NCBI RefSeq assembly: GCF_004364975.1
Contig: NZ_SOBW01000007.1
Location: 558,001-622,000 of the forward strand
DNA length: 64,000 bases
Direction: 5' to 3'
Source of the DNA: Gelidibacter sediminis
GTDB lineage: Bacteria; Bacteroidota; Bacteroidia; Flavobacteriales; Flavobacteriaceae
Position 1 is the stretch's first letter. The number at the start of each line of letters is the position of its first letter. Under the pieces are notes generated by a model that was not told the origin of the DNA, searched no databases, and worked only from the letters and a program-made list of their open reading frames with translations. Made by a program: the position numbers and the translations under genes. Positions 1 to 64,000 of the stretch are shown piece after piece.

Positions 1-217
1 ACAGCACCATGTACTTCAACAGTTGATCTGAAGCCGGCTTCACATCTTTCAACCGGATCAACTTAAATTTTAAAGCGCTGAAAATTAAAATCATCCCCAA
101 GATATTCCCAGGAATTGGGACATTTGATACGTAGCGAATCAACTCTCCTATCCCAAGGAATAAGAAAATCCAGAGGAATGCTTTGAGCAGTTGTAATCGA
201 CTACGGAGTGGACTCAT
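1..217 (-). CDS. LrgA/CidA family holin-like membrane protein, partial (N-terminal part)
   Basis: The first 72 residues of a minus-strand gene that runs off the left edge are present, starting from an ATG at 217. Two hydrophobic stretches (about residues 11-25 and 33-47) flank the sequence VPIPGNILGM, which matches the conserved 'IPG..iGm' signature of the LrgA/CidA family. These small inner-membrane proteins are linked to murein hydrolase export or metabolite transport, usually with an LrgB partner that would lie outside the window. The gene starts 27 bp after the sialidase stop in the same direction, so it could be the last part of the sialic acid transcript. That linkage is inference. Confidence 0.75.
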   Translation of the reverse strand, partial: MSPLRSRLQLLKAFLWIFLFLGIGELIRYVSNVPIPGNILGMILIFSALKFKLIRLKDVKPASDQLLKYMVL

Positions 218-243
218 TAATTTTCAGCGCTAAAAGAAAAAAT

Positions 244-1371
244 TTATCTTTTCTTAGGTTTTTGATAGGTATCTGCACCATCAGTCAACCAATTTAGTGA
301 AAAACTCACAAACGGATTCTTGGTATAGTTATCTTGTTCAAAAAACAATCCGATATCGCCATTTTCAAGAATAGTCATATCTGAATACGCCGATGGTCCT
401 TCATAAATAGTCTTTCCTTCTGACCAAGTCTTACCTTCATCATAACTGATGCGCACGGTCATATTAACCCGTCCTTTTTCAGATTTCGCATTAGAAAAAA
501 GCAATCTGTTCTTTTTATAACCATCTTCAATTGCCGTATAGCGAATGATGCTGGCATTACAACCCGGATCAATCAACTCAGGTGCAGGTACTGTGGTCCA
601 TGACTGTCCTTCATCTGTAGACGTGTGCACATAACGTAAGCCTTTGCCATTTACACGAGCATTGATCATTAAGGTACCATCAGCGAGCTCGATCACTTTC
701 GATTCGTCAGCTGGTTGAATTGGTGTGTCTATAAAATACCAAGTTTTACCGTGGTCATCACTTCCAAATAAGTGTAAGCCACTGTTCAAATTCACCATAG
801 TATGCAACAATTTGCCTGAACGGGTTTGAATGCCTCTACCAGATGTTATGAATTTAAAATCTTCGTGCCATTCTGGTTTGGCTATTTGCGAAGTGATGTC
901 TACCGGTTTACTCCAGGTTTTACCATTGTCAGAACTCTTCACATAATGCAGATAGTAGATGTCTTTTTCAGTATCTAAATTCATGTAATTATAAAACATA
1001 AAAATATCATTGGTCACATGGTCTACAATAAATGACGGATCTGACGCCGATTGTCCAAAAGGAAAATCTACAGCGGTTTCAATATCTGACCATGTTTTCC
1101 CGTTATCAGCGCTTCGTCTGACAATAATGTTGATATCTTTACTGAATTTCAAATCGCCACAGCCAGGCACACGCTCATCAATTGCCGCAATCACATCGCC
1201 ATTTGGGGCGGTAATAATAGCTGGAATACGGTAACATTCTACGCCTTCAGTCATGGAAGTGTTGAACAAATCTTGAAATACGGGCGCACCATCGTTTGGG
1301 CTCGTGTTTTGGGTTTTTACACCGCAATTAAAAAGGAATACTGGAATCAGTAATGCAAATAGTTTTCTCAT
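244..1371 (-). CDS. Exo-alpha-sialidase (GH33-like), lipoprotein
   Basis: This 375-residue protein probably releases terminal sialic acids from glycans at the cell surface or in the periplasm. The N-terminus is a lipoprotein signal with lipobox LFNC (Cys16). YRIP at about 47-50 is the sialidase FRIP/YRIP motif carrying the first Arg of the Arg triad. Five Asp boxes (S-x-D-x-G-x-x-W) lie near 87, 146, 204, 251 and 309, as expected for a six-bladed propeller. AYSDM near 328-332 is the likely nucleophilic Tyr region and ELADG near 228 holds a candidate catalytic Glu. It lies 210 bp downstream of the creatininase-family gene in the same direction. A second, non-lipoprotein sialidase lies at 4987-6156, so this one is probably the membrane-anchored form. 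I am sure of the family; linkage specificity cannot be read. Confidence 0.9.
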   Translation of the reverse strand: MRKLFALLIPVFLFNCGVKTQNTSPNDGAPVFQDLFNTSMTEGVECYRIPAIITAPNGDVIAAIDERVPGCGDLKFSKDINIIVRRSADNGKTWSDIETAVDFPFGQSASDPSFIVDHVTNDIFMFYNYMNLDTEKDIYYLHYVKSSDNGKTWSKPVDITSQIAKPEWHEDFKFITSGRGIQTRSGKLLHTMVNLNSGLHLFGSDDHGKTWYFIDTPIQPADESKVIELADGTLMINARVNGKGLRYVHTSTDEGQSWTTVPAPELIDPGCNASIIRYTAIEDGYKKNRLLFSNAKSEKGRVNMTVRISYDEGKTWSEGKTIYEGPSAYSDMTILENGDIGLFFEQDNYTKNPFVSFSLNWLTDGADTYQKPKKR

Positions 1372-1581
1372 GATTAAAAATGTATTATTTATTATTTTCT
1401 TATTATCGGATATAGAATTAAGACTGCTTCGCTGTTAGAAATAAGAATCAAGACTTACTTGTATCTTTACTAATGGACAACCTGAATTTAAAATAGATTT
1501 GCCCAATTAGTCTCATACTTTTTTTTCAAATGATATATTCATTTTAAACTCTCGATTCAGTCCTATCTGTTTTGTCAGTCT

Positions 1582-2355
1582 TTATTCGTACATATTATGC
1601 ACATTCGCGTGATGTAATTCTTCACAAAACTCAGCCACGTTTTTTACTACAGCATCTAAAAATGCTTTGCCTTTTTCGGCAGTCGCTTTTATCGGATTAC
1701 CCACACCGGTATCTTCGGTGACTTGTGTCCATTGACGTTGCGAGCTCACCCAACCTTCTCTAAGGCCTTTAATTTTAAATTGTTTGGCACTTCCGTTTCC
1801 TGCTTGCTCAATTGGCAATACCAACTCTGGTACAATGTGCAGCACTGCAGAAGTCTCCATCTCACCCGCATGATCTCCTGGCTCATCAAAATAGTCTTTG
1901 GCATCGGCTGCCTGAAACCAATTGAGGGCACAAACAAACACGTTTGGGAATTCTATGCTCAATTCGCGAATCATCTGCTTAAAATTATTGCCGCCGTGTG
2001 CATTAACAATTACTAATTTTTGAATGTTTTGTCCATCCAACACCTCTACCACATCTCTTAAAAGCGCATATTGTGTGCTTGGATTCATATTGATACATAA
2101 CGAAATATCCATCTGCCCAGTATTTACTCCAAAAGGAATGGTTGGTAACACTACCACCTTAGCACCCTTATTCCAGGCTTGTTCTGCAGCAGTGATAGCC
2201 ACATATTCTGCTTGAATATTATCAGTGGCATACGGCAGATGGTAATTATGGGCCTCCGTAGCGCCCCATGGCAAAATAGCTACCGTATAATTGGTGTCTT
2301 TAACTGACTTCCAATTGGTTTCTGCCAATACATATGGTCGTATAGCATTCGTCAT
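1582..2355 (-). CDS. Creatininase family protein (probable metal-dependent amidohydrolase)
   Basis: A 257-residue protein with the metal-binding pattern of the creatininase fold: TEAH at 33-36 (Glu34, His36), Asp45, AHGGN at 119-123 (His120) and HAGEMETS at 162-169 (Glu165). It has the HGGN form rather than HxEN, as in family members that are not creatinine amidohydrolases (for example the MftE branch). No signal peptide is seen, so it is probably cytoplasmic. It starts 4 bp after the N-acylglucosamine 2-epimerase stop and is almost certainly co-transcribed with it. That context suggests action on an amide or lactam derived from amino sugars or sialic acid. This is inference; the substrate is unknown. 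Confidence 0.82.
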   Translation of the reverse strand: MTNAIRPYVLAETNWKSVKDTNYTVAILPWGATEAHNYHLPYATDNIQAEYVAITAAEQAWNKGAKVVVLPTIPFGVNTGQMDISLCINMNPSTQYALLRDVVEVLDGQNIQKLVIVNAHGGNNFKQMIRELSIEFPNVFVCALNWFQAADAKDYFDEPGDHAGEMETSAVLHIVPELVLPIEQAGNGSAKQFKIKGLREGWVSSQRQWTQVTEDTGVGNPIKATAEKGKAFLDAVVKNVAEFCEELHHANVHNMYE

Positions 2356-2359
2356 CGTA

Positions 2360-3520
2360 TTATTTTTTTTGTTCTATTTTCTCGAATGATTTCCAGCATT
2401 GGTACATCGCTCTTGGCACATGGAAACAACCTTTCCATTTGCCTCCTTTTAAATCTAATAACACCTCGCCTTGACGGTTTAAATAACCATACCATTCGCC
2501 ATTTTCAGGATCTGAGAAATGAGACCATGCATATTCGTGAACTTTTTCATACCAATTCATCAATTCTTTTCTCCCTGTGTGTTCATATGCCTTAGTTAAT
2601 GCAACCAAAGCTTCCAAGTGTACCCACCATAGTTTTTGATCCCACTCCAACTGTTGTGGCGGTTTGTTCATGACGTCCATAAAGTATAGAATTCCGCCAT
2701 ACTTTTTATCCCAACCGTAGCCCAAAATTTTCAGGATGGTATCCGCAGCTTTATTGATCAATTCCTTATCATTTCTTCTTACGCCAATGTCAATCATAAA
2801 CCACATGGCTTCAATACCGTGACCCGGATTAATAAGTCGGCCGTTATAACTGTCTTCATGCGTGCCATCAGGACGGACAAATTCGTACACAAGTCCGGAT
2901 TCTTTATCTAAAAACACATTCATAACTTCATTGATACTGAAATCGATGGTTTTGTTCACTTCCTCTTCATCCAAAACGCCTTCCAATTCCAAGACCAAAT
3001 TGGACAAAATCATGGGCAGTGAAAAACTTTTTAGTGGGCGTTCCCCTGTTGTTTTCTCATAAGTTCCTTTGGGATTGTCTTTCTTTTTAAGAATGTTCAG
3101 ATACGTTTGTTTGGCGAGTTGTTTGATTTCTTCATCGCCAGACGCCATAGCGTATTGACTAAATGCCATAGCCGCAAAACAATCTGAAAAAATATTATAC
3201 GGCTGTACTAACGGATTTCCTTCACGTGTTGTCGAAAAATAAAAATTACCATCTTTATCCATGCCGTGTTTAATGATAAAGTCGATGCCATGCTTGGCCA
3301 ACTTCAACCAATTTTCATTTTTTTCAACAGTATTGTAAAGCATAGAAAAGGTCCAAGCTTGTCGGCCTTGAAGCCACATAAATTTATCCGTGTCATAAAC
3401 CTTTCCACTCGTGTCCAAACATGTAAAATACCCACCGTGCTCTTTGTCAATAGAATAGCGTTCCCAAAACGGAATAATATCGTCTAAAAGTGTGGTTTTA
3501 TAAAGTGCGGTGTAGTTCAT
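2360..3520 (-). CDS. nanE: N-acylglucosamine 2-epimerase (AGE/RenBP family)
   Basis: This protein of about 386 residues probably converts N-acetylmannosamine, released from sialic acid by the lyase, to N-acetylglucosamine. It matches the (alpha/alpha)6-barrel AGE/renin-binding-protein family. Visible motifs are the Trp-rich N-terminus ([14 protein letters not shown]), [11 protein letters not shown] near 231-241, [10 protein letters not shown] near 296-305 and GCFHVPRA near 364-371, each supplying a candidate active-site His. Bacteroides fragilis uses an AGE-type enzyme called NanE in its nan operon, hence the symbol; it is unrelated in sequence to E. coli NanE. I chose the ATG at 3520 over a TTG two codons upstream. 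It is the first gene of a minus-strand transcript diverging from the GntR-type regulator and lies 4 bp upstream of the creatininase-family gene. Confidence 0.88.
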
Positions 3521-3587
3521 TGCCAATTGATTTATAATTTTGAAGTCCTGTAAATAAATCGAAAATAATTATTATATTCGTTTAATA

Positions 3588-3603
3588 TGTATTACATAAT
3601 ACA
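3588..3603. promoter_or_regulatory. Candidate nan operator (16-bp palindrome)
   Basis: TGTATTACATAATACA has perfectly complementary arms (TGTATTA/TAATACA) around CA, giving the core GTAT-N6-ATAC. It lies between the divergent epimerase and regulator genes. Read on the minus strand it matches 14 of 16 positions of the site at 12186-12201 inside the susC promoter. FadR-type GntR proteins bind such short dyads as dimers, so the adjacent regulator is the likely ligand (inference). Confidence 0.7.
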
Positions 3604-3629
3604 AACTTAGCAAATTTAGAATTATAAAT

Positions 3630-3637
3630 TACATTTG
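3630..3637 (+). promoter_or_regulatory. -7 promoter element of the GntR-type regulator
   Basis: TACATTTG, followed by C, is a perfect match to the Bacteroidetes -7 element TAnnTTTG. Transcription would begin near 3643, giving a leader of only about 11 nt before the ATG at 3655. The palindrome at 3588-3603 would then lie around -40 to -55. Confidence 0.5.
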
Positions 3638-3654
3638 CACAAATTAAAAATGCA

Positions 3655-4374
3655 ATGAAAGACCGCATCGCTTTAAAGCCATTAACTAATTTAACATTAG
3701 TAGACAAGGTAGAAATAAATATCACAGAATATATAAAAAATAATAAGCTTCAAGTTGGCGATCCCATTCCTAAGGAGATGGAATTTGCAGAGACTCTTGG
3801 CGTCAGCAGAACAGTAATTCGTGAAGCATTGACCAGGTTGCGGACCATTGGGATTATTGACTCCAAAAAACATAAAGGCATGGTGCTGAGCCAGCCCGAC
3901 TTTATCTTGAACTTTGAAAAAATAATGAGTTTGAATTTGATGGGCGATGAAGCCCTGAAAGATATTTTCGAGCTGCGTTTAATTCTAGAAATGGGAATGG
4001 TTGACTTACTTTTTGCCAGAAAGACTGAGGAAGATATTATTGAGTTGACCAAAATTGTAGATAGGATGGAGAAAAAATCACCGAACTCTAGTATTTTTAG
4101 TTTAAAGAATGAGGTGGCATTTCACGGTAAATTATATGAAATGTCAGGAAACAGAACTTTACAACGTGTCCAAAATATTTTGTTGCCAGTATTTCAATAC
4201 GTACACGATCATAAATTATCGGATGCTAAGACTTACAAATATTCCAAGAAATTTGTCACGCACCGCGACCTTTTAAATTATTTAAAGGATGATGATATTA
4301 AAAAGTTCCGTAAAGGATTGGCGCAACATTTAGAGCCGCATTTTGAAAGAGTCCTTAAGAATACTGAATTTTAA
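3655..4374 (+). CDS. FadR/GntR-family transcriptional regulator (FCD domain), probable sialic acid regulator
   Basis: This 239-residue protein has an N-terminal GntR winged helix (about residues 15-80; ETLGVSRTVIREALTRL is the recognition region) and a C-terminal all-helical FCD ligand domain (about 95-230). Candidate metal or ligand His residues lie in FHGKLYE, THRDLL and QHLEPH, as in metal-binding FCD proteins. E. coli NanR belongs to the same family, but orthology is not claimed. It diverges from the epimerase operon, and a palindrome in the shared intergenic region recurs at the susC promoter, so it is probably the local nan regulator. Its 3' end overlaps the convergent YhcH gene by 20 bp. 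The effector, probably sialic acid or N-acetylmannosamine, is inferred. Confidence 0.88.
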   Translation: MKDRIALKPLTNLTLVDKVEINITEYIKNNKLQVGDPIPKEMEFAETLGVSRTVIREALTRLRTIGIIDSKKHKGMVLSQPDFILNFEKIMSLNLMGDEALKDIFELRLILEMGMVDLLFARKTEEDIIELTKIVDRMEKKSPNSSIFSLKNEVAFHGKLYEMSGNRTLQRVQNILLPVFQYVHDHKLSDAKTYKYSKKFVTHRDLLNYLKDDDIKKFRKGLAQHLEPHFERVLKNTEF

Positions 4375-4813
4375 CTTTAACCACCACTTTTTTAACCTTT
4401 TCAGGTGTTGTAGTAGTCACTTCAGGCATATGAATGTCATCAGGAAAAAAGATGGCAAAGGTACCTGCTTTGACTGTTATGAGATCATAGGACTCTTCAA
4501 ATAGCATATAATCATCATCGTGGTCATAGGCTTTTTTAGGTGTTTGTCCTGTATGTATTGTGACACCCATGTGCTCAACACCTTCCACTACATATTGCAC
4601 ATCAATATATTTTAGATGTGACTCCATCAGTTGCTCATCAATCTGTTTCGTCTCATAATCCTTAAAAATAGCGAAGACATTATCACCTTCAATCTCATGT
4701 TTGCCCACAGACAACACATTAAAATCAGTGTTTTTGATATAGTCTAAAGCTCTCGCAATGCCTGGGTGAACCCCTTGATAGAGGTGGAAATTTTCAATTT
4801 TGTCTATGATCAT
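4355..4813 (-). CDS. YhcH/YjgK/YiaL family protein (NanQ-like sialic acid anomerase)
   Basis: A 152-residue cupin-like protein of the DUF386 family. E. coli NanQ (YhcH) of this family speeds anomerisation of N-acetylneuraminate, and family members recur in nan operons. Features seen are the opening MIIDKIENFHLYQGVHPGI, ESHLKYIDVQYVVEG with candidate metal ligands His and Asp, and the C-terminal FFPDDIHMPEV with a conserved His. I chose the ATG at 4813 because the longer frame would need a TTG start and adds only residues with no family character. Its 3' end overlaps the regulator gene by 20 bp on the opposite strand. It is downstream of the second sialidase in the same direction, 173 bp away. 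Confidence 0.85.
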   Translation of the reverse strand: MIIDKIENFHLYQGVHPGIARALDYIKNTDFNVLSVGKHEIEGDNVFAIFKDYETKQIDEQLMESHLKYIDVQYVVEGVEHMGVTIHTGQTPKKAYDHDDDYMLFEESYDLITVKAGTFAIFFPDDIHMPEVTTTTPEKVKKVVVKVKIQYS

Positions 4814-4986
4814 AACAACGCAATTTAAATTAGAATTCGGGGCCAACAGTTAATTTAACCCTTGTACAATAAATGTTCAAGCGTAGGGATAAGATATTAT
4901 AACCCTAATACCAGCCAAACAAGGAATAAAAACTCAAGATTATAACAAATTCAGAATAAAGGTTTAAAACTAATAACATGGCATGT

Positions 4987-6156
4987 TTACAAAGAGTTGA
5001 ACCAAATGTCTTTGTATATTATTTCCTTAGGAAGAATAATAACATCTAAACGCATCCATCCAGGTGGCCGATTGCCTGGAGTCATTTTTGGGAACCCATT
5101 TGTGTCTGATGCTTCAAAAACAATGGCAAGACGTCCATCAGCTAATTGAGTGATACAACTATAGCCAGCTGATTTTTCATGCAATAAATAATCATTTTCC
5201 CAAGTCACCCCACCATTTAAACTACGATAGATAAATAGGTTCTGTCTATCTTCATTATTTGCACCACCTAATCCGCCCGCAGGTCCCACATAAAACAGGA
5301 TATTATCAAGACCTAACATGCTTCCTTGGCAGCCGCCATAATCAACTGAAGATTGTAAACGAAAGTCAATATGACTATTAGTCCATGACACCCCACCATC
5401 TTGACTTGTGGATACCGTACGCTTGCCTTTACCTGCTCTGAGATTATATCTTAAAACATTATTTGGAGATTCTGCAATTTGGTACTCTCCGCCATCAGGA
5501 GCGTTGGTTCCAATTTCCCAAGTCTCACCATGATCATCGCTATATACAGCTCTATTTTTAGAAACGATCCCATCGGTTTGACGCGTTGGCATAATTAGCC
5601 TGTTCTTAAAAAGGTTGCCCTGCATTTGAATGCCTGCTCCAGGTCCAAAACCACCAATATAATGGTTAGGCGCAACAATTTCTTTAGTGATGTCGCGAGG
5701 TGCGCTCCAACTTAGACCATCGTCATCGGATATAATTACCCAGGCCGTATTCTTTAACTTGCTGTGGTCATCTGAAGGCCATAAGGTGGTAAAAAGAAAT
5801 ATCCTTCCTGTAACCTTGTCTACCAGCGCCACAGGATCCATAAAGGCATCCGATCCACTGTTGGTTAAGAATTGAATTGTGGACCAACTTTCTCCATCGT
5901 CTTCACTTCTTTTTAAAACTATATCTGTAGGTGTTTTATCGGTAGAACTTATTTTACGAGCTTCTGCGAAAAGAAGTAAGGTTCCTTTCTTACTGGTGGT
6001 AAGCGTAGGAATACGATAGGAGTCAATTCCATCATCTCCCGCATTGAACACAGTTGTTTTGCGAATAGAGTCTAAAGTGCTTCCTGAAGCATTAACTCCT
6101 AAAAAAAAGACCAAGCATAAAGCTAAAACACATTTATCAATCCATTGTTTGTGCAT
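4987..6156 (-). CDS. Exo-alpha-sialidase (GH33-like), secreted
   Basis: A 389-residue sialidase with a cleavable signal peptide (hydrophobic core about residues 10-22) and no lipobox Cys. YRIP lies near 47-50. Asp boxes are SEDDGESW, SDDDGLSW, SDDHGETW, SQDGGVSW and SLNGGVTW, spaced along the propeller. AGYSCITQL near 344 supplies the candidate nucleophilic Tyr, and LFAEARK near 62-68 resembles the usual catalytic-site AEaR strand. The preceding lyase gene ends at a strong terminator (6302-6345), so this gene is probably transcribed separately, possibly with the YhcH gene. It is clearly distinct in sequence from the lipoprotein sialidase at 244-1371, so the two are old paralogues rather than a recent duplication. 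Confidence 0.92.
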   Translation of the reverse strand: MHKQWIDKCVLALCLVFFLGVNASGSTLDSIRKTTVFNAGDDGIDSYRIPTLTTSKKGTLLLFAEARKISSTDKTPTDIVLKRSEDDGESWSTIQFLTNSGSDAFMDPVALVDKVTGRIFLFTTLWPSDDHSKLKNTAWVIISDDDGLSWSAPRDITKEIVAPNHYIGGFGPGAGIQMQGNLFKNRLIMPTRQTDGIVSKNRAVYSDDHGETWEIGTNAPDGGEYQIAESPNNVLRYNLRAGKGKRTVSTSQDGGVSWTNSHIDFRLQSSVDYGGCQGSMLGLDNILFYVGPAGGLGGANNEDRQNLFIYRSLNGGVTWENDYLLHEKSAGYSCITQLADGRLAIVFEASDTNGFPKMTPGNRPPGWMRLDVIILPKEIIYKDIWFNSL

Positions 6157-6301
6157 AAACTACGTTTATTGGGTTTATAAAAATTCATTACTCAGTTTTG
6201 TAAGATGAAATTTCGATAGGCAAAATCATCACCTTTAAATTTATGTCTTTGAATTATCTGGATGCAATTATCTTCTTTAGCGGCACATCTGATTTAAAAA
6301 A

Positions 6302-6345
6302 AAAGAAACCAAGTTTTAAAGTATCAATTCAAACCTGGTTTCTTT
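6302..6345 (-). terminator. Intrinsic terminator after N-acetylneuraminate lyase
   Basis: The arms AAAGAAACCAAGTTT and AAACCTGGTTTCTTT pair with one mismatch. On the minus strand the stem is followed by a run of nine T, the usual form for a strong intrinsic terminator ending the susC-susD-lyase transcript. Confidence 0.8.
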
Positions 6346-6364
6346 CAAAATGAAAAAATTGCTA

Positions 6365-7270
6365 TTAATTACTCAGTTGTTCTAATAACCCGATACTATC
6401 TAAATCTGCTACAATTTCTGTATAAGCGTCATCAGATAGTGTGGTATGCGGAAATCTACTTGGCCCACAATTGATGCCCAAAGTCTTCATAAAACCTTTA
6501 GCAACACCGTTAAAACCGCCGTAGCCGTCTAATATTTCAACAAATCTAATAGCTTTAGTCTGCAGGGCTGCAGCCTCTGCCATTTTGCCTTCTTCAAATA
6601 GTGCTTTTATTTTGTAATATAATGGTGCCAAATGGTTATAGGTGCTTCCTACCCATCCATCTGCTCCTAAAGGCAGACTCGACAAGAATATTTCATCAAA
6701 ACCAAAAAGGATGTTGTATTTGCCACCTTCAAAATTTTTGCAATGCAAGTAGTCAATCAGATTGTTATTGGTAAATTTAATTCCTTCTAAATTGGGAATT
6801 TCCTTAGATGCTGCTTTTAAAAACTCTAACATATTTAAATTGGCACCGCTCAACACCGGAATGTGGTAATAATAAAATGGAAGGTTTGGTGCACAAGCTG
6901 CCACTTCTTTACAATAGCGCACCAACTTTTCAATACTATTTAGCTTAAAGTAGTAAGGTGCCAATACAGCTATGGCATCAACTTTATCAGCAGCAAATGT
7001 GGCAAGATCTTTAGATACCTCCAAACTTGGATCTCCTACGTGGTCAATGAGATATAAATCTGAAGATTTGTTATCAGACCATGCTTGGGTAATTTGCTTG
7101 CGCTCTTGCGTAGATAAGGACACAAAGTCTCCTGTGGAACCATTCATGAAAATTCCGGCTACTTTATTTTTAACCAAAAATTCTCCATAGGCCTTAATAA
7201 CACCAGTGTTTAGTGAACCGTCTTGGTGCATTGGCGCATAAGTAGCTGCTATTAAATTGTTTATTTTCAT
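6365..7270 (-). CDS. nanA: N-acetylneuraminate lyase (DHDPS/NAL family)
   Basis: This 301-residue class I aldolase probably cleaves N-acetylneuraminate to pyruvate and N-acetylmannosamine. GSTGDF at 44-49 is the carboxylate-binding loop, YYYH at 133-136 holds the catalytic Tyr, and LEGIKFTNNN places the Schiff-base Lys at 165, the same number as in E. coli NanA. The length is normal. It lies downstream of SusD and upstream of a sialidase, with the epimerase nearby, which supports NAL rather than another DHDPS-family role. The Bacteroides nan operon calls this gene nanL. A hairpin between susD and this gene may lower its expression relative to the outer membrane pair. Confidence 0.9.
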   Translation of the reverse strand: MKINNLIAATYAPMHQDGSLNTGVIKAYGEFLVKNKVAGIFMNGSTGDFVSLSTQERKQITQAWSDNKSSDLYLIDHVGDPSLEVSKDLATFAADKVDAIAVLAPYYFKLNSIEKLVRYCKEVAACAPNLPFYYYHIPVLSGANLNMLEFLKAASKEIPNLEGIKFTNNNLIDYLHCKNFEGGKYNILFGFDEIFLSSLPLGADGWVGSTYNHLAPLYYKIKALFEEGKMAEAAALQTKAIRFVEILDGYGGFNGVAKGFMKTLGINCGPSRFPHTTLSDDAYTEIVADLDSIGLLEQLSN

Positions 7271-7302
7271 ATATGCTTTTTAACGATAGTGTGAATTTTA
7301 AC

Positions 7303-7339
7303 AAAAAGAGAGTTAAGATTTTAAACATAACTCTCTTTT
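7303..7339 (-). terminator. Hairpin between susD and the lyase gene (partial terminator)
   Basis: AAAAGAGAGTTA and TAACTCTCTTTT form a perfect 12-bp stem, and a U-rich tract follows on the minus strand. It lies within an apparent operon, so it probably attenuates read-through from the highly expressed susCD pair and stabilises their mRNA 3' end. The attenuation role is inference. Confidence 0.6.
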
Positions 7340-7363
7340 CTTGCTAACTCAAACGTACTCTAA

Positions 7364-8872
7364 TTAATTTGTATACCCAGGCGTTTGTTCCAATAATGGG
7401 TTTCTTCCAATCATGTCATTAGTAATAGGTAACAGTAATTTATACTCATCACCTGGATTCAAAAAGCTGATGTTGTCTATAACAAAACTGTCTCCAGCAC
7501 GTCTTAAATCCCACCATCTTTTACCTTCACCTATAAACTCTTTGTAACGCTCATTTAAAATAGCATTAGCATTTTCTGTCTGTGAACCATTAACATACCC
7601 ATGGATAACTTGATTGTAATCAGATCCATAAGCTCTTTCACGAATTTGATTAATCTCAGCTGATGGATCTTCACCCAACAAGTTTTTAACTTCTGCCAAC
7701 ATTAAAACCACATCTGCATATCTGTAAAGAGGAACATCGTTTTCAAAAATACGTTCAGACCCTACAACTTTACCTAAAAATTTATTAAAAATAGATCCAA
7801 AATATTTTGGTTCCGTATAAGTTGGATACCCCAAACCACCATTATTATCTTTATATAATCTAATAAAAGTAGCGTCTTTTCTACTGTCCATATTGTCATC
7901 TAACAACAACAGTGTTTCTTCTGAAGGCCCATATCTATTTGCTCCTGCAATTACAAAATCGCTCATAGAAGCACCTTCATCGTTAAACTGAGGATTGATT
8001 TCTGTACTTCTTCCAGTTAAACTATTGTAAAAATTCTCCGCTTCGTCTTGCTTGTACTGTATGGCAAAAATAAACTCACTGTTCCCTTCATTGTCCACAC
8101 CCCAAAGGTTGTTGAAATTAGGTTCTAAGCTCACGCCTAAAGAAGACACTTGTTGTAATGCTGTTTTAGCTTCTGTAAAATCAGCATTGCCACCTCCCAT
8201 TAAATTTCCAGACCAGATGTACACATCACCTTTTAGGGTTAAGGTAGCTGCTTTAGACCAAAAATTCTTACTTCCAAGCCAATAGCTATCATTACTTCCA
8301 AAAGAACTCAAGGACGCTGCTATATCAGATTTTATTAGTGCCATAACCTCTGCCTCAGATGATCTTGCTCTACTTAATCCTTCAGGATTCACATCAGTAA
8401 AAGGCTCTAAAATAATTGGCACACCACCCCAAGTTTTAAGCAAAGTGTAGTAGTACAGTGCTCTTAATCCATAAGCTTGCCCAAGTAAATGAGCTTTCTC
8501 AGATTCATCAACAAACGAGACGTTTGGCGCATTTAATAAGAAATCATTAATTCTATGAATTCTGGTGTATAAACCAGCCCAACCTCCAAATGGCGCCGTT
8601 GCAATAGTAATATTATTTTCAATTAAATTTTCACTTGACGGCGACTCATAAGTTCGACCTCCCCAAATGTCACTTCTCATTTCGCCTAATAACCACAGCG
8701 TTCCTGTAGATGATCTTAGGTTGGCATACAATCCGGTATGTGCTGTTTTAGCACCTTCTTCAGTGTCCCAAAATCCTTGAGCCGTTAATTGACTCGGACT
8801 GTCCAATTCTAGCTCACTTTCACATGCACTTAAAGTGACAAGAGCTATAACTATATAAATGTACTTTTTCAT
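7364..8872 (-). CDS. SusD/RagB family nutrient-binding outer membrane lipoprotein
   Basis: A 502-residue surface lipoprotein of the SusD family. The signal peptide ends at a lipobox with Cys17 (LSAC). The N-terminal TPR-like helices include LLGQAYGLRALYYYTLLKTW near 128-147, a SusD hallmark. The C-terminal part has NERYKEFIGEGKRWWDLRR, the conserved 'E..~E..~EG.R..DL.R' region. It starts 10 bp after the SusC stop and acts as the lid of the SusC transporter. Its place directly upstream of N-acetylneuraminate lyase suggests capture of sialic acid or sialylated oligosaccharides; the exact ligand is inferred. Confidence 0.95.
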   Translation of the reverse strand: MKKYIYIVIALVTLSACESELELDSPSQLTAQGFWDTEEGAKTAHTGLYANLRSSTGTLWLLGEMRSDIWGGRTYESPSSENLIENNITIATAPFGGWAGLYTRIHRINDFLLNAPNVSFVDESEKAHLLGQAYGLRALYYYTLLKTWGGVPIILEPFTDVNPEGLSRARSSEAEVMALIKSDIAASLSSFGSNDSYWLGSKNFWSKAATLTLKGDVYIWSGNLMGGGNADFTEAKTALQQVSSLGVSLEPNFNNLWGVDNEGNSEFIFAIQYKQDEAENFYNSLTGRSTEINPQFNDEGASMSDFVIAGANRYGPSEETLLLLDDNMDSRKDATFIRLYKDNNGGLGYPTYTEPKYFGSIFNKFLGKVVGSERIFENDVPLYRYADVVLMLAEVKNLLGEDPSAEINQIRERAYGSDYNQVIHGYVNGSQTENANAILNERYKEFIGEGKRWWDLRRAGDSFVIDNISFLNPGDEYKLLLPITNDMIGRNPLLEQTPGYTN

Positions 8873-8882
8873 CTTCTAAAAT

Positions 8883-11800
8883 TTAAAATGTTACGTTTAG
8901 ACCTAATGTAATTGTTTTTGGCACAGGGAATGATCCATATTGGACCCCACCTTGTTCTGGCGTGTCACCACTCATGCTTTTAAAATAATGTAAGTTTGAT
9001 CCCGTTACATAGATGCTTAATCTTTGGATGGCATCATTAAAATATTTGCTTGGCATGTTATAGCTCAAGGTTACTTCACGTAATGCTAAATAATCTCCTT
9101 TTTCCCAGAATTTTTCATTACCAAAATTTTGCAAATCATCAGCACCTTCACCGGCTCTCCAAACATTTTTAGCGCCGTTTACAAAAACAAAACGTGGCCA
9201 ATCAGTATCTGTATTAGTTGGAGTCCAAGAATCTGCTACCTCTATTGGTTGCGCTAAGTTACCTTGGGTTTGACCGTACCCTTTATTTTTAATGTGGTTC
9301 CACACTAAATGACCGGTTGCAAAATCGGTTTTTACAAAAAGGTTAAAGTTTTTATAGCTTAAACTTGAGCTTAAACCTCCAATGAAATCAGGCGTTGTGC
9401 GGCCAATAACTTTTCTGTCAAGGTTATCAATTACACCATCGCCATTCTGATCTACCCACTTTACATCTCCAGCCCAACGCTTATTACGACTCGCTCCTGG
9501 CACATATGCATCAGTTATCGAATTATCAGCATCAGCCTCAGCTTGTGTAGCATAAATGCCTGCTTGCTCAAAAGCAACTACTAAGTCATGCCCAGAACGT
9601 TGGCCTTCCTGAAAACCACCAACCCATTCTTCTTGACCAGTAGAAGCGTTCCAAATAAGTGTACCACCTTGTCTATTTCTTTCATTGTCATTTTCAGGTA
9701 AATTAATTACATAATTTTTATTAGATGTAAATGTTGCACCTACATTCCAAGTTAAATCTGCATTTCTAATAATATCTCCATTAACCTGTAATTCAAATCC
9801 TTTGTTTCTGATGGTTCCGTTATTAGTCAATATACTACTGAATCCAGTGTAATAAGGCAAAGTTAAATTTGCCAATTTGTCTTTAATATCTCTTGAATAT
9901 ACATCCGTGATGATTGAAAGTCTATTGTCAAAAAACGAAATATCTAAGCCGGCATTAAACGTTGTGGATTTTTCCCAGACCAAATCTAAAGTTGGCAAAG
10001 ATGAATTTGCATAACCAGTCTGACCGTTATAAACACCTTGTTCTCCATAAGATCCGTATACACCATAGTTACTTAAAACATCTTGATTTCCATTAACACC
10101 ATAACTCAATCTTGGTTTCAACCTAGAAATCACATTGCTTAACGACGAATCTTTAAATCCTTGTTCATTATGTACATTCCAACCCACTGAAATACCTGGG
10201 AAGAAATCATACTTATTATTTCCTAAACGTGAAGAGCCATCATATCTGTATGTAAAGCTCATTAAATAGCGATCATCATAATCATACAACAGTCTACCAA
10301 AAGTAGATACGATTACATATTCAGTTTCAAAACTATATGGAATTCCATCAGCTTCAGCTCCAGCATTTAAAGTTTCTATTAAATCTGTTGGAGAGTTCCG
10401 TGTTCCTGCTGATGTATTAAAAAAGTTGTCTTTGTAATATTCAGCACCAACCAAAGCATTGAAATTATGATTTCCAAATTTTTTCAAATAATTTAAAGTA
10501 CCTGTCAATTGATTTCTTAAGGTTCTTCCTAAACTAACAGATGCTTCACGCCCTGTACGTAGTGGACCTGTATTACTTCCCACTCTATACGCTCTATTAA
10601 AACCTTCATTGTGATTATTTACAGTAAAATGACTACCGTTTATTGCTAAAGTTAAATCATCTATAAATTCCCAATCGATTCCTACAGATGCAGATAAACG
10701 TTGTTCTAAATTCTTTCTGACAAATTTATCTTGGTAGTATAGCGGGTTACCAAAACCTTGATTTTGACCTGGAGCGTATTGATTGGTCCAAGTGCCATCT
10801 GCATTGCTATCGTATGTTCTAGAGGTTGGTGCTTGCCCTTGAAACCTTCTAAAAACCGTGTCATCACCCCCTAATGGGCTTAGAGACAAATTTGAATGTG
10901 AATACAATACATTAGAATTTACTTTAAATCTATCGCTGATTTTATAAGATCCGCTAAACTTCCCTGAGTATCTTTTAAATCCTGAGCCCAAAATCAGACC
11001 GTCATTGTCTAAAGCTCCCAAACCTAAGTAGTACGTGCCTTTTTCATTACCTCCATCAAAAGATAAATAATGATCTTTTGATGCACTAGTTTGATAGATG
11101 CGATCAGCAACACCCGTATTGTTATAGAACAAAATCTCTTTTGATGGATCTAAAATATCTGGAATAGTGCTCCAACCTGGTTGGTTTAACAAATAACTAT
11201 TAGACGCTGATAAATACTGCGTTGTAAATGGATCATTAGTAGCATTATTACCTGTCCCAGCACCGTGGTTTCCATCTAGGAAAGCCCCAAATGCCCCTGC
11301 ATTACCAGCAACTTCCCTATACCAAGCTATGGACTGCCTGTTGTAGTTAATATGCTGTGCAGCATTAAGGTATCGTTGGTCGTTTCTTTCGTGGTTCATA
11401 CTATATTTATATTTATAGTTGATAGACGACTTTCCTGCCTTACCAGTTTTAGTAGTTACTAAAATAACACCATCAGCAGATCTTGCACCATAGATGGCCG
11501 TTGCTGCTGCATCTTTTAGAACCTCAATAGATTCGATGTCATCCGCATTCAAGGCGTAAAATGACCCTGGTATACCGTCAATTAAAATAAGAGGCGACCC
11601 TGTCCCGTTAAAATTAGTACCGCCACGCAACACAATCTGTGGCGTTGATCCTGGTTGTCCAGTGGTATTGGTCACTCTTAAACCTGCAATTGTTCCTTGT
11701 AAGGCTGTGGCAACGTTTGAACGCGTTGAGGTTTCTAAAATTTTGGTGTCCAATTTGGAAACCGAAGTTGTCAACTGAGCCCTACTCTGTTTACCGTAAC

Positions 11801-12137
11801 CTGTAATGACAATTTCATCTAACATTGCCGTATCTTCTGTTAAGGTAACATTAATAACTGATTGCTCACCCACTGTTGCTTCCTTTGGCTGAAAACCTAC
11901 AAAACTGAACACGAGAACATCTCCCGTATTAGCAGTAATGCTGTAATTACCGTCAAAATCTGTAATTGCTCCAGTACTTGTGCCTTTAACAATTACAGTA
12001 GCTCCCGTTAAAGGAATGTTATCTGTCGCCGACAGTACCGTTCCTGTGATTGTCTTTTCCTGTCCAAAACTTAAGGCAGGTAAGGCAAAAAGCAAAGTAA
12101 ATATCAAATAAATGATATTGGAATCTCTTTTTTTCAT
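8883..12137 (-). CDS. SusC/RagA family TonB-dependent outer membrane transporter
   Basis: A 1084-residue TonB-dependent receptor with a signal peptide (about residues 1-25), a carboxypeptidase-regulatory-like domain (about 27-105; TGTVLSATDNIPLTGATVIV), a TonB-box-like stretch near DEIVITGYGKQ, a plug domain with GSPLILIDGIPG and the SusC signature of an Ala-rich segment (LKDAAATAIYGARSADGVIL), and a beta barrel ending in an aromatic residue (NVTF). It is the first gene of the susC-susD-lyase transcript. The predicted promoter at 12182-12210 contains a candidate operator shared with the regulator's intergenic region, so sialic-acid-dependent induction is likely. No inner-membrane sialic acid transporter gene is present in the window. 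Confidence 0.96.
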   Translation of the reverse strand: MKKRDSNIIYLIFTLLFALPALSFGQEKTITGTVLSATDNIPLTGATVIVKGTSTGAITDFDGNYSITANTGDVLVFSFVGFQPKEATVGEQSVINVTLTEDTAMLDEIVITGYGKQSRAQLTTSVSKLDTKILETSTRSNVATALQGTIAGLRVTNTTGQPGSTPQIVLRGGTNFNGTGSPLILIDGIPGSFYALNADDIESIEVLKDAAATAIYGARSADGVILVTTKTGKAGKSSINYKYKYSMNHERNDQRYLNAAQHINYNRQSIAWYREVAGNAGAFGAFLDGNHGAGTGNNATNDPFTTQYLSASNSYLLNQPGWSTIPDILDPSKEILFYNNTGVADRIYQTSASKDHYLSFDGGNEKGTYYLGLGALDNDGLILGSGFKRYSGKFSGSYKISDRFKVNSNVLYSHSNLSLSPLGGDDTVFRRFQGQAPTSRTYDSNADGTWTNQYAPGQNQGFGNPLYYQDKFVRKNLEQRLSASVGIDWEFIDDLTLAINGSHFTVNNHNEGFNRAYRVGSNTGPLRTGREASVSLGRTLRNQLTGTLNYLKKFGNHNFNALVGAEYYKDNFFNTSAGTRNSPTDLIETLNAGAEADGIPYSFETEYVIVSTFGRLLYDYDDRYLMSFTYRYDGSSRLGNNKYDFFPGISVGWNVHNEQGFKDSSLSNVISRLKPRLSYGVNGNQDVLSNYGVYGSYGEQGVYNGQTGYANSSLPTLDLVWEKSTTFNAGLDISFFDNRLSIITDVYSRDIKDKLANLTLPYYTGFSSILTNNGTIRNKGFELQVNGDIIRNADLTWNVGATFTSNKNYVINLPENDNERNRQGGTLIWNASTGQEEWVGGFQEGQRSGHDLVVAFEQAGIYATQAEADADNSITDAYVPGASRNKRWAGDVKWVDQNGDGVIDNLDRKVIGRTTPDFIGGLSSSLSYKNFNLFVKTDFATGHLVWNHIKNKGYGQTQGNLAQPIEVADSWTPTNTDTDWPRFVFVNGAKNVWRAGEGADDLQNFGNEKFWEKGDYLALREVTLSYNMPSKYFNDAIQRLSIYVTGSNLHYFKSMSGDTPEQGGVQYGSFPVPKTITLGLNVTF

Positions 12138-12181
12138 ACTAGTTTTTTTTAATGAATGATGTTAAGTTAGTCCGTTTTGTA

Positions 12182-12210
12182 TAAAAGTATTATGTTATAC
12201 ATAATGCAAT
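12182..12210 (-). promoter_or_regulatory. susC promoter with overlapping nan operator
   Basis: On the minus strand, TTG (complement of 12207-12209), 17 bp, then TACTTTTA (12182-12189) fits the Bacteroidetes -33/-7 pattern with one mismatch in the -7 element. The dyad ATTATGT-TAT-ACATAAT (12189-12205) fills the spacer. Its 16-bp core at 12186-12201 matches the operator at 3588-3603 in 14 positions. A repressor bound here would block polymerase. Confidence 0.65.
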
Positions 12211-12507
12211 GTTATGAATTTATATTAACTTCTCAAAGGATTTATTTAAGAAAATTTTAACGGAACAAGTCTAATTTGCAACAGCTATCTATCGCATTAT
12301 CAGTTGTTTTTAACAAACTATATTTTTTTAGGAAAAGATATGTTGAATATTTTAACAGAATTAAATTGCATACATAAACATCATTGCGACCTTGAAAAAA
12401 ATCATTTCTAGGTTTAATTTTTTTCCAAAACTAATTGAAGTTCTTTATTAAGTATCGGAAATATCGTAACTTCAATCACTTAACTAATCCAGTAAAATTA
12501 TAAGATC
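12211..12507. other. Intergenic region between susC and catalase
   Basis: This A+T-rich stretch separates the divergent susC and catalase genes. I see no open frame, RNA gene or clear -7 element for catalase in it. Confidence 0.5.
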
Positions 12508-14022
12508 ATGGAAGATAAAAAATCGAAACTCACAAGACAGACAGGAGCACCGGTTCCTGATAATCAGAATGTACAAACCGCGGGCCCACGTGGACCAATG
12601 TTAATGCAAGATGCGTGGTTTTTAGAAAAGATGGCCAACTTTGACCGTGAGGTGATTCCTGAACGTCGTATGCACGCCAAAGGGTCTGGTGCATTTGGCA
12701 CCTTTACAGTTACGCATGACATTACCCAATACTCCAAAGCGAAGATTTTTAGTGAAATAGGAAAAAAAACAGAGATGTTTAGCCGTTTTTCTACAGTTGC
12801 CGGAGAACGCGGTGCTGCCGATGCGGAACGTGATATCCGCGGATTTGCACTGAAATTTTATACCGATGAAGGCATTTGGGACTTGGTAGGGAATAATACC
12901 CCCGTATTTTTCTTCCGGGACCCGATGAAATTTCCTGATTTGAATCACGCCGTTAAACGCGACCCAAAAACAAACTTACGGAGCGCCAATAACAATTGGG
13001 ATTTTTGGACACTACTCCCTGAAGCTTTGCACCAGGTAACTATCATAATGAGTGACAGAGGCATCCCTAAAGGGTACAGACACATGCACGGATTTGGAAG
13101 TCACACGTACAGCCTAATCAATCAAAATAATGAGCGGCATTGGGTCAAGTTTCATTTTGTGACCCAGCAAGGCATTGAAAACTTAACGGATGAAGAGGCT
13201 TCAAAAGTTGTTGGAATGGATCGAGAATCGTCTCAAAGAGACCTTTTTGATGCTATTGAGCTTAAAGATTATCCAAAATGGAAGATGTACATACAGGTAA
13301 TGACGGAGGCGCAGGCCAAAACTTACCGTTTCCATCCGTTCGACTTAACAAAGGTATGGTCTAAAAAAGATTACCCATTAATTCCTGTGGGCGAATTTGA
13401 ATTGAATAGAAACCCTGAAAACTATTTCCAAGACGTAGAACAAGCAGCATTCAATCCGACTAATATTGTGCCAGGAATTGGCTTCTCTCCTGATAAAATG
13501 TTGCAAGGACGCCTATTTTCGTATGGTGATGCCCAACGCTACAGACTTGGGGTCAACCACTATCAAATTCCGGTAAATAAACCTACCTGTCCTTACCATT
13601 CCTTTCATAGAGATGGCGCTATGCGCGTAGATGGCAATTTTGGTGCGACAAGACATTATGAGCCGAACAGCTATGGCGAATGGCAAGAGCAACCCGAAGC
13701 ACAAGAACCACCGTTAGAGCTACATGGTGATGCTTATGCCCATAATTTTAGGGATGATGATGAAGACTACTTCACACAACCGGGCGACTTGTACCGTATC
13801 ATCAAAGCAGATGGTAAAGAAGAGGCCTTATTTAACAATACAGCTGCTCAGGTGGGTGGCGCAGAGAAATTTATTCAGATTCGTCATGTCAGAAATTGCT
13901 ACAAAGCCGATCCAGAATACGGAGAAGGTGTTGCAAGAGCCCTAGGCTTATCGATGGACGAAGTAAATAATTTTGACATGACGCCATATAACAGATGGGC
14001 ACCAAAACCGACTAACGGATAA
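12508..14022 (+). CDS. katA: Heme catalase (small-subunit clade)
   Basis: This 504-residue monofunctional catalase breaks down hydrogen peroxide. The active-site His is in [14 protein letters not shown] (His56), the distal Asn is Asn129 in VGNNTPVFF, and the proximal heme-ligand Tyr is Tyr339 in [14 protein letters not shown]. The length fits small-subunit catalases. No signal peptide is present, so it is probably cytoplasmic. It is a single-gene unit: it diverges from the sialic acid locus and ends at a strong terminator (14090-14138). I could not recognise an OxyR or PerR site upstream. The family is certain; the symbol follows the commonest usage. Confidence 0.96.
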
Positions 14023-14089
14023 GGCAGCAAAAATTACGAATCTAATGGGTTTCAATTTATGATATTATACCCTTGGATTCTGTTAAAAC

Positions 14090-14138
14090 AAAAAGATGTT
14101 AGTAGCAAATCTATGGCTGCTAACATCTTTTTATTTTT
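14090..14138 (+). terminator. Catalase terminator
   Basis: AAAAAGATGTTAGTAGC and GCTGCTAACATCTTTTT pair with one G-T wobble around a 9-nt loop, followed by more T residues. It lies 68 bp after the catalase stop. Confidence 0.85.
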
Positions 14139-14169
14139 TCTACTAACCTACCTGAAATGATGCCACAAA

Positions 14170-14197
14170 AAAAGCCTCTCTAAAAAGAGAAGCTTTT
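14170..14197 (-). terminator. Terminator downstream of tRNA-Leu
   Basis: The arms AAAAGCCTCTC and GAGAAGCTTTT pair with one mismatch around TAAAAA, and a run of T follows on the minus strand. It begins 8 nt beyond the mature 3' end of the tRNA. Confidence 0.8.
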
Positions 14198-14204
14198 ATT
14201 TCTG

Positions 14205-14286
14205 TACAGGCGGGGAGACTCGAACTCCCACACCTCGCGGCACTAGATCCTAAGTCTAGCGTGTCTACCAATTCCACCACGCCTGC
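14205..14286 (-). tRNA. tRNA-Leu(TAG)
   Basis: An 82-nt class II tRNA on the minus strand. The acceptor arms GCAGGCG and CGCCTGT pair, with a G-U at the first position. The anticodon stem CTAGA/TCTAG encloses the loop CTTAGGA, giving anticodon TAG. The T arm GGGAGTTCGAGTCTCCC is perfect, and a long variable arm (about TGCCGCGAGGTG) is present as expected for leucine. CCA is not encoded. Confidence 0.96.
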
Positions 14287-14385
14287 AACTTATGTTCCGA
14301 AAAAATTCTCGGAATCGGGATGCAAATATAAACATTCCTTTGAATATACAAATAACTTGACAAAGAAAATTCTCTTCAAATTTTG

Positions 14386-14393
14386 TACTTTTG
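14386..14393 (+). promoter_or_regulatory. -7 promoter element of the M20 peptidase gene
   Basis: TACTTTTG matches TAnnTTTG perfectly and lies 52 bp before the ATG at 14446. No correctly spaced -33 TTG is evident. Confidence 0.45.
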
Positions 14394-14445
14394 AATATCT
14401 TGAAAAACAACAGGCAATCCTTTGCTATTAACCAAAACTCAAAAC

Positions 14446-15834
14446 ATGCAAAACATAGATAGTTACGTAGAAAAAAATAAAGACCGATTTATTAATGAAC
14501 TCATTGAGCTTCTCAAAATTCCATCTGTTAGTGCTGATTCTGCATTCAAAAAAGATGTGCTTAAAACAGCCAGTGAAATCAAGAAGAGCTTAGAAAAAGC
14601 AGGCTGCGACCATGTCGAAATTTGTGAAACAGAAGGCTACCCAATTGTGTATGGCGAAAAGATAATTGACAAAAACTTACCAACAGTCCTTGTTTACGGA
14701 CATTATGACGTTCAGCCTGCTGATCCTATTAATTTATGGACTTCCCCACCATTTGAACCGGTCATTAAAAAAACAGACATACATCCGGAAGGTGCCATTT
14801 TTGCACGTGGCGCTTGTGATGATAAAGGGCAAATGTACATGCACGTGAAAGCGTTGGAATTTATGACTTCTACAAATCAGTTGCCATGTAACGTCAAATT
14901 TATGATTGAAGGCGAAGAAGAAGTGGGCAGTGTGAACCTGTCTACCTTTGTGAAGCAAAATCAAGAGAAACTGAAAAATGATGTCATTCTTATTTCAGAT
15001 ACTGGAATGATTTCCAAAGACACACCGTCAATTACAACAGGTTTAAGAGGCCTTAGCTACGTAGAAGTAGAAGTTACAGGACCAAAACGAGATTTGCATT
15101 CCGGTTTATACGGTGGTGCTGTGGCCAACCCGATCAATGTACTTACTAAAATGATTGCTTCTTTGCATGATGAAAATAACCATATTACCATTCCCGGCTT
15201 TTATGATAAGGTTGAAGAACTATCTGATGACGAACGCGCGCAAATGGCAAAAGCACCCTTTTCATTAGAAGATTATAAAAAATCTCTGGATATAGATGCT
15301 GTTTATGGCGAAAAAGGATACACCACAAATGAACGCAACTCCATCCGACCAACCTTAGATGTGAATGGCATTTGGGGTGGTTATACAGGCGAAGGTGCCA
15401 AAACCGTCATTGCCAGCAAAGCTTTTGCAAAAATTTCGATGCGATTGGTGCCAAATCAAGATTGGGAAGAAATCACCTCATTATTCAAGCACCATTTTGA
15501 AAGTATTGCTCCTGAAGGTGTAAAAGTGTTGGTAAAACCTCATCATGGTGGACAAGGCTACGTCACCCCAATTGACAGTATTGGTTATCAAGCTGCTTCA
15601 AAAGCTTATGAGGATACTTTTGGAAAAACGCCCATTCCACAACGTAGTGGGGGCAGTATTCCAATTGTAGCGCTTTTTGAGCAAGAATTGAAGAGTAAAA
15701 CCATTTTAATGGGCTTTGGCTTAGACAGTGATGCCATCCATTCCCCTAACGAGCATTTTGGAGTTTGGAATTACCTAAAAGGTATTTCAACCATTCCGTT
15801 GTTCTATAAATATTTTACAGAGCTTTCTAAATAA
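14446..15834 (+). CDS. M20 family metallopeptidase (dipeptidase)
   Basis: A 462-residue cytosolic zinc peptidase of the M20 dipeptidase/carnosinase group, probably hydrolysing dipeptides. Visible motifs are YGHYDVQPADP (metal His and catalytic Asp), GACDDKG (bridging Asp), EGEEEVGS (catalytic and metal Glu), SDTGM (metal Asp), HSGLYGGAVANP at the dimerisation-domain junction and AIHSPNEHFGV (final metal His). I chose the ATG at 14446 because the frame upstream would need a TTG at 14422 and this ATG begins the usual N-terminal helix. The gene stands alone, with its own -7 element upstream and a hairpin terminator downstream. Confidence 0.92.
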   Translation: MQNIDSYVEKNKDRFINELIELLKIPSVSADSAFKKDVLKTASEIKKSLEKAGCDHVEICETEGYPIVYGEKIIDKNLPTVLVYGHYDVQPADPINLWTSPPFEPVIKKTDIHPEGAIFARGACDDKGQMYMHVKALEFMTSTNQLPCNVKFMIEGEEEVGSVNLSTFVKQNQEKLKNDVILISDTGMISKDTPSITTGLRGLSYVEVEVTGPKRDLHSGLYGGAVANPINVLTKMIASLHDENNHITIPGFYDKVEELSDDERAQMAKAPFSLEDYKKSLDIDAVYGEKGYTTNERNSIRPTLDVNGIWGGYTGEGAKTVIASKAFAKISMRLVPNQDWEEITSLFKHHFESIAPEGVKVLVKPHHGGQGYVTPIDSIGYQAASKAYEDTFGKTPIPQRSGGSIPIVALFEQELKSKTILMGFGLDSDAIHSPNEHFGVWNYLKGISTIPLFYKYFTELSK

Positions 15835-15881
15835 AGCATACCTCCTGCTCTATGTCAAAATAGAGCGCAGGCACTAACTTT

Positions 15882-15941
15882 AAGCCACAATACGCGACTA
15901 TAACCTTTGGCTAGACGTGTATTTGTGGCTTCTTTATTTTA
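15882..15941 (+). terminator. Terminator after the M20 peptidase gene
   Basis: AAGCCACAATACGCG pairs imperfectly with CGTGTATTTGTGGCTT (one bulge and a G-U), followed by CTTTATTTT. It lies about 50 bp past the stop. Confidence 0.6.
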
Positions 15942-15999
15942 CAGTAACATTACAAGAAGCTCAACACTATGTTTTTACAAAAAAAAAACTAGTAATTTA

Positions 16000-16053
16000 T
16001 TTGGTGAATTGAAATTTTACTCTACATTTGTAGAACACAATCTAAACTTGTAG
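16000..16053 (+). promoter_or_regulatory. blaI-like promoter with TACA-N2-TGTA operator and a second degenerate copy
   Basis: TTTG at 16000-16003, 19 bp, then TACATTTG at 16023-16030 is a near-ideal Bacteroidetes promoter. The -7 element lies inside CTACATTTGTAG (16022-16033), a dyad of the TACA-NN-TGTA type bound by BlaI/MecI/CopY repressors. A degenerate copy, CTAAACTTGTAG (16042-16053), follows at a 20-bp period, and GTAGAACA is repeated in both. The layout indicates negative autoregulation. Confidence 0.7.
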
Positions 16054-16057
16054 AACA

Positions 16058-16423
16058 ATGCAACTCACAAAAACGGAAGAAGACTTGATGAATCATCTTT
16101 GGAAATTGGAAAAAGCTTTTATGAAAGACCTCCTTGAAGCGTATCCAGAACCAAAACCGGCGCCTACTACCGTGGCAACATTATTAAAACGCATGCATGA
16201 CAAACAGTTTGTGGGGTATACCCTATACGGAAAATCGAGAGAATACTTTCCGTTGGTGAAAAAGAAAGACTATTTCAGCAAACACGTAAACGGTTTAATT
16301 AAGAGTTTTTTCAACGACAGCGCCTCGCAGTTTGCATCGTTTTTTACGAAGGAAACCAATCTTACCAAAGAAGAATTGGAAGATTTAAAAACACTCATAG
16401 ATAGCGAAATCAAAAAAAAGTAA
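16058..16423 (+). CDS. BlaI/MecI/CopY family transcriptional repressor
   Basis: A 121-residue winged-helix repressor. The N-terminal domain (about 1-75) opens with LTKTEEDLMNHLWKLEKAFM and has the wing segment TVATLLKRMHDKQFVGYTLYGKSREYFPL; the C-terminal part is the dimerisation helix region. In the characterised systems BlaI is cleaved after a partner M56 peptidase senses a signal. Here the M56 gene begins 1 bp after the BlaI stop, with a second M56 gene behind it. A canonical-looking operator overlaps its own -7 element. The inducing signal is unknown and need not be a beta-lactam. Confidence 0.93.
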   Translation: MQLTKTEEDLMNHLWKLEKAFMKDLLEAYPEPKPAPTTVATLLKRMHDKQFVGYTLYGKSREYFPLVKKKDYFSKHVNGLIKSFFNDSASQFASFFTKETNLTKEELEDLKTLIDSEIKKK

Positions 16424-16424
16424 C

Positions 16425-17921
16425 ATGTTCTTCTATCTCCTAAAATCCGCCGCATGTTTGGCCATTTTTATGGTCTTCTATAAGTATGTCTTAGAGAAAG
16501 AAAATATGCATATTTTTAAACGCTACTATTTATTAGGCACTTTAGTGCTTGCCTTCACCATTCCATTGGTAACCTTTACGCAAACCATTGAGGTCATCAC
16601 AAGCCCCGGAATCAATGAGGCAACCGTGCACTATGTTGAAAACACTCTACAAATAGAACAAACAGACTATCTTGCTTTAATTTTATGGAGTATTTATGGT
16701 TTGGGGGTTCTGTTGTTCGGAACAAAATTCTTGCGGAATTTGTATCAGATAATTTTTAAAATCTACCGGAATCCCAAGAAAAAATCAAATCATATTGTTC
16801 ATGTGCTATTATCGGACATGATCACGCCACACACCTTTTTTAAATACATCTTTTTAAACAAACAGAAATTTGAAAACGAAGAAATACCACAGGAAGTATT
16901 TTGGCACGAAGAAGCCCATGCCATCCAAAAGCACAGTGTTGATGTATTGTTTATAGAATTGTTACAAGTATTCTTCTGGTTTAACCCTATTATTTATTTC
17001 ACCAAGCATTCCATAAAAATGAACCACGAGTTTTTAGCGGATCAGGCGGTATTAAATAGAGGCGTCAACGCCGACAATTATCAACACATATTATTGGCAT
17101 TCTCATCAAATGCCACAGCACCAATTGGATTGGCAAACGCCATCAATTATTCATCAATCCGCCTTAAGGTGTTTGGAAAGCAGATTGCGCTTTTTAATGC
17201 ATTCGGACAGGTCAAAAAACGATTTACAGTTATGAAAACACACACCACAAAACGAAAAACTACAATTTTGACCCTTTTGATCTTGCCTGTGCTGGCCATA
17301 CTAATTTTTAGTTTTGGAAAAACTGAATTAGTACACAAAGAGATGACCTCTTTAAAATTTTCTAATGAAGATAATCAGACTTTGATTACTGATGGAGAAT
17401 TAAAATCAGTAAATGAATCGACAGCCAATCCCATTCAAGAACAACAAAAAGGCTCTAAGGTTTTAGAAACCAATACTAATAAAGATATCATTCTTTTACA
17501 TCATTGGTATATTACCATCGCTAATCAAAAGTATTACTATCCTTACAAGAAAGGTGATCTACGAAAATACTATGATAAATATGGTAAGGAAGTTACTTTG
17601 GATATCGTTAAAGAATACACCTCTAAATACAACCAATTTGAATCACTGACAAATGAAGGTGAACACTACGTTAAAAAATCAGATGTAGACAAAAAACAGA
17701 TCGACCACTTATTTTCAGATTTAGGCGGCATGTATTTTAGAATGTCCCATGCTGATAAAAACAAAGTAATACGGCCTAAAACTCCAATTACTCCATATTT
17801 GACATTAACCAAAGCAAATGGTGACACTTATTATAAATTGAAAAGCGAATTAACCGAAGAAGACCAAAAGTTATTAAAGTTAAACGCTCCACCACCGCCC
17901 AAACCCGCAAAAAAGAACTAA
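16425..17921 (+). CDS. M56 family (BlaR1-like) membrane metallopeptidase, copy A
   Basis: A 498-residue integral membrane zinc peptidase. Three membrane segments (about 4-22, 34-51 and 82-102) precede HEEAH at 161-165, the HExxH zinc site; NHEFLAD near 200 supplies the third Glu. A fourth segment (about 279-298) leads to an extracytoplasmic tail of about 200 residues with no penicillin-binding motif that I recognise, ending in a short PPPPPKP run. The nucleotides from 16433 to 17253 are almost identical to the next gene, after which the two tails are unrelated. It forms an operon with the upstream BlaI-type repressor and presumably inactivates it on sensing a signal through the tail (inference). 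Confidence 0.92.
   Translation: MFFYLLKSAACLAIFMVFYKYVLEKENMHIFKRYYLLGTLVLAFTIPLVTFTQTIEVITSPGINEATVHYVENTLQIEQTDYLALILWSIYGLGVLLFGTKFLRNLYQIIFKIYRNPKKKSNHIVHVLLSDMITPHTFFKYIFLNKQKFENEEIPQEVFWHEEAHAIQKHSVDVLFIELLQVFFWFNPIIYFTKHSIKMNHEFLADQAVLNRGVNADNYQHILLAFSSNATAPIGLANAINYSSIRLKVFGKQIALFNAFGQVKKRFTVMKTHTTKRKTTILTLLILPVLAILIFSFGKTELVHKEMTSLKFSNEDNQTLITDGELKSVNESTANPIQEQQKGSKVLETNTNKDIILLHHWYITIANQKYYYPYKKGDLRKYYDKYGKEVTLDIVKEYTSKYNQFESLTNEGEHYVKKSDVDKKQIDHLFSDLGGMYFRMSHADKNKVIRPKTPITPYLTLTKANGDTYYKLKSELTEEDQKLLKLNAPPPPKPAKKN
16433..17253 (+). repeat. 821-bp direct repeat, copy 1 (M56 peptidase domain)
   Basis: Copy 1 of a block repeated at 17958-18778 with an exact offset of 1525 bp and no gaps. 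By eye I count about 20 mismatches, roughly 97-98% identity. It covers the four-helix M56 peptidase core from codon 3 to the residues KTHTTK just before the last membrane segment. Confidence 0.95.
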
Positions 17922-17949
17922 AGAGTTTTCAAAAATAAACAAAGGTACT

Positions 17950-19518
17950 ATGCAACTCTATCTCCTAAAATCCGCCGCATGTTTGGCCATTTTTATGGTC
18001 TTCTATAAGTATGTCTTAGAGAAAGAAAATATGCATATTTTTAAACGCTACTATTTATTAGGCGCTTTAGTGCTTGCCTTCACCATTCCATTGGTAACCT
18101 TTACGCAAACCATTGAGGTCATCACAAGCCCCAGAATCAATGAGGCAACCGTGCGCTATGTTGAAAACACTCCACAAATAGAACAAACAGACTATCTTGC
18201 TTTAATTTTATGGAGTATTTATGGTTTGGGGGTTATGTTGTTCGGAACAAAATTCCTGCGGAATTTGTATCAGATAATTTTTAAAATCTACCTGAATCCC
18301 AAGAAAAAATCAAATCATATTGTTCATGTGCTATTATCGGACATGATCACGCCACACACCTTTTTTAAATACATCTTTTTAAACAAACAGAAATTTGAAA
18401 ACGAAGAAATACCACAGGAAGTATTTTGGCACGAAGAAGCCCATGCCATCCAAAAGCACAGTGTTGATGTATTGTTTGTAGAATTTTTACAAGTCATCTT
18501 CTGGTTTAACCCTATTATTTATTTCACCAAGCATTCCATAAAAATGAACCACGAGTTTTTAGCGGATCAGGCGGTATTAAACAAAGGCGTCAGCGCCGCA
18601 AATTACCAACACATATTATTGGCATTCTCATCAAATGCTACAGCACCAATTGGGATGGCAAACGCCATCAATTATTCATCAATCCGCCTTAAGGTGTTTG
18701 GAAAGCAGATTGCGCTTTTTAATGCATTCGGACAGGTCAAAAAACGATTTACAGTTATGAAAACACACACCACAAAACAAAGAGTATGTTTAAAATGCCT
18801 TGTGCTTTTACCATTATTGGCACTAACACTTTATGGATTTAGTGAGAAAAAGGAAATTGTCAAGGAAATTTACCTTCAAGAAACTTCACAAGAGACACTT
18901 CAGAAAAAAGCAACGCCTGAAGAAGTAGCGGAATATAATAAGTTGGCGAAACACTACAACAACCAATCGGACGACCACCGGGTGATAATGCTAAAAGATA
19001 TGACGCGAATTAAAGTACTTTATGATAAAATGAGTGATGAACAAAAAGCAAGCGCCGAGCCATTGCCTAATTTTCCGCCTCCGCCACCACCTCCAGCCCC
19101 ACCTATTGCAAATCAAGCTATGCGCCTACCGCCACCGCCACCATTACCACCAAACCCAACCGCAAAGCAAATTAAAGCTCATGAAAAGGCTGTTGAAAAG
19201 TCGGTAGAAAAACATATGGAGCAACGCCAGTATACCTACAAGCATAAAACTGAGGACGGAAAGAATGTAGACGTATTGGTCATTATGGACACCCCTGACC
19301 ATCTCCCGCTACCGCCACCACCTCCAGCTTCTCCTCTAGTTCATGTGAAAAAGCTCGCAAAGAAAAATGCCCTCTTTTTCTATGAAGGAAAATCCATCAC
19401 TTCTGAAGAGGCCATAAAAATTATGGAAAAAGATGGATCGTTAAACATCTCTATTAAAGAATTAAAACCTGAACGCCCGAAAGTATATATCACGAAAGAG
19501 CCAATTACGATAGATTAA
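17950..19518 (+). CDS. M56 family (BlaR1-like) membrane metallopeptidase, copy B
   Basis: A 522-residue tandem paralogue of copy A, starting 28 bp after it with no separate repressor or promoter visible. The first about 276 residues, including HEEAH at 161-165, are nearly identical to copy A. After KTHTTK the last membrane segment and the whole extracytoplasmic tail are different. The tail has two proline-rich runs (near 376-387 and 397-405), a charged helix rich in Lys and Glu, and a third proline run (PLPPPPPASP). Proline-rich linkers of this kind are common in TonB-like periplasmic spanning proteins, but no TonB domain is evident. The pair looks like one peptidase head joined to two different sensors (inference). 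Confidence 0.92.
   Translation: MQLYLLKSAACLAIFMVFYKYVLEKENMHIFKRYYLLGALVLAFTIPLVTFTQTIEVITSPRINEATVRYVENTPQIEQTDYLALILWSIYGLGVMLFGTKFLRNLYQIIFKIYLNPKKKSNHIVHVLLSDMITPHTFFKYIFLNKQKFENEEIPQEVFWHEEAHAIQKHSVDVLFVEFLQVIFWFNPIIYFTKHSIKMNHEFLADQAVLNKGVSAANYQHILLAFSSNATAPIGMANAINYSSIRLKVFGKQIALFNAFGQVKKRFTVMKTHTTKQRVCLKCLVLLPLLALTLYGFSEKKEIVKEIYLQETSQETLQKKATPEEVAEYNKLAKHYNNQSDDHRVIMLKDMTRIKVLYDKMSDEQKASAEPLPNFPPPPPPPAPPIANQAMRLPPPPPLPPNPTAKQIKAHEKAVEKSVEKHMEQRQYTYKHKTEDGKNVDVLVIMDTPDHLPLPPPPPASPLVHVKKLAKKNALFFYEGKSITSEEAIKIMEKDGSLNISIKELKPERPKVYITKEPITID
17958..18778 (+). repeat. 821-bp direct repeat, copy 2 (M56 peptidase domain)
   Basis: Copy 2 of the block at 16433-17253. Most of the differences change an amino acid (for example Gly/Arg, His/Arg, Leu/Pro, Asp/Ala); about four are silent. 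Confidence 0.95.
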
Positions 19519-19540
19519 AATACAGTAAATTTATAATCTC

Positions 19541-19579
19541 AGACCTGTAAAGTGCGACACTCTACAGGTCTTTTTTTTT
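19541..19579 (+). terminator. Terminator of the BlaI-M56-M56 operon
   Basis: AGACCTGTAAAGTG and CACTCTACAGGTCT pair with one mismatch around CGA, followed by nine T. It lies 22 bp past the copy B stop. Confidence 0.88.
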
Positions 19580-19647
19580 GGTAATTGTGTAACAAATCAG
19601 CAACTCTAACGTTCTAATAGTCAATCAATCAAAAATCGAATCACGTT

Positions 19648-20748
19648 ATGTTAAAAAATTTCTTCATTCTGTGCTCAGGCTCAGATACTGATATTCTGGA
19701 CCAGTGTTCCAACGGCGAACAGAACAAATACGCAGGTATTGGTGCCACCGTTTTCTTTACAGCACTTATGGCCACCATTGCGGCTAGTTATGCTCTTTAC
19801 ACTGTATTTGACAATGCTTATGTATCCATTGGTTTTGGCTTTATATGGGGTCTGCTCATCTTTAATCTGGACCGTTTTATTGTTTCTACCATAAAAAAAA
19901 GAGGTCGTTTTACTGACGAATTGATTCAGGCCGCACCCCGACTCATTTTAGCCGTCATTATTGCCGTGGTCATTTCTAAACCTTTAGAATTAAAAATCTT
20001 TGAAAAGGAAATTAATCAAGTGTTGTTAGAGCAGAAGAACGACTTAACGCTTGCCAACAAAGATCAGATTGCCCAACAATTCACCCCAGCACAAAATGAA
20101 CTGCAAAATAACATCGCCACATTACAATCGCAAATTGAGACTAAAGAAGCAGAAGTGAATGCACTCTACACCACTTATATTACAGAAGCAGAAGGCACTG
20201 CCGGCACACAACGCTTAGGAAAAGGCCCTGTTTACAAAGAAAAACGTGATAAGCATGATGCTGCATTGGCCGAATTACAACAGTTAAAACAGAGCAACAC
20301 TGAAAAAATTGCAAGTATTGAAAATCAACTGTTACAATTACAGACCGATTATTCCACCAAAGTTGCTAATACACAACCTATTATTGATGGATTTGATGGG
20401 TTAATGGCTCGGGTTAATGCATTAAACACCTTGCCTTTGCTGCCCTCGCTTTTCATTTTCCTTTTGTTTTTAGCTATTGAAACCTCGCCCATTTTCGCGA
20501 AATTATTATCGCCTAAAGCCGAATACGACTATAAATTAGAAGATGCTGAAACCGCCATTAAAACTTGGGTAGAGCAAAAAGTGAATGAGCGCAAAACCCT
20601 TTTGCAAACGGATGTGGCCATAAACAATAAAGTGTATAATGACATTGCCGAAGAAGAGGAACTATACCAATACAAACGCAAAAAAGCAAGAGAACTTATG
20701 CAGCTTCAGGCGGATGCATTTTTTAACCATCAAAAAAACGCGCTTTAA
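19648..20748 (+). CDS. DUF4407 domain-containing membrane protein
   Basis: A 366-residue protein with four predicted membrane segments (about 28-50, 58-80, 93-112 and 258-283). Between the third and fourth lies a long extracytoplasmic or cytoplasmic coiled coil (about 118-245, rich in Gln, Glu, Lys and Leu), and a charged tail follows the last segment. The FNLDRFIVSTIKKRG stretch after the second segment fits DUF4407 proteins as I know them. The molecular function of the family is unknown. It sits between two terminator-flanked units and is followed 40 bp later by a small lipoprotein gene in the same direction, so the two may be co-transcribed. Confidence 0.8.
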   Translation: MLKNFFILCSGSDTDILDQCSNGEQNKYAGIGATVFFTALMATIAASYALYTVFDNAYVSIGFGFIWGLLIFNLDRFIVSTIKKRGRFTDELIQAAPRLILAVIIAVVISKPLELKIFEKEINQVLLEQKNDLTLANKDQIAQQFTPAQNELQNNIATLQSQIETKEAEVNALYTTYITEAEGTAGTQRLGKGPVYKEKRDKHDAALAELQQLKQSNTEKIASIENQLLQLQTDYSTKVANTQPIIDGFDGLMARVNALNTLPLLPSLFIFLLFLAIETSPIFAKLLSPKAEYDYKLEDAETAIKTWVEQKVNERKTLLQTDVAINNKVYNDIAEEEELYQYKRKKARELMQLQADAFFNHQKNAL

Positions 20749-20788
20749 AAATTAGTCTGTATATTTAGGTACCACTAAAATTCTTGTA

Positions 20789-21235
20789 ATGAAAGGTATC
20801 TATATTTGTTTAATTCTACTTATTTTTTCTTGTAAACCCCATAATGATGAACAGCAGGCAGCTTCAGAAATAGAAGCAATTACGGCCATAAAACAAGTAC
20901 TTGCCGATCAGGAAACGGCATGGGACAGCCATGATTTAGAAGGATTTATGCAAGGTTATTGGAAAAATGATTCTTTAAAATTTTACGGAAGCTCAGGTTT
21001 GACCACAGGTTGGGACAATACTCTAGCCAATTATAAAAAAAGGTACCCTACTCAAGCTGAGAGTGGCACCTTAAAATTCGTGATTAATGACATTTCAAAA
21101 ATTGAGAACAACTCTTACATCGTCTTTGGCGAATTCCATTTGGAACGCAGCATAGGTAATGCCAATGGCATTTTTACCATCATTTTTAAATATATTGATG
21201 GCCAATGGAAAATAATCGCGGATATGACCTGCTAA
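20789..21235 (+). CDS. NTF2-like (SnoaL/DUF4440 type) lipoprotein
   Basis: A 148-residue protein with a lipoprotein signal (IFSC, Cys15) and a single cone-like NTF2 domain. AIKQVLADQETAWDSHDLEGFMQGYWKNDSL is typical of the DUF4440 helix-helix opening (split here: the W-x-x-H-D-L core lies near residue 51). The C-terminus has the family's paired strands FTIIFKYIDGQWKIIADMT. These domains bind small hydrophobic ligands or act as enzymes, and no specific role can be read. The stop codon directly abuts the stop of the convergent STAS gene. Confidence 0.82.
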   Translation: MKGIYICLILLIFSCKPHNDEQQAASEIEAITAIKQVLADQETAWDSHDLEGFMQGYWKNDSLKFYGSSGLTTGWDNTLANYKKRYPTQAESGTLKFVINDISKIENNSYIVFGEFHLERSIGNANGIFTIIFKYIDGQWKIIADMTC

Positions 21236-21517
21236 TTAAGCGGCATTTTCTTCAGATTTGAAATGCTCGTATAAATCATCGCAACCCATACCAATGATTG
21301 AAAGGTCTTTCTTTCTTTTAAGGGATTCGTTATGTAATTGGGCCAATGCATTAACGCCGTAGCGATCAATACTAGTCAGACTTTCTATATTCAGTATAAC
21401 TGAATTGAGATTTTCGAAAACATTTGAGAATTCCGTTTTGAACACATGTACATTTCCTTTATGTAGGATGCCTTGTACCTTGAATAAGTTGTTGTGGTGC
21501 GTAATTTTTAAATCCAT
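21236..21517 (-). CDS. STAS-domain protein (anti-sigma factor antagonist-like), degenerate phospho-site
   Basis: A 93-residue single STAS domain: strand, helix, the central ILNIESLTSIDRYGVNAL segment, then the final strand SIIGMGCDDLYEHF. In SpoIIAA-type antagonists the loop reads D-x-S-G and the Ser is phosphorylated. Here it reads D51-R-Y-G54, with Tyr in the Ser place, so regulation by Ser phosphorylation is unlikely. No kinase or phosphatase partner gene lies nearby. Similar single STAS proteins in Bacteroidetes have unknown roles. Its stop codon abuts the convergent NTF2-like gene with no spacer. Confidence 0.75.
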   Translation of the reverse strand: MDLKITHHNNLFKVQGILHKGNVHVFKTEFSNVFENLNSVILNIESLTSIDRYGVNALAQLHNESLKRKKDLSIIGMGCDDLYEHFKSEENAA

Positions 21518-21696
21518 AATAGCGTAAATTTAGTGTTAGAGTTTGTAAAGCGCTATTAATCAAACAGGAACACTATAAATATCGACAATATTAAGAAACT
21601 AGGATTATTTTTTCGACCAATTGCACTCTGAAAGGATTATTGAACTTGAGACTCCAAATTATTCGACATAATTCTTATACAGCCGAATTTACTTAC

Positions 21697-22944
21697 TTAA
21701 AATTTACGATCAGGATGGCACATGGCCACATTAAGACTAGCGCTCTTTTCTGAGACCAATTCTGACACCACTTTGCCTGTACCCGTAGCCATAGTCCAAC
21801 CCATCATAGCATGACCTGCAGCGATGATTAAATTAGAACACTTTGCAGATTTTCCAATATACGGCAAACCATCTGGAGATACCGGACGCAGGCCCGACGC
21901 TGCACCATCCTTTTCATCTTTAGTCAAAGTAAGTTCAGGATAATATTTTGTAACCGCATTGGCAATGGCTTCCACACGAGTTTTATTGATGTTATCATTG
22001 ATCCCTGCAATTTCCATAGTACCACCAAAACGGGTAAAGCCATTCATTGGAGTAACGGCTACCTTAGATTCTGTTAAAATGGCCGGCAATTTGATTCCAG
22101 TAGGACGTGACGTATTAATTCTATAGCCTTTCCCTGCCTGCAACAATAGGTTGATTCCTAATTTTTTACTCAAAAATGCACTCCAAGAGCCTGCCGCCAA
22201 GACAAATTCATCTGCCGTAAAACGATGCTGTTTGGTTATCAGTGCCACTATTTTTTGATTCTTTAAATCTAGGTCTTCAACTCTTTCATTGGCATAAAAC
22301 AAGACCCCCTTGGTTTTTAAATACGCCTTCATCTCGGTCATAAACTCATTGGGCGTCGTATGTGCATCACATTTAAAATGAGTACCACCAATGACATTCA
22401 AATTGACATTAGGTTCCAAAAGTTTTAAATCAGCAAGCGATACCTCATTCACCTCCAAGCCCTCTTCGGTTGCCAATTTGGCTGTGTGTAGTTCCTCTTG
22501 AAGTGAGGCTTCGGTTTGACACAACATCAATATCCCATCTTTTCGATAATGAGAGGTAAAATGTTCATTTTCTCTTATATCAGCATACAACTCCTGACTT
22601 AAAACGGCCATTTCCCTAATTACCGGAATGGCCTTTTTGACATGATTGGCAGTACAGGATTTATTAAATGCATAGGTCCACTTTAAAAAATCAGGATCCA
22701 AACGTGGTTTGATATAAAGTGGACTGGAAGAATCGAACATCCATTTTATGCCTTTTCTCATGACACCCGGCGCAGACAATGGAATAATGTGACTTGGCGA
22801 CAAATATCCCGCATTGACATAAGACGCGCCGGCATCCATATTAGATTGGTCAATAACAGTAACCTGATGTCCTTCTTTTTGCAGGTAATAGGCGCAACAT
22901 AAACCTATAATTCCGCCACCTATAACTATAACTTCTTTACTCAT
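21697..22944 (-). CDS. FAD-dependent D-amino acid oxidase/dehydrogenase, probable cis-4-hydroxy-D-proline oxidising enzyme
   Basis: A 415-residue DAO-family flavoprotein (DadA-like). The N-terminal dinucleotide fold has GGGIIG at 9-14 and a terminal acidic residue after the second strand (VTVID). The C-terminal part has SGLRPVSPDGLPYIG and AAGHAMMGWTMATGTG, both typical of DadA-type enzymes. It is the last gene of the hydroxyproline operon, starting immediately after the S9 peptidase stop. With the 4-hydroxyproline epimerase, deaminase and semialdehyde dehydrogenase in the same operon, it probably oxidises cis-4-hydroxy-D-proline to pyrroline-4-hydroxy-2-carboxylate. The family is certain; the substrate follows from context. 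Confidence 0.88.
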   Translation of the reverse strand: MSKEVIVIGGGIIGLCCAYYLQKEGHQVTVIDQSNMDAGASYVNAGYLSPSHIIPLSAPGVMRKGIKWMFDSSSPLYIKPRLDPDFLKWTYAFNKSCTANHVKKAIPVIREMAVLSQELYADIRENEHFTSHYRKDGILMLCQTEASLQEELHTAKLATEEGLEVNEVSLADLKLLEPNVNLNVIGGTHFKCDAHTTPNEFMTEMKAYLKTKGVLFYANERVEDLDLKNQKIVALITKQHRFTADEFVLAAGSWSAFLSKKLGINLLLQAGKGYRINTSRPTGIKLPAILTESKVAVTPMNGFTRFGGTMEIAGINDNINKTRVEAIANAVTKYYPELTLTKDEKDGAASGLRPVSPDGLPYIGKSAKCSNLIIAAGHAMMGWTMATGTGKVVSELVSEKSASLNVAMCHPDRKF

Positions 22945-25206
22945 TTAGTTCCAATTAAAATCCCAAATTGGCTTCTCGCCTTTTAAGTGCTCCACAAAAT
23001 AATTCCACCGTTTCTTAGTGAAATAATTTCTGACTTTTCCTTGATAGCCGTGTCTCTGGCTTGGAAAAATCAATAAATCGAAGTCCTTATCAGCATTCAC
23101 CAAGGCCTCAGCCAATTTAAATGTTGCGGACGGATTGACATTCTCATCAATACCACCGTGTACCAATAATAATTTCCCTTTTAAGTTTTTCGCATTGGTG
23201 ATGTTGGAGACGTCGTGATAAGTGGAATCTACAGGCCAACCTTGATACATTTCAGGCCACCAGGCTTTTTCCATTCTAAAATCGTGGTCTGCTGAACTTG
23301 CCACTCCAACTTTGTATACGTCAGGAAATGCCAGCATGGCTCTACCTGTGTCATAACCTCCGGCAGAATGCCCAAAAATACCCACACGATTGGTATCAAT
23401 CCACGAATATGTTTTGCCTAAATACTGAATTGCCAACACGTGATCTTCAAGATTATTACCCATATTTTTATAGGAATGGTTATGGAATTCTTTTGATCGA
23501 CCGGAAGATCCTAAGCCATCCACCATCATGACGATAAAACCGAGTTCTGCTAAAGACTGATTTGTAAACGCATTATTAAAAGATTTAGGAAACACCTGAG
23601 TATGTGGCCCCGTATAACTATGGTCTATAATTGGATATGATTTTGTAGCATCAAAATTGGTTGGTTTCCAAATGGCACCATAAATAGTTGTTTTCCCGTC
23701 CTTTCCAATAAGTTGAAAAGGCTGTGGTGCCTCCCATCCCTTAGACAGTGCATCGGACACTTCTGCAGACGTTAAATTGGCAACAATTTTCCCTGTTCTT
23801 GCAGTTCTTAACACGGTTTTTGTAGGACTGTTGACGGTGGAATAATTATCTACAAAATGCTTGCCGTCTTCTGAGAAGGATACCAAATGATGTGCGTTTT
23901 CTGGCGTCAGCAATTTTACAGTTCCCATAAAATCGACTTTATAGAGCTGTTGATGATACGGATTCATAGTCGCATCTTTTCCTGAAGCCAAAAAATATAT
24001 TTCTTCCTTATCATCATCAATATGTGCCACTGAATTAATGTAATAATTCCCGGCAGTTAAGGGCGTTGTAACCTTCGTTTTGATATCAACCATATAAAGT
24101 TGTCGCCATCCACTACGCTCAGATAAAAAGATTATTTTTCGCTTATCCTCCAACGCTCTAAACCAAAAATTATCAATATTCGTCTCACTTGTTTCTTCAA
24201 TAAGAACTTCTTCTTTATTAGTATTAAGATCCACAAGTTTTAAGAATTCCTTTTGATAGCCTCGTTCAGAATATCCGGCCAATAGTTGTCCAGATTTCTC
24301 CAACCACTCTACGGCTACAGAATTGATATGGGTACCTTTTGGCAACTTTGTTTTTACCTCTTTTTTGGTTTCAATATTAAAAAATACTGGTTTTACATGC
24401 ACCATGGTTGTATCTCCAGGCGAGCCTCTGTAATAGGACAATAATTTTGGACGGTAGAGGGAATCGATACTGTGGTCTAACAGATACATCTTTTCGGCCG
24501 TTCTGAAGTCTACAACATTTGCAGCAATCCATTTGGAATCTTTAGACCAATTCACGTTAAAATGTTTTGGACGCTCAGCGTTTTCACCTTCAATGACATC
24601 ATACCAACCATAATACGTAGCGTATTCATAATCTTTTACACCATCCTGACTCAATTGATATTCCTGATTAGTGGCGGTCGATTTGATAAATAAATTATAG
24701 TCTCTAGAAAAGGCTATCCATTTACCGTCTGGCGATGTGGTTTGAAAGGCGTCCTTAGCTTCTTTTTTGTCTTCTTTTTCGAGTTGAATTTTATACGATT
24801 TAAGATCGAGGGTATAAGTTTTGGATTCAAAATTAAAAGTGAGCTGATCTGCTTTTGTTCTTTCAATATTTGAAAGTTCCATTTGATTTGCATCGACCTC
24901 CTTTTCTGTAACCTTAGATAATGCATGCGCAACTTTAGAATGATCAAATAAAGGGCGGATTTTATAGTTACTAAAGACCACAGATTGATAGGTTTTTCCT
25001 GCTTTATTATGATGGACAAACCATGCTCCAGAATTGTTCTTAAACCACTGCACGTCAGTATGGAGGTTAAAAACTGTTTTGTTGTTTATATTATCGGGCA
25101 TAAAACTGACAGCCCTGTTGTAATCGTCTTGAGTCAGTTTTTGCGCCTGAATTTGAGATGTTACCATCAATAACATGACTAGATAAAAAAACTTCTTCAT
25201 TTTCAT
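22945..25206 (-). CDS. S9 family prolyl peptidase (DPP-IV-like)
   Basis: A 753-residue secreted serine peptidase. It has a signal peptide (about 1-21), an N-terminal beta-propeller of the DPP-IV N-terminal type (about 80-500) and a C-terminal alpha/beta hydrolase. The catalytic residues are Ser614 in GHSAGG, Asp687 in GGIDENV and His719 in SQRHGY. DPP-IV-like enzymes cleave after proline near the N-terminus of peptides and some accept hydroxyproline. It is embedded in the hydroxyproline operon, 4 bp after the epimerase gene and directly before the oxidase, so it probably frees Pro/Hyp dipeptides from collagen-like peptides in the periplasm (inference). Confidence 0.92.
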   Translation of the reverse strand: MKMKKFFYLVMLLMVTSQIQAQKLTQDDYNRAVSFMPDNINNKTVFNLHTDVQWFKNNSGAWFVHHNKAGKTYQSVVFSNYKIRPLFDHSKVAHALSKVTEKEVDANQMELSNIERTKADQLTFNFESKTYTLDLKSYKIQLEKEDKKEAKDAFQTTSPDGKWIAFSRDYNLFIKSTATNQEYQLSQDGVKDYEYATYYGWYDVIEGENAERPKHFNVNWSKDSKWIAANVVDFRTAEKMYLLDHSIDSLYRPKLLSYYRGSPGDTTMVHVKPVFFNIETKKEVKTKLPKGTHINSVAVEWLEKSGQLLAGYSERGYQKEFLKLVDLNTNKEEVLIEETSETNIDNFWFRALEDKRKIIFLSERSGWRQLYMVDIKTKVTTPLTAGNYYINSVAHIDDDKEEIYFLASGKDATMNPYHQQLYKVDFMGTVKLLTPENAHHLVSFSEDGKHFVDNYSTVNSPTKTVLRTARTGKIVANLTSAEVSDALSKGWEAPQPFQLIGKDGKTTIYGAIWKPTNFDATKSYPIIDHSYTGPHTQVFPKSFNNAFTNQSLAELGFIVMMVDGLGSSGRSKEFHNHSYKNMGNNLEDHVLAIQYLGKTYSWIDTNRVGIFGHSAGGYDTGRAMLAFPDVYKVGVASSADHDFRMEKAWWPEMYQGWPVDSTYHDVSNITNAKNLKGKLLLVHGGIDENVNPSATFKLAEALVNADKDFDLLIFPSQRHGYQGKVRNYFTKKRWNYFVEHLKGEKPIWDFNWN

Positions 25207-25210
25207 ATAT

Positions 25211-26221
25211 TTAAATCACCTGAAATCCGAAAGCGTATGGATCGTCTTCAGAATCTATTGTAATTGTATTATGTCCAAAAATTTTGGCCCAACCTTTAAT
25301 ACTCGGAATAATAGCTAAGTTACCACCTAAGCTGGTTTCTTTTTCAACACGGCCTATAAACTTGCTCCCAATGAAGCTTTCGTGTATATAATCTTCACCA
25401 AGGCCTAGCTTTCCTTTGGCATATAATTGCGCCAAGCGTGCCGATGTGCCAGTCCCACACGGGCTTCTGTCTATGGCTTTATCACCATAAAATACCGCGT
25501 TTCTGCCTGACGAAGTCGCATCAATTGGAGTTCCTGTCCACAGCATATGCGATACGTCTCGAATGGTTTCATTTTCCGGATGGATAAATTGGTCGGGGTA
25601 TTTCTCATTGATACGCTGCCTTACAACCTGTGACATCCGGATAATTTTTGAAGCAGAAAAATCCTGTACCCCCGAAAAATTTTGTTGCGGGTCAACAATG
25701 GCATAATAATTTCCACCATAGGCCACATCAAAAGTGATTTGCCCTAGATCTGGACATTCTACCGAGAGATTTTCGGCCGCCAAATAACTTTTAATATTAG
25801 TCAGTTTTACCCAATCTACTTTAGTTCCAGTCTGTTGATATTCAATTTCCACTAGTCCTGCAGGTGCTTCCATTCTTATCTTTCCTGGAATTTTGGGTTG
25901 TACCAAGCCTTCTTCTATGGCAATTGTAATCGTCCCAATGGTGCCATGTCCACACATAGGCAAGCAACCTGAAGTTTCGATAAATAAAATGGCAAAATCA
26001 TTTTCTGGATGGTGTGGCGGATACAGTATGGCACCACTCATCATGTCATGACCACGTGGCTCAAACATCAACCCTTTTCGTATCCAATCATACTCTTTTA
26101 GAAAGTGTTGACGTTTTTCACTCATCGTGTTACCTATGAGTGTTGGGCCACCTTCTTTAATAACTCTTACTGGGTTTCCGCAGGTGTGCGCATCAATGCA
26201 GATGAATGTCCCCTTACTCAT
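25211..26221 (-). CDS. 4-hydroxyproline 2-epimerase (proline racemase family)
   Basis: A 336-residue cytoplasmic enzyme that probably converts trans-4-hydroxy-L-proline to cis-4-hydroxy-D-proline by a two-base mechanism. Both catalytic Cys are present: Cys90 in MCGHGTIG and Cys255 in DRSPCGTGTSAR. Having both argues against trans-3-hydroxy-L-proline dehydratase, in which one is replaced by Thr. Length and motifs fit the family. Its start overlaps the stop of the DUF885 gene by 8 bp, so the two are translationally coupled. The rest of the hydroxyproline pathway is in the same operon, which strongly supports this substrate over proline. Confidence 0.93.
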   Translation of the reverse strand: MSKGTFICIDAHTCGNPVRVIKEGGPTLIGNTMSEKRQHFLKEYDWIRKGLMFEPRGHDMMSGAILYPPHHPENDFAILFIETSGCLPMCGHGTIGTITIAIEEGLVQPKIPGKIRMEAPAGLVEIEYQQTGTKVDWVKLTNIKSYLAAENLSVECPDLGQITFDVAYGGNYYAIVDPQQNFSGVQDFSASKIIRMSQVVRQRINEKYPDQFIHPENETIRDVSHMLWTGTPIDATSSGRNAVFYGDKAIDRSPCGTGTSARLAQLYAKGKLGLGEDYIHESFIGSKFIGRVEKETSLGGNLAIIPSIKGWAKIFGHNTITIDSEDDPYAFGFQVI

Positions 26222-27941
26222 TGTTCTGTTTCTGGATGTAATTATCTACACGCTCTTCCATAATAGACAACGTGACTGTACCTTGTTCTAGAATTATTTC
26301 ATGGAACGCCCTAATATCAAACTTAGAACCCAATGCCTCTTCTGCCCTTTTACGTTGTTCTCTTATCTTTAATTCTCCAATTTTATAAGATAAGGCCTGT
26401 CCTGGCCAAGAAATGTAACGATCCGTTTCCGTATTGATTTCATGTAATGACAAAGCGGTATTAGCAGACATATAGTCTACAACCTGATCGCGGGTCCAGC
26501 CTTTGGCATGAATTCCTGTATCCACCACCAATCGGCAGGCACGCCACATTTCGTAAGTCAATTTTCCAAATTGTTCATAAGGCGTGGTGTACATCCCCAT
26601 TTCATCAGCTAAAAATTCAGAATACAAGCCCCAACCTTCACCATAAGCTGAGAGATATAGGTTCTTTCTAAACTGAGGAATGCTATCGCCCAACTCATTA
26701 TTTAAACTCATTTGCAAATGATGTCCTGGCACGGCTTCATGCACTGTTAATGAAGGCAGGGTATACAAAGTCCGACTTGGCAAATCATAAGTGTTTACCC
26801 AATAGTAGCCAGGCTCCGTGCTTTCTTTAGAAGTCCCAATATAACGACCACCAGTATATTTTGGTGCAATAGCATCTGGCACTGGCGCTACACCATAAGG
26901 TTTACGCGGCAATGTTTTGAAAAATCGTGGTAATTGTGCATCTGCACGTTTAGACATATCGCGAGCAATCATTAGTAATTGCTCTGGTGTTTCAGCATAA
27001 AACTGTTTGTCAGTTCTGAGGAACTGAAAAAATTCAGCAAAGCTTCCTTTAAATTCCAGCTCTTTAATGATTTGCTCCATTTCTGATTTGATACGCGCCA
27101 CTTCCTTCAACCCAATTTGATGAATGGCGTCCGCCGTGTATTGGGTACTTGTAGTATAATAGTTAATTCTATTTTGATAGAATTCTTTACCGTTTGGCGT
27201 TTCAGACACCCCTAAAGTTGTTCTTGTTTTTGGAAAGTATTCGGTTTCAAAAAACGTTTTAATGCGTTTAAACTGTGGAGTTACTTTTGTTTCTATAGCT
27301 AGTTTTGCAACTTTTAATACAGAATCCTTTTGGGCTTGGTTTAAATCCTTCGGTAAATTTTTGAATGGTGAGTAGAAAAAACTCTCTTTATAATCTGCTA
27401 CAATATGTTCATCATAGGTGGATTCGTAGCCTTTAAAAATTACCAAAGGTTGTGATACGCCTTTTTGCAATCCTAAGCGTATGTTTTTTAGATTTTGGTT
27501 GACAAACTCCGGAATGGCATTCAGAGTATTAAGATAGGATTTAACCTGTCTGTAATTTGATAACGGGCGCACACCATAGTTTAAACTACTATGAAATCCG
27601 GAATCAGAAAGCAACGGATTTAAATAGTGTTCAAACTTGTAATAATCAATCTGATCTTGTAAGACAAAGGCCAAAAGCTCGGCAGAAATGCGTTGGGTTT
27701 CCGGTAATTGAGTCACATCAATTTGAGACAACTTTGTTAAGGTTTGCTGGGCAAAATCTGCCTCAGCTTTAAAATACTCTGCAGTAAATAATCCTAGAGG
27801 AAACTCTTTCCTATCGTACCCTTCATGTTCTTCGTAAATTTTAATCAAATTGTTTAAAGAATCCGAGGCATCCTGAGAATGCATTGTAGGCATCACAACT
27901 AGTGATACTATTAAAATGATAAATGGTTTTAAAAATTTCAT
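26214..27941 (-). CDS. DUF885 family metallopeptidase
   Basis: A 575-residue exported protein with a signal peptide (about 1-22). DUF885 proteins are zinc-peptidase-like, and HEAVPGHH at 401-408 is the family's HExxPGHH metal site, with a downstream GEGWGLYSE likely giving the third Glu. It overlaps the preceding aldehyde dehydrogenase gene by 4 bp (ATGA) and the following epimerase gene by 8 bp, so it is an integral part of the hydroxyproline operon. A role in cutting Hyp-containing oligopeptides or dipeptides in the periplasm is likely, complementing the S9 peptidase. That role is inference; the family itself is clear. Confidence 0.88.
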   Translation of the reverse strand: MKFLKPFIILIVSLVVMPTMHSQDASDSLNNLIKIYEEHEGYDRKEFPLGLFTAEYFKAEADFAQQTLTKLSQIDVTQLPETQRISAELLAFVLQDQIDYYKFEHYLNPLLSDSGFHSSLNYGVRPLSNYRQVKSYLNTLNAIPEFVNQNLKNIRLGLQKGVSQPLVIFKGYESTYDEHIVADYKESFFYSPFKNLPKDLNQAQKDSVLKVAKLAIETKVTPQFKRIKTFFETEYFPKTRTTLGVSETPNGKEFYQNRINYYTTSTQYTADAIHQIGLKEVARIKSEMEQIIKELEFKGSFAEFFQFLRTDKQFYAETPEQLLMIARDMSKRADAQLPRFFKTLPRKPYGVAPVPDAIAPKYTGGRYIGTSKESTEPGYYWVNTYDLPSRTLYTLPSLTVHEAVPGHHLQMSLNNELGDSIPQFRKNLYLSAYGEGWGLYSEFLADEMGMYTTPYEQFGKLTYEMWRACRLVVDTGIHAKGWTRDQVVDYMSANTALSLHEINTETDRYISWPGQALSYKIGELKIREQRKRAEEALGSKFDIRAFHEIILEQGTVTLSIMEERVDNYIQKQNNE

Positions 27942-29521
27942 ATGTGTTTTTGTGTTTGAATACCGTCAATATTACGAATTATTCCTAACGGATTGTCATC
28001 CTTTAAGGCATCAGGCAGCAATTGTTTTGGCCAATCTTGATAACTAAAAGGCCTTACCCAACGTTTTATGGCATGTGCACCAATGGCCGTAAATCGGCTA
28101 TCCGTTGACGCTGGAAAAGGACCGCCGTGCATCATGGACGGACAGACATCAACACCAGTAGGAACCCCATTAAAAATGATTCGGCCCACTCGATTTTGCA
28201 AAGCTGAAACAATGTTAGGATATTTTGAAACCTCCACAGCATCAGCCATAATGGTACCGGTGAGTTGTCCTTCCAGTTTTAAGATGACTTCTTCCAATTG
28301 ACGAGCATTGTCACATTGCACCACCATAGAATAAGGTCCGAATACTTCTTGATGTAATGTGGCATTTTTTAAAAAAGTAGCGCCATCTACCGTTGTCACG
28401 GTTTGTTTGGCATAATTTGGATTGGTGTCCGATGGATAATCGGCAGAAACATTAATTCCTTTTTGAGAAATTGCAGTGTTTTTATTTTTGTTGTAAGCGT
28501 CATAAATGTTGGGATGCAACATAACCGATGGTTCAATTTTTAGAATCTCATCAGAGAGGTGGGTAATAAAACTTGATAAGGCATCACTCTTAATACCCAA
28601 TAGCAATCCAGGATTGGTGCAAAATTGACCGGTACCAAGAGTTATAGAACCTGCATAGGTTTTAGCTAAAGATTCGCCTTTAGCATGTAAGGCTTCAGGA
28701 AGCATTACTACAGGATTCACACTGCCCATTTCAGCAAATACTGGAATAGGTTCGTCGCGTTGCGCCGCCAAATCAAATAGTGCTTTACCGCCTTTAAAAC
28801 TGCCTGTAAATCCGACGGCTTTAACTTTTGGATGCTGTACCAACTGCTGCCCAACGGCAATACCACTACTATTAAGATTAGAAAACACACCATTTGGCAT
28901 GCCGGTTTTTTCTGCAGCTTTTAAAATGGCTGAAGCCACCAACTCCCCTGTACCCGAATGCATAGGATGCGATTTCACGATAACCGGACAGCCCGATGCT
29001 AATGCTGAGGCCGTATCTCCACCTGCAGTTGAAAAGGCCAATGGAAAGTTACTCGCTCCAAAAACGACCACGGGACCTATTGGAATTAGCATCTTTCGGA
29101 GGTCAGATTTTGGCATAGGCTCCCGTTCTGGTTGTGCAGTATCAATGGTAGCTTCTACCCAAGACCCTTCAGTCAATACGGTAGCAAAAGATTTTAACTG
29201 CCCAATAGTCCTGCCGCGTTCACCTAGTGCACGGCCTGGAGGTAATCCAGATTCTGCACAATAAGTTTCTATAAGCGTGTCGCCGAGTGCTAAAATTTCC
29301 TCAGCAATAGCGTTCAAGAATTCTGCTTTTTTTAGCCCAGAAATATTCTTATAGGTTTCAAATGCTTCTGAAGCCAATGCAACAGCTGCATCAACTTCCT
29401 CTGATGTAGCTTCTGTAAATTCCCATTCATTTTCGAGATTCAACTGCGGATTGAATGTTTTATACGTTGTATTACCTTTTGCCGAGTGTTGCGTTCCGAT
29501 ATAGTTTTTTCCTGTAATCAT
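27938..29521 (-). CDS. Aldehyde dehydrogenase, probable alpha-ketoglutarate semialdehyde dehydrogenase
   Basis: A 527-residue NAD(P)-dependent aldehyde dehydrogenase. The catalytic Cys301 is in GTGQFCTNPG, the general base Glu264 is in VFAEMGS, and Asn158 is in GASNFPLAFS. The length and the PVFAEMGSVNP motif fit the alpha-ketoglutaric semialdehyde dehydrogenase branch. In the hydroxyproline pathway it makes 2-oxoglutarate, feeding the TCA cycle. It follows the deaminase gene by a 201-bp gap and overlaps the DUF885 gene by 4 bp. The gap carries no gene; an internal promoter or mRNA processing site there is possible. Confidence 0.92.
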   Translation of the reverse strand: MITGKNYIGTQHSAKGNTTYKTFNPQLNLENEWEFTEATSEEVDAAVALASEAFETYKNISGLKKAEFLNAIAEEILALGDTLIETYCAESGLPPGRALGERGRTIGQLKSFATVLTEGSWVEATIDTAQPEREPMPKSDLRKMLIPIGPVVVFGASNFPLAFSTAGGDTASALASGCPVIVKSHPMHSGTGELVASAILKAAEKTGMPNGVFSNLNSSGIAVGQQLVQHPKVKAVGFTGSFKGGKALFDLAAQRDEPIPVFAEMGSVNPVVMLPEALHAKGESLAKTYAGSITLGTGQFCTNPGLLLGIKSDALSSFITHLSDEILKIEPSVMLHPNIYDAYNKNKNTAISQKGINVSADYPSDTNPNYAKQTVTTVDGATFLKNATLHQEVFGPYSMVVQCDNARQLEEVILKLEGQLTGTIMADAVEVSKYPNIVSALQNRVGRIIFNGVPTGVDVCPSMMHGGPFPASTDSRFTAIGAHAIKRWVRPFSYQDWPKQLLPDALKDDNPLGIIRNIDGIQTQKHI

Positions 29522-29722
29522 ACTTGTTTTTTTTTTGCCATCAATCCATACTTTAGTCTCTAACGAGACGATGAATATGAACTTCGTTTTTTCATTTTGT
29601 TTTGAAAATGAAAAATCTATTATTTGTTATTTTGGCCTTTACATCCCGATTACTGGCGTATGGGGAAATAAAGGTTCACAAAATTTCCAGTTTTCGTTCA
29701 TTCCAAATAGGGCAAACCCTCC

Positions 29723-30637
29723 TTATAGGTTTTTATAATCCGGAAGATTAGGTCTGTTTTTTAAGGCTTCTTCAATGGTTTTTATCACGTGTTTACGTTC
29801 ATCGCCTTGTAATGGCAATCGTGGCGCACGAACATTTTCAGTACCTAATTTTGTATAAACTTCAGCTAATTTTATGTTTTGTACTAATGTAGGGATAATA
29901 TCTAACTCCAATAAAGGCATGAACCAACGGAAAATGTCTATGGCCTCCTTAATTCTACCAGCTTTTTGAAGTTCGTATATCGCTACAGTTTCTGCTGGAA
30001 AAGCGCAAACCAAGCCAGCAACCCAACCATCAGCTCCCATAATTAAACTTTCAAGCGCTATAGTATCCACACCTGTCATTATTTTGAGTCGGTCGCCAAA
30101 GCGATTTTTAATTCGAGTCACATTGGTAATATCACGCGTAGATTCCTTTACCGCTTCAATATTATCACACTTTAGCAGTTCTTCAAACATATCTAAAGTG
30201 ACTTCAATTTTATAGTCTACAGGATTATTGTAAACCATGATAGGTAAAGACGTATTATTGGCAATGGCCTTAAAAAATTCTACCGTCTCCCTATCTCCAG
30301 ATTTATAACGCATTGGTGGTAAGACCATCAACCCTTTTGCGCCATCTTCCTCTGCTTTTTGTGCAGCTAGAATGGCGTTTGTAGTGGTTTGTTCTCCAAT
30401 ATTAATTAATACAGGAACTTTACCCTTAACAATATCTACCGTTGCGGTAGTCAATTTTCGTTTTTCTTGATCTGATAATGTACTCGCTTCGCCTAATGTT
30501 CCGCCTAAAACAATACCATGAACACCTGCCTCCAATTGTGCCTTGATGTTAATTTCGAAATTTTTTAAATCCAGTTCATCGTTGTCAGTGAACTTAGTTG
30601 TGACTGCTGGCATGATGCCTTTCCATTGAATGCTCAT
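29723..30637 (-). CDS. DHDPS-family lyase, probable 1-pyrroline-4-hydroxy-2-carboxylate deaminase
   Basis: A 304-residue class I aldolase-fold enzyme with GGTLGE at 45-50, Tyr136 in VYNNPVDY and Schiff-base Lys164 in EAVKEST. The nanA product at 6365-7270 is a distant paralogue in the same fold. In hydroxyproline operons this family deaminates and dehydrates pyrroline-4-hydroxy-2-carboxylate to alpha-ketoglutarate semialdehyde (the LhpC-type step), which fits the next gene, a semialdehyde dehydrogenase. It is the first gene of the operon and faces the AraC regulator across a 140-bp intergenic region. The substrate is assigned from context. Confidence 0.88.
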   Translation of the reverse strand: MSIQWKGIMPAVTTKFTDNDELDLKNFEINIKAQLEAGVHGIVLGGTLGEASTLSDQEKRKLTTATVDIVKGKVPVLINIGEQTTTNAILAAQKAEEDGAKGLMVLPPMRYKSGDRETVEFFKAIANNTSLPIMVYNNPVDYKIEVTLDMFEELLKCDNIEAVKESTRDITNVTRIKNRFGDRLKIMTGVDTIALESLIMGADGWVAGLVCAFPAETVAIYELQKAGRIKEAIDIFRWFMPLLELDIIPTLVQNIKLAEVYTKLGTENVRAPRLPLQGDERKHVIKTIEEALKNRPNLPDYKNL

Positions 30638-30765
30638 AAATTATAAATTTTTATACTGTAAATTTAATTGGCATGCGCAATAAAAATTCAATAGAGATTT
30701 ATCCAAAACTGATATTATATTATCATATTTATATCTTATTAATATTTTTATGAGTAATATATGTC

Positions 30766-30773
30766 TATTTTTG
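30766..30773 (+). promoter_or_regulatory. -7 element abutting the araC-type start codon
   Basis: TATTTTTG matches TAnnTTTG perfectly and ends 4 bp before the ATG at 30778. Transcription would then start at or near the A of the ATG, giving a leaderless mRNA. No -33 TTG at the usual spacing is clear. Confidence 0.45.
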
Positions 30774-30777
30774 AACC

Positions 30778-31632
30778 ATGAAAGTCCTTCTTTTTAAAAT
30801 ACCAAAACCAAATGCTGATGCATTTGTATACCAATATGACAAGGAGGTGGCATTTTATGACAAGCTCCACCAACACGAAGAAATTCAATTAAGCCTTATC
30901 CTTGAAGGTACCGGCACCTTATTGGTTGGAGACACCGTAAACTATTACACAAAAGGCGATGTTTTGGTGATAGGCAGCAATTTGCCTCATGTATTTAAAA
31001 GTGATGTTGACAACTCTGCTACGTCTCAAATGTTGACCCTATTTTTTACCAAACAATCCTTTGGACCTGATTTTTTTAAGCTTGAGGAATTGAAGGAATT
31101 ACAGCCTTTTTTTGAGCGATCCATACATGGTTTTAAAATGACTTCCAACCAAGAAGCATTAAAAGCATTGTTTTTACAACTTGAAGAAGCATCAAAATTG
31201 AATCAGTTTTTGATTTTACTTCAATTAATAAAAATTACCTCCAATTCGAATTACCAGAGTCTCTCTTCATTTGTTTACGACAAGAAATATTCAGACAATG
31301 AAGGCACACGGATGCGCAATGTTTTTGAATATACCATGAATAATTTTGATAAGGAAGTGACCTTAAAGGCGGTATCTGAAGTAGCAAACATGACCAAAAA
31401 CGCCTTTTGTAAATACTTTAAGAAGCGTACTAATAAAACTTATATTCAGTTTTTAAATGAGTTGCGACTTGAACATGCCAGTAGACTCTTGCTAGTAGCT
31501 AATGATTCTACCATTGCTGAAATTGCTGAAGCCTCTGGTTTTAACAATATCTCTAACTTTAATAGGCAGTTTAAAGCCGTCAAACACTTAAGTCCGAAAG
31601 AATTTAAAAACAAAAAAAGACTTACTATTTAA
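30778..31632 (+). CDS. AraC family transcriptional regulator of the hydroxyproline operon
   Basis: A 284-residue regulator with an N-terminal cupin-like sensing domain (about 15-120; HQHEEIQLSLILEGTGTLLV then GDVLVIGSNLPHVF) and a C-terminal double helix-turn-helix (about 185-282). The second HTH has the AraC signature TIAEIAEASGFNNISNFNRQFK. It diverges from the hydroxyproline operon with a 140-bp gap, the usual arrangement for a local activator. Its 3' end lies inside a bidirectional-looking hairpin (31618-31641) that also terminates the convergent neighbour. The ligand, possibly hydroxyproline or an intermediate, is inferred. Confidence 0.9.
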   Translation: MKVLLFKIPKPNADAFVYQYDKEVAFYDKLHQHEEIQLSLILEGTGTLLVGDTVNYYTKGDVLVIGSNLPHVFKSDVDNSATSQMLTLFFTKQSFGPDFFKLEELKELQPFFERSIHGFKMTSNQEALKALFLQLEEASKLNQFLILLQLIKITSNSNYQSLSSFVYDKKYSDNEGTRMRNVFEYTMNNFDKEVTLKAVSEVANMTKNAFCKYFKKRTNKTYIQFLNELRLEHASRLLLVANDSTIAEIAEASGFNNISNFNRQFKAVKHLSPKEFKNKKRLTI

Positions 31633-31641
31633 AGTAAGTCT
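31618..31641 (-). terminator. Terminator overlapping the 3' end of the AraC gene
   Basis: AGACTTACT and AGTAAGTCT form a perfect 9-bp stem around ATTTAA. On the minus strand it is followed by seven T, so it mainly serves the convergent gene ending at 31664. It includes the AraC stop codon. Confidence 0.75.
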
Positions 31642-31663
31642 GTAAGTTTTGAGCGTCTCCTTT

Positions 31664-32482
31664 TTATTTGGCAAGCCCTGCAACATAGGTGTAAATATAA
31701 TCACCATGTCTGTTATCAAAATATTTTGCTCCTTTTTCTGCCATACTTTTTCGAGAAGCTTCATCCTTCCAATGGGCCTCAAATAATTCAGTATCTCTAT
31801 CAAACATTTTCTCTAAATCAGCCATTGAATCGAAAAAATAGGCCTCAAGAAACTCTGTACGATCAGATCCCCACGCATGAGCCATTGGATAGTAGCCCTT
31901 GATAAACTCATTTTTATTGGTCACATTATCAAAATACTCTTTGGAGATGGCATCAAATTCCTCATCGGTTCCATCGCCATACGCAAAATGCCCCTTTCTC
32001 ACATAGCATATCATATCTAAAGTTGGTTTTGCAGTCATGGGTTTAGCGTTAGACATAGTGGCATAAATTTCGTCAGAATGCATTGGAGAATAATAGGCGT
32101 CTCTTTTCTTAAGAAATGTTTTTCTAGCCTTTTCGTCTGGCCATGAAGCCTTTTCAAGTTCAGCATTTCTTGTAGCAGCCTTACCAATAGCCTCCCAAGA
32201 AGGATAACTTTGTACGTATACTAATTCTGTATTGTCCGGTGTCATCCGGTGTAAATAGAATGAAGCAGCAACTACATGCTCATTTTTCATCGTGACCTTG
32301 TCTAGATATTCCTTTTCAACAGCTTTCCATTCCTCCATTTTAAAATCTTTATTGTCCATATTCCAATGCATTGTGGTTATGGTTACAAATTCAGGCCTTG
32401 TCTGTTCTTGGGCAATAGTTGAAGTGCTGCTTAGTAAAAGCACCCCTGCTAATGCCGCGAATAATCCTTTGATTGTTTTCAT
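31664..32482 (-). CDS. Exported protein with an internal duplication, function unknown
   Basis: A 272-residue protein with a signal peptide (about 1-24, ending TIAQ). I do not recognise the family. The mature part is two copies of a domain of about 100 residues: the first has EEWKAVEKEYLDKVTMKNEH and the second EEFDAISKEYFDNVTNKNEF, and both continue through a W/F-rich strand and a DE.R motif to a final Y.(Y/A)T segment. The size and pattern resemble a pair of dimeric alpha/beta-barrel (ferredoxin-like) domains, which would fold as an intramolecular dimer; this is inference. I chose the ATG at 32482 because it begins a clean signal peptide. It is convergent with the AraC gene and is a single-gene unit. 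Confidence 0.72.
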   Translation of the reverse strand: MKTIKGLFAALAGVLLLSSTSTIAQEQTRPEFVTITTMHWNMDNKDFKMEEWKAVEKEYLDKVTMKNEHVVAASFYLHRMTPDNTELVYVQSYPSWEAIGKAATRNAELEKASWPDEKARKTFLKKRDAYYSPMHSDEIYATMSNAKPMTAKPTLDMICYVRKGHFAYGDGTDEEFDAISKEYFDNVTNKNEFIKGYYPMAHAWGSDRTEFLEAYFFDSMADLEKMFDRDTELFEAHWKDEASRKSMAEKGAKYFDNRHGDYIYTYVAGLAK

Positions 32483-32649
32483 AATATTTGAATTTTGGTT
32501 AATATAAAATTGATTGCAAATTTTTAAAACCAAGATCTAGGACAATCATAAAGAACCTTTAGTACAAAGGCATAGGGATTATGTGGAGAGGATTAAATGT
32601 ACAAAAAAAACACATGTAATTTTTTGATTACTAAATATTTATTAAAAAC

Positions 32650-32681
32650 AAAGAAGCTTACATTGTAGTGTAAGCTTCTTT
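32650..32681 (-). terminator. Terminator after the PhnA-domain gene
   Basis: AAAGAAGCTTACA and TGTAAGCTTCTTT form a perfect 13-bp stem around TTGTAG, with GTTTTTAAT following on the minus strand. It starts 20 bp past the stop at 32702. Confidence 0.85.
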
Positions 32682-32701
32682 ATTAGTTATGGATTGAGAT
32701 G

Positions 32702-33280
32702 TTATGACTTCTTTACGTATTTTGTAATAATGACAATATTCTGACCGTCTACTCTACCTTCAATATATTCCGCATTTTCATGATCCAAACGGATATTACG
32801 TACAGCTGTACCTTGTTTAACCACCATACTGGAGCCTTTTACTTTCAAATCTTTGATGAGCACTACGGAATCTCCATGTTCCAAAATGACACCATTTACA
32901 TCTCTATGGATGATTTTATTGGCCTCATCTTCATGTTCGCCGGTTGCTCTCGCTAACGCTAATGCTTCGTCATCAAGATACATCATGTCTACCAAATCTT
33001 TTGGCCAACCTTCCGCACGCATTCTTTGCAACAAGCGCCAAGCCATAATTTGTACAGCCACATTCTCATTCCACATACTGTCATTTAAACAACGCCAATG
33101 GTTGGTGTCCATTTCAACAGTACCCTCTATTTGGTCGAGACAGGTTTTACAAACCAATACATCATTGGCTACATTTTCATTCAATGATGGTGGAATGGTA
33201 TATTGTGATAAATTTTCTTTGGAACCACATAGTTCGCAAGTGTTGTTGCTTCTATCTTGAAGCATTTGAAGAACGCTCAT
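32702..33280 (-). CDS. PhnA domain protein (YjdM family)
   Basis: A 192-residue protein with an N-terminal zinc ribbon (Cys15, Cys18 in CELCG; Cys44, Cys47 in CKTC) and a C-terminal PhnA/YjdM domain (about 120-190), recognised by the opening HRDVNGVILEHGDSVVLIKD and the following KGSSMVVKQGT. Despite the name, the family has no proven role in phosphonate use. I chose the ATG at 33280. The frame stays open upstream to 33382, but that part would translate a poly-A run and a repeat hairpin, so it is not credible as protein. The gene upstream in the same direction is an MmcQ/YjbR protein. Confidence 0.85.
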   Translation of the reverse strand: MSVLQMLQDRSNNTCELCGSKENLSQYTIPPSLNENVANDVLVCKTCLDQIEGTVEMDTNHWRCLNDSMWNENVAVQIMAWRLLQRMRAEGWPKDLVDMMYLDDEALALARATGEHEDEANKIIHRDVNGVILEHGDSVVLIKDLKVKGSSMVVKQGTAVRNIRLDHENAEYIEGRVDGQNIVIITKYVKKS

Positions 33281-33283
33281 GGG

Positions 33284-33356
33284 ATTGTTGATTGTTGATT
33301 GTTGACCCGCCCGAACGTACCTTTTCGGTACGGGCGGGTTGTTGATTGTTGAAAAA
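33284..33356. repeat. Heptamer repeats flanking a REP-like GC-rich hairpin
   Basis: Three copies of ATTGTTG (33284-33304) precede the hairpin CCCGCCC-GAAC-GTACC / GGTAC-GGGCGGG (33305-33339, loop TTTTC). Then GTTGTTGATTGTTG and a run of A follow. The G+C-rich stem stands out in this A+T-rich genome and looks like a dispersed repetitive palindrome. Confidence 0.75.
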
Positions 33357-33388
33357 AAAAAAAAAAAATCTGTTACAAACATACTATT

Positions 33389-33751
33389 TTATTGTAGAGA
33401 TTCCCGCATCTTTTTAGGCATTCCTTTAACCACCATATCATAGGAATGGTCTATTAATTTCAGAACGAGTGCGGGCGACAATTCACCTTTATAGATAAGC
33501 ACAGAATTCCAATTGGTTTTGCTCATGTGCCAGCCTGGCTGAATACTTTCATAGGATTCTCGTAACTCAAGCGCATAGTCTGGATCGCACTTTAAATTCA
33601 CCCAACCTTCTCCAGCTTCCCACTTTTCTAGTGGAAATAAGGCGAACATTTTACCTAACACCTTAAACACCAAAGTATCTTTATCAAATGGAAAAGCCTC
33701 TGTAACCGCTTTTTTGTTCAGGCAATATTGCCGGAGTTGTTCAATGTTCAT
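33389..33751 (-). CDS. MmcQ/YjbR family DNA-binding-like protein
   Basis: A 120-residue CyaY-like-fold protein of the MmcQ/YjbR family. It is recognised by the opening EQLRQYCLNKKAVTEAFPFD, then FKVLGKMFALFP, VNLKCDPDYALELRE, and the end GWHMSKTNWNSVLI with DHSYDMVVKGMPKK. The fold is thought to bind DNA or a small ligand, but the biological role is not established. Length is normal for the family. It is transcribed in the same direction as the PhnA-domain gene but separated from it by a repeat hairpin, so they may not share a transcript. Confidence 0.85.
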   Translation of the reverse strand: MNIEQLRQYCLNKKAVTEAFPFDKDTLVFKVLGKMFALFPLEKWEAGEGWVNLKCDPDYALELRESYESIQPGWHMSKTNWNSVLIYKGELSPALVLKLIDHSYDMVVKGMPKKMRESLQ

Positions 33752-33837
33752 ATGCGGACACGTTCAAACTTAATGGTTGAACGTGCTTAAAATTACGAAA
33801 ATTATAAAACTAGAGTATTTCTTAGCTTGCCTCAATA

Positions 33838-34755
33838 TTAATTTGAAGAAGATCTAAAATAATAGGTGGCATCCTTCGGAACAGCAGCCACACTAGTGTG
33901 TTTATGATTTTTATAACGCGACCGATCCTCTTCTGGTGCATCTGGAAAATGATATGTTCCGATAACTTCCGTTTTAACCAGATTCCAGCCTGCTTTAAAA
34001 TTTAAGTCATAAATCACATTAGTTGCTACTATTAACGGGGTCCCCGTATTACTTAAATCGCCTTTCCAATCTTCATTAGCTTTTATCCCGCAGTCTTTTT
34101 CCGCGTAAACCCATGACAATAGGTACCCTTCATCACCAAAATATAAATTTCCAGAGGTTAATTAATTCGAGGACACTTTCTCGGAATTCCCTGCCGTTAG
34201 CGCACCGATTTTTTGATCATTTTGGTACACTAACAGATATGAGTTGAGTTTAAACCCCGCCTCTCCGTTAGTGTATTGATAGACATCTGGATTGTGGATA
34301 TCATAAAAGATATTGCTGTTTTTGAAGTTATTCAAGGGTTTTAAATCTGGTATCTTTTCCGACGGATTCAGCACTATTGTTGCATCGGCTTCTATGACCA
34401 ACCTTAACATTCTTGACCTTATTTGTTCTTACATCGTAGCCATGATTGAACACAAGGTCTGCAACTCCAAGGTTCCAGTTTGCCATTTTTTTATTGTTAG
34501 TGCTAGATAACACGTTGTTTTTTACAGTGACAACATTGTCTATCTTACTTTTATCAGTCTTAATTATATCCTTCTCCATTCTTTTTTGTTGAGCTTCAGC
34601 TTGCTGCATCACCTCATCAAGATTGATACATTCCATCAGACTATCGCGCATTCTGGTTACCTTATCTATCATTTTTGTTGCTCCGGAGTTTGCCCGATAG
34701 TGGCATGTCCTAGGATGAGCATCAACAGGACGAGAATTTGATTATACGGCTTCAT
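33838..34755 (-). pseudogene. Decayed gene for a secreted protein (two frameshifts and a nonsense codon)
   Basis: Reading the minus strand from the ATG at 34755 gives a signal peptide (MKPYNQILVLLMLILGHATI) that hits TGA after PEQQK. Adding one A to the A run near 34671-34675 continues it into MIDKVTRMRDSLMECINLDE. A second shift near 34400 (removing one G of GGTTGGTC) joins it to VIEADATIVLNPSEKIPDLK. That frame meets an in-frame TAA near 34162, after EKVSSN, and then continues in the same frame to a natural end at 33838. Restored, it would be about 300 residues. I do not recognise the family. The end (DLNFKAGWNLVKTEV) resembles part of the intact upstream neighbour (NLHLEPGFNFIEYKI), so it may be a degraded paralogue. 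Sequencing error cannot be excluded but three lesions make that unlikely. Confidence 0.7.
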
Positions 34756-34767
34756 TAACATCTAATT

Positions 34768-35490
34768 TTAAAAATATTTGCCAATCCACTTTGCATTAGG
34801 CGCGGTAGACTGAGATGAAGACACTGCTATTTTAGTAGGCTTCTTAATTTTATCAAACGAATTTTCTTCATACATACTTGGAATGCTGTGCTCCTCCACA
34901 CTTTCAATTTTATATTCAATAAAATTAAAGCCCGGTTCTAAATGTAAATTATAACTATAGGTGGTTACTAGAGCATCATCGTCAGTATAGGTGATTGTGG
35001 CAGTACAATCTCCTTGATAGTTGAACTCAGATTCCATATACACGAGCTCAAAATAGGATCCCAAAACTGCGTCAACATCACCGTAGGACTCGAGCCACGG
35101 CACCAAATTTTCATCGGTAACCATAAATAACAGACCGGCATATGGATTGTCTTTTGAGCGTAAGGATATATAACCGCCAGGAGCAGCTTTTATGTTTTCA
35201 TCCTCAGAGAGGATATTATAACTATTATCGCATTTAGAAAATAAGGTAAAAGCAGCGTCATTCATAAAATTTGTCGTCACCTCTTCAGAGAGAAAATTTA
35301 AATCATTAGGGAAATTAAAATGTAGTTCTCCTGTATTAGAAATGGTACCAATTGAAACAGGTTGCTCCATACCAAAAGAGAAAAGCACCAAATCCATGGC
35401 ACTCAAGGTGTGATTATCTACTTTAGCAAGCGGCTGTGCCACACTAATTTGTATCGAAAATAAGGCCAAAAGTAAAAGTGTATTTTTCAT
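34768..35490 (-). CDS. Secreted protein of unknown function
   Basis: A 240-residue protein with a clear signal peptide (MKNTLLLLALFSIQISVAQ). I do not recognise the family. The mature part is acidic and rich in Asp, Ser and Tyr, with many predicted short strands and only one Cys pair candidate. A segment near 178-192 (NLHLEPGFNFIEYKI) resembles the end of the neighbouring decayed gene. It lies 12 bp upstream of that pseudogene in the same direction and downstream of another decayed fragment, so it may be the one intact member of a shrinking cluster. No function is proposed. Confidence 0.65.
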   Translation of the reverse strand: MKNTLLLLALFSIQISVAQPLAKVDNHTLSAMDLVLFSFGMEQPVSIGTISNTGELHFNFPNDLNFLSEEVTTNFMNDAAFTLFSKCDNSYNILSEDENIKAAPGGYISLRSKDNPYAGLLFMVTDENLVPWLESYGDVDAVLGSYFELVYMESEFNYQGDCTATITYTDDDALVTTYSYNLHLEPGFNFIEYKIESVEEHSIPSMYEENSFDKIKKPTKIAVSSSQSTAPNAKWIGKYF

Positions 35491-35535
35491 GGTTTCTCTA
35501 TTTTTAAGCGTTAGTATATCATTTTTTCTTCATGG

Positions 35536-35863
35536 TTATTTATTATATGCTTTAAAACCATTCAAATCATTACTATTTAGGGAGTTCCACAGTTGATCCA
35601 CATCCATTGCTTTCCCTTCTAAGGTGACATAGAAGCGATTATCATACAGAAACCTAATTCAATATAAATAGTTTTATAATACGGGGGCCAATCTGATCTG
35701 CGAGAACCTGAGTCCTTAATATAATTAAAAACCCGATGGTTCTTTAGCAAGGATATTCAATTGATACGATTCACACCATTTCGAATACAATTCTTTTATA
35801 TCTTGACTGAAATTAACAACAAAATCCGCACTCGTGTACAACCCTATAATAATGAAAACTAAT
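35536..35863 (-). pseudogene. Decayed gene fragment, minus strand
   Basis: No long frame is open here, but the minus strand keeps protein-like text across three frames. One frame reads YTSADFVVNFSQDIKELYSK then WCESYQLNILAKEPSG. The next reads NYIKDSGSRRSDWPPYYKTI. The last reads FLYDNRFYVTLEGKAMDVDQ then LWNSLNSNDLNGFKAYNK, ending at TAA (35536-35538). The switches fall near 35731 and 35668. I do not recognise the family. The 5' limit is uncertain. It accounts for most of the otherwise gene-free stretch 35491-35982. Confidence 0.6.
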
Positions 35864-35982
35864 CAGTTAACATGTAAATATACTGTAAAACACGATTATA
35901 TTTAATTGAGATTTTTGAAAAAAAGTAGAACTATAGATGTTACGCGCCTTGAACTCTAATTTTTGACGATTGAAACTTTAAC

Positions 35983-36732
35983 TTACGCCAAAATTTCATA
36001 CAAAATGGGCTTACTCGGGCTTGCATCATTCTCAAATGGTGCAATTTGCAGATTTAACATATAGTTACCATCTTTAATCTTATTCCTTACATAGATAAAT
36101 TCTGTAATGGTGCAGTGCATGCGGCGCTCTCCATCAAAATTCCAAAAGGCCTTATGTGCCAGTAATTTGCCGCCGTCATGCTCTCTATCTACACTAGGTA
36201 AATCAATCAACACATGTTGAATGCCTTGTTCCCTGATAAAAACCATGGCTTCTTCGGTTAAATAAGCCCAGTTGGTTTCAGAATAGTGCCGATTCTTCTT
36301 GTCTTTTGTATTTGGCATTGTCCTAATTACGAGTGCTTCCGGTTTTTTATCTTTAAGCAAGGCTTCAATTTGCTTTTTAGAAATGATGGTGTCCTTCATA
36401 TAATTTTCAGGGGCCACTGAAATCAACTCTGCAGTAAAGAAAAACTGTTTTAAATTTTTATTGATGGAATGAAATTCTTCGGTAATGTGCCCAATACATT
36501 CTGTATGCGTGCCGTGTGCATGCGGATTGAAGTAAATATCATTAAAATTAACATCAGCCCCAGCTTTGACGCTCCCAATAAAATCTTTAGTTTTTACAGG
36601 CTCAATTTTGGGCTCGGAAATATACCAAGCATTGACATTGCGCTTTGAAGCACGCAATGGAATGGAGATGTCAAGCGGATTTGAAAGGTCTATTTGAAGT
36701 TTTCCCGAATTATGTTCAATAGTTGTTATCAA
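35983..36732 (-). CDS. Cyclase family protein (kynurenine formamidase-like hydrolase)
   Basis: A 249-residue protein of the cyclase/KynB superfamily. The metal-binding signature is seen as NPHAHGTHTECIGHI (near 67-81), with the family's H-x-G-T-H-x-(D/E)-x-x-x-H pattern. A later His/Asp pair lies in LIDLPSVDREHDGG near 176-189. Family members are metal-dependent amide or formamide hydrolases. Unlike classical KynB it opens with a short N-terminal extension, so kynurenine formamidase activity is only one possibility. It overlaps the upstream HemW gene by 4 bp and is probably translated from the same mRNA. Confidence 0.83.
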   Translation of the reverse strand: MITTIEHNSGKLQIDLSNPLDISIPLRASKRNVNAWYISEPKIEPVKTKDFIGSVKAGADVNFNDIYFNPHAHGTHTECIGHITEEFHSINKNLKQFFFTAELISVAPENYMKDTIISKKQIEALLKDKKPEALVIRTMPNTKDKKNRHYSETNWAYLTEEAMVFIREQGIQHVLIDLPSVDREHDGGKLLAHKAFWNFDGERRMHCTITEFIYVRNKIKDGNYMLNLQIAPFENDASPSKPILYEILA

Positions 36733-37874
36733 GATGTATTAATTTTAAAAAGATCAGAAGCGATACCGTCACTCAAGAATTTACCTTTTTTGGTGACCAG
36801 TAATTTGCCATCATCAAGATACAATAAATGTTCAAGAATGTGTTTTTGAGATTGTTCTAAAAGGTACTTTTTATACTCAATTCCGAACTCTTTTTCCACT
36901 TTTTCGATGGAAACGCCCCATATAGTGCGCAGTCCGGTCATTACATATTCGTTGTACTTATCAGTGATTGAAAGCGTTTCAATCTCCAGCGGCAATATGT
37001 TTTCATCCAAAGATTTGATGTATTTGATGTTGTTTCGAACGTTCCAACCGCGGTGTTTACCATCAAAAGAATGGGCAGAAGGACCAACACCTAAATATGG
37101 TTTCCCTTGCCAATACGCTGAATTGTTTCTACTGAAATAGTCCGATTTTCCAAAATTAGAAAGTTCATAATGGATAAACCCTACTGACTCCAATTTCTCT
37201 ATTAGGAGGTAGAATTGCTCTTGGGCTTGGTCGTCATCAACATTTTTAATGATGCCTTTTTTTATGAAGGTGTCCAAAGCGGTTTTTGGCTCTACCGTTA
37301 AGGCATAACTGGAAATATGCGGAATATTGAATGCCAATGCAGTTTCTATGTTTTGAAGCCAACGTTCATTGGTCAGTCCTGGAATTCCGTATATTAAATC
37401 GACGGAGATATTATCAAAATGTAGCGTCGCTTCCTCTAGACATTTTTGAGCTTCTTCGGCATTGTGCGCGCGATTCATCAGTTTCAAATCTTCTTCAAAA
37501 AAGGACTGGATGCCGATGGAGAGACGGTTTATGCCGATACTTTTATACTGTTCAAATATAGATTTTGAAGTGCTATCAAATAAATCGTCCGGATTGGCTT
37601 CAAGTGTTATTTCAGGATTTGCGGTAACTTCATAATGCTTATACACTTCTTCAATCAACAATCTTAACTCTTCAATCGACAATAACGAAGGGGTTCCGCC
37701 ACCAAAATAAATAGTTTGAATGACCTGGTTTTTAAATTCGTCTTTGCGCAATTCCAACTCTTTAACTAAGGCCCCAACTAATTCATCCTTCTTTTTTAAT
37801 GAGGTTGAAAAATGAAAGTCGCAGTAGTGACAGGCTTGTTTGCAAAATGGGATGTGAATGTAAATTCCGGACAT
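36729..37874 (-). CDS. hemW: Radical SAM heme chaperone HemW (coproporphyrinogen III oxidase-like)
   Basis: A 381-residue radical SAM protein. The [4Fe-4S] cluster motif is CKQACHYC (Cys11, Cys15, Cys18), followed by YFGGGTPSLL near 55-64 and the HemW_C-like end. The family was long annotated as oxygen-independent coproporphyrinogen oxidase, but HemW inserts heme into respiratory enzymes. The motif lacks the extra Cys of true HemN (CxxxCxxCxC), since the residue after the third Cys is Asp-Phe. It is first in a two-gene overlap with the cyclase gene. Upstream lie tandem repeats (37882-37910 and 37981-38038) and ruvC. Confidence 0.9.
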   Translation of the reverse strand: MSGIYIHIPFCKQACHYCDFHFSTSLKKKDELVGALVKELELRKDEFKNQVIQTIYFGGGTPSLLSIEELRLLIEEVYKHYEVTANPEITLEANPDDLFDSTSKSIFEQYKSIGINRLSIGIQSFFEEDLKLMNRAHNAEEAQKCLEEATLHFDNISVDLIYGIPGLTNERWLQNIETALAFNIPHISSYALTVEPKTALDTFIKKGIIKNVDDDQAQEQFYLLIEKLESVGFIHYELSNFGKSDYFSRNNSAYWQGKPYLGVGPSAHSFDGKHRGWNVRNNIKYIKSLDENILPLEIETLSITDKYNEYVMTGLRTIWGVSIEKVEKEFGIEYKKYLLEQSQKHILEHLLYLDDGKLLVTKKGKFLSDGIASDLFKINTS

Positions 37875-37881
37875 TTATGTT

Positions 37882-37910
37882 GAATAACGAATAACGAATA
37901 ACGAATAACG
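37882..37910. repeat. Tandem heptamer GAATAAC, four copies
   Basis: Four exact copies of GAATAAC in a row, immediately upstream of the hemW start codon. The same 7-bp period is seen in the ATTGTTG array near 33284. Confidence 0.9.
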
Positions 37911-37980
37911 AAAATAAAAAAATGCATTCAGAACAACCTCTAGAGCGGCCTCAAACTTTTAAAAACATATCAACCTAAAG

Positions 37981-38038
37981 CAATAGAAACCTGAAACAAT
38001 AGAAACCTGAAACTAAAAAACCCGAAACAACAGAAACC
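37981..38038. repeat. Tandem 16-bp repeat CAATAGAAACCTGAAA with degenerate copies
   Basis: Two exact copies (37981-37996 and 37997-38012) are followed by degenerate units reading CCCGAAACAACAGAAACC, ending just after the ruvC stop codon. Confidence 0.85.
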
Positions 38039-38040
38039 AC

Positions 38041-38595
38041 CTATTTCTTAACCCTACTCTCGTTCTGTTTTACAAACGCATCCCATCCCGTATAACTCTT
38101 CCCAATCTCCACACGACCTTCGTTATAATGATGGCAAACGGCTGCAGCCAATCCATCAGTAGCATCAAGATTTTTAGGCAAGGTTTTTAATTGGAGGACA
38201 CTTTGGAGCATTTTTGCGACTTGCTCTTTACTGGCATTCCCACTTCCGGTAATGGCCATCTTAATTTTTTTTGGAGAATACTCGGTAATGGGTATTTCCC
38301 TACTTAAACCGGCTGCCATGGCAACGCCTTGCGCCCGACCAAGCTTGAGCATACTTTGTACATTCTTTCCAAAAAAAGGGGCTTCAATGGCAATTTCATC
38401 AGGATGATGCGTGTCTATAAGTTCTATGGTGCGCTCAAAAATAAGCTTAAGCTTTAGATAATGATCATCATATTTTTTGAGATCAAGTTCATTCATCTGA
38501 AGGAAAGTCATGGTTTTACCCACCACTTTTATAAGCCCGAAACCCATAATTGTTGTTCCAGGGTCAATCCCTAAAATAATTCGTTCTTTACTCAT
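38041..38595 (-). CDS. ruvC: Crossover junction endodeoxyribonuclease RuvC
   Basis: This 184-residue Holliday junction resolvase cleaves four-way junctions with RuvAB. The four acidic residues of the RNase H-like fold are visible: Asp11 in GIDPGT, Glu71 in AIEAPFF, and Asp144 and Asp147 in [14 protein letters not shown]. The spacing agrees with E. coli RuvC (7, 66, 138, 141). The ATG immediately follows the stop of the upstream beta-barrel gene with no spacer, so they are probably co-transcribed. A tandem repeat lies between its stop and hemW. Confidence 0.95.
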
Positions 38596-39237
38596 TTAAT
38601 AACAATAGTTGCATCCGCTCAAAGATAGGGATACCCCAACTGCCACATACATTAAATCGCCATTAAATGAATATCCGTCAACAACGGGATCATATTTCCT
38701 TTTTCCAGAAAGCGACAACGCATAAGATCCGTCAATAAAGACGGATAATGATTCTGACAGTCTATAATGCACTTCCAAACCACCCAAAAAGTTTGGATAG
38801 GCATAGGTATTGTTGGTATCAGCACCTAATGGAGCTGTCATCGTTACCCCAGGCCCTGCATGCCCTACAACACCTATGGGCGCAGGTAAAAAAGTAAACA
38901 CATCTTTAAAATCGTAGACCAATTGTGCATTGATACGTGTATAATTCAACTTGAAATCCTTAGATCCCTCAGCAGATTTCGATCGATTATAACCTAAATC
39001 GAGCTTAGCCCCAAAGTTTTCAGAAAACATATGTTGTACACCTATATTTATTGATGGAAAGTTGACATATTCTGAGTAATATTCGTCATCGTCCACCACA
39101 TCAATAGGATTGTTAAATCCCAAACTCACCTGAAGCTTCCATTGTTCAACATCCCTCTGAGCCACACATAAAGATGTGGTCATTAGGGAGAGCAATAAGA
39201 GCCAAACTAAGTTTTGTGTTTTAAAATAAGTCGCCAT
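38596..39237 (-). CDS. Outer membrane beta-barrel-like protein
   Basis: A 213-residue exported protein with a signal peptide (about 1-26, ending CVAQ). The mature part is a series of alternating amphipathic strands with Gly/Tyr/Asn turns, as in OmpA/OmpW-like porin-fold proteins of Bacteroidetes (PF13568-like), for example LGYNRSKSAEGSKDF and VHYRLSESLSVFIDGSYAL. It ends in SLSLSGCNYCY, with two Cys in the last five residues, an unusual feature for a barrel. It precedes ruvC with no spacer. A specific function cannot be inferred. Confidence 0.7.
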   Translation of the reverse strand: MATYFKTQNLVWLLLLSLMTTSLCVAQRDVEQWKLQVSLGFNNPIDVVDDDEYYSEYVNFPSINIGVQHMFSENFGAKLDLGYNRSKSAEGSKDFKLNYTRINAQLVYDFKDVFTFLPAPIGVVGHAGPGVTMTAPLGADTNNTYAYPNFLGGLEVHYRLSESLSVFIDGSYALSLSGKRKYDPVVDGYSFNGDLMYVAVGVSLSLSGCNYCY

Positions 39238-39264
39238 AAGCTAAATATCATTTAATTTGTAACC

Positions 39265-40233
39265 ATGTTAACAGCTATCTCCTACAAATCTAAGCAATTC
39301 TCACTTGTACTTATAAAAATAGGAATAGTTGTTAGTGCATTTTATCTCATATACAATAAATTATTTCAGCATAGCGATTTTCATTTTGCCGATCTCTTAA
39401 TCATTTTGACCAAGTTTAGCGCAATTTCATTTGACGCTGTACTTTTTTTAATGGTTTTAAGCTGTTTTAACTGGTTTTTAGAAATATTAAAATGGCGTCA
39501 TCTGGTCACTGCAATTACTAAAATCACCTTTAAAAAAGCAAAATCACAAACTTTGGGTGCGTTTACAGCCTCATTAATAACCCCAAATCGGATAGGCGAA
39601 TACGGTGCAAAGGCGCTATATTATCACCCTTCACTTCGCAAAGAAATCATGCTTTTAAACTTGCTTGGTAACACAGCCCAAATGGCTGCCACTACCATTT
39701 TTGGTGGCATTGGAATGATCTATTTCAGCCTTCATTTTAATCCTGAATTTAATTATGATAAAATCATACTTTGGTTTTCAGCAATTATCCTGGGGTCTGT
39801 CTTGCTGTGGTTTATTGTAACGTCCACTATGTTTGGAAAATATAAAAAATCGCTAAAAAAACTAATAAAATTCATAAAGACCATTCCAAAAGAAATAACT
39901 GTGAAGACGGTTATGTATTCTGCATTCCGCTACCTCGTTTTTTCGCATCAATTCTATATAATACTGCTCATGTTTGATATTAATACACCCTATAGTCATG
40001 CTATGGCCGCCATATCAACCATGTATCTATTGTCTTCTATAATACCTTCTATTTTTATTTTTGATGTGGTCATTAAAGGTGGTATTGCTATTTACATATT
40101 TGGATTACTTGGCATTTCTCAACCCATAGTTTTCGCTATTGTCACCTTAATGTGGGTGTTAAATGTGGTGTTGCCGAGCATTATAGGAAGTTACTACGTA
40201 TTGCAATTTAAACTACCAAATACTGAAACATGA
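39265..40233 (+). CDS. Flippase-like integral membrane protein (LPG synthase TM/UPF0104 family)
   Basis: A 322-residue protein with about seven or eight predicted membrane segments, of the lysylphosphatidylglycerol synthase TM/UPF0104 family. Recognisable family text is FTASLITPNRIGEYGAKALY near 93-112, matching the family's 'l.tPgr.GE..ka' region. The MprF catalytic domain is absent, so it is the stand-alone form often found beside glycosyltransferases. It ends with a 4-bp overlap into a GT2 gene, suggesting joint work on lipid-linked sugars (inference). It diverges from the outer membrane protein gene. Confidence 0.82.
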   Translation: MLTAISYKSKQFSLVLIKIGIVVSAFYLIYNKLFQHSDFHFADLLIILTKFSAISFDAVLFLMVLSCFNWFLEILKWRHLVTAITKITFKKAKSQTLGAFTASLITPNRIGEYGAKALYYHPSLRKEIMLLNLLGNTAQMAATTIFGGIGMIYFSLHFNPEFNYDKIILWFSAIILGSVLLWFIVTSTMFGKYKKSLKKLIKFIKTIPKEITVKTVMYSAFRYLVFSHQFYIILLMFDINTPYSHAMAAISTMYLLSSIIPSIFIFDVVIKGGIAIYIFGLLGISQPIVFAIVTLMWVLNVVLPSIIGSYYVLQFKLPNTET

Positions 40234-41351
40234 TGGCAATTATCATTACCATTACCGTACTCTATGTCCTGTTGATTGGAAGTTTGTGCTGGGGATTTGA
40301 GCGCGTAACATCTTTTGTACCAAGCTCTGTTAAGGCAAAAACGCGCTTTACCATCATTGTTCCGTTCAGAAATGAAGCCCAAAATATTCCCTTGCTTTTG
40401 GCATCTATTTCTTGTCTTGACTACCCTAAGGCTATGTTTGAGGTGATTCTGGTAGATGATGATTCTACGGATGACTCTCGGAATAATATTGAAGATTTTG
40501 TAGAGTCTCAAGGAAACATCCAAGTTATTAGAACCACGCGCAGCACAACCTCTCCAAAAAAAGATGCGATTACTTTAGCCATATCATTAGCCACAACGGA
40601 TTGGATCATTACCACAGATGCTGATTGTGTACTTCCCAAACAATGGCTAAAGTGTTTTGATGCTTACATTCAAGAACATGATGCCGCCCTTATTGCTGCA
40701 CCTGTTTCTTACGATGGTGTCCACGGATTTTTACAGAATTTTCAATTGTTGGATGTGTTGAGTTTACAAGGTGCCACTATTGGTGGTTTCGGGATTAAAA
40801 AACCGTTCTTATGTAATGGTGCTAATTTGGCTTATACCAAACACTTATTTAATGAAGTTAATGGTTTTGAAGGTAATTCAGAAGTGGCGAGTGGCGACGA
40901 TGTCTTTCTATTGGAAAAAGCAAGCGCAAGCACTCCGCATCAAGTGCATTATTTAAAAAGCAAACACGCTATAGTGACTACTAAAGCGTTAAATTCTATA
41001 TCAGCACTGGTCAATCAGCGGGTGCGATGGGCTGCAAAATCGAGTGCCTATAAAAAGCTGTTCGGGAAACTTGCAGGAAGTCTTGTCTTTGCTCAAAACG
41101 CACTCGTGATAACGTGTCTTTGCTTGACCCTGTTTGGCGTGCTAAGTGCACACCTCCTTTTGTATGTGTTTCTAATCAAGACAGGTATTGATTTTGTACA
41201 TATTTATAAATCGGCAGCATTTTTCAATCAATCAAAACACCTCAAGCATTATGCATTAGCGGCATTTATTTATCCTTTTTTTAGTGTGTATGTAGTGGTA
41301 ATTGCTGTATTTATAGGGTATCATTGGAAAGACAGAAGCTACCAAAAATAA
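40230..41351 (+). CDS. Family 2 glycosyltransferase (membrane-bound)
   Basis: A 373-residue GT-A fold glycosyltransferase with an N-terminal membrane segment (about 3-21) and two or three near the C-terminus (about 285-365). Catalytic motifs are DDDST at 76-80, the DAD metal site at 130-132, GDD at 222-224 and QRVRW at 263-267; the QxxRW motif is typical of processive GT2 enzymes. It overlaps the upstream flippase-like gene by 4 bp (ATGA). The sugar and acceptor cannot be read. A C-terminal membrane region of this sort fits synthesis of an envelope glycolipid or polysaccharide. Confidence 0.88.
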   Translation: MMAIIITITVLYVLLIGSLCWGFERVTSFVPSSVKAKTRFTIIVPFRNEAQNIPLLLASISCLDYPKAMFEVILVDDDSTDDSRNNIEDFVESQGNIQVIRTTRSTTSPKKDAITLAISLATTDWIITTDADCVLPKQWLKCFDAYIQEHDAALIAAPVSYDGVHGFLQNFQLLDVLSLQGATIGGFGIKKPFLCNGANLAYTKHLFNEVNGFEGNSEVASGDDVFLLEKASASTPHQVHYLKSKHAIVTTKALNSISALVNQRVRWAAKSSAYKKLFGKLAGSLVFAQNALVITCLCLTLFGVLSAHLLLYVFLIKTGIDFVHIYKSAAFFNQSKHLKHYALAAFIYPFFSVYVVVIAVFIGYHWKDRSYQK

Positions 41352-41364
41352 CGGTTAGAAAAGA

Positions 41365-41838
41365 CTAATTGATATTGACAATAACGGGTAAACTGAATTC
41401 TGTTGCCACTTGCTGACTACGTTTAATGGCTGGATAAATTTTAGGAAGCGAATCAAAACTGTGTCTTAAAATGCTGTCCAATTCCGGAATCTGCGCTTGC
41501 GTCATCGAGTCCATATCAATGTTTTTGATTGAAAACTTCCCTTTTTTATCAATATGAATCTTTAAAACGACGGTATCTGAAACATCATCAGTGACTATGA
41601 TTTTTTGATTCCCTAAATGTGATGCCAATAAATTATGGAGATAATTCTCAAAGCAGACTTTCTTTTCTTGGTTGGTGGTGGCGCCCTCACAATCAGCAAA
41701 GGTTGGATAGTCATCCACATCATTCCAGTTGATGGCCTGGATTTCTTCTTCAAGAAGTTGTTCTGTCGATACTTTTTTAGATTGAAAATAATCGCAAGAC
41801 GTCAGTAAGATAAGGAAAACAAGTAAAAATGGCTTCAT
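41365..41838 (-). CDS. TonB C-terminal-like lipoprotein
   Basis: A 157-residue protein with a lipoprotein signal (lipobox LTSC, Cys15). The mature part resembles a TonB C-terminal-like unit: DYPTFADCEGATTNQEKKVC, then LKIHIDKKGKFSIKNI and a final strand. This is the same layout as the two repeats in the M56 protein at 43085-45391 (E-G-C-x..C then a strand with I.K.GK). A mature lipoprotein with this fold is unusual, since true TonB is anchored in the inner membrane. The function is unknown. It is separated from the TPR gene by 98 bp in the same direction. Confidence 0.7.
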   Translation of the reverse strand: MKPFLLVFLILLTSCDYFQSKKVSTEQLLEEEIQAINWNDVDDYPTFADCEGATTNQEKKVCFENYLHNLLASHLGNQKIIVTDDVSDTVVLKIHIDKKGKFSIKNIDMDSMTQAQIPELDSILRHSFDSLPKIYPAIKRSQQVATEFSLPVIVNIN

Positions 41839-41936
41839 TTAATAATGTAACTGAAGCTGAAAAATACAATTTTTTTGGCGAATTGTTTCACTTCGGAGAG
41901 TTCTGTTATACAATTTCTATGAAGAGGTATTTATGG

Positions 41937-43073
41937 CTATTCGGATTTCATAAATTTTTCCTCCTTCAACTCTCGTAATCGTCGGTCTGCAAAGTAAACA
42001 AACATGCTTTTTGGGAACTTTTCTTTAAAAACCTCATAAGCCTTTATTTTAGAATCGGCGTCAGCATAATATTCATCTTTTGTCCGCGCCAGAAAGAACT
42101 GCGCCCGCTCATCTTTTGGGTTTTCCTTGACGGCGATTTGTAAGGCTGCGATGCCTTCTTTATATTTTTTCTGCTGATTTAATACTGTTGCCAACTTTGT
42201 ATACTCAACATTTAATGGCTGATCCATAATGTCCAAAGCCTTAGTGAGCCATTCTTCTGCGGAAGCGAAATCATTAATTTTTTCATATAATTGACCCAAA
42301 ATATAAAGATTTGTTGCATTCTTGGGGTCAAAATTCACGGCACGCTTGGCATGGACAATGGCTTTTACATACGCCATTTGTTCAGCATAGCAAAAGCTCA
42401 ATTTTTCGTGGATAAATTGGGAATTCTCACCCAATTCCAAAAGTTTTTCAAACCCTTGTGACGCAGTCTTGTAATCTTGTTTCCAATAGTAATTCAGGGC
42501 TTTTAGGTTTATCAACTCTGTATTATTCTCATAACTCTCCAAACCAATGTTAATATATTTTAAAGAAGCCTCATGGTTGCGCTTTACCAAAAATTGTTTG
42601 GCTATTTTATAAATGGCCTTCTGATGGGTGGGATCAAGTAGAAAAGCAGATTGAAACCTACTCATAGCCGTTGAATCTCCTTGTTGTTCTAAAAGCAATC
42701 CAAGTTCATAATGGTAATTAGGGTTTTTAGCATCCTGAGATACCAACTCATTTAACAAGGTCTCTGCGGCTTTTATTTTCTTGCTCCTAGCGAGTAGCTT
42801 TGCATAATCATATTTAAGAAGTGCATCCTCAGGAAATGCCTGTGATGCACGTTCATAATTATTTAAAGCTTCGTCGTAATTACCAAGCGCCATGTAGGCT
42901 TTGGCCAATTTTTCATAGACTTGCTCTTGCTGCTCAAATGATTTAAAAACGGTTATAGCCTGCGCATAGTTGCCATGGGCATACAAACTGTCCGCGCGTT
43001 TTAAGCTGGCGTCCTGCGCCTGTATAGACCATGTGAGAAGCGCCACAATTAAAAGCCTAAGGGATTTGGGCAT
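41937..43073 (-). CDS. Tetratricopeptide repeat protein, exported
   Basis: A 378-residue protein with a signal peptide (about 1-20, ending SIQAQ) and eight or more TPR units from about 25 to the end, with repeated A..l...g....A....~.A features (for example YEKLAKAYMALGNYDEALNN). TPRs mediate protein binding. It starts 11 bp after the M56/TonB_C gene stop in the same direction, so it is probably part of the blaI-M56-TPR operon. It may help present or sense a periplasmic ligand for that system (inference). No enzymatic domain is seen. Confidence 0.85.
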   Translation of the reverse strand: MPKSLRLLIVALLTWSIQAQDASLKRADSLYAHGNYAQAITVFKSFEQQEQVYEKLAKAYMALGNYDEALNNYERASQAFPEDALLKYDYAKLLARSKKIKAAETLLNELVSQDAKNPNYHYELGLLLEQQGDSTAMSRFQSAFLLDPTHQKAIYKIAKQFLVKRNHEASLKYINIGLESYENNTELINLKALNYYWKQDYKTASQGFEKLLELGENSQFIHEKLSFCYAEQMAYVKAIVHAKRAVNFDPKNATNLYILGQLYEKINDFASAEEWLTKALDIMDQPLNVEYTKLATVLNQQKKYKEGIAALQIAVKENPKDERAQFFLARTKDEYYADADSKIKAYEVFKEKFPKSMFVYFADRRLRELKEEKFMKSE

Positions 43074-43084
43074 AGTGGAATGAT

Positions 43085-45391
43085 TTAGTTTTTAGCTTTG
43101 GGTACAGTTTCATTTACCTGAAATAAAATCGGTAAACTATACGGTACAACTACCGCTTTCCCTCTCTGTTTGCCCGGTTTCATTTTTGGCAATAGTCCAA
43201 TTACACGAATCGCCTCTTTTTCCAATTCTGGATGCGGCGCTCTCGATCTTATATCGGTAATACTGCCATCCTTACCAATTTTAAAAATTACCGTAATACG
43301 CTGCATTCCTTTTAGCCCCAAATCATTGGCTAATTTGGTATTGAAGTTATTATTGACAAATTGGCTGATTTCATCTGAGGTACATTTTTTTCGATCCACC
43401 TCTGCCTCTAATGAAATGCAAGACAGGATATATGGGGCTTCTTCTATAACGGCATAAGGAACTTCCAACAAATTTTCTGAAGATTTTTCGTGAACTTCCA
43501 CCGCCTCAATATTCTTTTCTTGGTTTTCGGGATTCTTTTGATTCGATTTTCTAGATGCTACATCATCTTTCAAATTTTCATTAATTTCAAACAGTATAGG
43601 CAAGCTATAAGGTACCGTAACCGCTTTCCCTCTTTGTTTCCCAGGTGTGAAATCTGGCATTGCTTTAGTGACTCTTATAGCTTCAGCTTCTAAATCGGGA
43701 TGCGATGCTCTCGACCTAACTTCTCTAACTTTTCCGTCCTTACCGATCTTAAAAATAACACTGATCCGCTGTCTACCTTTCAAACCAAGTGTATTTGCGA
43801 GGTCAACATTAAAATTTTCGTTAACAAATTGTGCTACTTTATCTGAGGTGCATGTTTTATCAACATCCTTCGATCCTGATGGCTCACAACCTTCAAATAA
43901 TGGCACTTCTTCAATGACGGCGTATGGCACTTCAATATCTTGAGATTCCATATTGTTTTTTGTAACATCTGCGCCTTTTTTTCCAAAATCAGATATTATA
44001 CTCGAAGTGCCATCTACCAATGTCAATTTATAATAAAAATCATCTTTTTTAATTAGATCCAATTTTTCATCTTTTCGTTTTTGTTCGGCGTCGGTTAAAT
44101 TTCCTATATTCTCAACAAACAAACGCAGCTCACCATCTCTTGCGCCATTTTCCCAACTTCTTTTTGCTTCATCAGTTTTTTTATAAGCGAGGTAATCTTC
44201 ATAGGTTTTAAATCTATTTATTGAGCGCTTAAACTGTGCATCATCAACTTCGGTAAAATTACCTTCATCTTGCTTTTTGTTATTCATTTTGGTAAACATA
44301 TAATTCCAAAAAGCTTGATTTTTTGCAACTTCATCTTTACTTTTAATATACCTATCTCCTGCTTTGCCATATAGCTTATAAGCTTCAATAAAAAACTTAT
44401 TTTTATCATATAAGTTGTCAATCTCTTTGTAATACTTGTCCACTAGCTCCTGGAACGTCAATTCCTGATTGAATTTTTCTTCCTCTAAAAATGGAATAGA
44501 CTCCTTTATTACACTCGCATAAGACGAGGTGTACAACAACATTCCTGTCACCATTGGAATTAATAATGCGTATTTAAAAAGATGGATCTGTTTTGATTTT
44601 GATTTGCTTAACATAGCGATTCGTTTTTTGATTAATGATTGTTTGAAAAAAGGATTGATGAATGAAATGTGTTGGGTCTCAAAAACCTGAGACAACAGAC
44701 TTTGGTAATAGGCGGATTTGCCTTTATATTTTACGGCTTTGGCATCGGCAATAAATTCGTGCAGGGTGGATACTCTGCTTTGATACATATACACCATTGG
44801 ATTAAACCAAAAGGCAATGCGCAAGACTTCAAAAATCAGCAAATCGATACTATGTCTTTCCTTAACGTGTACCAGTTCATGCTGCACAATATGTTCTTTT
44901 TTATCAGATTCGATTTCTGTACCTAAAAAAATGTAGTGGAAAAATGAAAACGCTGCACTACTATTCAATACATATACAATTAAAGCCTCGCCCTCCCAAC
45001 GTTGTGGATTTTTGTTATAGAGCTTGTATAGTTTAACAATCTTATAGGCTAAAATTGCAGCCGTGAGCACCATACCAACCACCCAAACATGAGTCCATGA
45101 GACACTCATAGCCTGATCAGAAATTTGCACTGTTGGCATCATTTCCATACCATAACTAAGGTCTGACGACACCTCTCCAATAATAACTTCGGGCAATCGG
45201 ACCACCATAGGCTCTGGCACAATGGCTCTAAAACTTTCGAATTTAAGAAATGGCAAAAGCACGGATAAGAGCGCCGTACCTAGCAAATACGCGCGATTCC
45301 AATTAAAAAAAGTCTCTTTTTTTAAGAATAGGTCATAAATAATCAGAAAGAATATTTGAAACGCAACGGTCTGTAGGATATAATGCAGCAT
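43085..45391 (-). CDS. M56 family (BlaR1-like) metallopeptidase with two TonB C-terminal-like domains
   Basis: A 768-residue membrane protein. Membrane segments lie at about 5-21, 35-50 and 100-118, with HELVH at 171-175 the zinc site and HEFIAD near 211 the third ligand; a fourth segment lies near 275-295. The long periplasmic region ends in two tandem TonB_C-like repeats (about 505-622 and 650-762), both reading VPYAVIEE, then a Cys pair, GLKG.QRI.VIFKIGKDG and PGKQRGKAV.VPYSLPILF. They are clearly an internal duplication. It starts 2 bp after the BlaI-type gene stop. TonB_C-like domains as M56 tails are known in Bacteroidetes; their ligand is not. Confidence 0.92.
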   Translation of the reverse strand: MLHYILQTVAFQIFFLIIYDLFLKKETFFNWNRAYLLGTALLSVLLPFLKFESFRAIVPEPMVVRLPEVIIGEVSSDLSYGMEMMPTVQISDQAMSVSWTHVWVVGMVLTAAILAYKIVKLYKLYNKNPQRWEGEALIVYVLNSSAAFSFFHYIFLGTEIESDKKEHIVQHELVHVKERHSIDLLIFEVLRIAFWFNPMVYMYQSRVSTLHEFIADAKAVKYKGKSAYYQSLLSQVFETQHISFINPFFKQSLIKKRIAMLSKSKSKQIHLFKYALLIPMVTGMLLYTSSYASVIKESIPFLEEEKFNQELTFQELVDKYYKEIDNLYDKNKFFIEAYKLYGKAGDRYIKSKDEVAKNQAFWNYMFTKMNNKKQDEGNFTEVDDAQFKRSINRFKTYEDYLAYKKTDEAKRSWENGARDGELRLFVENIGNLTDAEQKRKDEKLDLIKKDDFYYKLTLVDGTSSIISDFGKKGADVTKNNMESQDIEVPYAVIEEVPLFEGCEPSGSKDVDKTCTSDKVAQFVNENFNVDLANTLGLKGRQRISVIFKIGKDGKVREVRSRASHPDLEAEAIRVTKAMPDFTPGKQRGKAVTVPYSLPILFEINENLKDDVASRKSNQKNPENQEKNIEAVEVHEKSSENLLEVPYAVIEEAPYILSCISLEAEVDRKKCTSDEISQFVNNNFNTKLANDLGLKGMQRITVIFKIGKDGSITDIRSRAPHPELEKEAIRVIGLLPKMKPGKQRGKAVVVPYSLPILFQVNETVPKAKN

Positions 45392-45393
45392 AA

Positions 45394-45756
45394 TCAGTTC
45401 TCTTTTTGGTTAATATCCTTTAAGATGGATTCCATTTCTTTTAGGCTGAGATCATTTTTCTTCACAAAAAAAGATACCATACTTTTAAACGACCCTTGAA
45501 AATAATTGTCCACCAACATATTAATACTTTGGTTGCTATATTCCGTTTTTGAAAGAATTGGAAAATAAATATGGCCCTTACCTTGCTTTTCATAATCCAC
45601 AAAACCTTTGCTTTCTAGAATCCGCACAATAGTGGACACGGTATTGTAGGCGGGTTTTGGGTCTGGCAATTGCTCAATAACCTGTTTAACATTGGCTTTT
45701 TTAAGTTGCCATAGCACTTGCATGATTTCCTCTTCGGCTTTTGTAAGTTGTTTCAT
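45394..45756 (-). CDS. BlaI/MecI/CopY family transcriptional repressor
   Basis: A 120-residue winged-helix repressor with the opening LTKAEEEIMQVLWQLKKANV, PAYNTVSTIVRILESKGFVD at the recognition helix and GKGHIYFPILSKTEY at the wing. I chose the ATG at 45756 since the longer frame would begin at a weaker in-frame start seven codons upstream. It heads the M56-TPR operon. Two adjacent dyads at 45881-45914 are candidate operators, different in sequence from those of the other BlaI locus at 16 kb. Signal and targets are unknown. Confidence 0.92.
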   Translation of the reverse strand: MKQLTKAEEEIMQVLWQLKKANVKQVIEQLPDPKPAYNTVSTIVRILESKGFVDYEKQGKGHIYFPILSKTEYSNQSINMLVDNYFQGSFKSMVSFFVKKNDLSLKEMESILKDINQKEN

Positions 45757-45880
45757 CTTTAAACCTGCACTTGCCAATTGGCAAACTTTACTGCAGTAGT
45801 TTTTAATGTCATGTGAATGTTGCTGGTGTAGAAATTAAGAGTTGAAATTCTGCAACTCACTAATTTCCTGATGCTAATAT

Positions 45881-45914
45881 AACTAAAAAATTAGTTGAAA
45901 CTAATTATTTAGTT
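45881..45914. promoter_or_regulatory. Two tandem dyads AACTAA-N4-TTAGTT upstream of the BlaI/M56 operon
   Basis: AACTAAAAAATTAGTT (45881-45896) and AACTAATTATTTAGTT (45899-45914) are both perfect dyads, spaced 18 bp apart centre to centre. The facing arms also make TTAGTT-GA-AACTAA, a dyad with a 2-bp centre like the TACA-NN-TGTA geometry. They lie about 125-160 bp upstream of the start at 45756. Confidence 0.65.
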
Positions 45915-45952
45915 ATAAATTTTACTAAAGAAGTGAAGAATCAAAAAAAATA

Positions 45953-45992
45953 AAACCTAATAACATCCAGATTTGGGGCAGTTATTAGGTTT
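45953..45992 (-). terminator. Terminator of the histidine kinase/response regulator transcript
   Basis: AAACCTAATAAC and GTTATTAGGTTT form a perfect 12-bp stem around a 16-nt loop, followed by TATTTTTTTTG on the minus strand. It lies about 205 bp beyond the response regulator stop. Confidence 0.8.
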
Positions 45993-46088
45993 ATTTTACT
46001 GTGCTATTAACTAACGCAACAATGTACTTAGAGGGATTAATTAATTATTGTTGACGGGATAAATTTAAATAAACATATTGAGATTAAG

Positions 46089-46126
46089 TTACGGGATATC
46101 CGTAAACTTTGTACGGTAAAACCGTA
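46089..46126. promoter_or_regulatory. Pair of TACGG dyads downstream of the response regulator
   Basis: TTACGG-GATAT-CCGTAA (46089-46105) and TACGGT-AAA-ACCGTA (46112-46126) are two perfect inverted repeats 6 bp apart. They share the half-site TACGG and lie between the response regulator gene and its terminator, where no gene is seen. I cannot assign a binding protein. Confidence 0.55.
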
Positions 46127-46197
46127 GTAATGAGGCATAGTAAGCTGCAAATAACATTTAAAGAGGTATAAAAAATTAGAATATTTAACACTTACAC

Positions 46198-46866
46198 CTA
46201 CAGAAAACCCATTTTTTTGGCTTCCTCAAGCAAAGTTTCATCTTTTCCATCCTCTACAGAGAACAACAACTTGAGTTGTCGTTTGCGCTTTTCTATGGCG
46301 CTCATAGATAAATTAATGTGTTCTCGTAAGGTAATTGTTCTAATGCCCTGGGAAAGTAAATGCAATATCTTCCTATTGATATCATCTACATATATATCGG
46401 TAGAAATAGATTTTTTAAGGTAGTTATTTACTGTATTGCTATAATAGGGTGGCGTTGTCAAGATGTGTTGAAATGCCTCAGCTAGTTCACTTGAGGTCAT
46501 ATCGCTTTTAATCAAAAACCCGTCAGGGTTAATTTCTTTAATGATATTATGTACTCTATACGATTCATTAAACATGGTCAGGATGACCACCTTAGCGTTA
46601 GGCATGAGCTCGCGTGTCAACTTTGCCAAATCTTCACCGGAAGTCAATTTGCCATTGGAAGAACTTGGCAAACTGATATCGAAAAAACAAATATCGTATG
46701 GTTTTTCAATAGCCGCCCGTTGCAGCAACTGATGCGCCGTATCACAATCATTTGCAGTTTCTATCTGTAAAATTTGATCGTCATGCTTAGTGGCCATGAG
46801 CGTGTTTTCATAACCTTCAATAATAATAGGATGATCATCTACCATTAAAATGTGAATATGTTGCAT
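46198..46866 (-). CDS. LuxR/NarL-type response regulator
   Basis: A 222-residue two-component regulator. The receiver domain (about 4-135) has the acidic pair Asp10-Asp11, the phospho-acceptor Asp63 in FFDISLP, Thr near 98 (VVILTMF) and Lys near 120 (GFLIKSD). The C-terminal GerE-type helix-turn-helix (about 150-215) has ILHLLSQGIRTITLREHINL and SMSAIEKRKRQLKLLF. It starts 6 bp after the histidine kinase stop, so they form a cognate pair. It is followed by an unusual pair of TACGG dyads and a terminator. Confidence 0.92.
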   Translation of the reverse strand: MQHIHILMVDDHPIIIEGYENTLMATKHDDQILQIETANDCDTAHQLLQRAAIEKPYDICFFDISLPSSSNGKLTSGEDLAKLTRELMPNAKVVILTMFNESYRVHNIIKEINPDGFLIKSDMTSSELAEAFQHILTTPPYYSNTVNNYLKKSISTDIYVDDINRKILHLLSQGIRTITLREHINLSMSAIEKRKRQLKLLFSVEDGKDETLLEEAKKMGFL

Positions 46867-46872
46867 AGTTGT

Positions 46873-48903
46873 TTAGGTTGTGTAGGGGATTTTTATGAGT
46901 GTTGTCGTGCCTTTATCAATCTCCGACTGAAATTTTACAGTGCCATCAAGCTCCTCAATTCGAGATCTTATGTTTTTTAGACCAATGCCTTTTTTGCTCT
47001 TGTTAACTTCAAATCCGACACCATCATCGGTAATGGATAAGCAAATTACAGCTTTTTTTAATTCGATACTAATTTTGACATGTTTGGCTTTGGCATGTTT
47101 ATAAATATTCTGGAGCGACTCTTGAACGATTCTATACAGATTGATTTTAGTTTTATTGGATATAATTTCCCAATTGATGTCATCTGTAAAATCAAACTGA
47201 CATTCCAATTGATAGGCTTGGGCTTGTTTGTCAATGAGTTCAGATAAAATATCCATAAATCCGGAACCAGAAATAAAATCTGTATTCAGGTCATGAGAAA
47301 TTTTCCGAATGTCATTTTCGATGGTTTTAAGTTCTGCGATATATTTAGAACGTACTTGGACCGCCTCCTTTCCTTCATTAAAATTATAGCTGTCTAAGCT
47401 TAAACGGGTCCCAAACAAACGTCCCAACACCCCATCATGTAATTCTTGGGAGATTCGCTTTTTCTCTTCTGCCCTGGCACCATCAACTTTATCTTGCTGC
47501 GACAACATGAGATTATAAATTTCTTCGTTGGCCTCTTGTTGGTCTTGCTTAAATTTCAATTCCTTATTTTTATTGCGTTGGGTAAAAATAATGTAAACCA
47601 ATAAAGACGTTAATAGAAGCACCATTGAACTGATAACCCACCACATCTTTTCTGTCGCAATCTTCTCTTTTTCCAATTCTAGCTGATCCGTTTCAAACTC
47701 TATGCGGGCAAATTTATTACGAATTCTGCGTTCATTTGCCAATAAGCTGTCACTGAGATAAATATGTTCTCTTAAAAACGCCTTACCTTCTTCACCTGGT
47801 TTGAGTTCAGACAACAAAACCATCGACTCTAATAAAATGTCATTTGAGGAAATCTCGTTAGCTAATTTGTAAGATTGTTCAGCATATTGAACGGCTTGAT
47901 CAAGCTTTCCTCGACCTTTGTAAAATTTTGCTAAATCAATCGAAACATTCAACTTGTTAATAGGATCGTCGAGACTGTCAGATATACGATATGCTTTTGC
48001 AAACATATTTTCCAATTGTTTATAATCTTGGTTCCCATTAAGAAATCTTGCAAAGGCTACATTATCTAACACCAAGGCATAAAAATTAGGATCCAAATCG
48101 AACAACGCCTTTTGTTTTAGAATACCCTCATAAATATCTAATGCTGTCTTAAGTGCTCCTTTCTCTTTGTAAACATGGGCAATGTTATTTTCGGAAGACA
48201 ATTTCAACAATAAGCCATTGTCCATCTTTTCAGCCATTTCATAGGCTTTGTGATGATATTCTATAGCTTTGTCATATAATTTTAAAGTAGTGGCTCCGCC
48301 CCCAATTCTATTGTAAAGCAGCCATAGACTTTCATAATTATAATCGTTTTTTGGAAGTTGCTCAGTTAACTTAATAGCATTGATGGCACTTTCTTCACTC
48401 CCAATATAATCTTTCTCCAATTTCTGGATTTCAGAAATATTAATCAATATTTCCACTTGTCGAGACGCCATGTCCAACTGTTCTGAAATTTTATATGCTT
48501 TGGTGTAGTAGTAATAGGCGCTATCATTTTGAGTTCTACTCCGATGATGATACCAACCCAAATTGTGGCTAGCAATGGCCAAGGCCAGTGAGTCGTTAAT
48601 TTTTTTGGATAATCTTAAATTGTCAAAATTGACATTTCTAAATTCGTCAAATTTGCCCGTGTAGATACAAAGCGCTGAATAATTTTGATTCGATTTAATA
48701 ATGATGGAATCAATTTTTAATTTCTTTGAATACCCAACAGCGCTTCGGGCAAATTGAAATCGCTCTTCTAATGAATGCTCGTCAGCCTTGCTCAGTGCTC
48801 GAAATTTTACGACACTATCATACTCAGCTGATTTCAATTTATTTTGGGAATAAGTCCCTAGGCTGAAAAACAAGACTAAAATGAATAGAGGTAACCTCAA
48901 CAC
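46873..48903 (-). CDS. TPR-domain sensor histidine kinase (HisKA_3 type)
   Basis: A 676-residue protein with a signal peptide (about 1-19), a long N-terminal TPR array (about 60-400) that would lie in the periplasm, a single membrane segment (about 422-444) and a cytoplasmic kinase. The kinase has the HisKA_3 motif ELHDGVLGRLFGTRL with phospho-His, then the ATPase boxes DDGVGFEV and KKGIGLKNIRSRIEE. No ATG is near the 5' end; the best start is the GTG at 48903 (or the following TTG). It pairs with the LuxR-type regulator 6 bp downstream and lies directly behind a small exported-peptide gene. TPRs commonly bind peptides, so a peptide input is plausible (inference). Confidence 0.92.
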   Translation of the reverse strand: MLRLPLFILVLFFSLGTYSQNKLKSAEYDSVVKFRALSKADEHSLEERFQFARSAVGYSKKLKIDSIIIKSNQNYSALCIYTGKFDEFRNVNFDNLRLSKKINDSLALAIASHNLGWYHHRSRTQNDSAYYYYTKAYKISEQLDMASRQVEILINISEIQKLEKDYIGSEESAINAIKLTEQLPKNDYNYESLWLLYNRIGGGATTLKLYDKAIEYHHKAYEMAEKMDNGLLLKLSSENNIAHVYKEKGALKTALDIYEGILKQKALFDLDPNFYALVLDNVAFARFLNGNQDYKQLENMFAKAYRISDSLDDPINKLNVSIDLAKFYKGRGKLDQAVQYAEQSYKLANEISSNDILLESMVLLSELKPGEEGKAFLREHIYLSDSLLANERRIRNKFARIEFETDQLELEKEKIATEKMWWVISSMVLLLTSLLVYIIFTQRNKNKELKFKQDQQEANEEIYNLMLSQQDKVDGARAEEKKRISQELHDGVLGRLFGTRLSLDSYNFNEGKEAVQVRSKYIAELKTIENDIRKISHDLNTDFISGSGFMDILSELIDKQAQAYQLECQFDFTDDINWEIISNKTKINLYRIVQESLQNIYKHAKAKHVKISIELKKAVICLSITDDGVGFEVNKSKKGIGLKNIRSRIEELDGTVKFQSEIDKGTTTLIKIPYTT

Positions 48904-48983
48904 GCTGGAATGGATTTGTTGTATAATTTCAAATTTAGGATAATTTATTTAATCTAATAGTTTTAATTCAATCCAATACCAAA

Positions 48984-49008
48984 AGCCCTTATAGTATTTA
49001 TAAGGGCT
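48984..49008 (-). terminator. Terminator of the small exported-peptide gene
   Basis: AGCCCTTATA and TATAAGGGCT form a perfect 10-bp stem around GTATT, followed by TTTT on the minus strand. It lies 24 bp past the stop of the 55-residue peptide gene and before the kinase gene. Confidence 0.75.
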
Positions 49009-49032
49009 CTGAATAAGCTATTATAAGAGTGA

Positions 49033-49200
49033 CTATCCTTGGGTCGGAATACGAATACCGTCTCTGGAGTGTGCTAATAAATCGTATTGAGTTTTTGCAG
49101 GTTCGTAAGTATTCGCCTCTTTTTGAGCAGGTGTTTTATCTGTTTGACTAGAAACAGTTAAAAATAATGCAAGTAACAATGTAATTTTTAGGGTCTTCAT
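49033..49200 (-). CDS. Small exported peptide (55 residues), function unknown
   Basis: A short gene with ATG at 49200 and stop at 49033-49035. The product begins MKTLKITLLLALFLTVSSQ, a typical signal peptide, leaving a mature peptide of about 36 residues ending SRDGIRIPTQG. The terminator at 48984-49008 closes the unit, which supports a real gene. It lies immediately upstream of a TPR histidine kinase and response regulator in the same direction. A dyad GGCATG-GAA-CATGCC (49248-49262) sits about 50 bp upstream of the start and could be an operator. I do not recognise the family. A signalling or regulated target role with the kinase is inference. Confidence 0.7.
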   Translation of the reverse strand: MKTLKITLLLALFLTVSSQTDKTPAQKEANTYEPAKTQYDLLAHSRDGIRIPTQG

Positions 49201-49734
49201 TTTAATCAATTTTAAAGGTTATGAATAGTTTAGTTAATTAATAATTGGGCATGGAACATGCCATTCGAGGGAAGAATGGATTATTAATTTTTTGAGCGTT
49301 AAGCTCCAACATTGCATAACACTATTGAGGGATAGTTTATATTTGCAATACCGTTTATAAAATGGATTAAAATTTTCTAGATAAGCTAGTTAACAACTCA
49401 TATAGAATTACAAATATATTATAAAAAAGTTATTAACAATGTTTATTAGCAGATAAAATGCAAATTATTGCGATTAAATTCATACACAAACACATATAAA
49501 CGAGGTTTTTAGCATTGATGAGTGGAAAAAGAATTAGCAACAGGTTGTGTATTCAAAAAGTTGTCCATACCCTAAAACAAAAAAGCATCCCGATTCTGTT
49601 ATAAACAGAAAAGGAAAGCTTCTCATCGGAATACCAAATTGCTTTGGTATCACTACGTTTATCTAAACTTTCATTCAGATAAAACAACACAACATCTTCA
49701 TATTCCCATGACGATAGGAATCGCGCGAAAAAAA
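49201..49734. other. Intergenic region upstream of the small exported-peptide gene
   Basis: Apart from the dyad GGCATG-GAA-CATGCC (49248-49262) I see no gene here. An open frame at 49553-49765 lies over the tRNA-Asp terminator and is not credible as a gene. Confidence 0.5.
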
Positions 49735-49756
49735 AGCTCCAAATTTCTTTAGAGCT
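49735..49756 (-). terminator. Terminator downstream of tRNA-Asp
   Basis: AGCTCCAAA and TTTAGAGCT pair with one wobble around TTTC, and eight T follow on the minus strand. It starts 15 nt after the tRNA 3' end. Confidence 0.8.
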
Positions 49757-49770
49757 TCCTAGCATTATTG

Positions 49771-49844
49771 CGGTCTGGACGGGACTCGAACCCGCGACCT
49801 CCGCCGTGACAGGGCGGCATTCTAACCAACTGAACTACCAGACC
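49771..49844 (-). tRNA. tRNA-Asp(GTC)
   Basis: A 74-nt tRNA on the minus strand. The acceptor arms GGTCTGG and CCAGACC pair perfectly with discriminator G. The anticodon stem CCGCC/GGCGG encloses CTGTCAC, giving anticodon GTC. The T arm GCGGGTTCGAGTCCCGT is standard. CCA is not encoded. Confidence 0.97.
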
Positions 49845-49924
49845 GTTGCGTTAATGCGAGTGCAAATATACACTGCATTTTCAATATCGCAAATATTTTG
49901 TGTGATTTTTTAAAAAAAATTTGA

Positions 49925-50854
49925 CTACTTAAATTTACTCCGCTCTACCATGTATGTTGTCAGGATCTTATCAAAATCCTTTGTGATATCGGCTTCCACA
50001 TATTTAATTTGGTATTGACCGCATTTTAGACGTAACGTATCAAAATAAGAAGTTACAGCGCTTGCATAAGCGTCCTTCATAGTTTCAGGATACAATTTTA
50101 TATCTGCACCTGTTTCGACATCTACAAACGTTTTGGGGGTATTATCAAAATCAAACAGTTTTTCTTTACCCTTATCAAAAACATGAAATAATACGACTTC
50201 ATGCTTTTTATGCTTCAGGTGCCGTAGTGCCTCAAAAAGCTTAGAGTTGTCAGTGCTTGTTTGAAACATATCCGTAAAAAAGAAAATCAACGATCTCCTA
50301 TGGATTTTCTCCGCAATTTGGTGTAAATAAGTATAGGTTTCAGTTTGTCTTTTTATAGGTTTCGTAGAAACTGTTCTGCTCAATTCGCCCAACAGCATTT
50401 GATGGTGGCGTTCACTTCCTTTTTCTGGAGCATAATAGTCATAAGCATCACTATAAATACTCATCCCAACCGCGTCGCGCTGCTTTTTAAGGATATGCAT
50501 CAAACTGGCAGATGCCAAGGCTGTAAACGCAATTTTGTTCAGTTGAGCAATCGAAAATGAGGCCATCTCCGGATAATGCATAGAACTGCTATTGTCAATT
50601 ATCAAGTGGCAACGTAAATTGGTCTCCTCATCATAGCGCTTGGTATAGAGTCTATCGGTTTTGGCATAGAGCTTCCAATCGATATGCTTAGTGCTTTCGC
50701 CTTGGTTATAAATTTTATGCTCTGCAAATTCTGCCGAAAACCCATGAAATGGACTCTTATGCATCCCCGCTATAAAACCTTCCACCACCCGTTTGGCGAG
50801 AAGTTCGAGGTTTTTAAAACCTCCGGTTTTATTGAGTTCTGCTTGAAGATTCAT
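49925..50854 (-). CDS. DUF58 domain-containing protein (vWA-like)
   Basis: A 309-residue DUF58 protein, recognised by FHGFSAEFAEHKIYNQGEST near the N-terminus, HIDWKLYAKTDRLYTKRYDE (the family signature 'DW...A....l.vk.~e') and LIIDNSSSMHYP, a DxSxS MIDAS-like metal site of the vWA fold. Such proteins are usually encoded beside a MoxR AAA+ ATPase and Bat aerotolerance genes and help assemble metal enzymes or membrane complexes. Neither is seen nearby here, so this appears to be an orphan copy. It is a single minus-strand gene between tRNA-Asp and clpP. Confidence 0.88.
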   Translation of the reverse strand: MNLQAELNKTGGFKNLELLAKRVVEGFIAGMHKSPFHGFSAEFAEHKIYNQGESTKHIDWKLYAKTDRLYTKRYDEETNLRCHLIIDNSSSMHYPEMASFSIAQLNKIAFTALASASLMHILKKQRDAVGMSIYSDAYDYYAPEKGSERHHQMLLGELSRTVSTKPIKRQTETYTYLHQIAEKIHRRSLIFFFTDMFQTSTDNSKLFEALRHLKHKKHEVVLFHVFDKGKEKLFDFDNTPKTFVDVETGADIKLYPETMKDAYASAVTSYFDTLRLKCGQYQIKYVEADITKDFDKILTTYMVERSKFK

Positions 50855-51017
50855 TGGAAAAGATATGAGACCGCTTTGCTTTTACTATTAAGTATTAAGA
50901 TTATGGATTAAGAAATTGATGTTTCGTTCTTAAGCTAAAATTAGTTGATCTAATGTGTTCAGTCAGTATTTCACGTGATTAATTATAACGAAATGTCAGT
51001 TCGAGTGTTTTTAAAGG

Positions 51018-51089
51018 CCCTGCTATTTGGCAGGGTATCTAAAAATATATCGAGAACCTTTAATTGTTGCCTCAAGATTCTCGATATAT
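51018..51089 (-). terminator. Tandem hairpins downstream of clpP
   Basis: ATATATCGAGAA (51045-51056) and TTCTCGATATAT (51078-51089) form a perfect 12-bp stem followed by TTTTT on the minus strand. CCCTGC-TATTTG-GCAGGG (51018-51035) is a second hairpin further on. Confidence 0.75.
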
Positions 51090-51127
51090 GTTTCATATGG
51101 TTCATTATAAAATAACTCCAATAGCTA

Positions 51128-51673
51128 TTATTTCAAAACTTTGTCCACAATACCATAAGCCACAGATTCCTCAGCGCCCATCCAATGGTCACGGTTAAAA
51201 TCTTTCATAACTTTTTCTAAGGTCTGTCCACAGTTTTCCGCTAATAAACGGGCGCTCAATTCTTTTGTTTTAAGAATTTCCTGAGCTGTAATTTCAATAT
51301 CACTTGCCGGGCCACGAGCACCACCACTTGGCTGATGTATCATGACGCGAGCGTGCGGCTGAATAAAGCGTTTGCCTTTTTCGCCTGCGGATAATAAAAT
51401 GGATCCCATTGATGCTGCAAATCCTGTACAGATAGTAGAAACGTCACTTTTTAAAGATTTCATACAGTCATAAATTGCAAAACCAGAAGTAACATATCCA
51501 CCTGGACTATTAATGTATAAATGAATGTCTTTGGTGTCTAAAGCATCCAAATACATCAAACGATCAATGACATGTTTAGCAGACTTGTCATCCACTTGCC
51601 CCCAAAGGAACACTTTACGCTCTTCTATCAACTTGCTATCAATAGCATCTTGTATTTTCTTTTTATCACTCAT
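51128..51673 (-). CDS. clpP: ClpP-type ATP-dependent protease subunit
   Basis: A 181-residue serine protease subunit. The catalytic triad Ser88 (GFAASMGS), His113 (MIHQPSGG) and Asp162 (NRDHWM) has the same spacing (25 and 49 residues) as E. coli ClpP. The usual propeptide is missing and no clpX or tig gene is adjacent. That and the stand-alone position suggest a second ClpP paralogue, since Flavobacteria commonly have a clpP-clpX pair elsewhere (inference). It lies downstream of the thioredoxin gene, separated by a terminator. Confidence 0.9.
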   Translation of the reverse strand: MSDKKKIQDAIDSKLIEERKVFLWGQVDDKSAKHVIDRLMYLDALDTKDIHLYINSPGGYVTSGFAIYDCMKSLKSDVSTICTGFAASMGSILLSAGEKGKRFIQPHARVMIHQPSGGARGPASDIEITAQEILKTKELSARLLAENCGQTLEKVMKDFNRDHWMGAEESVAYGIVDKVLK

Positions 51674-51699
51674 TATTCTTAATTTTTATCTAAATTAAA

Positions 51700-51728
51700 A
51701 AAAGGTTTACCATTACAGCAAACCTTTT
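51700..51728 (-). terminator. Thioredoxin gene terminator
   Basis: AAAAGGTTT and AAACCTTTT form a 9-bp stem around an 11-nt loop, with seven T on the minus strand. It separates trxA from clpP, ending 27 bp upstream of the clpP start, so read-through or a promoter within it must feed clpP. Confidence 0.75.
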
Positions 51729-51837
51729 ATCATTTTATCTGATTATTCTATTTTTTACTAACAGTCAAAACATCATAGTCAACTAATGCACATTCAATTA
51801 TGGCTAAAGTCAGATGCTTTATACTATTAAAAACGAT

Positions 51838-52155
51838 CTATAATAGGCCGTCAATAGCGTCAGTGTAGGCATTTTTAGGCGCTACACCTACTTGTCTTCC
51901 TACAACTTCTCCGTTTTGGAATACCAATACAGTTGGAATGTTACGCACACCATATTTGGCAGCAAACTCCTGGTTTGCATCAACGTCTACTTTACCAACT
52001 ACTGCTTTTCCTTCATACTCTTCACTAATTTGGTCAATGATTGGGCCTACCATTCTGCAAGGTCCACACCAAGCTGCCCAAAAATCTACCATTACAGGTT
52101 TATCACTTTTTAAAACCATTTCTTCAAAGTTTGCATCTGTTATTTCTAATGCCAT
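51838..52155 (-). CDS. trxA: Thioredoxin
   Basis: A 105-residue thioredoxin with the active-site motif WCGPC (Cys30, Cys33), the buried Asp23 in MVDFWA, and the cis-Pro loop near IPTVLVF. It reduces disulfides in the cytoplasm. No signal peptide is present. A perfect -7 element (TAATTTTG, minus strand, 52196-52203) lies about 40 bp upstream, and a terminator follows. It is a single-gene unit between dnaE and clpP. Confidence 0.96.
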   Translation of the reverse strand: MALEITDANFEEMVLKSDKPVMVDFWAAWCGPCRMVGPIIDQISEEYEGKAVVGKVDVDANQEFAAKYGVRNIPTVLVFQNGEVVGRQVGVAPKNAYTDAIDGLL

Positions 52156-52195
52156 ATTTTCTATGCTTTAATTTGTTTTACTTCAGTTTAATATA

Positions 52196-52203
52196 CAAAA
52201 TTA
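52196..52203 (-). promoter_or_regulatory. -7 promoter element of trxA
   Basis: TAATTTTG on the minus strand matches TAnnTTTG perfectly, 40 bp upstream of the start, giving a leader of about 34 nt. Confidence 0.45.
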
Positions 52204-52404
52204 GTCAAAATATTTAGCAATCCTTACACGTACGACATTTGTTTTGATTATCGTTGAATGTGTACTGGTTATGAACACCATTTGCGACAATACATCGGAT
52301 TTTTTTATATTCCAACCCAACACCTTTTCCTAAGTTATATGATGAAAATGGTGTTACAAAAAGAGTACCACTAAAATACCATGCACAAAATCAAGATCAT
52401 TTCC

Positions 52405-55400
52405 CTAATTCAACTTATAGTATACGTTTTGATTATTCAACTCGTCCAACAGTTCCTGCGATATCTTTACTTTTTGTTTCCTACTCGGCATATGCAATTT
52501 CATTTTTTCAGCATTGTCATAAACCACAAAATTTAAGGCGTGATTTCCCTCGTGCATTCGTAACACCTCTTCAAGCGCCTTAATTTTACTCTCTTTCAAA
52601 TCTTTTATTTCCAATTGAATAGACAATTTTTTAGCGTAGGTATCCATCACATCATGTAACAGTTGGAAACTTGTAAACTGCAACCGTGGGTCACTCTTTT
52701 TTCCGGTGTCCTTATTGGTCCAACCTTCCTTGACATACACTTTAACATACACAAATGAACTTCTTACCAAAAAATGTCTAAACCTCAGGTACTCTTCTCC
52801 AAAAATCCGGAATTCAAAACTATCCGTATAATCTTCAATAGTAAACATGGCCCATCCCTTACCTTGCTTGCTCACCCGATGTTCTACATTGGTAACCACC
52901 CCGCCAAATGTCATTTCACGGTTTACATAAGATTCCAAGTTTGCAAAATGCGCTAGAGTAGCATTGCAGAAGGTTTTCATTTCAATTCTAAAATCGTCCA
53001 GTGGATGTCCAGAAATGTAAATCCCTACCACTTCCCGTTCTTGGGCTAATTTTTCCATAGTGCCCCATTCTTCACAAGGTGGCACTAATGGCTCTGCTAT
53101 TTGTACATCACTCGCATCTCCAAACAAACTGACTTGGGCTGAATTTTCATTTTCTTGATGTTTACTACCGTACTTGATGGCTTTTTCCAAAAAGGTGATG
53201 CCATCACCGTCATCCTGAAAATACTGGGCTCTATGCGTATCTGAAAAGCAATCAAACCCACCAGCCAAGGCTAGATTTTCAAAAGCTTTTTTGTTGGCTG
53301 CCCGCAAATCGACGCGCTTGGCAAAATCGAATATCGATTTGTAATGGCCGTCTTTTCTTCTGTTCTCTACAATGGTCATTACAGCTCCTTGACCAACACC
53401 TTTAATGGCGCCCATTCCAAACCTGACCGCATTGTCTTTATTTACGGAGAATTTATAATAGGATTCATTAACATCCGGCCCCAAAACATTCAACTTCATA
53501 CGTTTACATTCCTCCATAAAAAATGTCACCTGCTTGATGTCATTCATATTATTACTCAATACCGCCGCCATATATTCGGCAGGGTAATGTGCTTTTAAAT
53601 AGGCAGTTTGGTAAGCAATCCACGCATAACAAGTGGAATGCGACTTATTGAAGGCATAACTTGCAAAGGCTTCCCAGTCTTTCCAAATTTTTTCTAATTT
53701 TTTGGCATCGTGGCCTTTTGCAGCTGCTTGGGTAATAAATTGAGGTTTCATCTTATCCAACACCGCAATTTGCTTTTTACCCATAGCCTTACGCAACACG
53801 TCGGCCTCACCTTTGGTAAACCCCGCCAATTTTTGGGACAGCAACATTACTTGCTCTTGATAGACCGTAATTCCGTAGGTTTCCTTCAAGTATTCTTCCA
53901 TGGCAGGAAGGTCGTATTCAATCTCTTCGTCACCATGTTTCCTTCTGGTAAAACTCGGGATATATTCCATCGGCCCTGGGCGGTAGAGGGCATTCATCGC
54001 AATTAAATCCTCAAAAACAGTTGGTTTTAATTCCTTAAGATGCTTTTGCATCCCCGGCGATTCGTATTGAAACACACCAACGGTCTCACCCTTTTGGAAC
54101 AACTCATACGTTAATTCATCATCTAAAGGAAAGGTGTCCGGATCCAAATCAATATCGTGCTTCGCTTTCACGATTTTTACCGTATCCTTAATTAAGGTCA
54201 GGGTTTTTAAGCCTAAGAAATCCATTTTCAGTAAGCCGGCATCCTCCACCACGGAGTTGTCAAATTGCGTCACATACAAATCAGAATCTTTAGCAGTGGA
54301 CACAGGCACGAACTTCGTGATGTCATCTGGGGTGATAATTACCCCACAGGCATGGATCCCAGTGTTGCGTACAGAACCCTCCAGCATACGCGCCAAATTA
54401 ACGGTTTCCGACTCTAATCCTGAGCCTTCCGCGATATTGAGGAGTTCGTTTACTTTTTCTAAATCTTCTGATCTGAACGCTTTACTCAACTGCTTTTCAT
54501 CATACCCAAAAATTTTGCCCAATTTGGACATGGTAGGTATTAATTTTGCTATTCTATCGGCATCAAAAAGTGGTAAATCTAAAACCCTTGCGGTGTCTCT
54601 AATAGACGACTTAGCCGCCATGGTGCCATAGGTAATAATTTGCGCTACTTGGCTACTACCGTACTTTTTGATCACGTAGTCCATAACCCTACTCCGGCCT
54701 TCATCATCAAAATCAATATCTATATCTGGCATGCTTACACGATCCGGATTGAGGAAACGCTCAAAAAGCAGATTGTACTTTAGCGGATCAATATTGGTTA
54801 TCTTTAAACAATACGCCACTACGGAACCTGCTGCTGAACCACGGCCGGGCCCTACAGACACATCCATATTCCGGGCTTCGCGGATAAAATCTTCAACAAT
54901 CAAAAAATATCCTGGATAGCCTGTATTTTCAATAACGCTTAATTCGAAATCGAGACGTTCTTTAATTTCATCTGTTAATTCAGTGTAGCGTTTTTTAGCG
55001 CCTTCATAGGTTAGGTGACGTAAATAAGCATTTTCACCACGTTTGCCTTTATCATGTAGATCTTCCTCATGTTTAAATTCGTCAGGTATATCAAAAGCAG
55101 GTAACAAGACATCTCTTGCCAATTCAAAAGGTTCAATTTTATCAACAACCTCTTGAATATTGGAAATGGCATCTGGCAAGTCCTTAAAGAGCTTTTTCAT
55201 CTCTTCAGACGACTTGAAATAATACTCTTGATTAGGCATTCCGTAACGGTATCCACGCCCACGACCTATTGGCGTAGCTTGCTTTTCACCATCTTTTACA
55301 CACAATAAAATATCATGCGCATTGGCGTCTTCCTTATTACAGTAATAAGTGTTGTTCGTGGCCACTAACTTGATCTCATGTTTTCGAGCAAAATCTACCA

Positions 55401-56793
55401 GCACCGGATTTACACGGTTTTCGTCCTCTTGGTTATGGCGCATCAACTCAATATAAAGATCGTCACCAAATTCTGCTTTCCACCAAAGCAATGCTTCTTC
55501 TGCTTGATTCTCACCAACATTCAAGATCTTGCTCGGCACCTCTCCATAAAGGTTACCCGTGAGCACAATTAAATCTTCTTTATACTGTTGAATCAGTTTT
55601 TTATCGATTCGGGGCAAATAGTAAAATCCATCCACAAAGGCATGAGATGACAATTTGGCTAAATTATGGTAGCCTCTTTTATTTTTTGCGAGTAACACAA
55701 TTTGGTAACCGTTATCTTTTCTGCTTTTATCCGTATGGTCTTCGCATACAAAGAACTCACAACCCAAAATTGGTTTGATAATCTTTTCTTTTGGAGTTTC
55801 ACCGCGCTCTTCAGCCGTTTTGTTTCTAGCTTCAACTCCTCGGTTATGATTGCTTACTGCTTTCATAAAATGAAAAGCTCCCATCATATTGGCATGATCT
55901 GTCAACGCCACTGCTGGCATATTTTGCCGTGCCGCGGCCGCCACTAAATCAGCAATACTAATAGTAGATTGCAAGACAGAAAATTGGGAATGGTTGTGCA
56001 AATGTGCAAATTCAACCTCTTTTAATTCTTTAATATTTTGAGCGATCTCCGTTTTAGATGGCTCATCAGCTTCTTGTAGGGCTTCAATCTGTTTCTTGAT
56101 TTTAGCGCTCTCCGCTTTTAGGTTAATATGTTTTAACCCAATTAGCTGAATTGTTTCTGGATTCTCACGAGTGAAATTTTCAAAATAATCTGCAGGTGCA
56201 TCCAATTGCTCCACAGTATACTCTTTACGCCTTACCAATTCTAAAAAACAACGCGTAGTTGCCTCCACATCCGCTGTTGCATTATGGGCTTCTGCAAAAG
56301 GTTGATTGAATAAAAATTGGTGGAGTTCCGTTAAGGTTGGCAATTTAAACTTTCCATAGCGCCCTCCTGGCAATTGACATAAACTAGCGGTATGTTCTGT
56401 ACAGGTATCCAAAACCGGAAGTTCCTGCAAAACATTCTCAACATTTTCACGGTAAAATTCCGCACCCATGATATTCAAGTCAAACCCCACGTTCTGACCC
56501 ACTACAAACTTGGCTTTGGCCAAGGCGGCGTTAAACTTTTCTAAGACTTCTACCAAAGATACCCCTTGTTGCTGTGCTAGTTCAGTGGAAATCCCGTGAA
56601 TTTTCTCAGCATCATAAGGAATATTAAAACCTTCAGGTTTTACCAAATAATCCTGATGCTCAATACAGTTGCCCATGGCATCATGCAATTGCCAAGCAAT
56701 TTGTATACATCTTGGCCAATTGTCAGTATCGCTAAGAGGTGCGTCCCAACGTTTTGGTAATCCTGTAGTTTCAGTATCGAAAATTAAATACAT
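52405..56793 (-). CDS. dnaE: DNA polymerase III alpha subunit with N-terminal proofreading exonuclease
   Basis: This 1462-residue replicative polymerase is larger than E. coli DnaE because about 210 residues of a DnaQ-like DEDDh exonuclease are fused at the N-terminus: Asp6 and Glu8 in FDTETTG, GFDLNIM near 102 and HNATADVEAT near 180. The PHP domain starts near 262 (HLHNHSQFSVLQS). The polymerase catalytic Asp residues lie in PDIDIDFDD near 690, with the downstream GPGRGSAAGS active-site region. A C-terminal OB fold is present (EMTFGGVVTNVEHR near 1290). Proofreading is thus built in, unlike the separate DnaQ of proteobacteria. No intein is seen. Confidence 0.95.
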   Translation of the reverse strand: MYLIFDTETTGLPKRWDAPLSDTDNWPRCIQIAWQLHDAMGNCIEHQDYLVKPEGFNIPYDAEKIHGISTELAQQQGVSLVEVLEKFNAALAKAKFVVGQNVGFDLNIMGAEFYRENVENVLQELPVLDTCTEHTASLCQLPGGRYGKFKLPTLTELHQFLFNQPFAEAHNATADVEATTRCFLELVRRKEYTVEQLDAPADYFENFTRENPETIQLIGLKHINLKAESAKIKKQIEALQEADEPSKTEIAQNIKELKEVEFAHLHNHSQFSVLQSTISIADLVAAAARQNMPAVALTDHANMMGAFHFMKAVSNHNRGVEARNKTAEERGETPKEKIIKPILGCEFFVCEDHTDKSRKDNGYQIVLLAKNKRGYHNLAKLSSHAFVDGFYYLPRIDKKLIQQYKEDLIVLTGNLYGEVPSKILNVGENQAEEALLWWKAEFGDDLYIELMRHNQEDENRVNPVLVDFARKHEIKLVATNNTYYCNKEDANAHDILLCVKDGEKQATPIGRGRGYRYGMPNQEYYFKSSEEMKKLFKDLPDAISNIQEVVDKIEPFELARDVLLPAFDIPDEFKHEEDLHDKGKRGENAYLRHLTYEGAKKRYTELTDEIKERLDFELSVIENTGYPGYFLIVEDFIREARNMDVSVGPGRGSAAGSVVAYCLKITNIDPLKYNLLFERFLNPDRVSMPDIDIDFDDEGRSRVMDYVIKKYGSSQVAQIITYGTMAAKSSIRDTARVLDLPLFDADRIAKLIPTMSKLGKIFGYDEKQLSKAFRSEDLEKVNELLNIAEGSGLESETVNLARMLEGSVRNTGIHACGVIITPDDITKFVPVSTAKDSDLYVTQFDNSVVEDAGLLKMDFLGLKTLTLIKDTVKIVKAKHDIDLDPDTFPLDDELTYELFQKGETVGVFQYESPGMQKHLKELKPTVFEDLIAMNALYRPGPMEYIPSFTRRKHGDEEIEYDLPAMEEYLKETYGITVYQEQVMLLSQKLAGFTKGEADVLRKAMGKKQIAVLDKMKPQFITQAAAKGHDAKKLEKIWKDWEAFASYAFNKSHSTCYAWIAYQTAYLKAHYPAEYMAAVLSNNMNDIKQVTFFMEECKRMKLNVLGPDVNESYYKFSVNKDNAVRFGMGAIKGVGQGAVMTIVENRRKDGHYKSIFDFAKRVDLRAANKKAFENLALAGGFDCFSDTHRAQYFQDDGDGITFLEKAIKYGSKHQENENSAQVSLFGDASDVQIAEPLVPPCEEWGTMEKLAQEREVVGIYISGHPLDDFRIEMKTFCNATLAHFANLESYVNREMTFGGVVTNVEHRVSKQGKGWAMFTIEDYTDSFEFRIFGEEYLRFRHFLVRSSFVYVKVYVKEGWTNKDTGKKSDPRLQFTSFQLLHDVMDTYAKKLSIQLEIKDLKESKIKALEEVLRMHEGNHALNFVVYDNAEKMKLHMPSRKQKVKISQELLDELNNQNVYYKLN

Positions 56794-57316
56794 GCGTTGT
56801 AATCTGTAAATGGTAAGTTATTTAATGCTAATGTCGTTTTCTTCTTTAAAATCTGACAGTCTCGATCACTTTTGATAGTATAAAAAAATATCCCTGCAGT
56901 AGTGACGTAATCCTAATCTCATTGCTCTCAGTCTAGAATGTCTTCTAGCGCTAAAATCAATCGTATTGACTATCAAAACATTAAAAATTGATTTTTTTCA
57001 AAAGAAAAGTTTTTAAAATTACATATAATTAACGCCTTTTTGAAATGAAAGTTATGAACAGTTCAAATAATATAATATGTTGGTGTTATCAACCAATCAC
57101 GTCAGATTAGAACGAAGCAATCTGAGTTATTTTATAGCTTTTTGCCGAAAACACCTATAAATTTAACCTGCCTAAAAGGACAAAAATTCCTCCAATATTT
57201 TTAATCCACTAATATAAAGCGCAATAAATATCAAAAGGCTCTTACTCATTACGTTGAAAATCACAAAAAAAGCGTCATTATTTGCAACAAACTATTCATG
57301 AATACAAATTTTGTAG
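56794..57316. other. Gene-free stretch between dnaE and rpsP
   Basis: No convincing gene is present. A 25-codon frame on the minus strand (57172-57249) could encode a membrane micropeptide but has no supporting signal. The -7 element of rpsP is at its right edge. Confidence 0.45.
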
Positions 57317-57324
57317 TATCTTTG
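57317..57324 (+). promoter_or_regulatory. -7 promoter element of rpsP
   Basis: TATCTTTG, followed by C, matches TAnnTTTG perfectly, 85 bp before the rpsP start. The leader contains GACATAAA-TTG-TTTATGTC (57338-57356), a perfect 8-bp hairpin. Confidence 0.5.
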
Positions 57325-57408
57325 CGCCCGCCTTAATGACATAAATTGTTTATGTCGGGCAGGCATTTATTAATAATAGAGGTCGCGAACCTCACTAATT
57401 AATTATTT

Positions 57409-57981
57409 ATGGCAGTAAAAATTAGATTACAAAGACGCGGAAAAAAAGGGAAACCTTATTTCTGGATTGTTGCAGCTGATGCACGATCAAAAAGAGATGG
57501 TAAATACTTAGAGAAAATCGGTGCTTACAATCCTACCACAAATCCAGCAACAATTGAATTAAATGTTGATGATGCTGTAAAATGGCTTCAAAATGGTGCA
57601 CAACCTACTGATACGGCAAGAGCAATTTTGTCTTACAAGGGTGCCATGTTGAAAAATCATCTTGCAGGTGGTGTCAGAAAAGGTGCTTTAACTGAAGAAC
57701 AAGCAGAGGAGAAATTCGCAGCTTGGTTAGATGAAAAAGCAAACAAAGTAGACGCTAAGAAAGACGGTTTGGCTAAAGCGCAAGCAGATGCTAAAGCTAA
57801 GGCTCTTGAAGCTGAAAAAGAAGTAAATGCAAAACGTGAAGCTGAAGCTGCAAAGCTTGTTGCTGATGCCGAAGCTGCTGAAGCGGCCGCAAATGCTCCT
57901 GCTGAGGAAGCAACTGATGTTGAAGCTACTACTACTGAAGAAGCTGCAGCTGATGACGCTGAAACAAAAACAGAAGAATAA
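57409..57981 (+). CDS. rpsP: 30S ribosomal protein S16 with long Ala/Glu-rich C-terminal extension
   Basis: The first about 80-100 residues are ribosomal protein S16 ([21 protein letters not shown] and [15 protein letters not shown]). The remaining about 90 residues form a charged helical tail rich in Ala, Glu and Lys ([17 protein letters not shown], then [20 protein letters not shown]). Tails of this kind are common on Bacteroidetes S16 and are absent from E. coli S16 (82 residues). A strong terminator separates it from rimM, although the two are usually co-transcribed. Confidence 0.96.
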
Positions 57982-58003
57982 AGAATTTATTTTTTATACT
58001 TTT

Positions 58004-58034
58004 AAACTCCGATATGACCTATCGGAGTTTTTTT
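58004..58034 (+). terminator. Terminator between rpsP and rimM
   Basis: AAACTCCGATA and TATCGGAGTTT form a perfect 11-bp stem around TGACC, followed by T residues. It lies 23 bp past the rpsP stop. Confidence 0.9.
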
Positions 58035-58110
58035 GTGAAATAGCATTCTTTTTTGAAGAAAAAAAAATGCGTAATTAAACAAATCCTGCCTTTTGGCGAG
58101 ATCTTATGAT

Positions 58111-58118
58111 TAGTTTTG
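58111..58118 (+). promoter_or_regulatory. -7 promoter element of rimM
   Basis: TAGTTTTG, followed by CA, matches TAnnTTTG perfectly, 71 bp before the rimM start. It gives rimM a promoter of its own after the rpsP terminator. Confidence 0.5.
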
Positions 58119-58188
58119 CACATTCCCTCTTTTTAGAAGGACCTTGTTGTATACATCAAGTTAAAGACTTAACAAAAAAAAAGAACCG

Positions 58189-58716
58189 ATGTTAAAAAAA
58201 GACTGCTTCTACGTTGGCAAAATTGTAAAAAAATACAGTTTTAAAGGAGAATTATTGATAAAATTAGATACCGATGAACCAGAGATCTATGAAGATATGG
58301 AATCGGTTTTTGTTGAGCTTCGCAATAATCTGGTGCCGTTTTTCATTGAATCATCCCAATTGCACAAATCAGAATTGTTGCGCATCAAATTTGAAGATGT
58401 CGATACTGAGCAGGATGCAGATGCCCTTTTAAAATCTGATATTTATCTACCTCTAGAATTTCTGCCTAAACTTGAAGGCAACAAGTTCTATTTTCATGAG
58501 ATTATCGGGTTTACCGTTGAGGATGTCAATTTTGGAACGGTGGGTATTGTTAAATCGGTCAACGATACTACAGCACAGGCACTTTTTGAAATAGACCGCG
58601 ATGGAATTGAAATTTTGATTCCGCTTAACGATGCTTTTATCAAAAACGTGGATAAACAAAATAAACTAATTGTGGTAGACACGCCTGAAGGCTTAATAGA
58701 TCTTTACTTACAATAA
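58189..58716 (+). CDS. rimM: 16S rRNA processing protein RimM
   Basis: A 175-residue ribosome maturation factor that binds S19 during 30S assembly. Its N-terminal RimM domain (about 5-85) has VGKIVKKYSFKGELLIKLDT, and the C-terminal PRC-barrel domain has NKFYFHEIIGFTVEDVNFGT and EIDRDGIEILIPLNDAFIKN with the family's final VDTPEGLIDLYL. Its neighbours rpsP and trmN6 are the expected ones, and trmN6 starts 13 bp after its stop. Confidence 0.93.
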   Translation: MLKKDCFYVGKIVKKYSFKGELLIKLDTDEPEIYEDMESVFVELRNNLVPFFIESSQLHKSELLRIKFEDVDTEQDADALLKSDIYLPLEFLPKLEGNKFYFHEIIGFTVEDVNFGTVGIVKSVNDTTAQALFEIDRDGIEILIPLNDAFIKNVDKQNKLIVVDTPEGLIDLYLQ

Positions 58717-58729
58717 CCAATCGTTTTCT

Positions 58730-59461
58730 ATGCAGCCATTTCAATTTAAACAATTCGCGGTCAACCAAAACCGTTGTGCCATGAAAATTGGTACCGATGC
58801 GGTGTTGCTTGGCGCATGGACTTCTTTGGAAGCGAAACCATTTTCTATCTTAGATATTGGCGCTGGCACTGGAATTCTCGCATTGATGATGGCCCAGCGC
58901 AGCACAGCCGAACTTATTGATGCCATAGAAATTGATGATGCTGCGTATGAACAATGTGTAGACAATTTTGAGCAATCGCCTTGGGCTGATCGACTGTTTT
59001 GCTATCACGCGGCTTTAGATGAGTTTGTAGAAGACCTATTGGATGAAGAGTCTGGGATGGATGATTCTTATGACTTGATTATTTCCAACCCCCCTTTTTA
59101 CACCGATACCTACAAAAGCGATAACGAGCAACGTGACATGGCTCGGTTTGCTGATGCCATGCCCTTTAGACAGCTTATTGAAAGTGTGTCCAAATTACTT
59201 TCTGAAAAAGGCCTGTTTTCAGTAATAATTCCTTTTTCAGAGGAGAAGGATTTTATTGTTTTGGCTTCTAAGGAACACTTATACCCCCAACGCATATTAA
59301 GGGTGAAAGGCACCCCCGACTCTGAAATAAAACGCAGTTTAATTGAATTTTCATTTGATGAAACTGTAGTCCAGCCCCAAGAATTGATTATCGAAACCTC
59401 TAGGCATCAATACACTGCCCACTATATTGCACTTACAAAAGACTTCTATCTCAAAATGTAA
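58730..59461 (+). CDS. trmN6: tRNA1(Val) A37 N6-methyltransferase (TrmN6/YfiC family)
   Basis: A 243-residue SAM-dependent methyltransferase probably acting on adenine-37 of tRNA-Val. The N-terminal motif FKQFAVNQNRCAMKIGTDAV is typical of the family. The SAM-binding motif I is DIGAGTGILALMMAQ (near 44-58), and the N6-adenine catalytic motif is ISNPPFYTD (near 119-127). It follows rimM by 13 bp and is probably co-transcribed. Confidence 0.88.
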   Translation: MQPFQFKQFAVNQNRCAMKIGTDAVLLGAWTSLEAKPFSILDIGAGTGILALMMAQRSTAELIDAIEIDDAAYEQCVDNFEQSPWADRLFCYHAALDEFVEDLLDEESGMDDSYDLIISNPPFYTDTYKSDNEQRDMARFADAMPFRQLIESVSKLLSEKGLFSVIIPFSEEKDFIVLASKEHLYPQRILRVKGTPDSEIKRSLIEFSFDETVVQPQELIIETSRHQYTAHYIALTKDFYLKM

Positions 59462-59468
59462 TTTTAAA

Positions 59469-59499
59469 TTGTGAACTGATAACGATTTCGTTACTTTTG
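59469..59499 (+). promoter_or_regulatory. Promoter of the glutaryl-CoA dehydrogenase-like gene
   Basis: TTG (59469-59471), 20 bp, then TACTTTTG (59492-59499) matches the Bacteroidetes -33/-7 arrangement. It leaves a leader of about 20 nt before the ATG at 59527. Confidence 0.6.
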
Positions 59500-59526
59500 T
59501 GTTTGACAAAAATTAAATTCAAAAGC

Positions 59527-60705
59527 ATGAAGCCAGATTTGTTCCAAGCCCCAGACTATTACAATATAGATGAGTTGCTAAATGACGAACACCGTTTAGT
59601 ACGTGATGCCGCAAGAGAATGGGTAAAACGAGAAGTATCTCCAATAATTGAGGAGTATGCCCAAAAAGCAGAATTTCCAAAACAAATCATAAACGGACTT
59701 GCTGAAATTGGCGCTTTCGGACCTTATATTCCTGCAGAATATGGTGGTGCCGGACTAGACCAAATTTCTTACGGATTGATTATGCAAGAAATTGAGCGTG
59801 GTGATTCTGGTGTAAGAAGTACGGCCTCCGTCCAATCATCATTAGTCATGTATCCTATATGGAAATATGGCAACGAAGCACAGCGTCAGAAATACCTCCC
59901 AAAACTTGCAAGTGGCGAATGGATGGGCAGCTTTGGGTTAACAGAGCCTGACCACGGTAGCAACCCTGCAGGAATGACCACTAATTTTAAGGATATGGGC
60001 GACCATTACCTTTTAAATGGAGCAAAAATGTGGATTTCTAATGCGCCTTTTTGTCAAGTGGCAGTGGTATGGGCCAAAAATGAAGAAGGTCGTATTCACG
60101 GCTTGATTGTGGAGCGTGGCATGGAAGGGTTTACGACGCCTGAAACACATAACAAATGGTCGCTAAGAGCTTCTGCAACTGGGGAACTTATTTTTGATAA
60201 CGTTAAGGTTCCTAAAGAAAATTTATTGCCAAACAAATCAGGATTGGGCGCACCACTTGGTTGCTTAGATTCTGCGCGTTATGGTATTGCTTGGGGAGCG
60301 ATTGGTGCAGCAATGGATTGTTATGACACAGCGTTAAGATACAGCAAAGAACGTATGCAGTTTGGCAAACCAATTGGCCAGTTTCAATTGCAACAAAAGA
60401 AATTGGCTGAGATGATAACTGAAATCACCAAAGCACAATTGTTAGCATGGCGATTAGGGGTGATGAGAGAAAACGGAACCGCCACTTCAGCACAAATCTC
60501 AATGGCTAAACGCAATAATGTGGATATGGCTATAACTATTGCTCGAGATGCACGTCAAATGTTAGGCGGCATGGGGATAACTGGTGAATATAGTATTATG
60601 CGCCATTCCATGAATCTTGAAAGCGTTATTACTTATGAAGGCACTCATGATATCCATTTGTTGATAACGGGATTAGATGTTACCGGTCTAAATGCTTTCA
60701 AATAG
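59527..60705 (+). CDS. gcdH: Acyl-CoA dehydrogenase, probable glutaryl-CoA dehydrogenase
   Basis: A 392-residue FAD-dependent acyl-CoA dehydrogenase. It is close to glutaryl-CoA dehydrogenase: YIPAEYGGAGLDQISYGLIM near 65-85, GLTEPDHGSNPAGM near 133-146, and the catalytic Glu in YEGTHDIHLLITGLD near 370. Glutaryl-CoA dehydrogenase catalyses decarboxylation to crotonyl-CoA in lysine and tryptophan breakdown. I chose the ATG at 59527 because the promoter covers the alternative upstream start. It is a single-gene unit with a strong terminator. Confidence 0.9.
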   Translation: MKPDLFQAPDYYNIDELLNDEHRLVRDAAREWVKREVSPIIEEYAQKAEFPKQIINGLAEIGAFGPYIPAEYGGAGLDQISYGLIMQEIERGDSGVRSTASVQSSLVMYPIWKYGNEAQRQKYLPKLASGEWMGSFGLTEPDHGSNPAGMTTNFKDMGDHYLLNGAKMWISNAPFCQVAVVWAKNEEGRIHGLIVERGMEGFTTPETHNKWSLRASATGELIFDNVKVPKENLLPNKSGLGAPLGCLDSARYGIAWGAIGAAMDCYDTALRYSKERMQFGKPIGQFQLQQKKLAEMITEITKAQLLAWRLGVMRENGTATSAQISMAKRNNVDMAITIARDARQMLGGMGITGEYSIMRHSMNLESVITYEGTHDIHLLITGLDVTGLNAFK

Positions 60706-60754
60706 CAAACTGTTCAAATTTTGTAACTTGATAAAACACACTTACTTTAATACT

Positions 60755-60788
60755 AAAATGCTTCTCTGATGAGAAGCATTTTTTTTAT
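60755..60788 (+). terminator. Terminator after the glutaryl-CoA dehydrogenase-like gene
   Basis: AATGCTTCTC and GAGAAGCATT form a perfect 10-bp stem around TGAT, extended by AA/TT, then T residues. It lies 50 bp past the stop. Confidence 0.9.
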
Positions 60789-60830
60789 TTTAATATGAAT
60801 ACAACATAGTGTTAGTCTCTTATAGCATGC

Positions 60831-61163
60831 TTAAGATTCTGGAGCTAATATTACTTCTAAACCTTCCATTTCAGTAGTTATTTGAATTTGACACCCCAAT
60901 CTCGAATTATCCTTAACATAAAATGCCTCTGACAGCATTGCTTCTTCATCATCTTGCATTTCCGGTAGCTCCGTATCACTCACCACATAACATTGGCAAG
61001 AAGCGCACATGGCCATACCACCGCAAACGCCAATAGTACCTTCGGGTGCAAGCTCATAACTCCTCACAACCTCCATCAAATTCATGGCCATATCAGTTGG
61101 TGCTTCTATAGTGTGTACAACACCTTCCCTATCGGTAATTTTTATGGTAATATCTTGTTCCAT
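60831..61163 (-). CDS. 2Fe-2S ferredoxin (adrenodoxin type)
   Basis: A 110-residue ferredoxin. Cluster ligands fit the adrenodoxin pattern: Cys47, Cys53 (spacing 5) and Cys56 (spacing 2) in CGGMAMCASC, then Cys91 (spacing 34). It starts 2 bp after the ferredoxin reductase stop in the same direction. With that neighbour it probably forms an electron-transfer pair supplying reducing power to a monooxygenase or to Fe-S cluster assembly; the acceptor is unknown. Confidence 0.92.
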   Translation of the reverse strand: MEQDITIKITDREGVVHTIEAPTDMAMNLMEVVRSYELAPEGTIGVCGGMAMCASCQCYVVSDTELPEMQDDEEAMLSEAFYVKDNSRLGCQIQITTEMEGLEVILAPES

Positions 61164-61165
61164 TA

Positions 61166-62227
61166 TTAATCAATTGCTTTTACAACTTGCTTTGGCGCCT
61201 CTTTACGGGTTCCATCAAAGCCATTAACCCCACTAACTGTTGTGTATTTTAAAACGTATTTTTTACCCGGATTGATAATTTGATAAGCCGCTTGACACAT
61301 CAAAGTTGCTTCGTGAAAACCACATAAAATCAGTTTCAACTTACCTGGATAGGTATTGACATCGCCAATGGCAAAAATGCCGGGAACGTTGGTTTGATAA
61401 TCCAAGGCGTTATTGACGACAATTGCGTTTTTTTCAATTTCAAGCCCCCAATTGGCAATTGGTCCTAATTTAGGAGACAATCCGAATAATGGGATAAAAT
61501 GATCGCATTTTACCTCAAATTCCTTTTCGATATTTTTAGATTGTGCTACCACTACGGCTTCCACTTTATGATCTCCCATTACATTAATCACTTCAGCTGG
61601 CGTAATCAGATTTATTTTACCCTGATTTTTTAATTCCTGAACCTTATCAACAGAATCTAAAGCACCTCTAAATTCATTACGACGATGGATCAACGTAACC
61701 TCAGAAGCAATATTAGAAAGGAAAATGCTCCAATCTAACGCCGAATCGCCACCACCAGAAATTACCACACGTTTGTCGCGGTACATTTCTGGATCTTTAA
61801 TAAAATACTCAACCCCTTTATCTTCAAAATAGCCAATATTATCAATTAAAGGTTTGCGCGGTTCAAAACTTCCCAGCCCACCAGCAATTGCAACTACCGG
61901 CGCCTGATGTTTTGTGCCCTTATTTGTCGTAACGATAAAACTGCCGTCCTCTTGTTTTTCTATTGTCTCGGCACGTTCACCTAACGTAAATCCAGGTTCA
62001 AACTGTTTACATTGCTCCATAAGATTATCTGTCAAATCTCCTGCTAATATTTCAGGAAAGCCAGGAATATCATAAATCGGTTTTTTAGGATAAATTTCAG
62101 AACATTGACCCCCAATTTGTGGTAAGGCGTCAATAAGATGGCATTTTAACTTTAGTAATCCGGCCTCGAACACAGCAAATAATCCTGTTGGTCCAGCACC
62201 TATAATAAGTATATCTGTTTTAATCAT
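61166..62227 (-). CDS. Ferredoxin-NADP reductase, thioredoxin-reductase-like type
   Basis: A 353-residue flavoprotein with an N-terminal FAD-binding GxGxxG fold (IIGAGPTGLFAVFE near 7-20), an internal NAD(P)-binding GGGDSALDWS near 159-168, and the FAD C-terminal GIFAIGDVNTYPGK. It lacks the CxxC redox pair of thioredoxin reductases, as expected of the TrxR-like ferredoxin-NADP reductases of Bacteroidetes and Bacilli. It lies 2 bp upstream of the ferredoxin gene in the same direction. Confidence 0.9.
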   Translation of the reverse strand: MIKTDILIIGAGPTGLFAVFEAGLLKLKCHLIDALPQIGGQCSEIYPKKPIYDIPGFPEILAGDLTDNLMEQCKQFEPGFTLGERAETIEKQEDGSFIVTTNKGTKHQAPVVAIAGGLGSFEPRKPLIDNIGYFEDKGVEYFIKDPEMYRDKRVVISGGGDSALDWSIFLSNIASEVTLIHRRNEFRGALDSVDKVQELKNQGKINLITPAEVINVMGDHKVEAVVVAQSKNIEKEFEVKCDHFIPLFGLSPKLGPIANWGLEIEKNAIVVNNALDYQTNVPGIFAIGDVNTYPGKLKLILCGFHEATLMCQAAYQIINPGKKYVLKYTTVSGVNGFDGTRKEAPKQVVKAID

Positions 62228-62384
62228 ATATAAACCCGAAAAAAGGGGTGACTCATTTAATTCAACTTCATTTTAGAATACAATAATCCAATTAATACAG
62301 CTTACATATTATGATATCAATCATAATGACTAATTGATGGGATTGTTGTAAAACACTGTAATATTTTGTTGATAACAATAGCTA

Positions 62385-62627
62385 TTAAACTTCAACATTG
62401 ATAACCTGTTCAATTTGTGGCGCGTATTTTTTTATGGTCATCTCTACTCCTGATTTTAAGGTCATTTGGTTAACAGAACAACCCACACAGGCACCTTCTA
62501 ACTGCACTCTGACCAACCTATCATCTTCAATGGATAGCAATGCAATATCGCCCCCATCACTTTGAAGAAAAGGACGTATTTCATCAAGCGCTTTTTCAAC
62601 ATTCAATCTCAATTCTTCAGTTGTCAT
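62385..62627 (-). CDS. NifU C-terminal-domain Fe-S scaffold protein
   Basis: An 80-residue NifU-like protein with the CxxC motif at Cys47-Cys50 (GACVGCSVN), which binds a transient [4Fe-4S] or [2Fe-2S] cluster. It corresponds to the stand-alone NifU C-terminal domain (Nfu). It starts 36 bp after the Mrp gene stop in the same direction, so both are probably in one Fe-S biogenesis transcript. The downstream reductase pair may be related in role but is separated by 157 bp. Confidence 0.92.
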   Translation of the reverse strand: MTTEELRLNVEKALDEIRPFLQSDGGDIALLSIEDDRLVRVQLEGACVGCSVNQMTLKSGVEMTIKKYAPQIEQVINVEV

Positions 62628-62663
62628 GTGTATTATTTTAGGGTAGTTAAAAGACTAGGTAGT

Positions 62664-63800
62664 TTATTTTTTAACAGCTGAACAACCAGCCATAGTAGTA
62701 ATTTTAATAGCTTCAGTTGGTGGCAAATTGTCATTTCGTCTCACCACTTCTTCTACAACATTTTGAGTTATTTTTTCAAAAGCCATTTGCAAGGGTGTTG
62801 CCGTTTGCATTGCTGCAGGACGGCCCACATCACCCGCCTCACGAATGCTTTGCACCAAAGGAATCTCTCCTAAAAATGGCACTTTTAAATCTTCAGCCAA
62901 ATGTTTAGCACCCTCTTTTCCGAAGATATAATATTTATTTTCCGGCAATTCTTCAGGCGTAAAATAGGCCATATTTTCAATAATACCCAGTACCGGCACA
63001 TTAATGCTTTCTTGCTGAAACATTGCAACACCTTTCTTGGCATCAGCTAGGGCGACATTTTGTGGCGTACTCACAATTACTGCTCCAGTAATAGGTAATG
63101 ATTGCATGATGCTCAAATGGATATCTCCAGTTCCTGGCGGCAAATCAATCAGCATAAAATCCAATTCTCCCCAATGCGCATCAAAAATCATTTGATTTAA
63201 AGCTTTGGCCGCCATAGGGCCGCGCCATACTACTGCCTGACCTGGCTGCGTAAAGAATCCTATGGACAAAATCTTAACACCATAATTTTCTACCGGTTTC
63301 ATTTTAGATTTTCCATCTATGTTTACTGCCATAGGACGCTCTTGTTCCACATCAAACATAATAGGTGTCGAAGGCCCATAAATATCGGCATCAAGGATAC
63401 CTACTTTAAAGCCCATTTGTGCCAAAGTCACTGCCAAGTTTGCAGTTACTGTAGATTTACCAACGCCACCTTTGCCCGATGCAACCGCAACGATATTTTG
63501 AATTCCAGGAATCGCTTTCCCTTTAATACTGTTAGTTAAAGATTTTGCAGGCGCTTCAACTTTTACATTGACCGTTATTTTGGCCTTTTCGTAAACTTTA
63601 TCATGAATAACTTTCATGATTTCAACTTCTGTCTTTTTCTTGGCCTGCAGACTTGGGTTTGTAATGGTAATATCTACAATGACTTCGTCTGCAAAGGTTA
63701 CCACATTTTTAACGGCACCACTCTCCACCATATTCTGACCTTCACCTGGGGCCGAAATGCTTTCGAGGGCTTTATAAATATCTTGTTTATGTAATTTCAT
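62664..63800 (-). CDS. apbC: Mrp/NBP35 family ATP-binding protein (ApbC-like Fe-S carrier)
   Basis: A 378-residue P-loop ATPase with an N-terminal DUF59/MIP18-like domain (about 5-75) and the deviant Walker A ASGKGGVGKSTVTANLA near 107-123, typical of Mrp/ApbC Fe-S carriers. The ENMAYFTPEELPENKYYIFG stretch near 268-287 replaces the usual CxxC region: no Cys pair is present there, and the only nearby Cys is in the C-terminal GCSAVKK. Fe-S bridging as in E. coli Mrp may therefore differ. It is followed in the same direction by NifU. A perfect -7 element lies at 63894-63901. Confidence 0.9.
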   Translation of the reverse strand: MKLHKQDIYKALESISAPGEGQNMVESGAVKNVVTFADEVIVDITITNPSLQAKKKTEVEIMKVIHDKVYEKAKITVNVKVEAPAKSLTNSIKGKAIPGIQNIVAVASGKGGVGKSTVTANLAVTLAQMGFKVGILDADIYGPSTPIMFDVEQERPMAVNIDGKSKMKPVENYGVKILSIGFFTQPGQAVVWRGPMAAKALNQMIFDAHWGELDFMLIDLPPGTGDIHLSIMQSLPITGAVIVSTPQNVALADAKKGVAMFQQESINVPVLGIIENMAYFTPEELPENKYYIFGKEGAKHLAEDLKVPFLGEIPLVQSIREAGDVGRPAAMQTATPLQMAFEKITQNVVEEVVRRNDNLPPTEAIKITTMAGCSAVKK

Positions 63801-63893
63801 GGTTTTAAGATGCTAAAAAATGAAAGCACAGCAATGATTTAGCAAGTCATTACGATTTCTTTCATTCTATTAATTAAGAATCATTCTAAAGTG

Positions 63894-63901
63894 CAAATAT
63901 A
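63894..63901 (-). promoter_or_regulatory. -7 promoter element of the Mrp gene
   Basis: TATATTTG, followed by C, on the minus strand matches TAnnTTTG perfectly, 93 bp upstream of the start. No -33 TTG at the expected spacing is clear. Confidence 0.4.
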
Positions 63902-64000
63902 ATTAATATTGATGGAAGAATGAAGCTAGCAACACGAAGATTTCAATAGCTAGATTGAGGAATTCTATGGATTTCAAATATATAGACTAAGGCAATCTTT

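Follow-up and report, generated by a model that had tools for sequence, protein, structure and literature searches.

In the Gram-positive agr, ComD and ComQXPA systems, the gene for a peptide precursor adjoins the genes for its kinase and regulator; the kinases have polytopic membrane sensor domains, and the loci include genes for processing or export. Small lipoproteins or periplasmic proteins also regulate envelope kinases, as in the cases of RcsF (acting on RcsCDB) and of NlpE and CpxP (acting on CpxA). The RRNPP systems combine small precursors, of 10–100 aa according to the cited part of PMC10075063, with intracellular receptors of 250–500 aa that contain TPRs of the peptide-binding type and sense re-imported peptides. 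In Bacteroidota, the FimS-FimR system of P. gingivalis includes a periplasmic sensor region with eight TPRs, the signal for which might be a protein, as stated in the cited part of a review (PMC5706477). Here we describe a locus of Gelidibacter sediminis, located in a stretch of 64,000 nucleotides that was analysed as a whole (hereinafter, the window), which combines elements of these systems (Table 1).

Table 1. Features of the peptide-kinase-regulator locus in the window
Feature	Position	Strand	Description
Putative -7 promoter box TATATTTG	49411..49418	-	TTG 18 nt upstream; -218 from the peptide ATG
Conserved structured 5' leader	49201..49405	-	About 200 nt; two 'AAUCCAUU ... UCCCUC' modules; RNAalifold, pair counts
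P2 hairpin of the leader	49248..49262	-	GGCATG-TTC-CATGCC, 6-bp stem
Small exported peptide precursor	49033..49200	-	55 aa; translation, homologue and selection analyses
Terminator-like stem between peptide and kinase genes	48984..49008	-	Perfect 10-bp stem, then TTTT
Sensor histidine kinase	46873..48903	-	676 aa, GTG start; signal peptide, TPR superhelix ~22-392, one TM ~421-440, HisKA_3/HATPase_c
NarL/RcsB-type response regulator	46198..46866	-	Response_reg receiver and helix-turn-helix output domain

The peptide precursor

The first-pass annotation had called a 55-codon gene for a small exported peptide, and this gene proved to be real. The encoded protein, MKTLKITLLLALFLTVSSQTDKTPAQKEANTYEPAKTQYDLLAHSRDGIRIPTQG, has a predicted SPI-type signal peptide, and cleavage between VSS and QTD would yield a mature part of 37 residues; the cut before Q and the formation of pyroglutamate are presumed from the Bacteroidetes Q-rule, as given in the cited part of PMC5837995. 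The C-terminal end of the peptide (DLLAHS...IPTQG) is conserved. In the comparison with the nearest relative, dN/dS (NG86) is 0.079/0.84, which indicates purifying selection, and the ORF was found in 9/9 genomes of the genus. Across 97 loci, the precursors, which pass a charge and hydrophobicity filter for a signal-peptide-like start, have a median length of 53 aa, within the RRNPP range, and the repeat-bearing precursors of L131, L192 and L194 reach 123–133 aa.

At E <= 0.1, the window peptide had no family match in Pfam or NCBIfam, and an NCBIfam search with 30 members of the peptide family returned only scattered matches with E of 0.0095 or worse. The PHROGs collection gave a single weak match for the peptide (phrog_17307, E 0.0076), and PADLOC gave none, with the kinase matching a generic TPR model. 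Six peptides of other classes were compared with Pfam. Three had no match and two had weak ones; the L131 peptide, which is rich in Cys and contains repeats, scored above the cut-off of PF08274 (zinc ribbon), probably due to its CxxC repeats.

The mature parts of the peptides are hypervariable across loci and sometimes repeated. Among peptides that were not chosen for repeats, precursor repeats occur in 3/100 of the regulator-selected and 5/18 of the order-level ones. Tandem peptide genes were detected in 8/116 loci and, additionally, in the L130 array, with up to six alike copies in L111 and seven in L130. Lipoprotein-like precursors account for 52/97 (55/97 with a looser filter), many of them acidic after the Cys, and the filter that gives 52 leaves 45/97 without a lipobox; the lipoprotein-like half would thus not be freely diffusible unless cut.

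The sensor kinase and the response regulator

The kinase contains the Pfam domains TPR_12 (E 5.6e-16), HATPase_c (E 1e-12) and HisKA_3 (E 9.6e-5, 0.7 bit below the cut-off). Given the N-terminal signal peptide and the single TM segment that follows the TPRs, the TPR region is predicted to lie outside the inner membrane, in the periplasm. A search of the genome at E <= 1e-10 did not identify a second TPR kinase of this kind. Across 34 kinases, the DHp histidine H489 is invariant and the TPR asparagines 198, 240 and 281 are kept in 31, 33 and 31 sequences, respectively; D63 of the receiver is likewise invariant across 34 regulators. The best match of the regulator among solved structures is RcsB (positions 2–213, E 8e-16), the RcsB and NarL matches extend through the output domain, and its structure model resembles RcsB, LiaR and DesR. 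With a DHp histidine, HATPase_c, a receiver and an HTH output domain, the pair fits the description of HisKA_3/NarL-type two-component systems. The neighbourhood includes a DUF58 gene, a tRNA, BlaI and M56-TonB genes, and none of the genes seen beside the peptide gene encodes a dedicated exporter or protease for it.

Linkage of the peptide and kinase genes across genomes

As the first-pass annotation described, the kinase gene is the next one downstream of the peptide gene in the same direction. It starts 129 nt past the peptide stop, within the adjacency range used for RRNPP systems (-60 to 400 bp) and close to the median of 118 nt (range -23 to 256) over the 97 loci; the peptide ORF of L142 is 443 nt from the kinase. 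Among loci selected on the response regulator alone, without use of the peptide, a small signal-peptide-like ORF is present no more than 500 nt upstream of the kinase in 97 of 101 assessable cases, and the remaining four have peptide sequence nearby; the 5' limit of the kinase was taken from ORF starts, and the TPR region is shorter in some loci. This count leaves out L183, at a contig edge, and three loci whose kinase is truncated, broken or not found (L143, L178 and L197); in L194, the nearest ORF is a decoy, and the larger repeat ORF was used in later analyses. The corresponding control frequencies are 2/101 in antisense, 42/2020 in shuffled sequences and 1/20 for other class-wide TPR kinases (one of these, L237, with a poorly placed start); next to other HisKA_3 kinases, a small ORF was found in 2/14 cases, neither peptide-like by eye. 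Taken together with purifying selection and the presence in all genomes of the genus, the excess over shuffles indicates that the ORF is more than a chance occurrence.

In the order-level set besides L120 (n=19), 18 loci have a TPR kinase, and all 18 have a small ORF. No such ORF was found at L228 and L229, whose TPR kinases belong to the same family but are more remote, and in L129 the regulator has no adjoining TPR kinase. One match list, of 28 rows, had 20 sampled, two more covered by another set and 6 outside the analysis; another search matched at least 115 genomes, from which 40 places were sampled, mostly chosen for short open frames. The two expectations that followed from the first-pass annotation, conservation of the short frame in related genomes and recurrence of its homologues beside orthologous TPR kinases, were both borne out, the latter in every assessable regulator-selected locus. 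Flavobacteriaceae with the regulator thus share the order of the predicted ORF, kinase and regulator, as these genome comparisons show.

Co-divergence of the peptide with the TPR domain

Divergence of the peptide follows that of the TPR sensor, not that of the kinase domain, the regulator or a neighbour gene. Over 94 loci, in a mirror test that is phylogenetically non-independent and in which fast regions may saturate together, peptide and TPR divergence correlate with r = 0.84; given the kinase domain and the regulator, the partial correlation is 0.68, compared with -0.20 between the peptide and the kinase domain. In a control with a neighbour gene (29 loci), the partial correlation is 0.61 vs 0.02 for the neighbour; a second such control is weaker (14 loci, 0.28 vs 0.04).

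The L140 locus is a natural chimera, with a peptide and TPR domain of another class than the kinase domain and regulator, where class labels follow a loose rule and some peptides without a lipobox are labelled 'B/lipo'. The L140 peptide is of class B, and its TPR domain compares at 0.50–0.55 with eight class B kinases and at 0.28–0.34 with 11 of class A, the six nearest matches being class B as judged by letters; only the stretch 61–100 is closer to class A (0.29 vs 0.16). Conversely, the kinase domain compares at 0.66–0.71 with class A and at 0.57–0.63 with class B, and the six nearest regulators all belong to class A (0.78–0.85). The first-pass annotation had left open whether the peptide is the input of the kinase or its main target; input is favoured because peptide divergence goes with that of the periplasmic TPR domain and because the two were exchanged jointly in L140.

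The putative promoter, structured leader and terminator-like stem

The peptide gene is preceded by a putative promoter, the box of which we take to be of the Bacteroidetes TAnnTTTG type. The same box, TATATTTG, is present in 9/10 loci of the Gelidibacter set, with TATCTTTG in L024, and other loci have similar boxes between about -195 and -230. Transcription of the leader and its 5' boundary would follow from this box. The dyad that the first-pass annotation had noted upstream of the peptide gene does contain a perfect stem but does not stand alone, being one hairpin (P2) of the structured leader.

In each of two subsets, of 17 and 19 leaders, RNAalifold predicted the helices P1 and P2, and in P2, 7/9 pairs are changed on both sides among 14 Winogradskyella-type leaders. 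Because the 39 leaders aligned jointly gave no consensus fold, pairs were counted in two subsets, each with a structure written from one member: A5, with 14 leaders (the set of 17 without L034, L047 and L104), and A6, with 20 (the set of 19 without L105, L107 and L108 and with L025, L028, L031 and L102). Cells changed on both sides number 25 vs a shuffled mean of 12.7 in A5, a strong signal, and 3 vs 0.7 in A6, a weak one; the numbers of pairs with two-sided change are not above those in shuffles (8 vs 7.6 in A5, 1 vs 0.6 in A6). No Rfam family scored above the gathering threshold for the leader, with the tRNA alone scoring. A covariance model of the leader, which missed divergent leaders, matched in 10/120 genomes of the family, nine of the matches being at peptide loci by coordinates. 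Order-level loci that lack the two leader motifs still have the peptide ORF. The AAUCCAUU/UCCCUC motif was considered as a mark of a regulon and rejected, with three matches in the genome, two of them inside the peptide leader.

The perfect stem between the peptide and kinase genes, called a terminator in the first-pass annotation, is present at the stated position and is terminator-like. Stems of the terminator type recur, by eye, behind the peptide gene in relatives.

Comparison with known systems

The model of the TPR domain resembles LGN/Pins (Z 27–29), RapI (Z 25.8, rmsd 3.2, 270 aligned) and other Rap and NprR chains (Z ~23–24), and NprR and RapF are among the profile matches. RRNPP receptors, with which the first-pass annotation had drawn a parallel, are thus among the peptide-binding TPRs that the model resembles; nevertheless, a similar fold is a weak argument for the binding of a pheromone because TPR superhelices match many unrelated binders and LGN ranks above Rap. 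As in the RRNPP/RRNPPA systems of Bacillota (Rap-Phr, NprR-NprX, PlcR-PapR, AimR), a small exported precursor adjoins a TPR receptor, the mature part is variable, precursors show repeats and duplications, and the peptide co-diverges with a receptor that has the TPR fold (cited parts of PMC10075063, PMC11343458 and PMC5199041). TPRs of the peptide-binding type are indicated by TPR_12, the profile matches and the fold. The host, however, is Gram-negative, about half of the precursors are lipoprotein-like, and the receptor would be a 676-aa histidine kinase anchored in the membrane, its TPR domain being extracytoplasmic, such that re-import of the peptide would not be needed. Because of the length and topology of the receptor, we do not count the locus as a member of RRNPP, despite the RRNPP-like working.

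Compared by description, FimS-FimR of the same phylum is likewise a two-component system with a periplasmic TPR sensor (cited part of PMC5706477), whereas 19/20 other class-wide TPR kinases lack the small ORF. The locus shares with agr, ComD and ComQXPA a precursor gene that adjoins the kinase and regulator genes and differs from these systems, as outlined above, in the TPR sensor with one TM segment, the signal-peptide precursor and the lack of a dedicated processing or export gene. With RcsF-RcsCDB and NlpE/CpxP-CpxA it has in common a small (lipo)protein and an envelope kinase, along with an RcsB-like regulator; the sensor, the precursor repeats and the hypervariability set it apart.

A proposed mechanism and its alternatives

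We propose, with a probability of roughly 0.6, that the locus is a peptide-ligand/receptor two-component module, in which the peptide is most likely the cognate ligand of the adjoining kinase. The precursor would be exported and, in the window, probably cut by signal peptidase I to release the 37-residue peptide; about half of the family members would make a lipoprotein instead of a free peptide. Either the mature peptide or only its C-terminal end (...IRIPTQG in the window) would bind in the groove that the TPR domain forms in the periplasm. The kinase activity would then change via the TM helix, and the regulator, once phosphorylated, would switch target genes, possibly including the peptide gene through its own promoter. 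In part of the family, the structured leader may add post-transcriptional control of peptide output. The least certain step is that the released peptide might reach sister cells and act as a pheromone-like signal.

The locus could instead serve envelope surveillance within a single cell, with the lipoprotein or peptide as a trafficking probe or periplasmic inhibitor, and the TPR kinase reading its mislocalisation or titration without any intercellular signal. The abundance of lipoprotein-like precursors, often acidic after the Cys, the similarity of the regulator to RcsB, and the apparent own promoter and terminator of the peptide gene, as expected of autoregulated feedback, all fit this possibility, but hypervariable mature parts, intragenic repeats and the tandem copies in L111 and L130 would be unusual for a trafficking probe and many precursors have no lipobox, so we consider it unlikely. 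The peptide would still be a ligand of the kinase under such a scheme.

It is considerably less probable that the peptide is an output of the kinase-regulator pair, such as an antimicrobial or matrix peptide, that does not bind the kinase: variable small secreted peptides can be effectors and tight linkage alone would suit a conserved target gene, but neither the sensor-specific co-divergence nor the joint exchange with the TPR domain in L140 would be predicted. Even more improbable is a regulatory RNA as the functional product, with an ORF of little importance; compensatory changes in the leader helices are compatible with it, but the protein is under purifying selection and the ORF persists in order-level loci without the leader motifs.

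Implications

The kinase profile matches in 88/295 genomes of the class at E <= 1e-50, mostly well below the scores of the peptide-linked clade. Periplasmic-TPR kinases are common in the class, and for FimS, the cited part of the review names no signal (PMC5706477). A literature search on peptide quorum sensing in Bacteroidota, covering titles and the openings of abstracts, found no report. In the family described here, each kinase has a neighbouring gene for a candidate ligand, the specificity groups are hypervariable, and one locus provides a natural domain swap, so that the input of such TPR kinases and the possible use of peptide signals by flavobacteria can be tested directly in ordinary laboratory strains. 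Tentatively, and at somewhat below even odds, we envisage peptide communication throughout the Flavobacteriaceae, in which the hypervariable, sometimes repeated exported peptides would act as pheromones on kinases with an RRNPP-like TPR receptor outside the inner membrane, pherotypes would arise through joint change or exchange of the peptide and the TPR domain, and a new leader RNA would tune the output. If the signal does pass between cells, these loci would represent a class of peptide quorum sensing in Bacteroidota.

Organization of the module

On the minus strand, a promoter-like element, a leader, a small peptide ORF, a terminator-like stem, a TPR-containing sensor histidine kinase and a response regulator follow one another. 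In the 3.56 Mb host genome, which belongs to the same genus as genomes G001-G008, this is the sole kinase of its kind detected, the runner-up being 27% identical and matching in the kinase part only. The BlaI match after the module is found in 22 of the 28 peptide-search loci (among the matches listed) and in 29 of the 40 loci fetched from the peptide-profile search.

Features of the module and its surroundings (window coordinates)
Feature	Position	Strand	Remarks
DUF58 gene	49925-50854	minus	upstream of module
tRNA gene	49771-49844	minus	upstream of module; anticodon GTC by eye
TATATTTG box	about 210-230 nt before ATG, 218 in window		ten Gelidibacter-set loci; TATCTTTG in locus L024
Structured leader	49201-49405	minus	about 200 nt; transcription inferred
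Inverted repeat in leader	49248-49262
Peptide ORF	49033-49200	minus	55 codons
Terminator-like stem	48984-49008	minus	between peptide ORF and kinase
Sensor kinase	46873-48903	minus	676 residues, GTG start
Response regulator	46198-46866	minus	222 residues
BlaI-like repressor and BlaR1 M56 peptidase with TonB_C domains	43085-45777	minus	downstream of regulator

The peptide gene and its linkage to the kinase

The 55-codon ORF is a real gene, as the first-pass annotation had proposed. A single-sequence search detected it in all 9 genomes of its genus, in 11 of 59 relatives and in at least 28 loci of named records from Gelidibacter, Aquaticitalea, Winogradskyella, Psychroserpens, Wocania, strain ALC-1 and MAGs; at one locus, L050, the match is confined to the signal-peptide part. 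The dN/dS values are low in close pairs (e.g., 0.079/0.84 and 0.038/0.47) and reach 0.42/0.91 in the most diverged of 8 pairs.

The expectation that homologs of the peptide recur beside such kinases was borne out as well. Orthologs of the kinase and the regulator come after the peptide ORF in 28 of 28 loci among the matches listed. A peptide-profile search gave a match in 115 of 299 family genomes, and kinase and regulator follow in all 40 places fetched from the matches listed, which were mostly chosen for short open frames. Loci were then selected by the regulator alone, with the peptide unused (105 of the 299 genomes and 88 of the 236 genera); the kinase regions of all 105 loci were covered and L143, L178, L197 and L183 were set aside. 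Of the remaining 101 loci, 97 have, on the strand of the kinase and no more than 500 nt from it, a signal-peptide-like ORF of 35-140 codons; the nearest one has a median length of 53 aa and lies at a median distance of 118 nt from the kinase. The four misses are L110 (an assembly gap, with a peptide end adjoining the kinase by eye and a second copy 1 kb upstream), L142 (ORF end 443 nt from the kinase), L180 (a contig edge, peptide end visible by eye) and L192 (a repeat ORF of 133 aa whose start is more than 500 nt away). Under the same filter, the antisense control yielded 2/101 and dinucleotide shuffles 42/2020; other HisKA_3 kinases of relatives gave 2/14, neither peptide-like by eye, and other TPR kinases across the class 1/20. 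The single positive, L245, looks like a genuine relative. An order-level search added 19 loci, 18 of them with such a kinase and all 18 with a small ORF, including two from another family (L132 and L139); in L129, the regulator relative has no adjoining TPR kinase, and an adjacent gene, recognized from its N-terminus, presumably encodes a dihydrolipoamide dehydrogenase-like protein.

L245 (genome G328, Flavobacteriaceae) encodes a more distant TPR kinase, preceded at about 54 nt by a lipoprotein-like ORF of 63 aa, and the association of peptide and kinase may thus reach beyond this clade.

Co-divergence of the peptide and the TPR sensor

Averaged over 94 loci, identity amounts to 0.36 in the TPR domain, 0.61 in the kinase domain and 0.66 in the regulator. 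Peptide distance correlates with TPR distance at 0.84, in pairs that are not phylogenetically independent; with kinase domain and regulator controlled, the partial correlation is 0.68 (label permutation 1/500), and the partial correlations of the peptide with kinase domain and regulator are -0.20 and 0.27, respectively. In two neighbor-gene controls, the partial correlation is 0.61 for the TPR domain versus 0.02 for the neighbor (29 loci) and 0.28 versus 0.04 (14 loci). The peptide goes with the TPR sensor.

Standing apart from this correlation test is L140, a natural chimera between peptide/kinase classes A and B. Its peptide is of class B, and its TPR domain is closer to class B kinases (identity 0.50-0.55, eight kinases) than to those of class A (0.28-0.34, eleven kinases); its kinase domain is closer to class A (0.66-0.71) than to class B (0.57-0.63), and the six nearest regulators are all of class A (0.78-0.85). 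Of nine 40-residue windows covering residues 21-380, eight favor class B and one (61-100) favors class A; the switch lies close to the membrane segment, somewhere from about residue 380 to 460. L140 retains the AATCCATT modules upstream of the peptide gene and CCCTAAATTT adjoining the ATG.

Diversity of the peptides

Class A peptides, found in the window and in Winogradskyella, have a near-invariant N-region (MKTLKITL), a variable middle, no lipobox and a conserved C-terminal end, DLLAHxKKxxLPTQG or similar. Class B peptides are lipoprotein-like, of about 48 residues (SCTKQDLNEDDVL...YTGGGVDE), and other peptides end in KKPGQNL or PTNG/PSNG. A lipobox filter is passed by 52 of 97 peptides (55 with a looser filter). 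Of 100 regulator-selected peptides, three (L151, L192 and L194) contain exact internal repeats of at least 6 residues, as do 5 of 18 order-level peptides; examples are IIGAGATGGNKKVD, present four times in L125, and, in L131, six copies of a CDDCAHDSDDRETLA-type unit. Tandem copies of the peptide gene were detected by script in 8 of 116 loci, with a maximum of six (L111). In addition, the kinase of L130 (genome G365) is preceded by a series of eight small signal-peptide-like ORFs, two overlapping decoy frames excluded; seven of the eight are near-alike lipoproteins and the last is divergent. Rap-Phr autoinducers are described as duplicated both intragenically and as whole genes (PMC5199041), and propeptides with tandem duplication are also described (PMC11343458).

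The L131 precursor (1630-2001, plus strand), with its six Cys-rich repeats, passes the cut-off of a zinc-ribbon profile and could bind metal.

The putative leader RNA

The leader, which we infer to be transcribed, lies between the ATG and the TATATTTG box, which in the window has TTG 18 nt upstream; it contains two AAUCCAUU...UCCCUC modules as well as hairpins. The dyad reported in the first-pass annotation is indeed an inverted repeat; it is not an isolated element and forms one hairpin of this leader. In 14 Winogradskyella-type leaders, 83.7% of the cells are paired in the named structure and 25 cells are altered on both sides, a number reached in 0 of 500 shuffles (shuffled mean 12.7); in helix P2, 7 of 9 pairs show both-side changes, and the number of pairs with such changes over these 14 leaders is no higher than in shuffles. 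Support for the structure is weaker in 20 Gelidibacter-type leaders. The leader motifs precede class A, B and C peptides; an exact scan of 23 other, mostly order-level loci found both motifs only in L120, and they are absent from the 300 nt before the ORF in L083, L084, L095, L111 and L112, which are tandem-array or related loci.

In Winogradskyella-type leaders, an upstream hairpin has an arm, UUUUAGGUU, complementary to the AACCCUAAAUU that adjoins the AUG, and this hints at an alternative pairing that could gate translation. The leader model also matches G145:C11:1224325-1224406 (minus strand; E 6.9e-5), far from the regulator locus of that genome.

Predicted structures, related systems and a tentative mechanism

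The kinase model (mean pLDDT 85.7) consists of TPR helices at 22-392, mostly with pLDDT above 90, a single long helix that starts at 370, crosses the membrane and enters the DHp domain, and then the HATPase domain. Its closest solved folds are the LGN/Pins TPRs (Z 27-29), followed by RapI (Z 25.8; rmsd 3.2 over 270 aligned residues), the phi3T Rap with pheromone (Z 24.3), NprR (Z 24.1) and Rap with CSF (Z 24.0). Since other TPR proteins score just behind Rap and NprR, the shared fold is no proof of function. Asn 198, 240 and 281 are retained in 31, 33 and 31 of 34 kinases, respectively; Asn ladders of this kind grip the peptide backbone in RRNPP receptors. For the regulator, the model (pLDDT 91.0) is similar to RcsB, LiaR and DesR.

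RRNPP systems are defined by a small precursor, Sec export, a receptor of 250-500 aa, TPRs and adjacency (PMC10075063). The module shares the precursor size, the receptor TPRs and the gene adjacency, and its precursor is, to judge from its sequence, likely exported, whereas the receptor lies outside 250-500 aa and is predicted not to be intracellular. RRNPP membership was rejected on these two counts, and the module would thus work like an RRNPP system without being a member. FimS of P. gingivalis is described as having a periplasmic sensor with eight TPRs, and its signal might be a protein (PMC5706477). A literature search for a peptide-signaling system of this kind, over published and mostly open-access papers, showed none in the titles and abstract openings covered.

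The precursor would probably be exported and then trimmed. Bacteroidetes signal peptidase I is described as often exposing a Gln that becomes pyroglutamate (PMC5837995, PMC10653852), and the cut predicted in the window peptide, VSS|QTD, fits such exposure. The lipoprotein forms would need proteolytic release or would act locally, and for this reason envelope surveillance, although we regard it as rather unlikely, keeps some weight as an alternative role of the module. If the peptide is the cognate ligand of the kinase, as we favor, the mature peptide, perhaps its conserved end alone, would probably sit in the TPR groove and alter kinase activity, and the regulator would then probably act on DNA.
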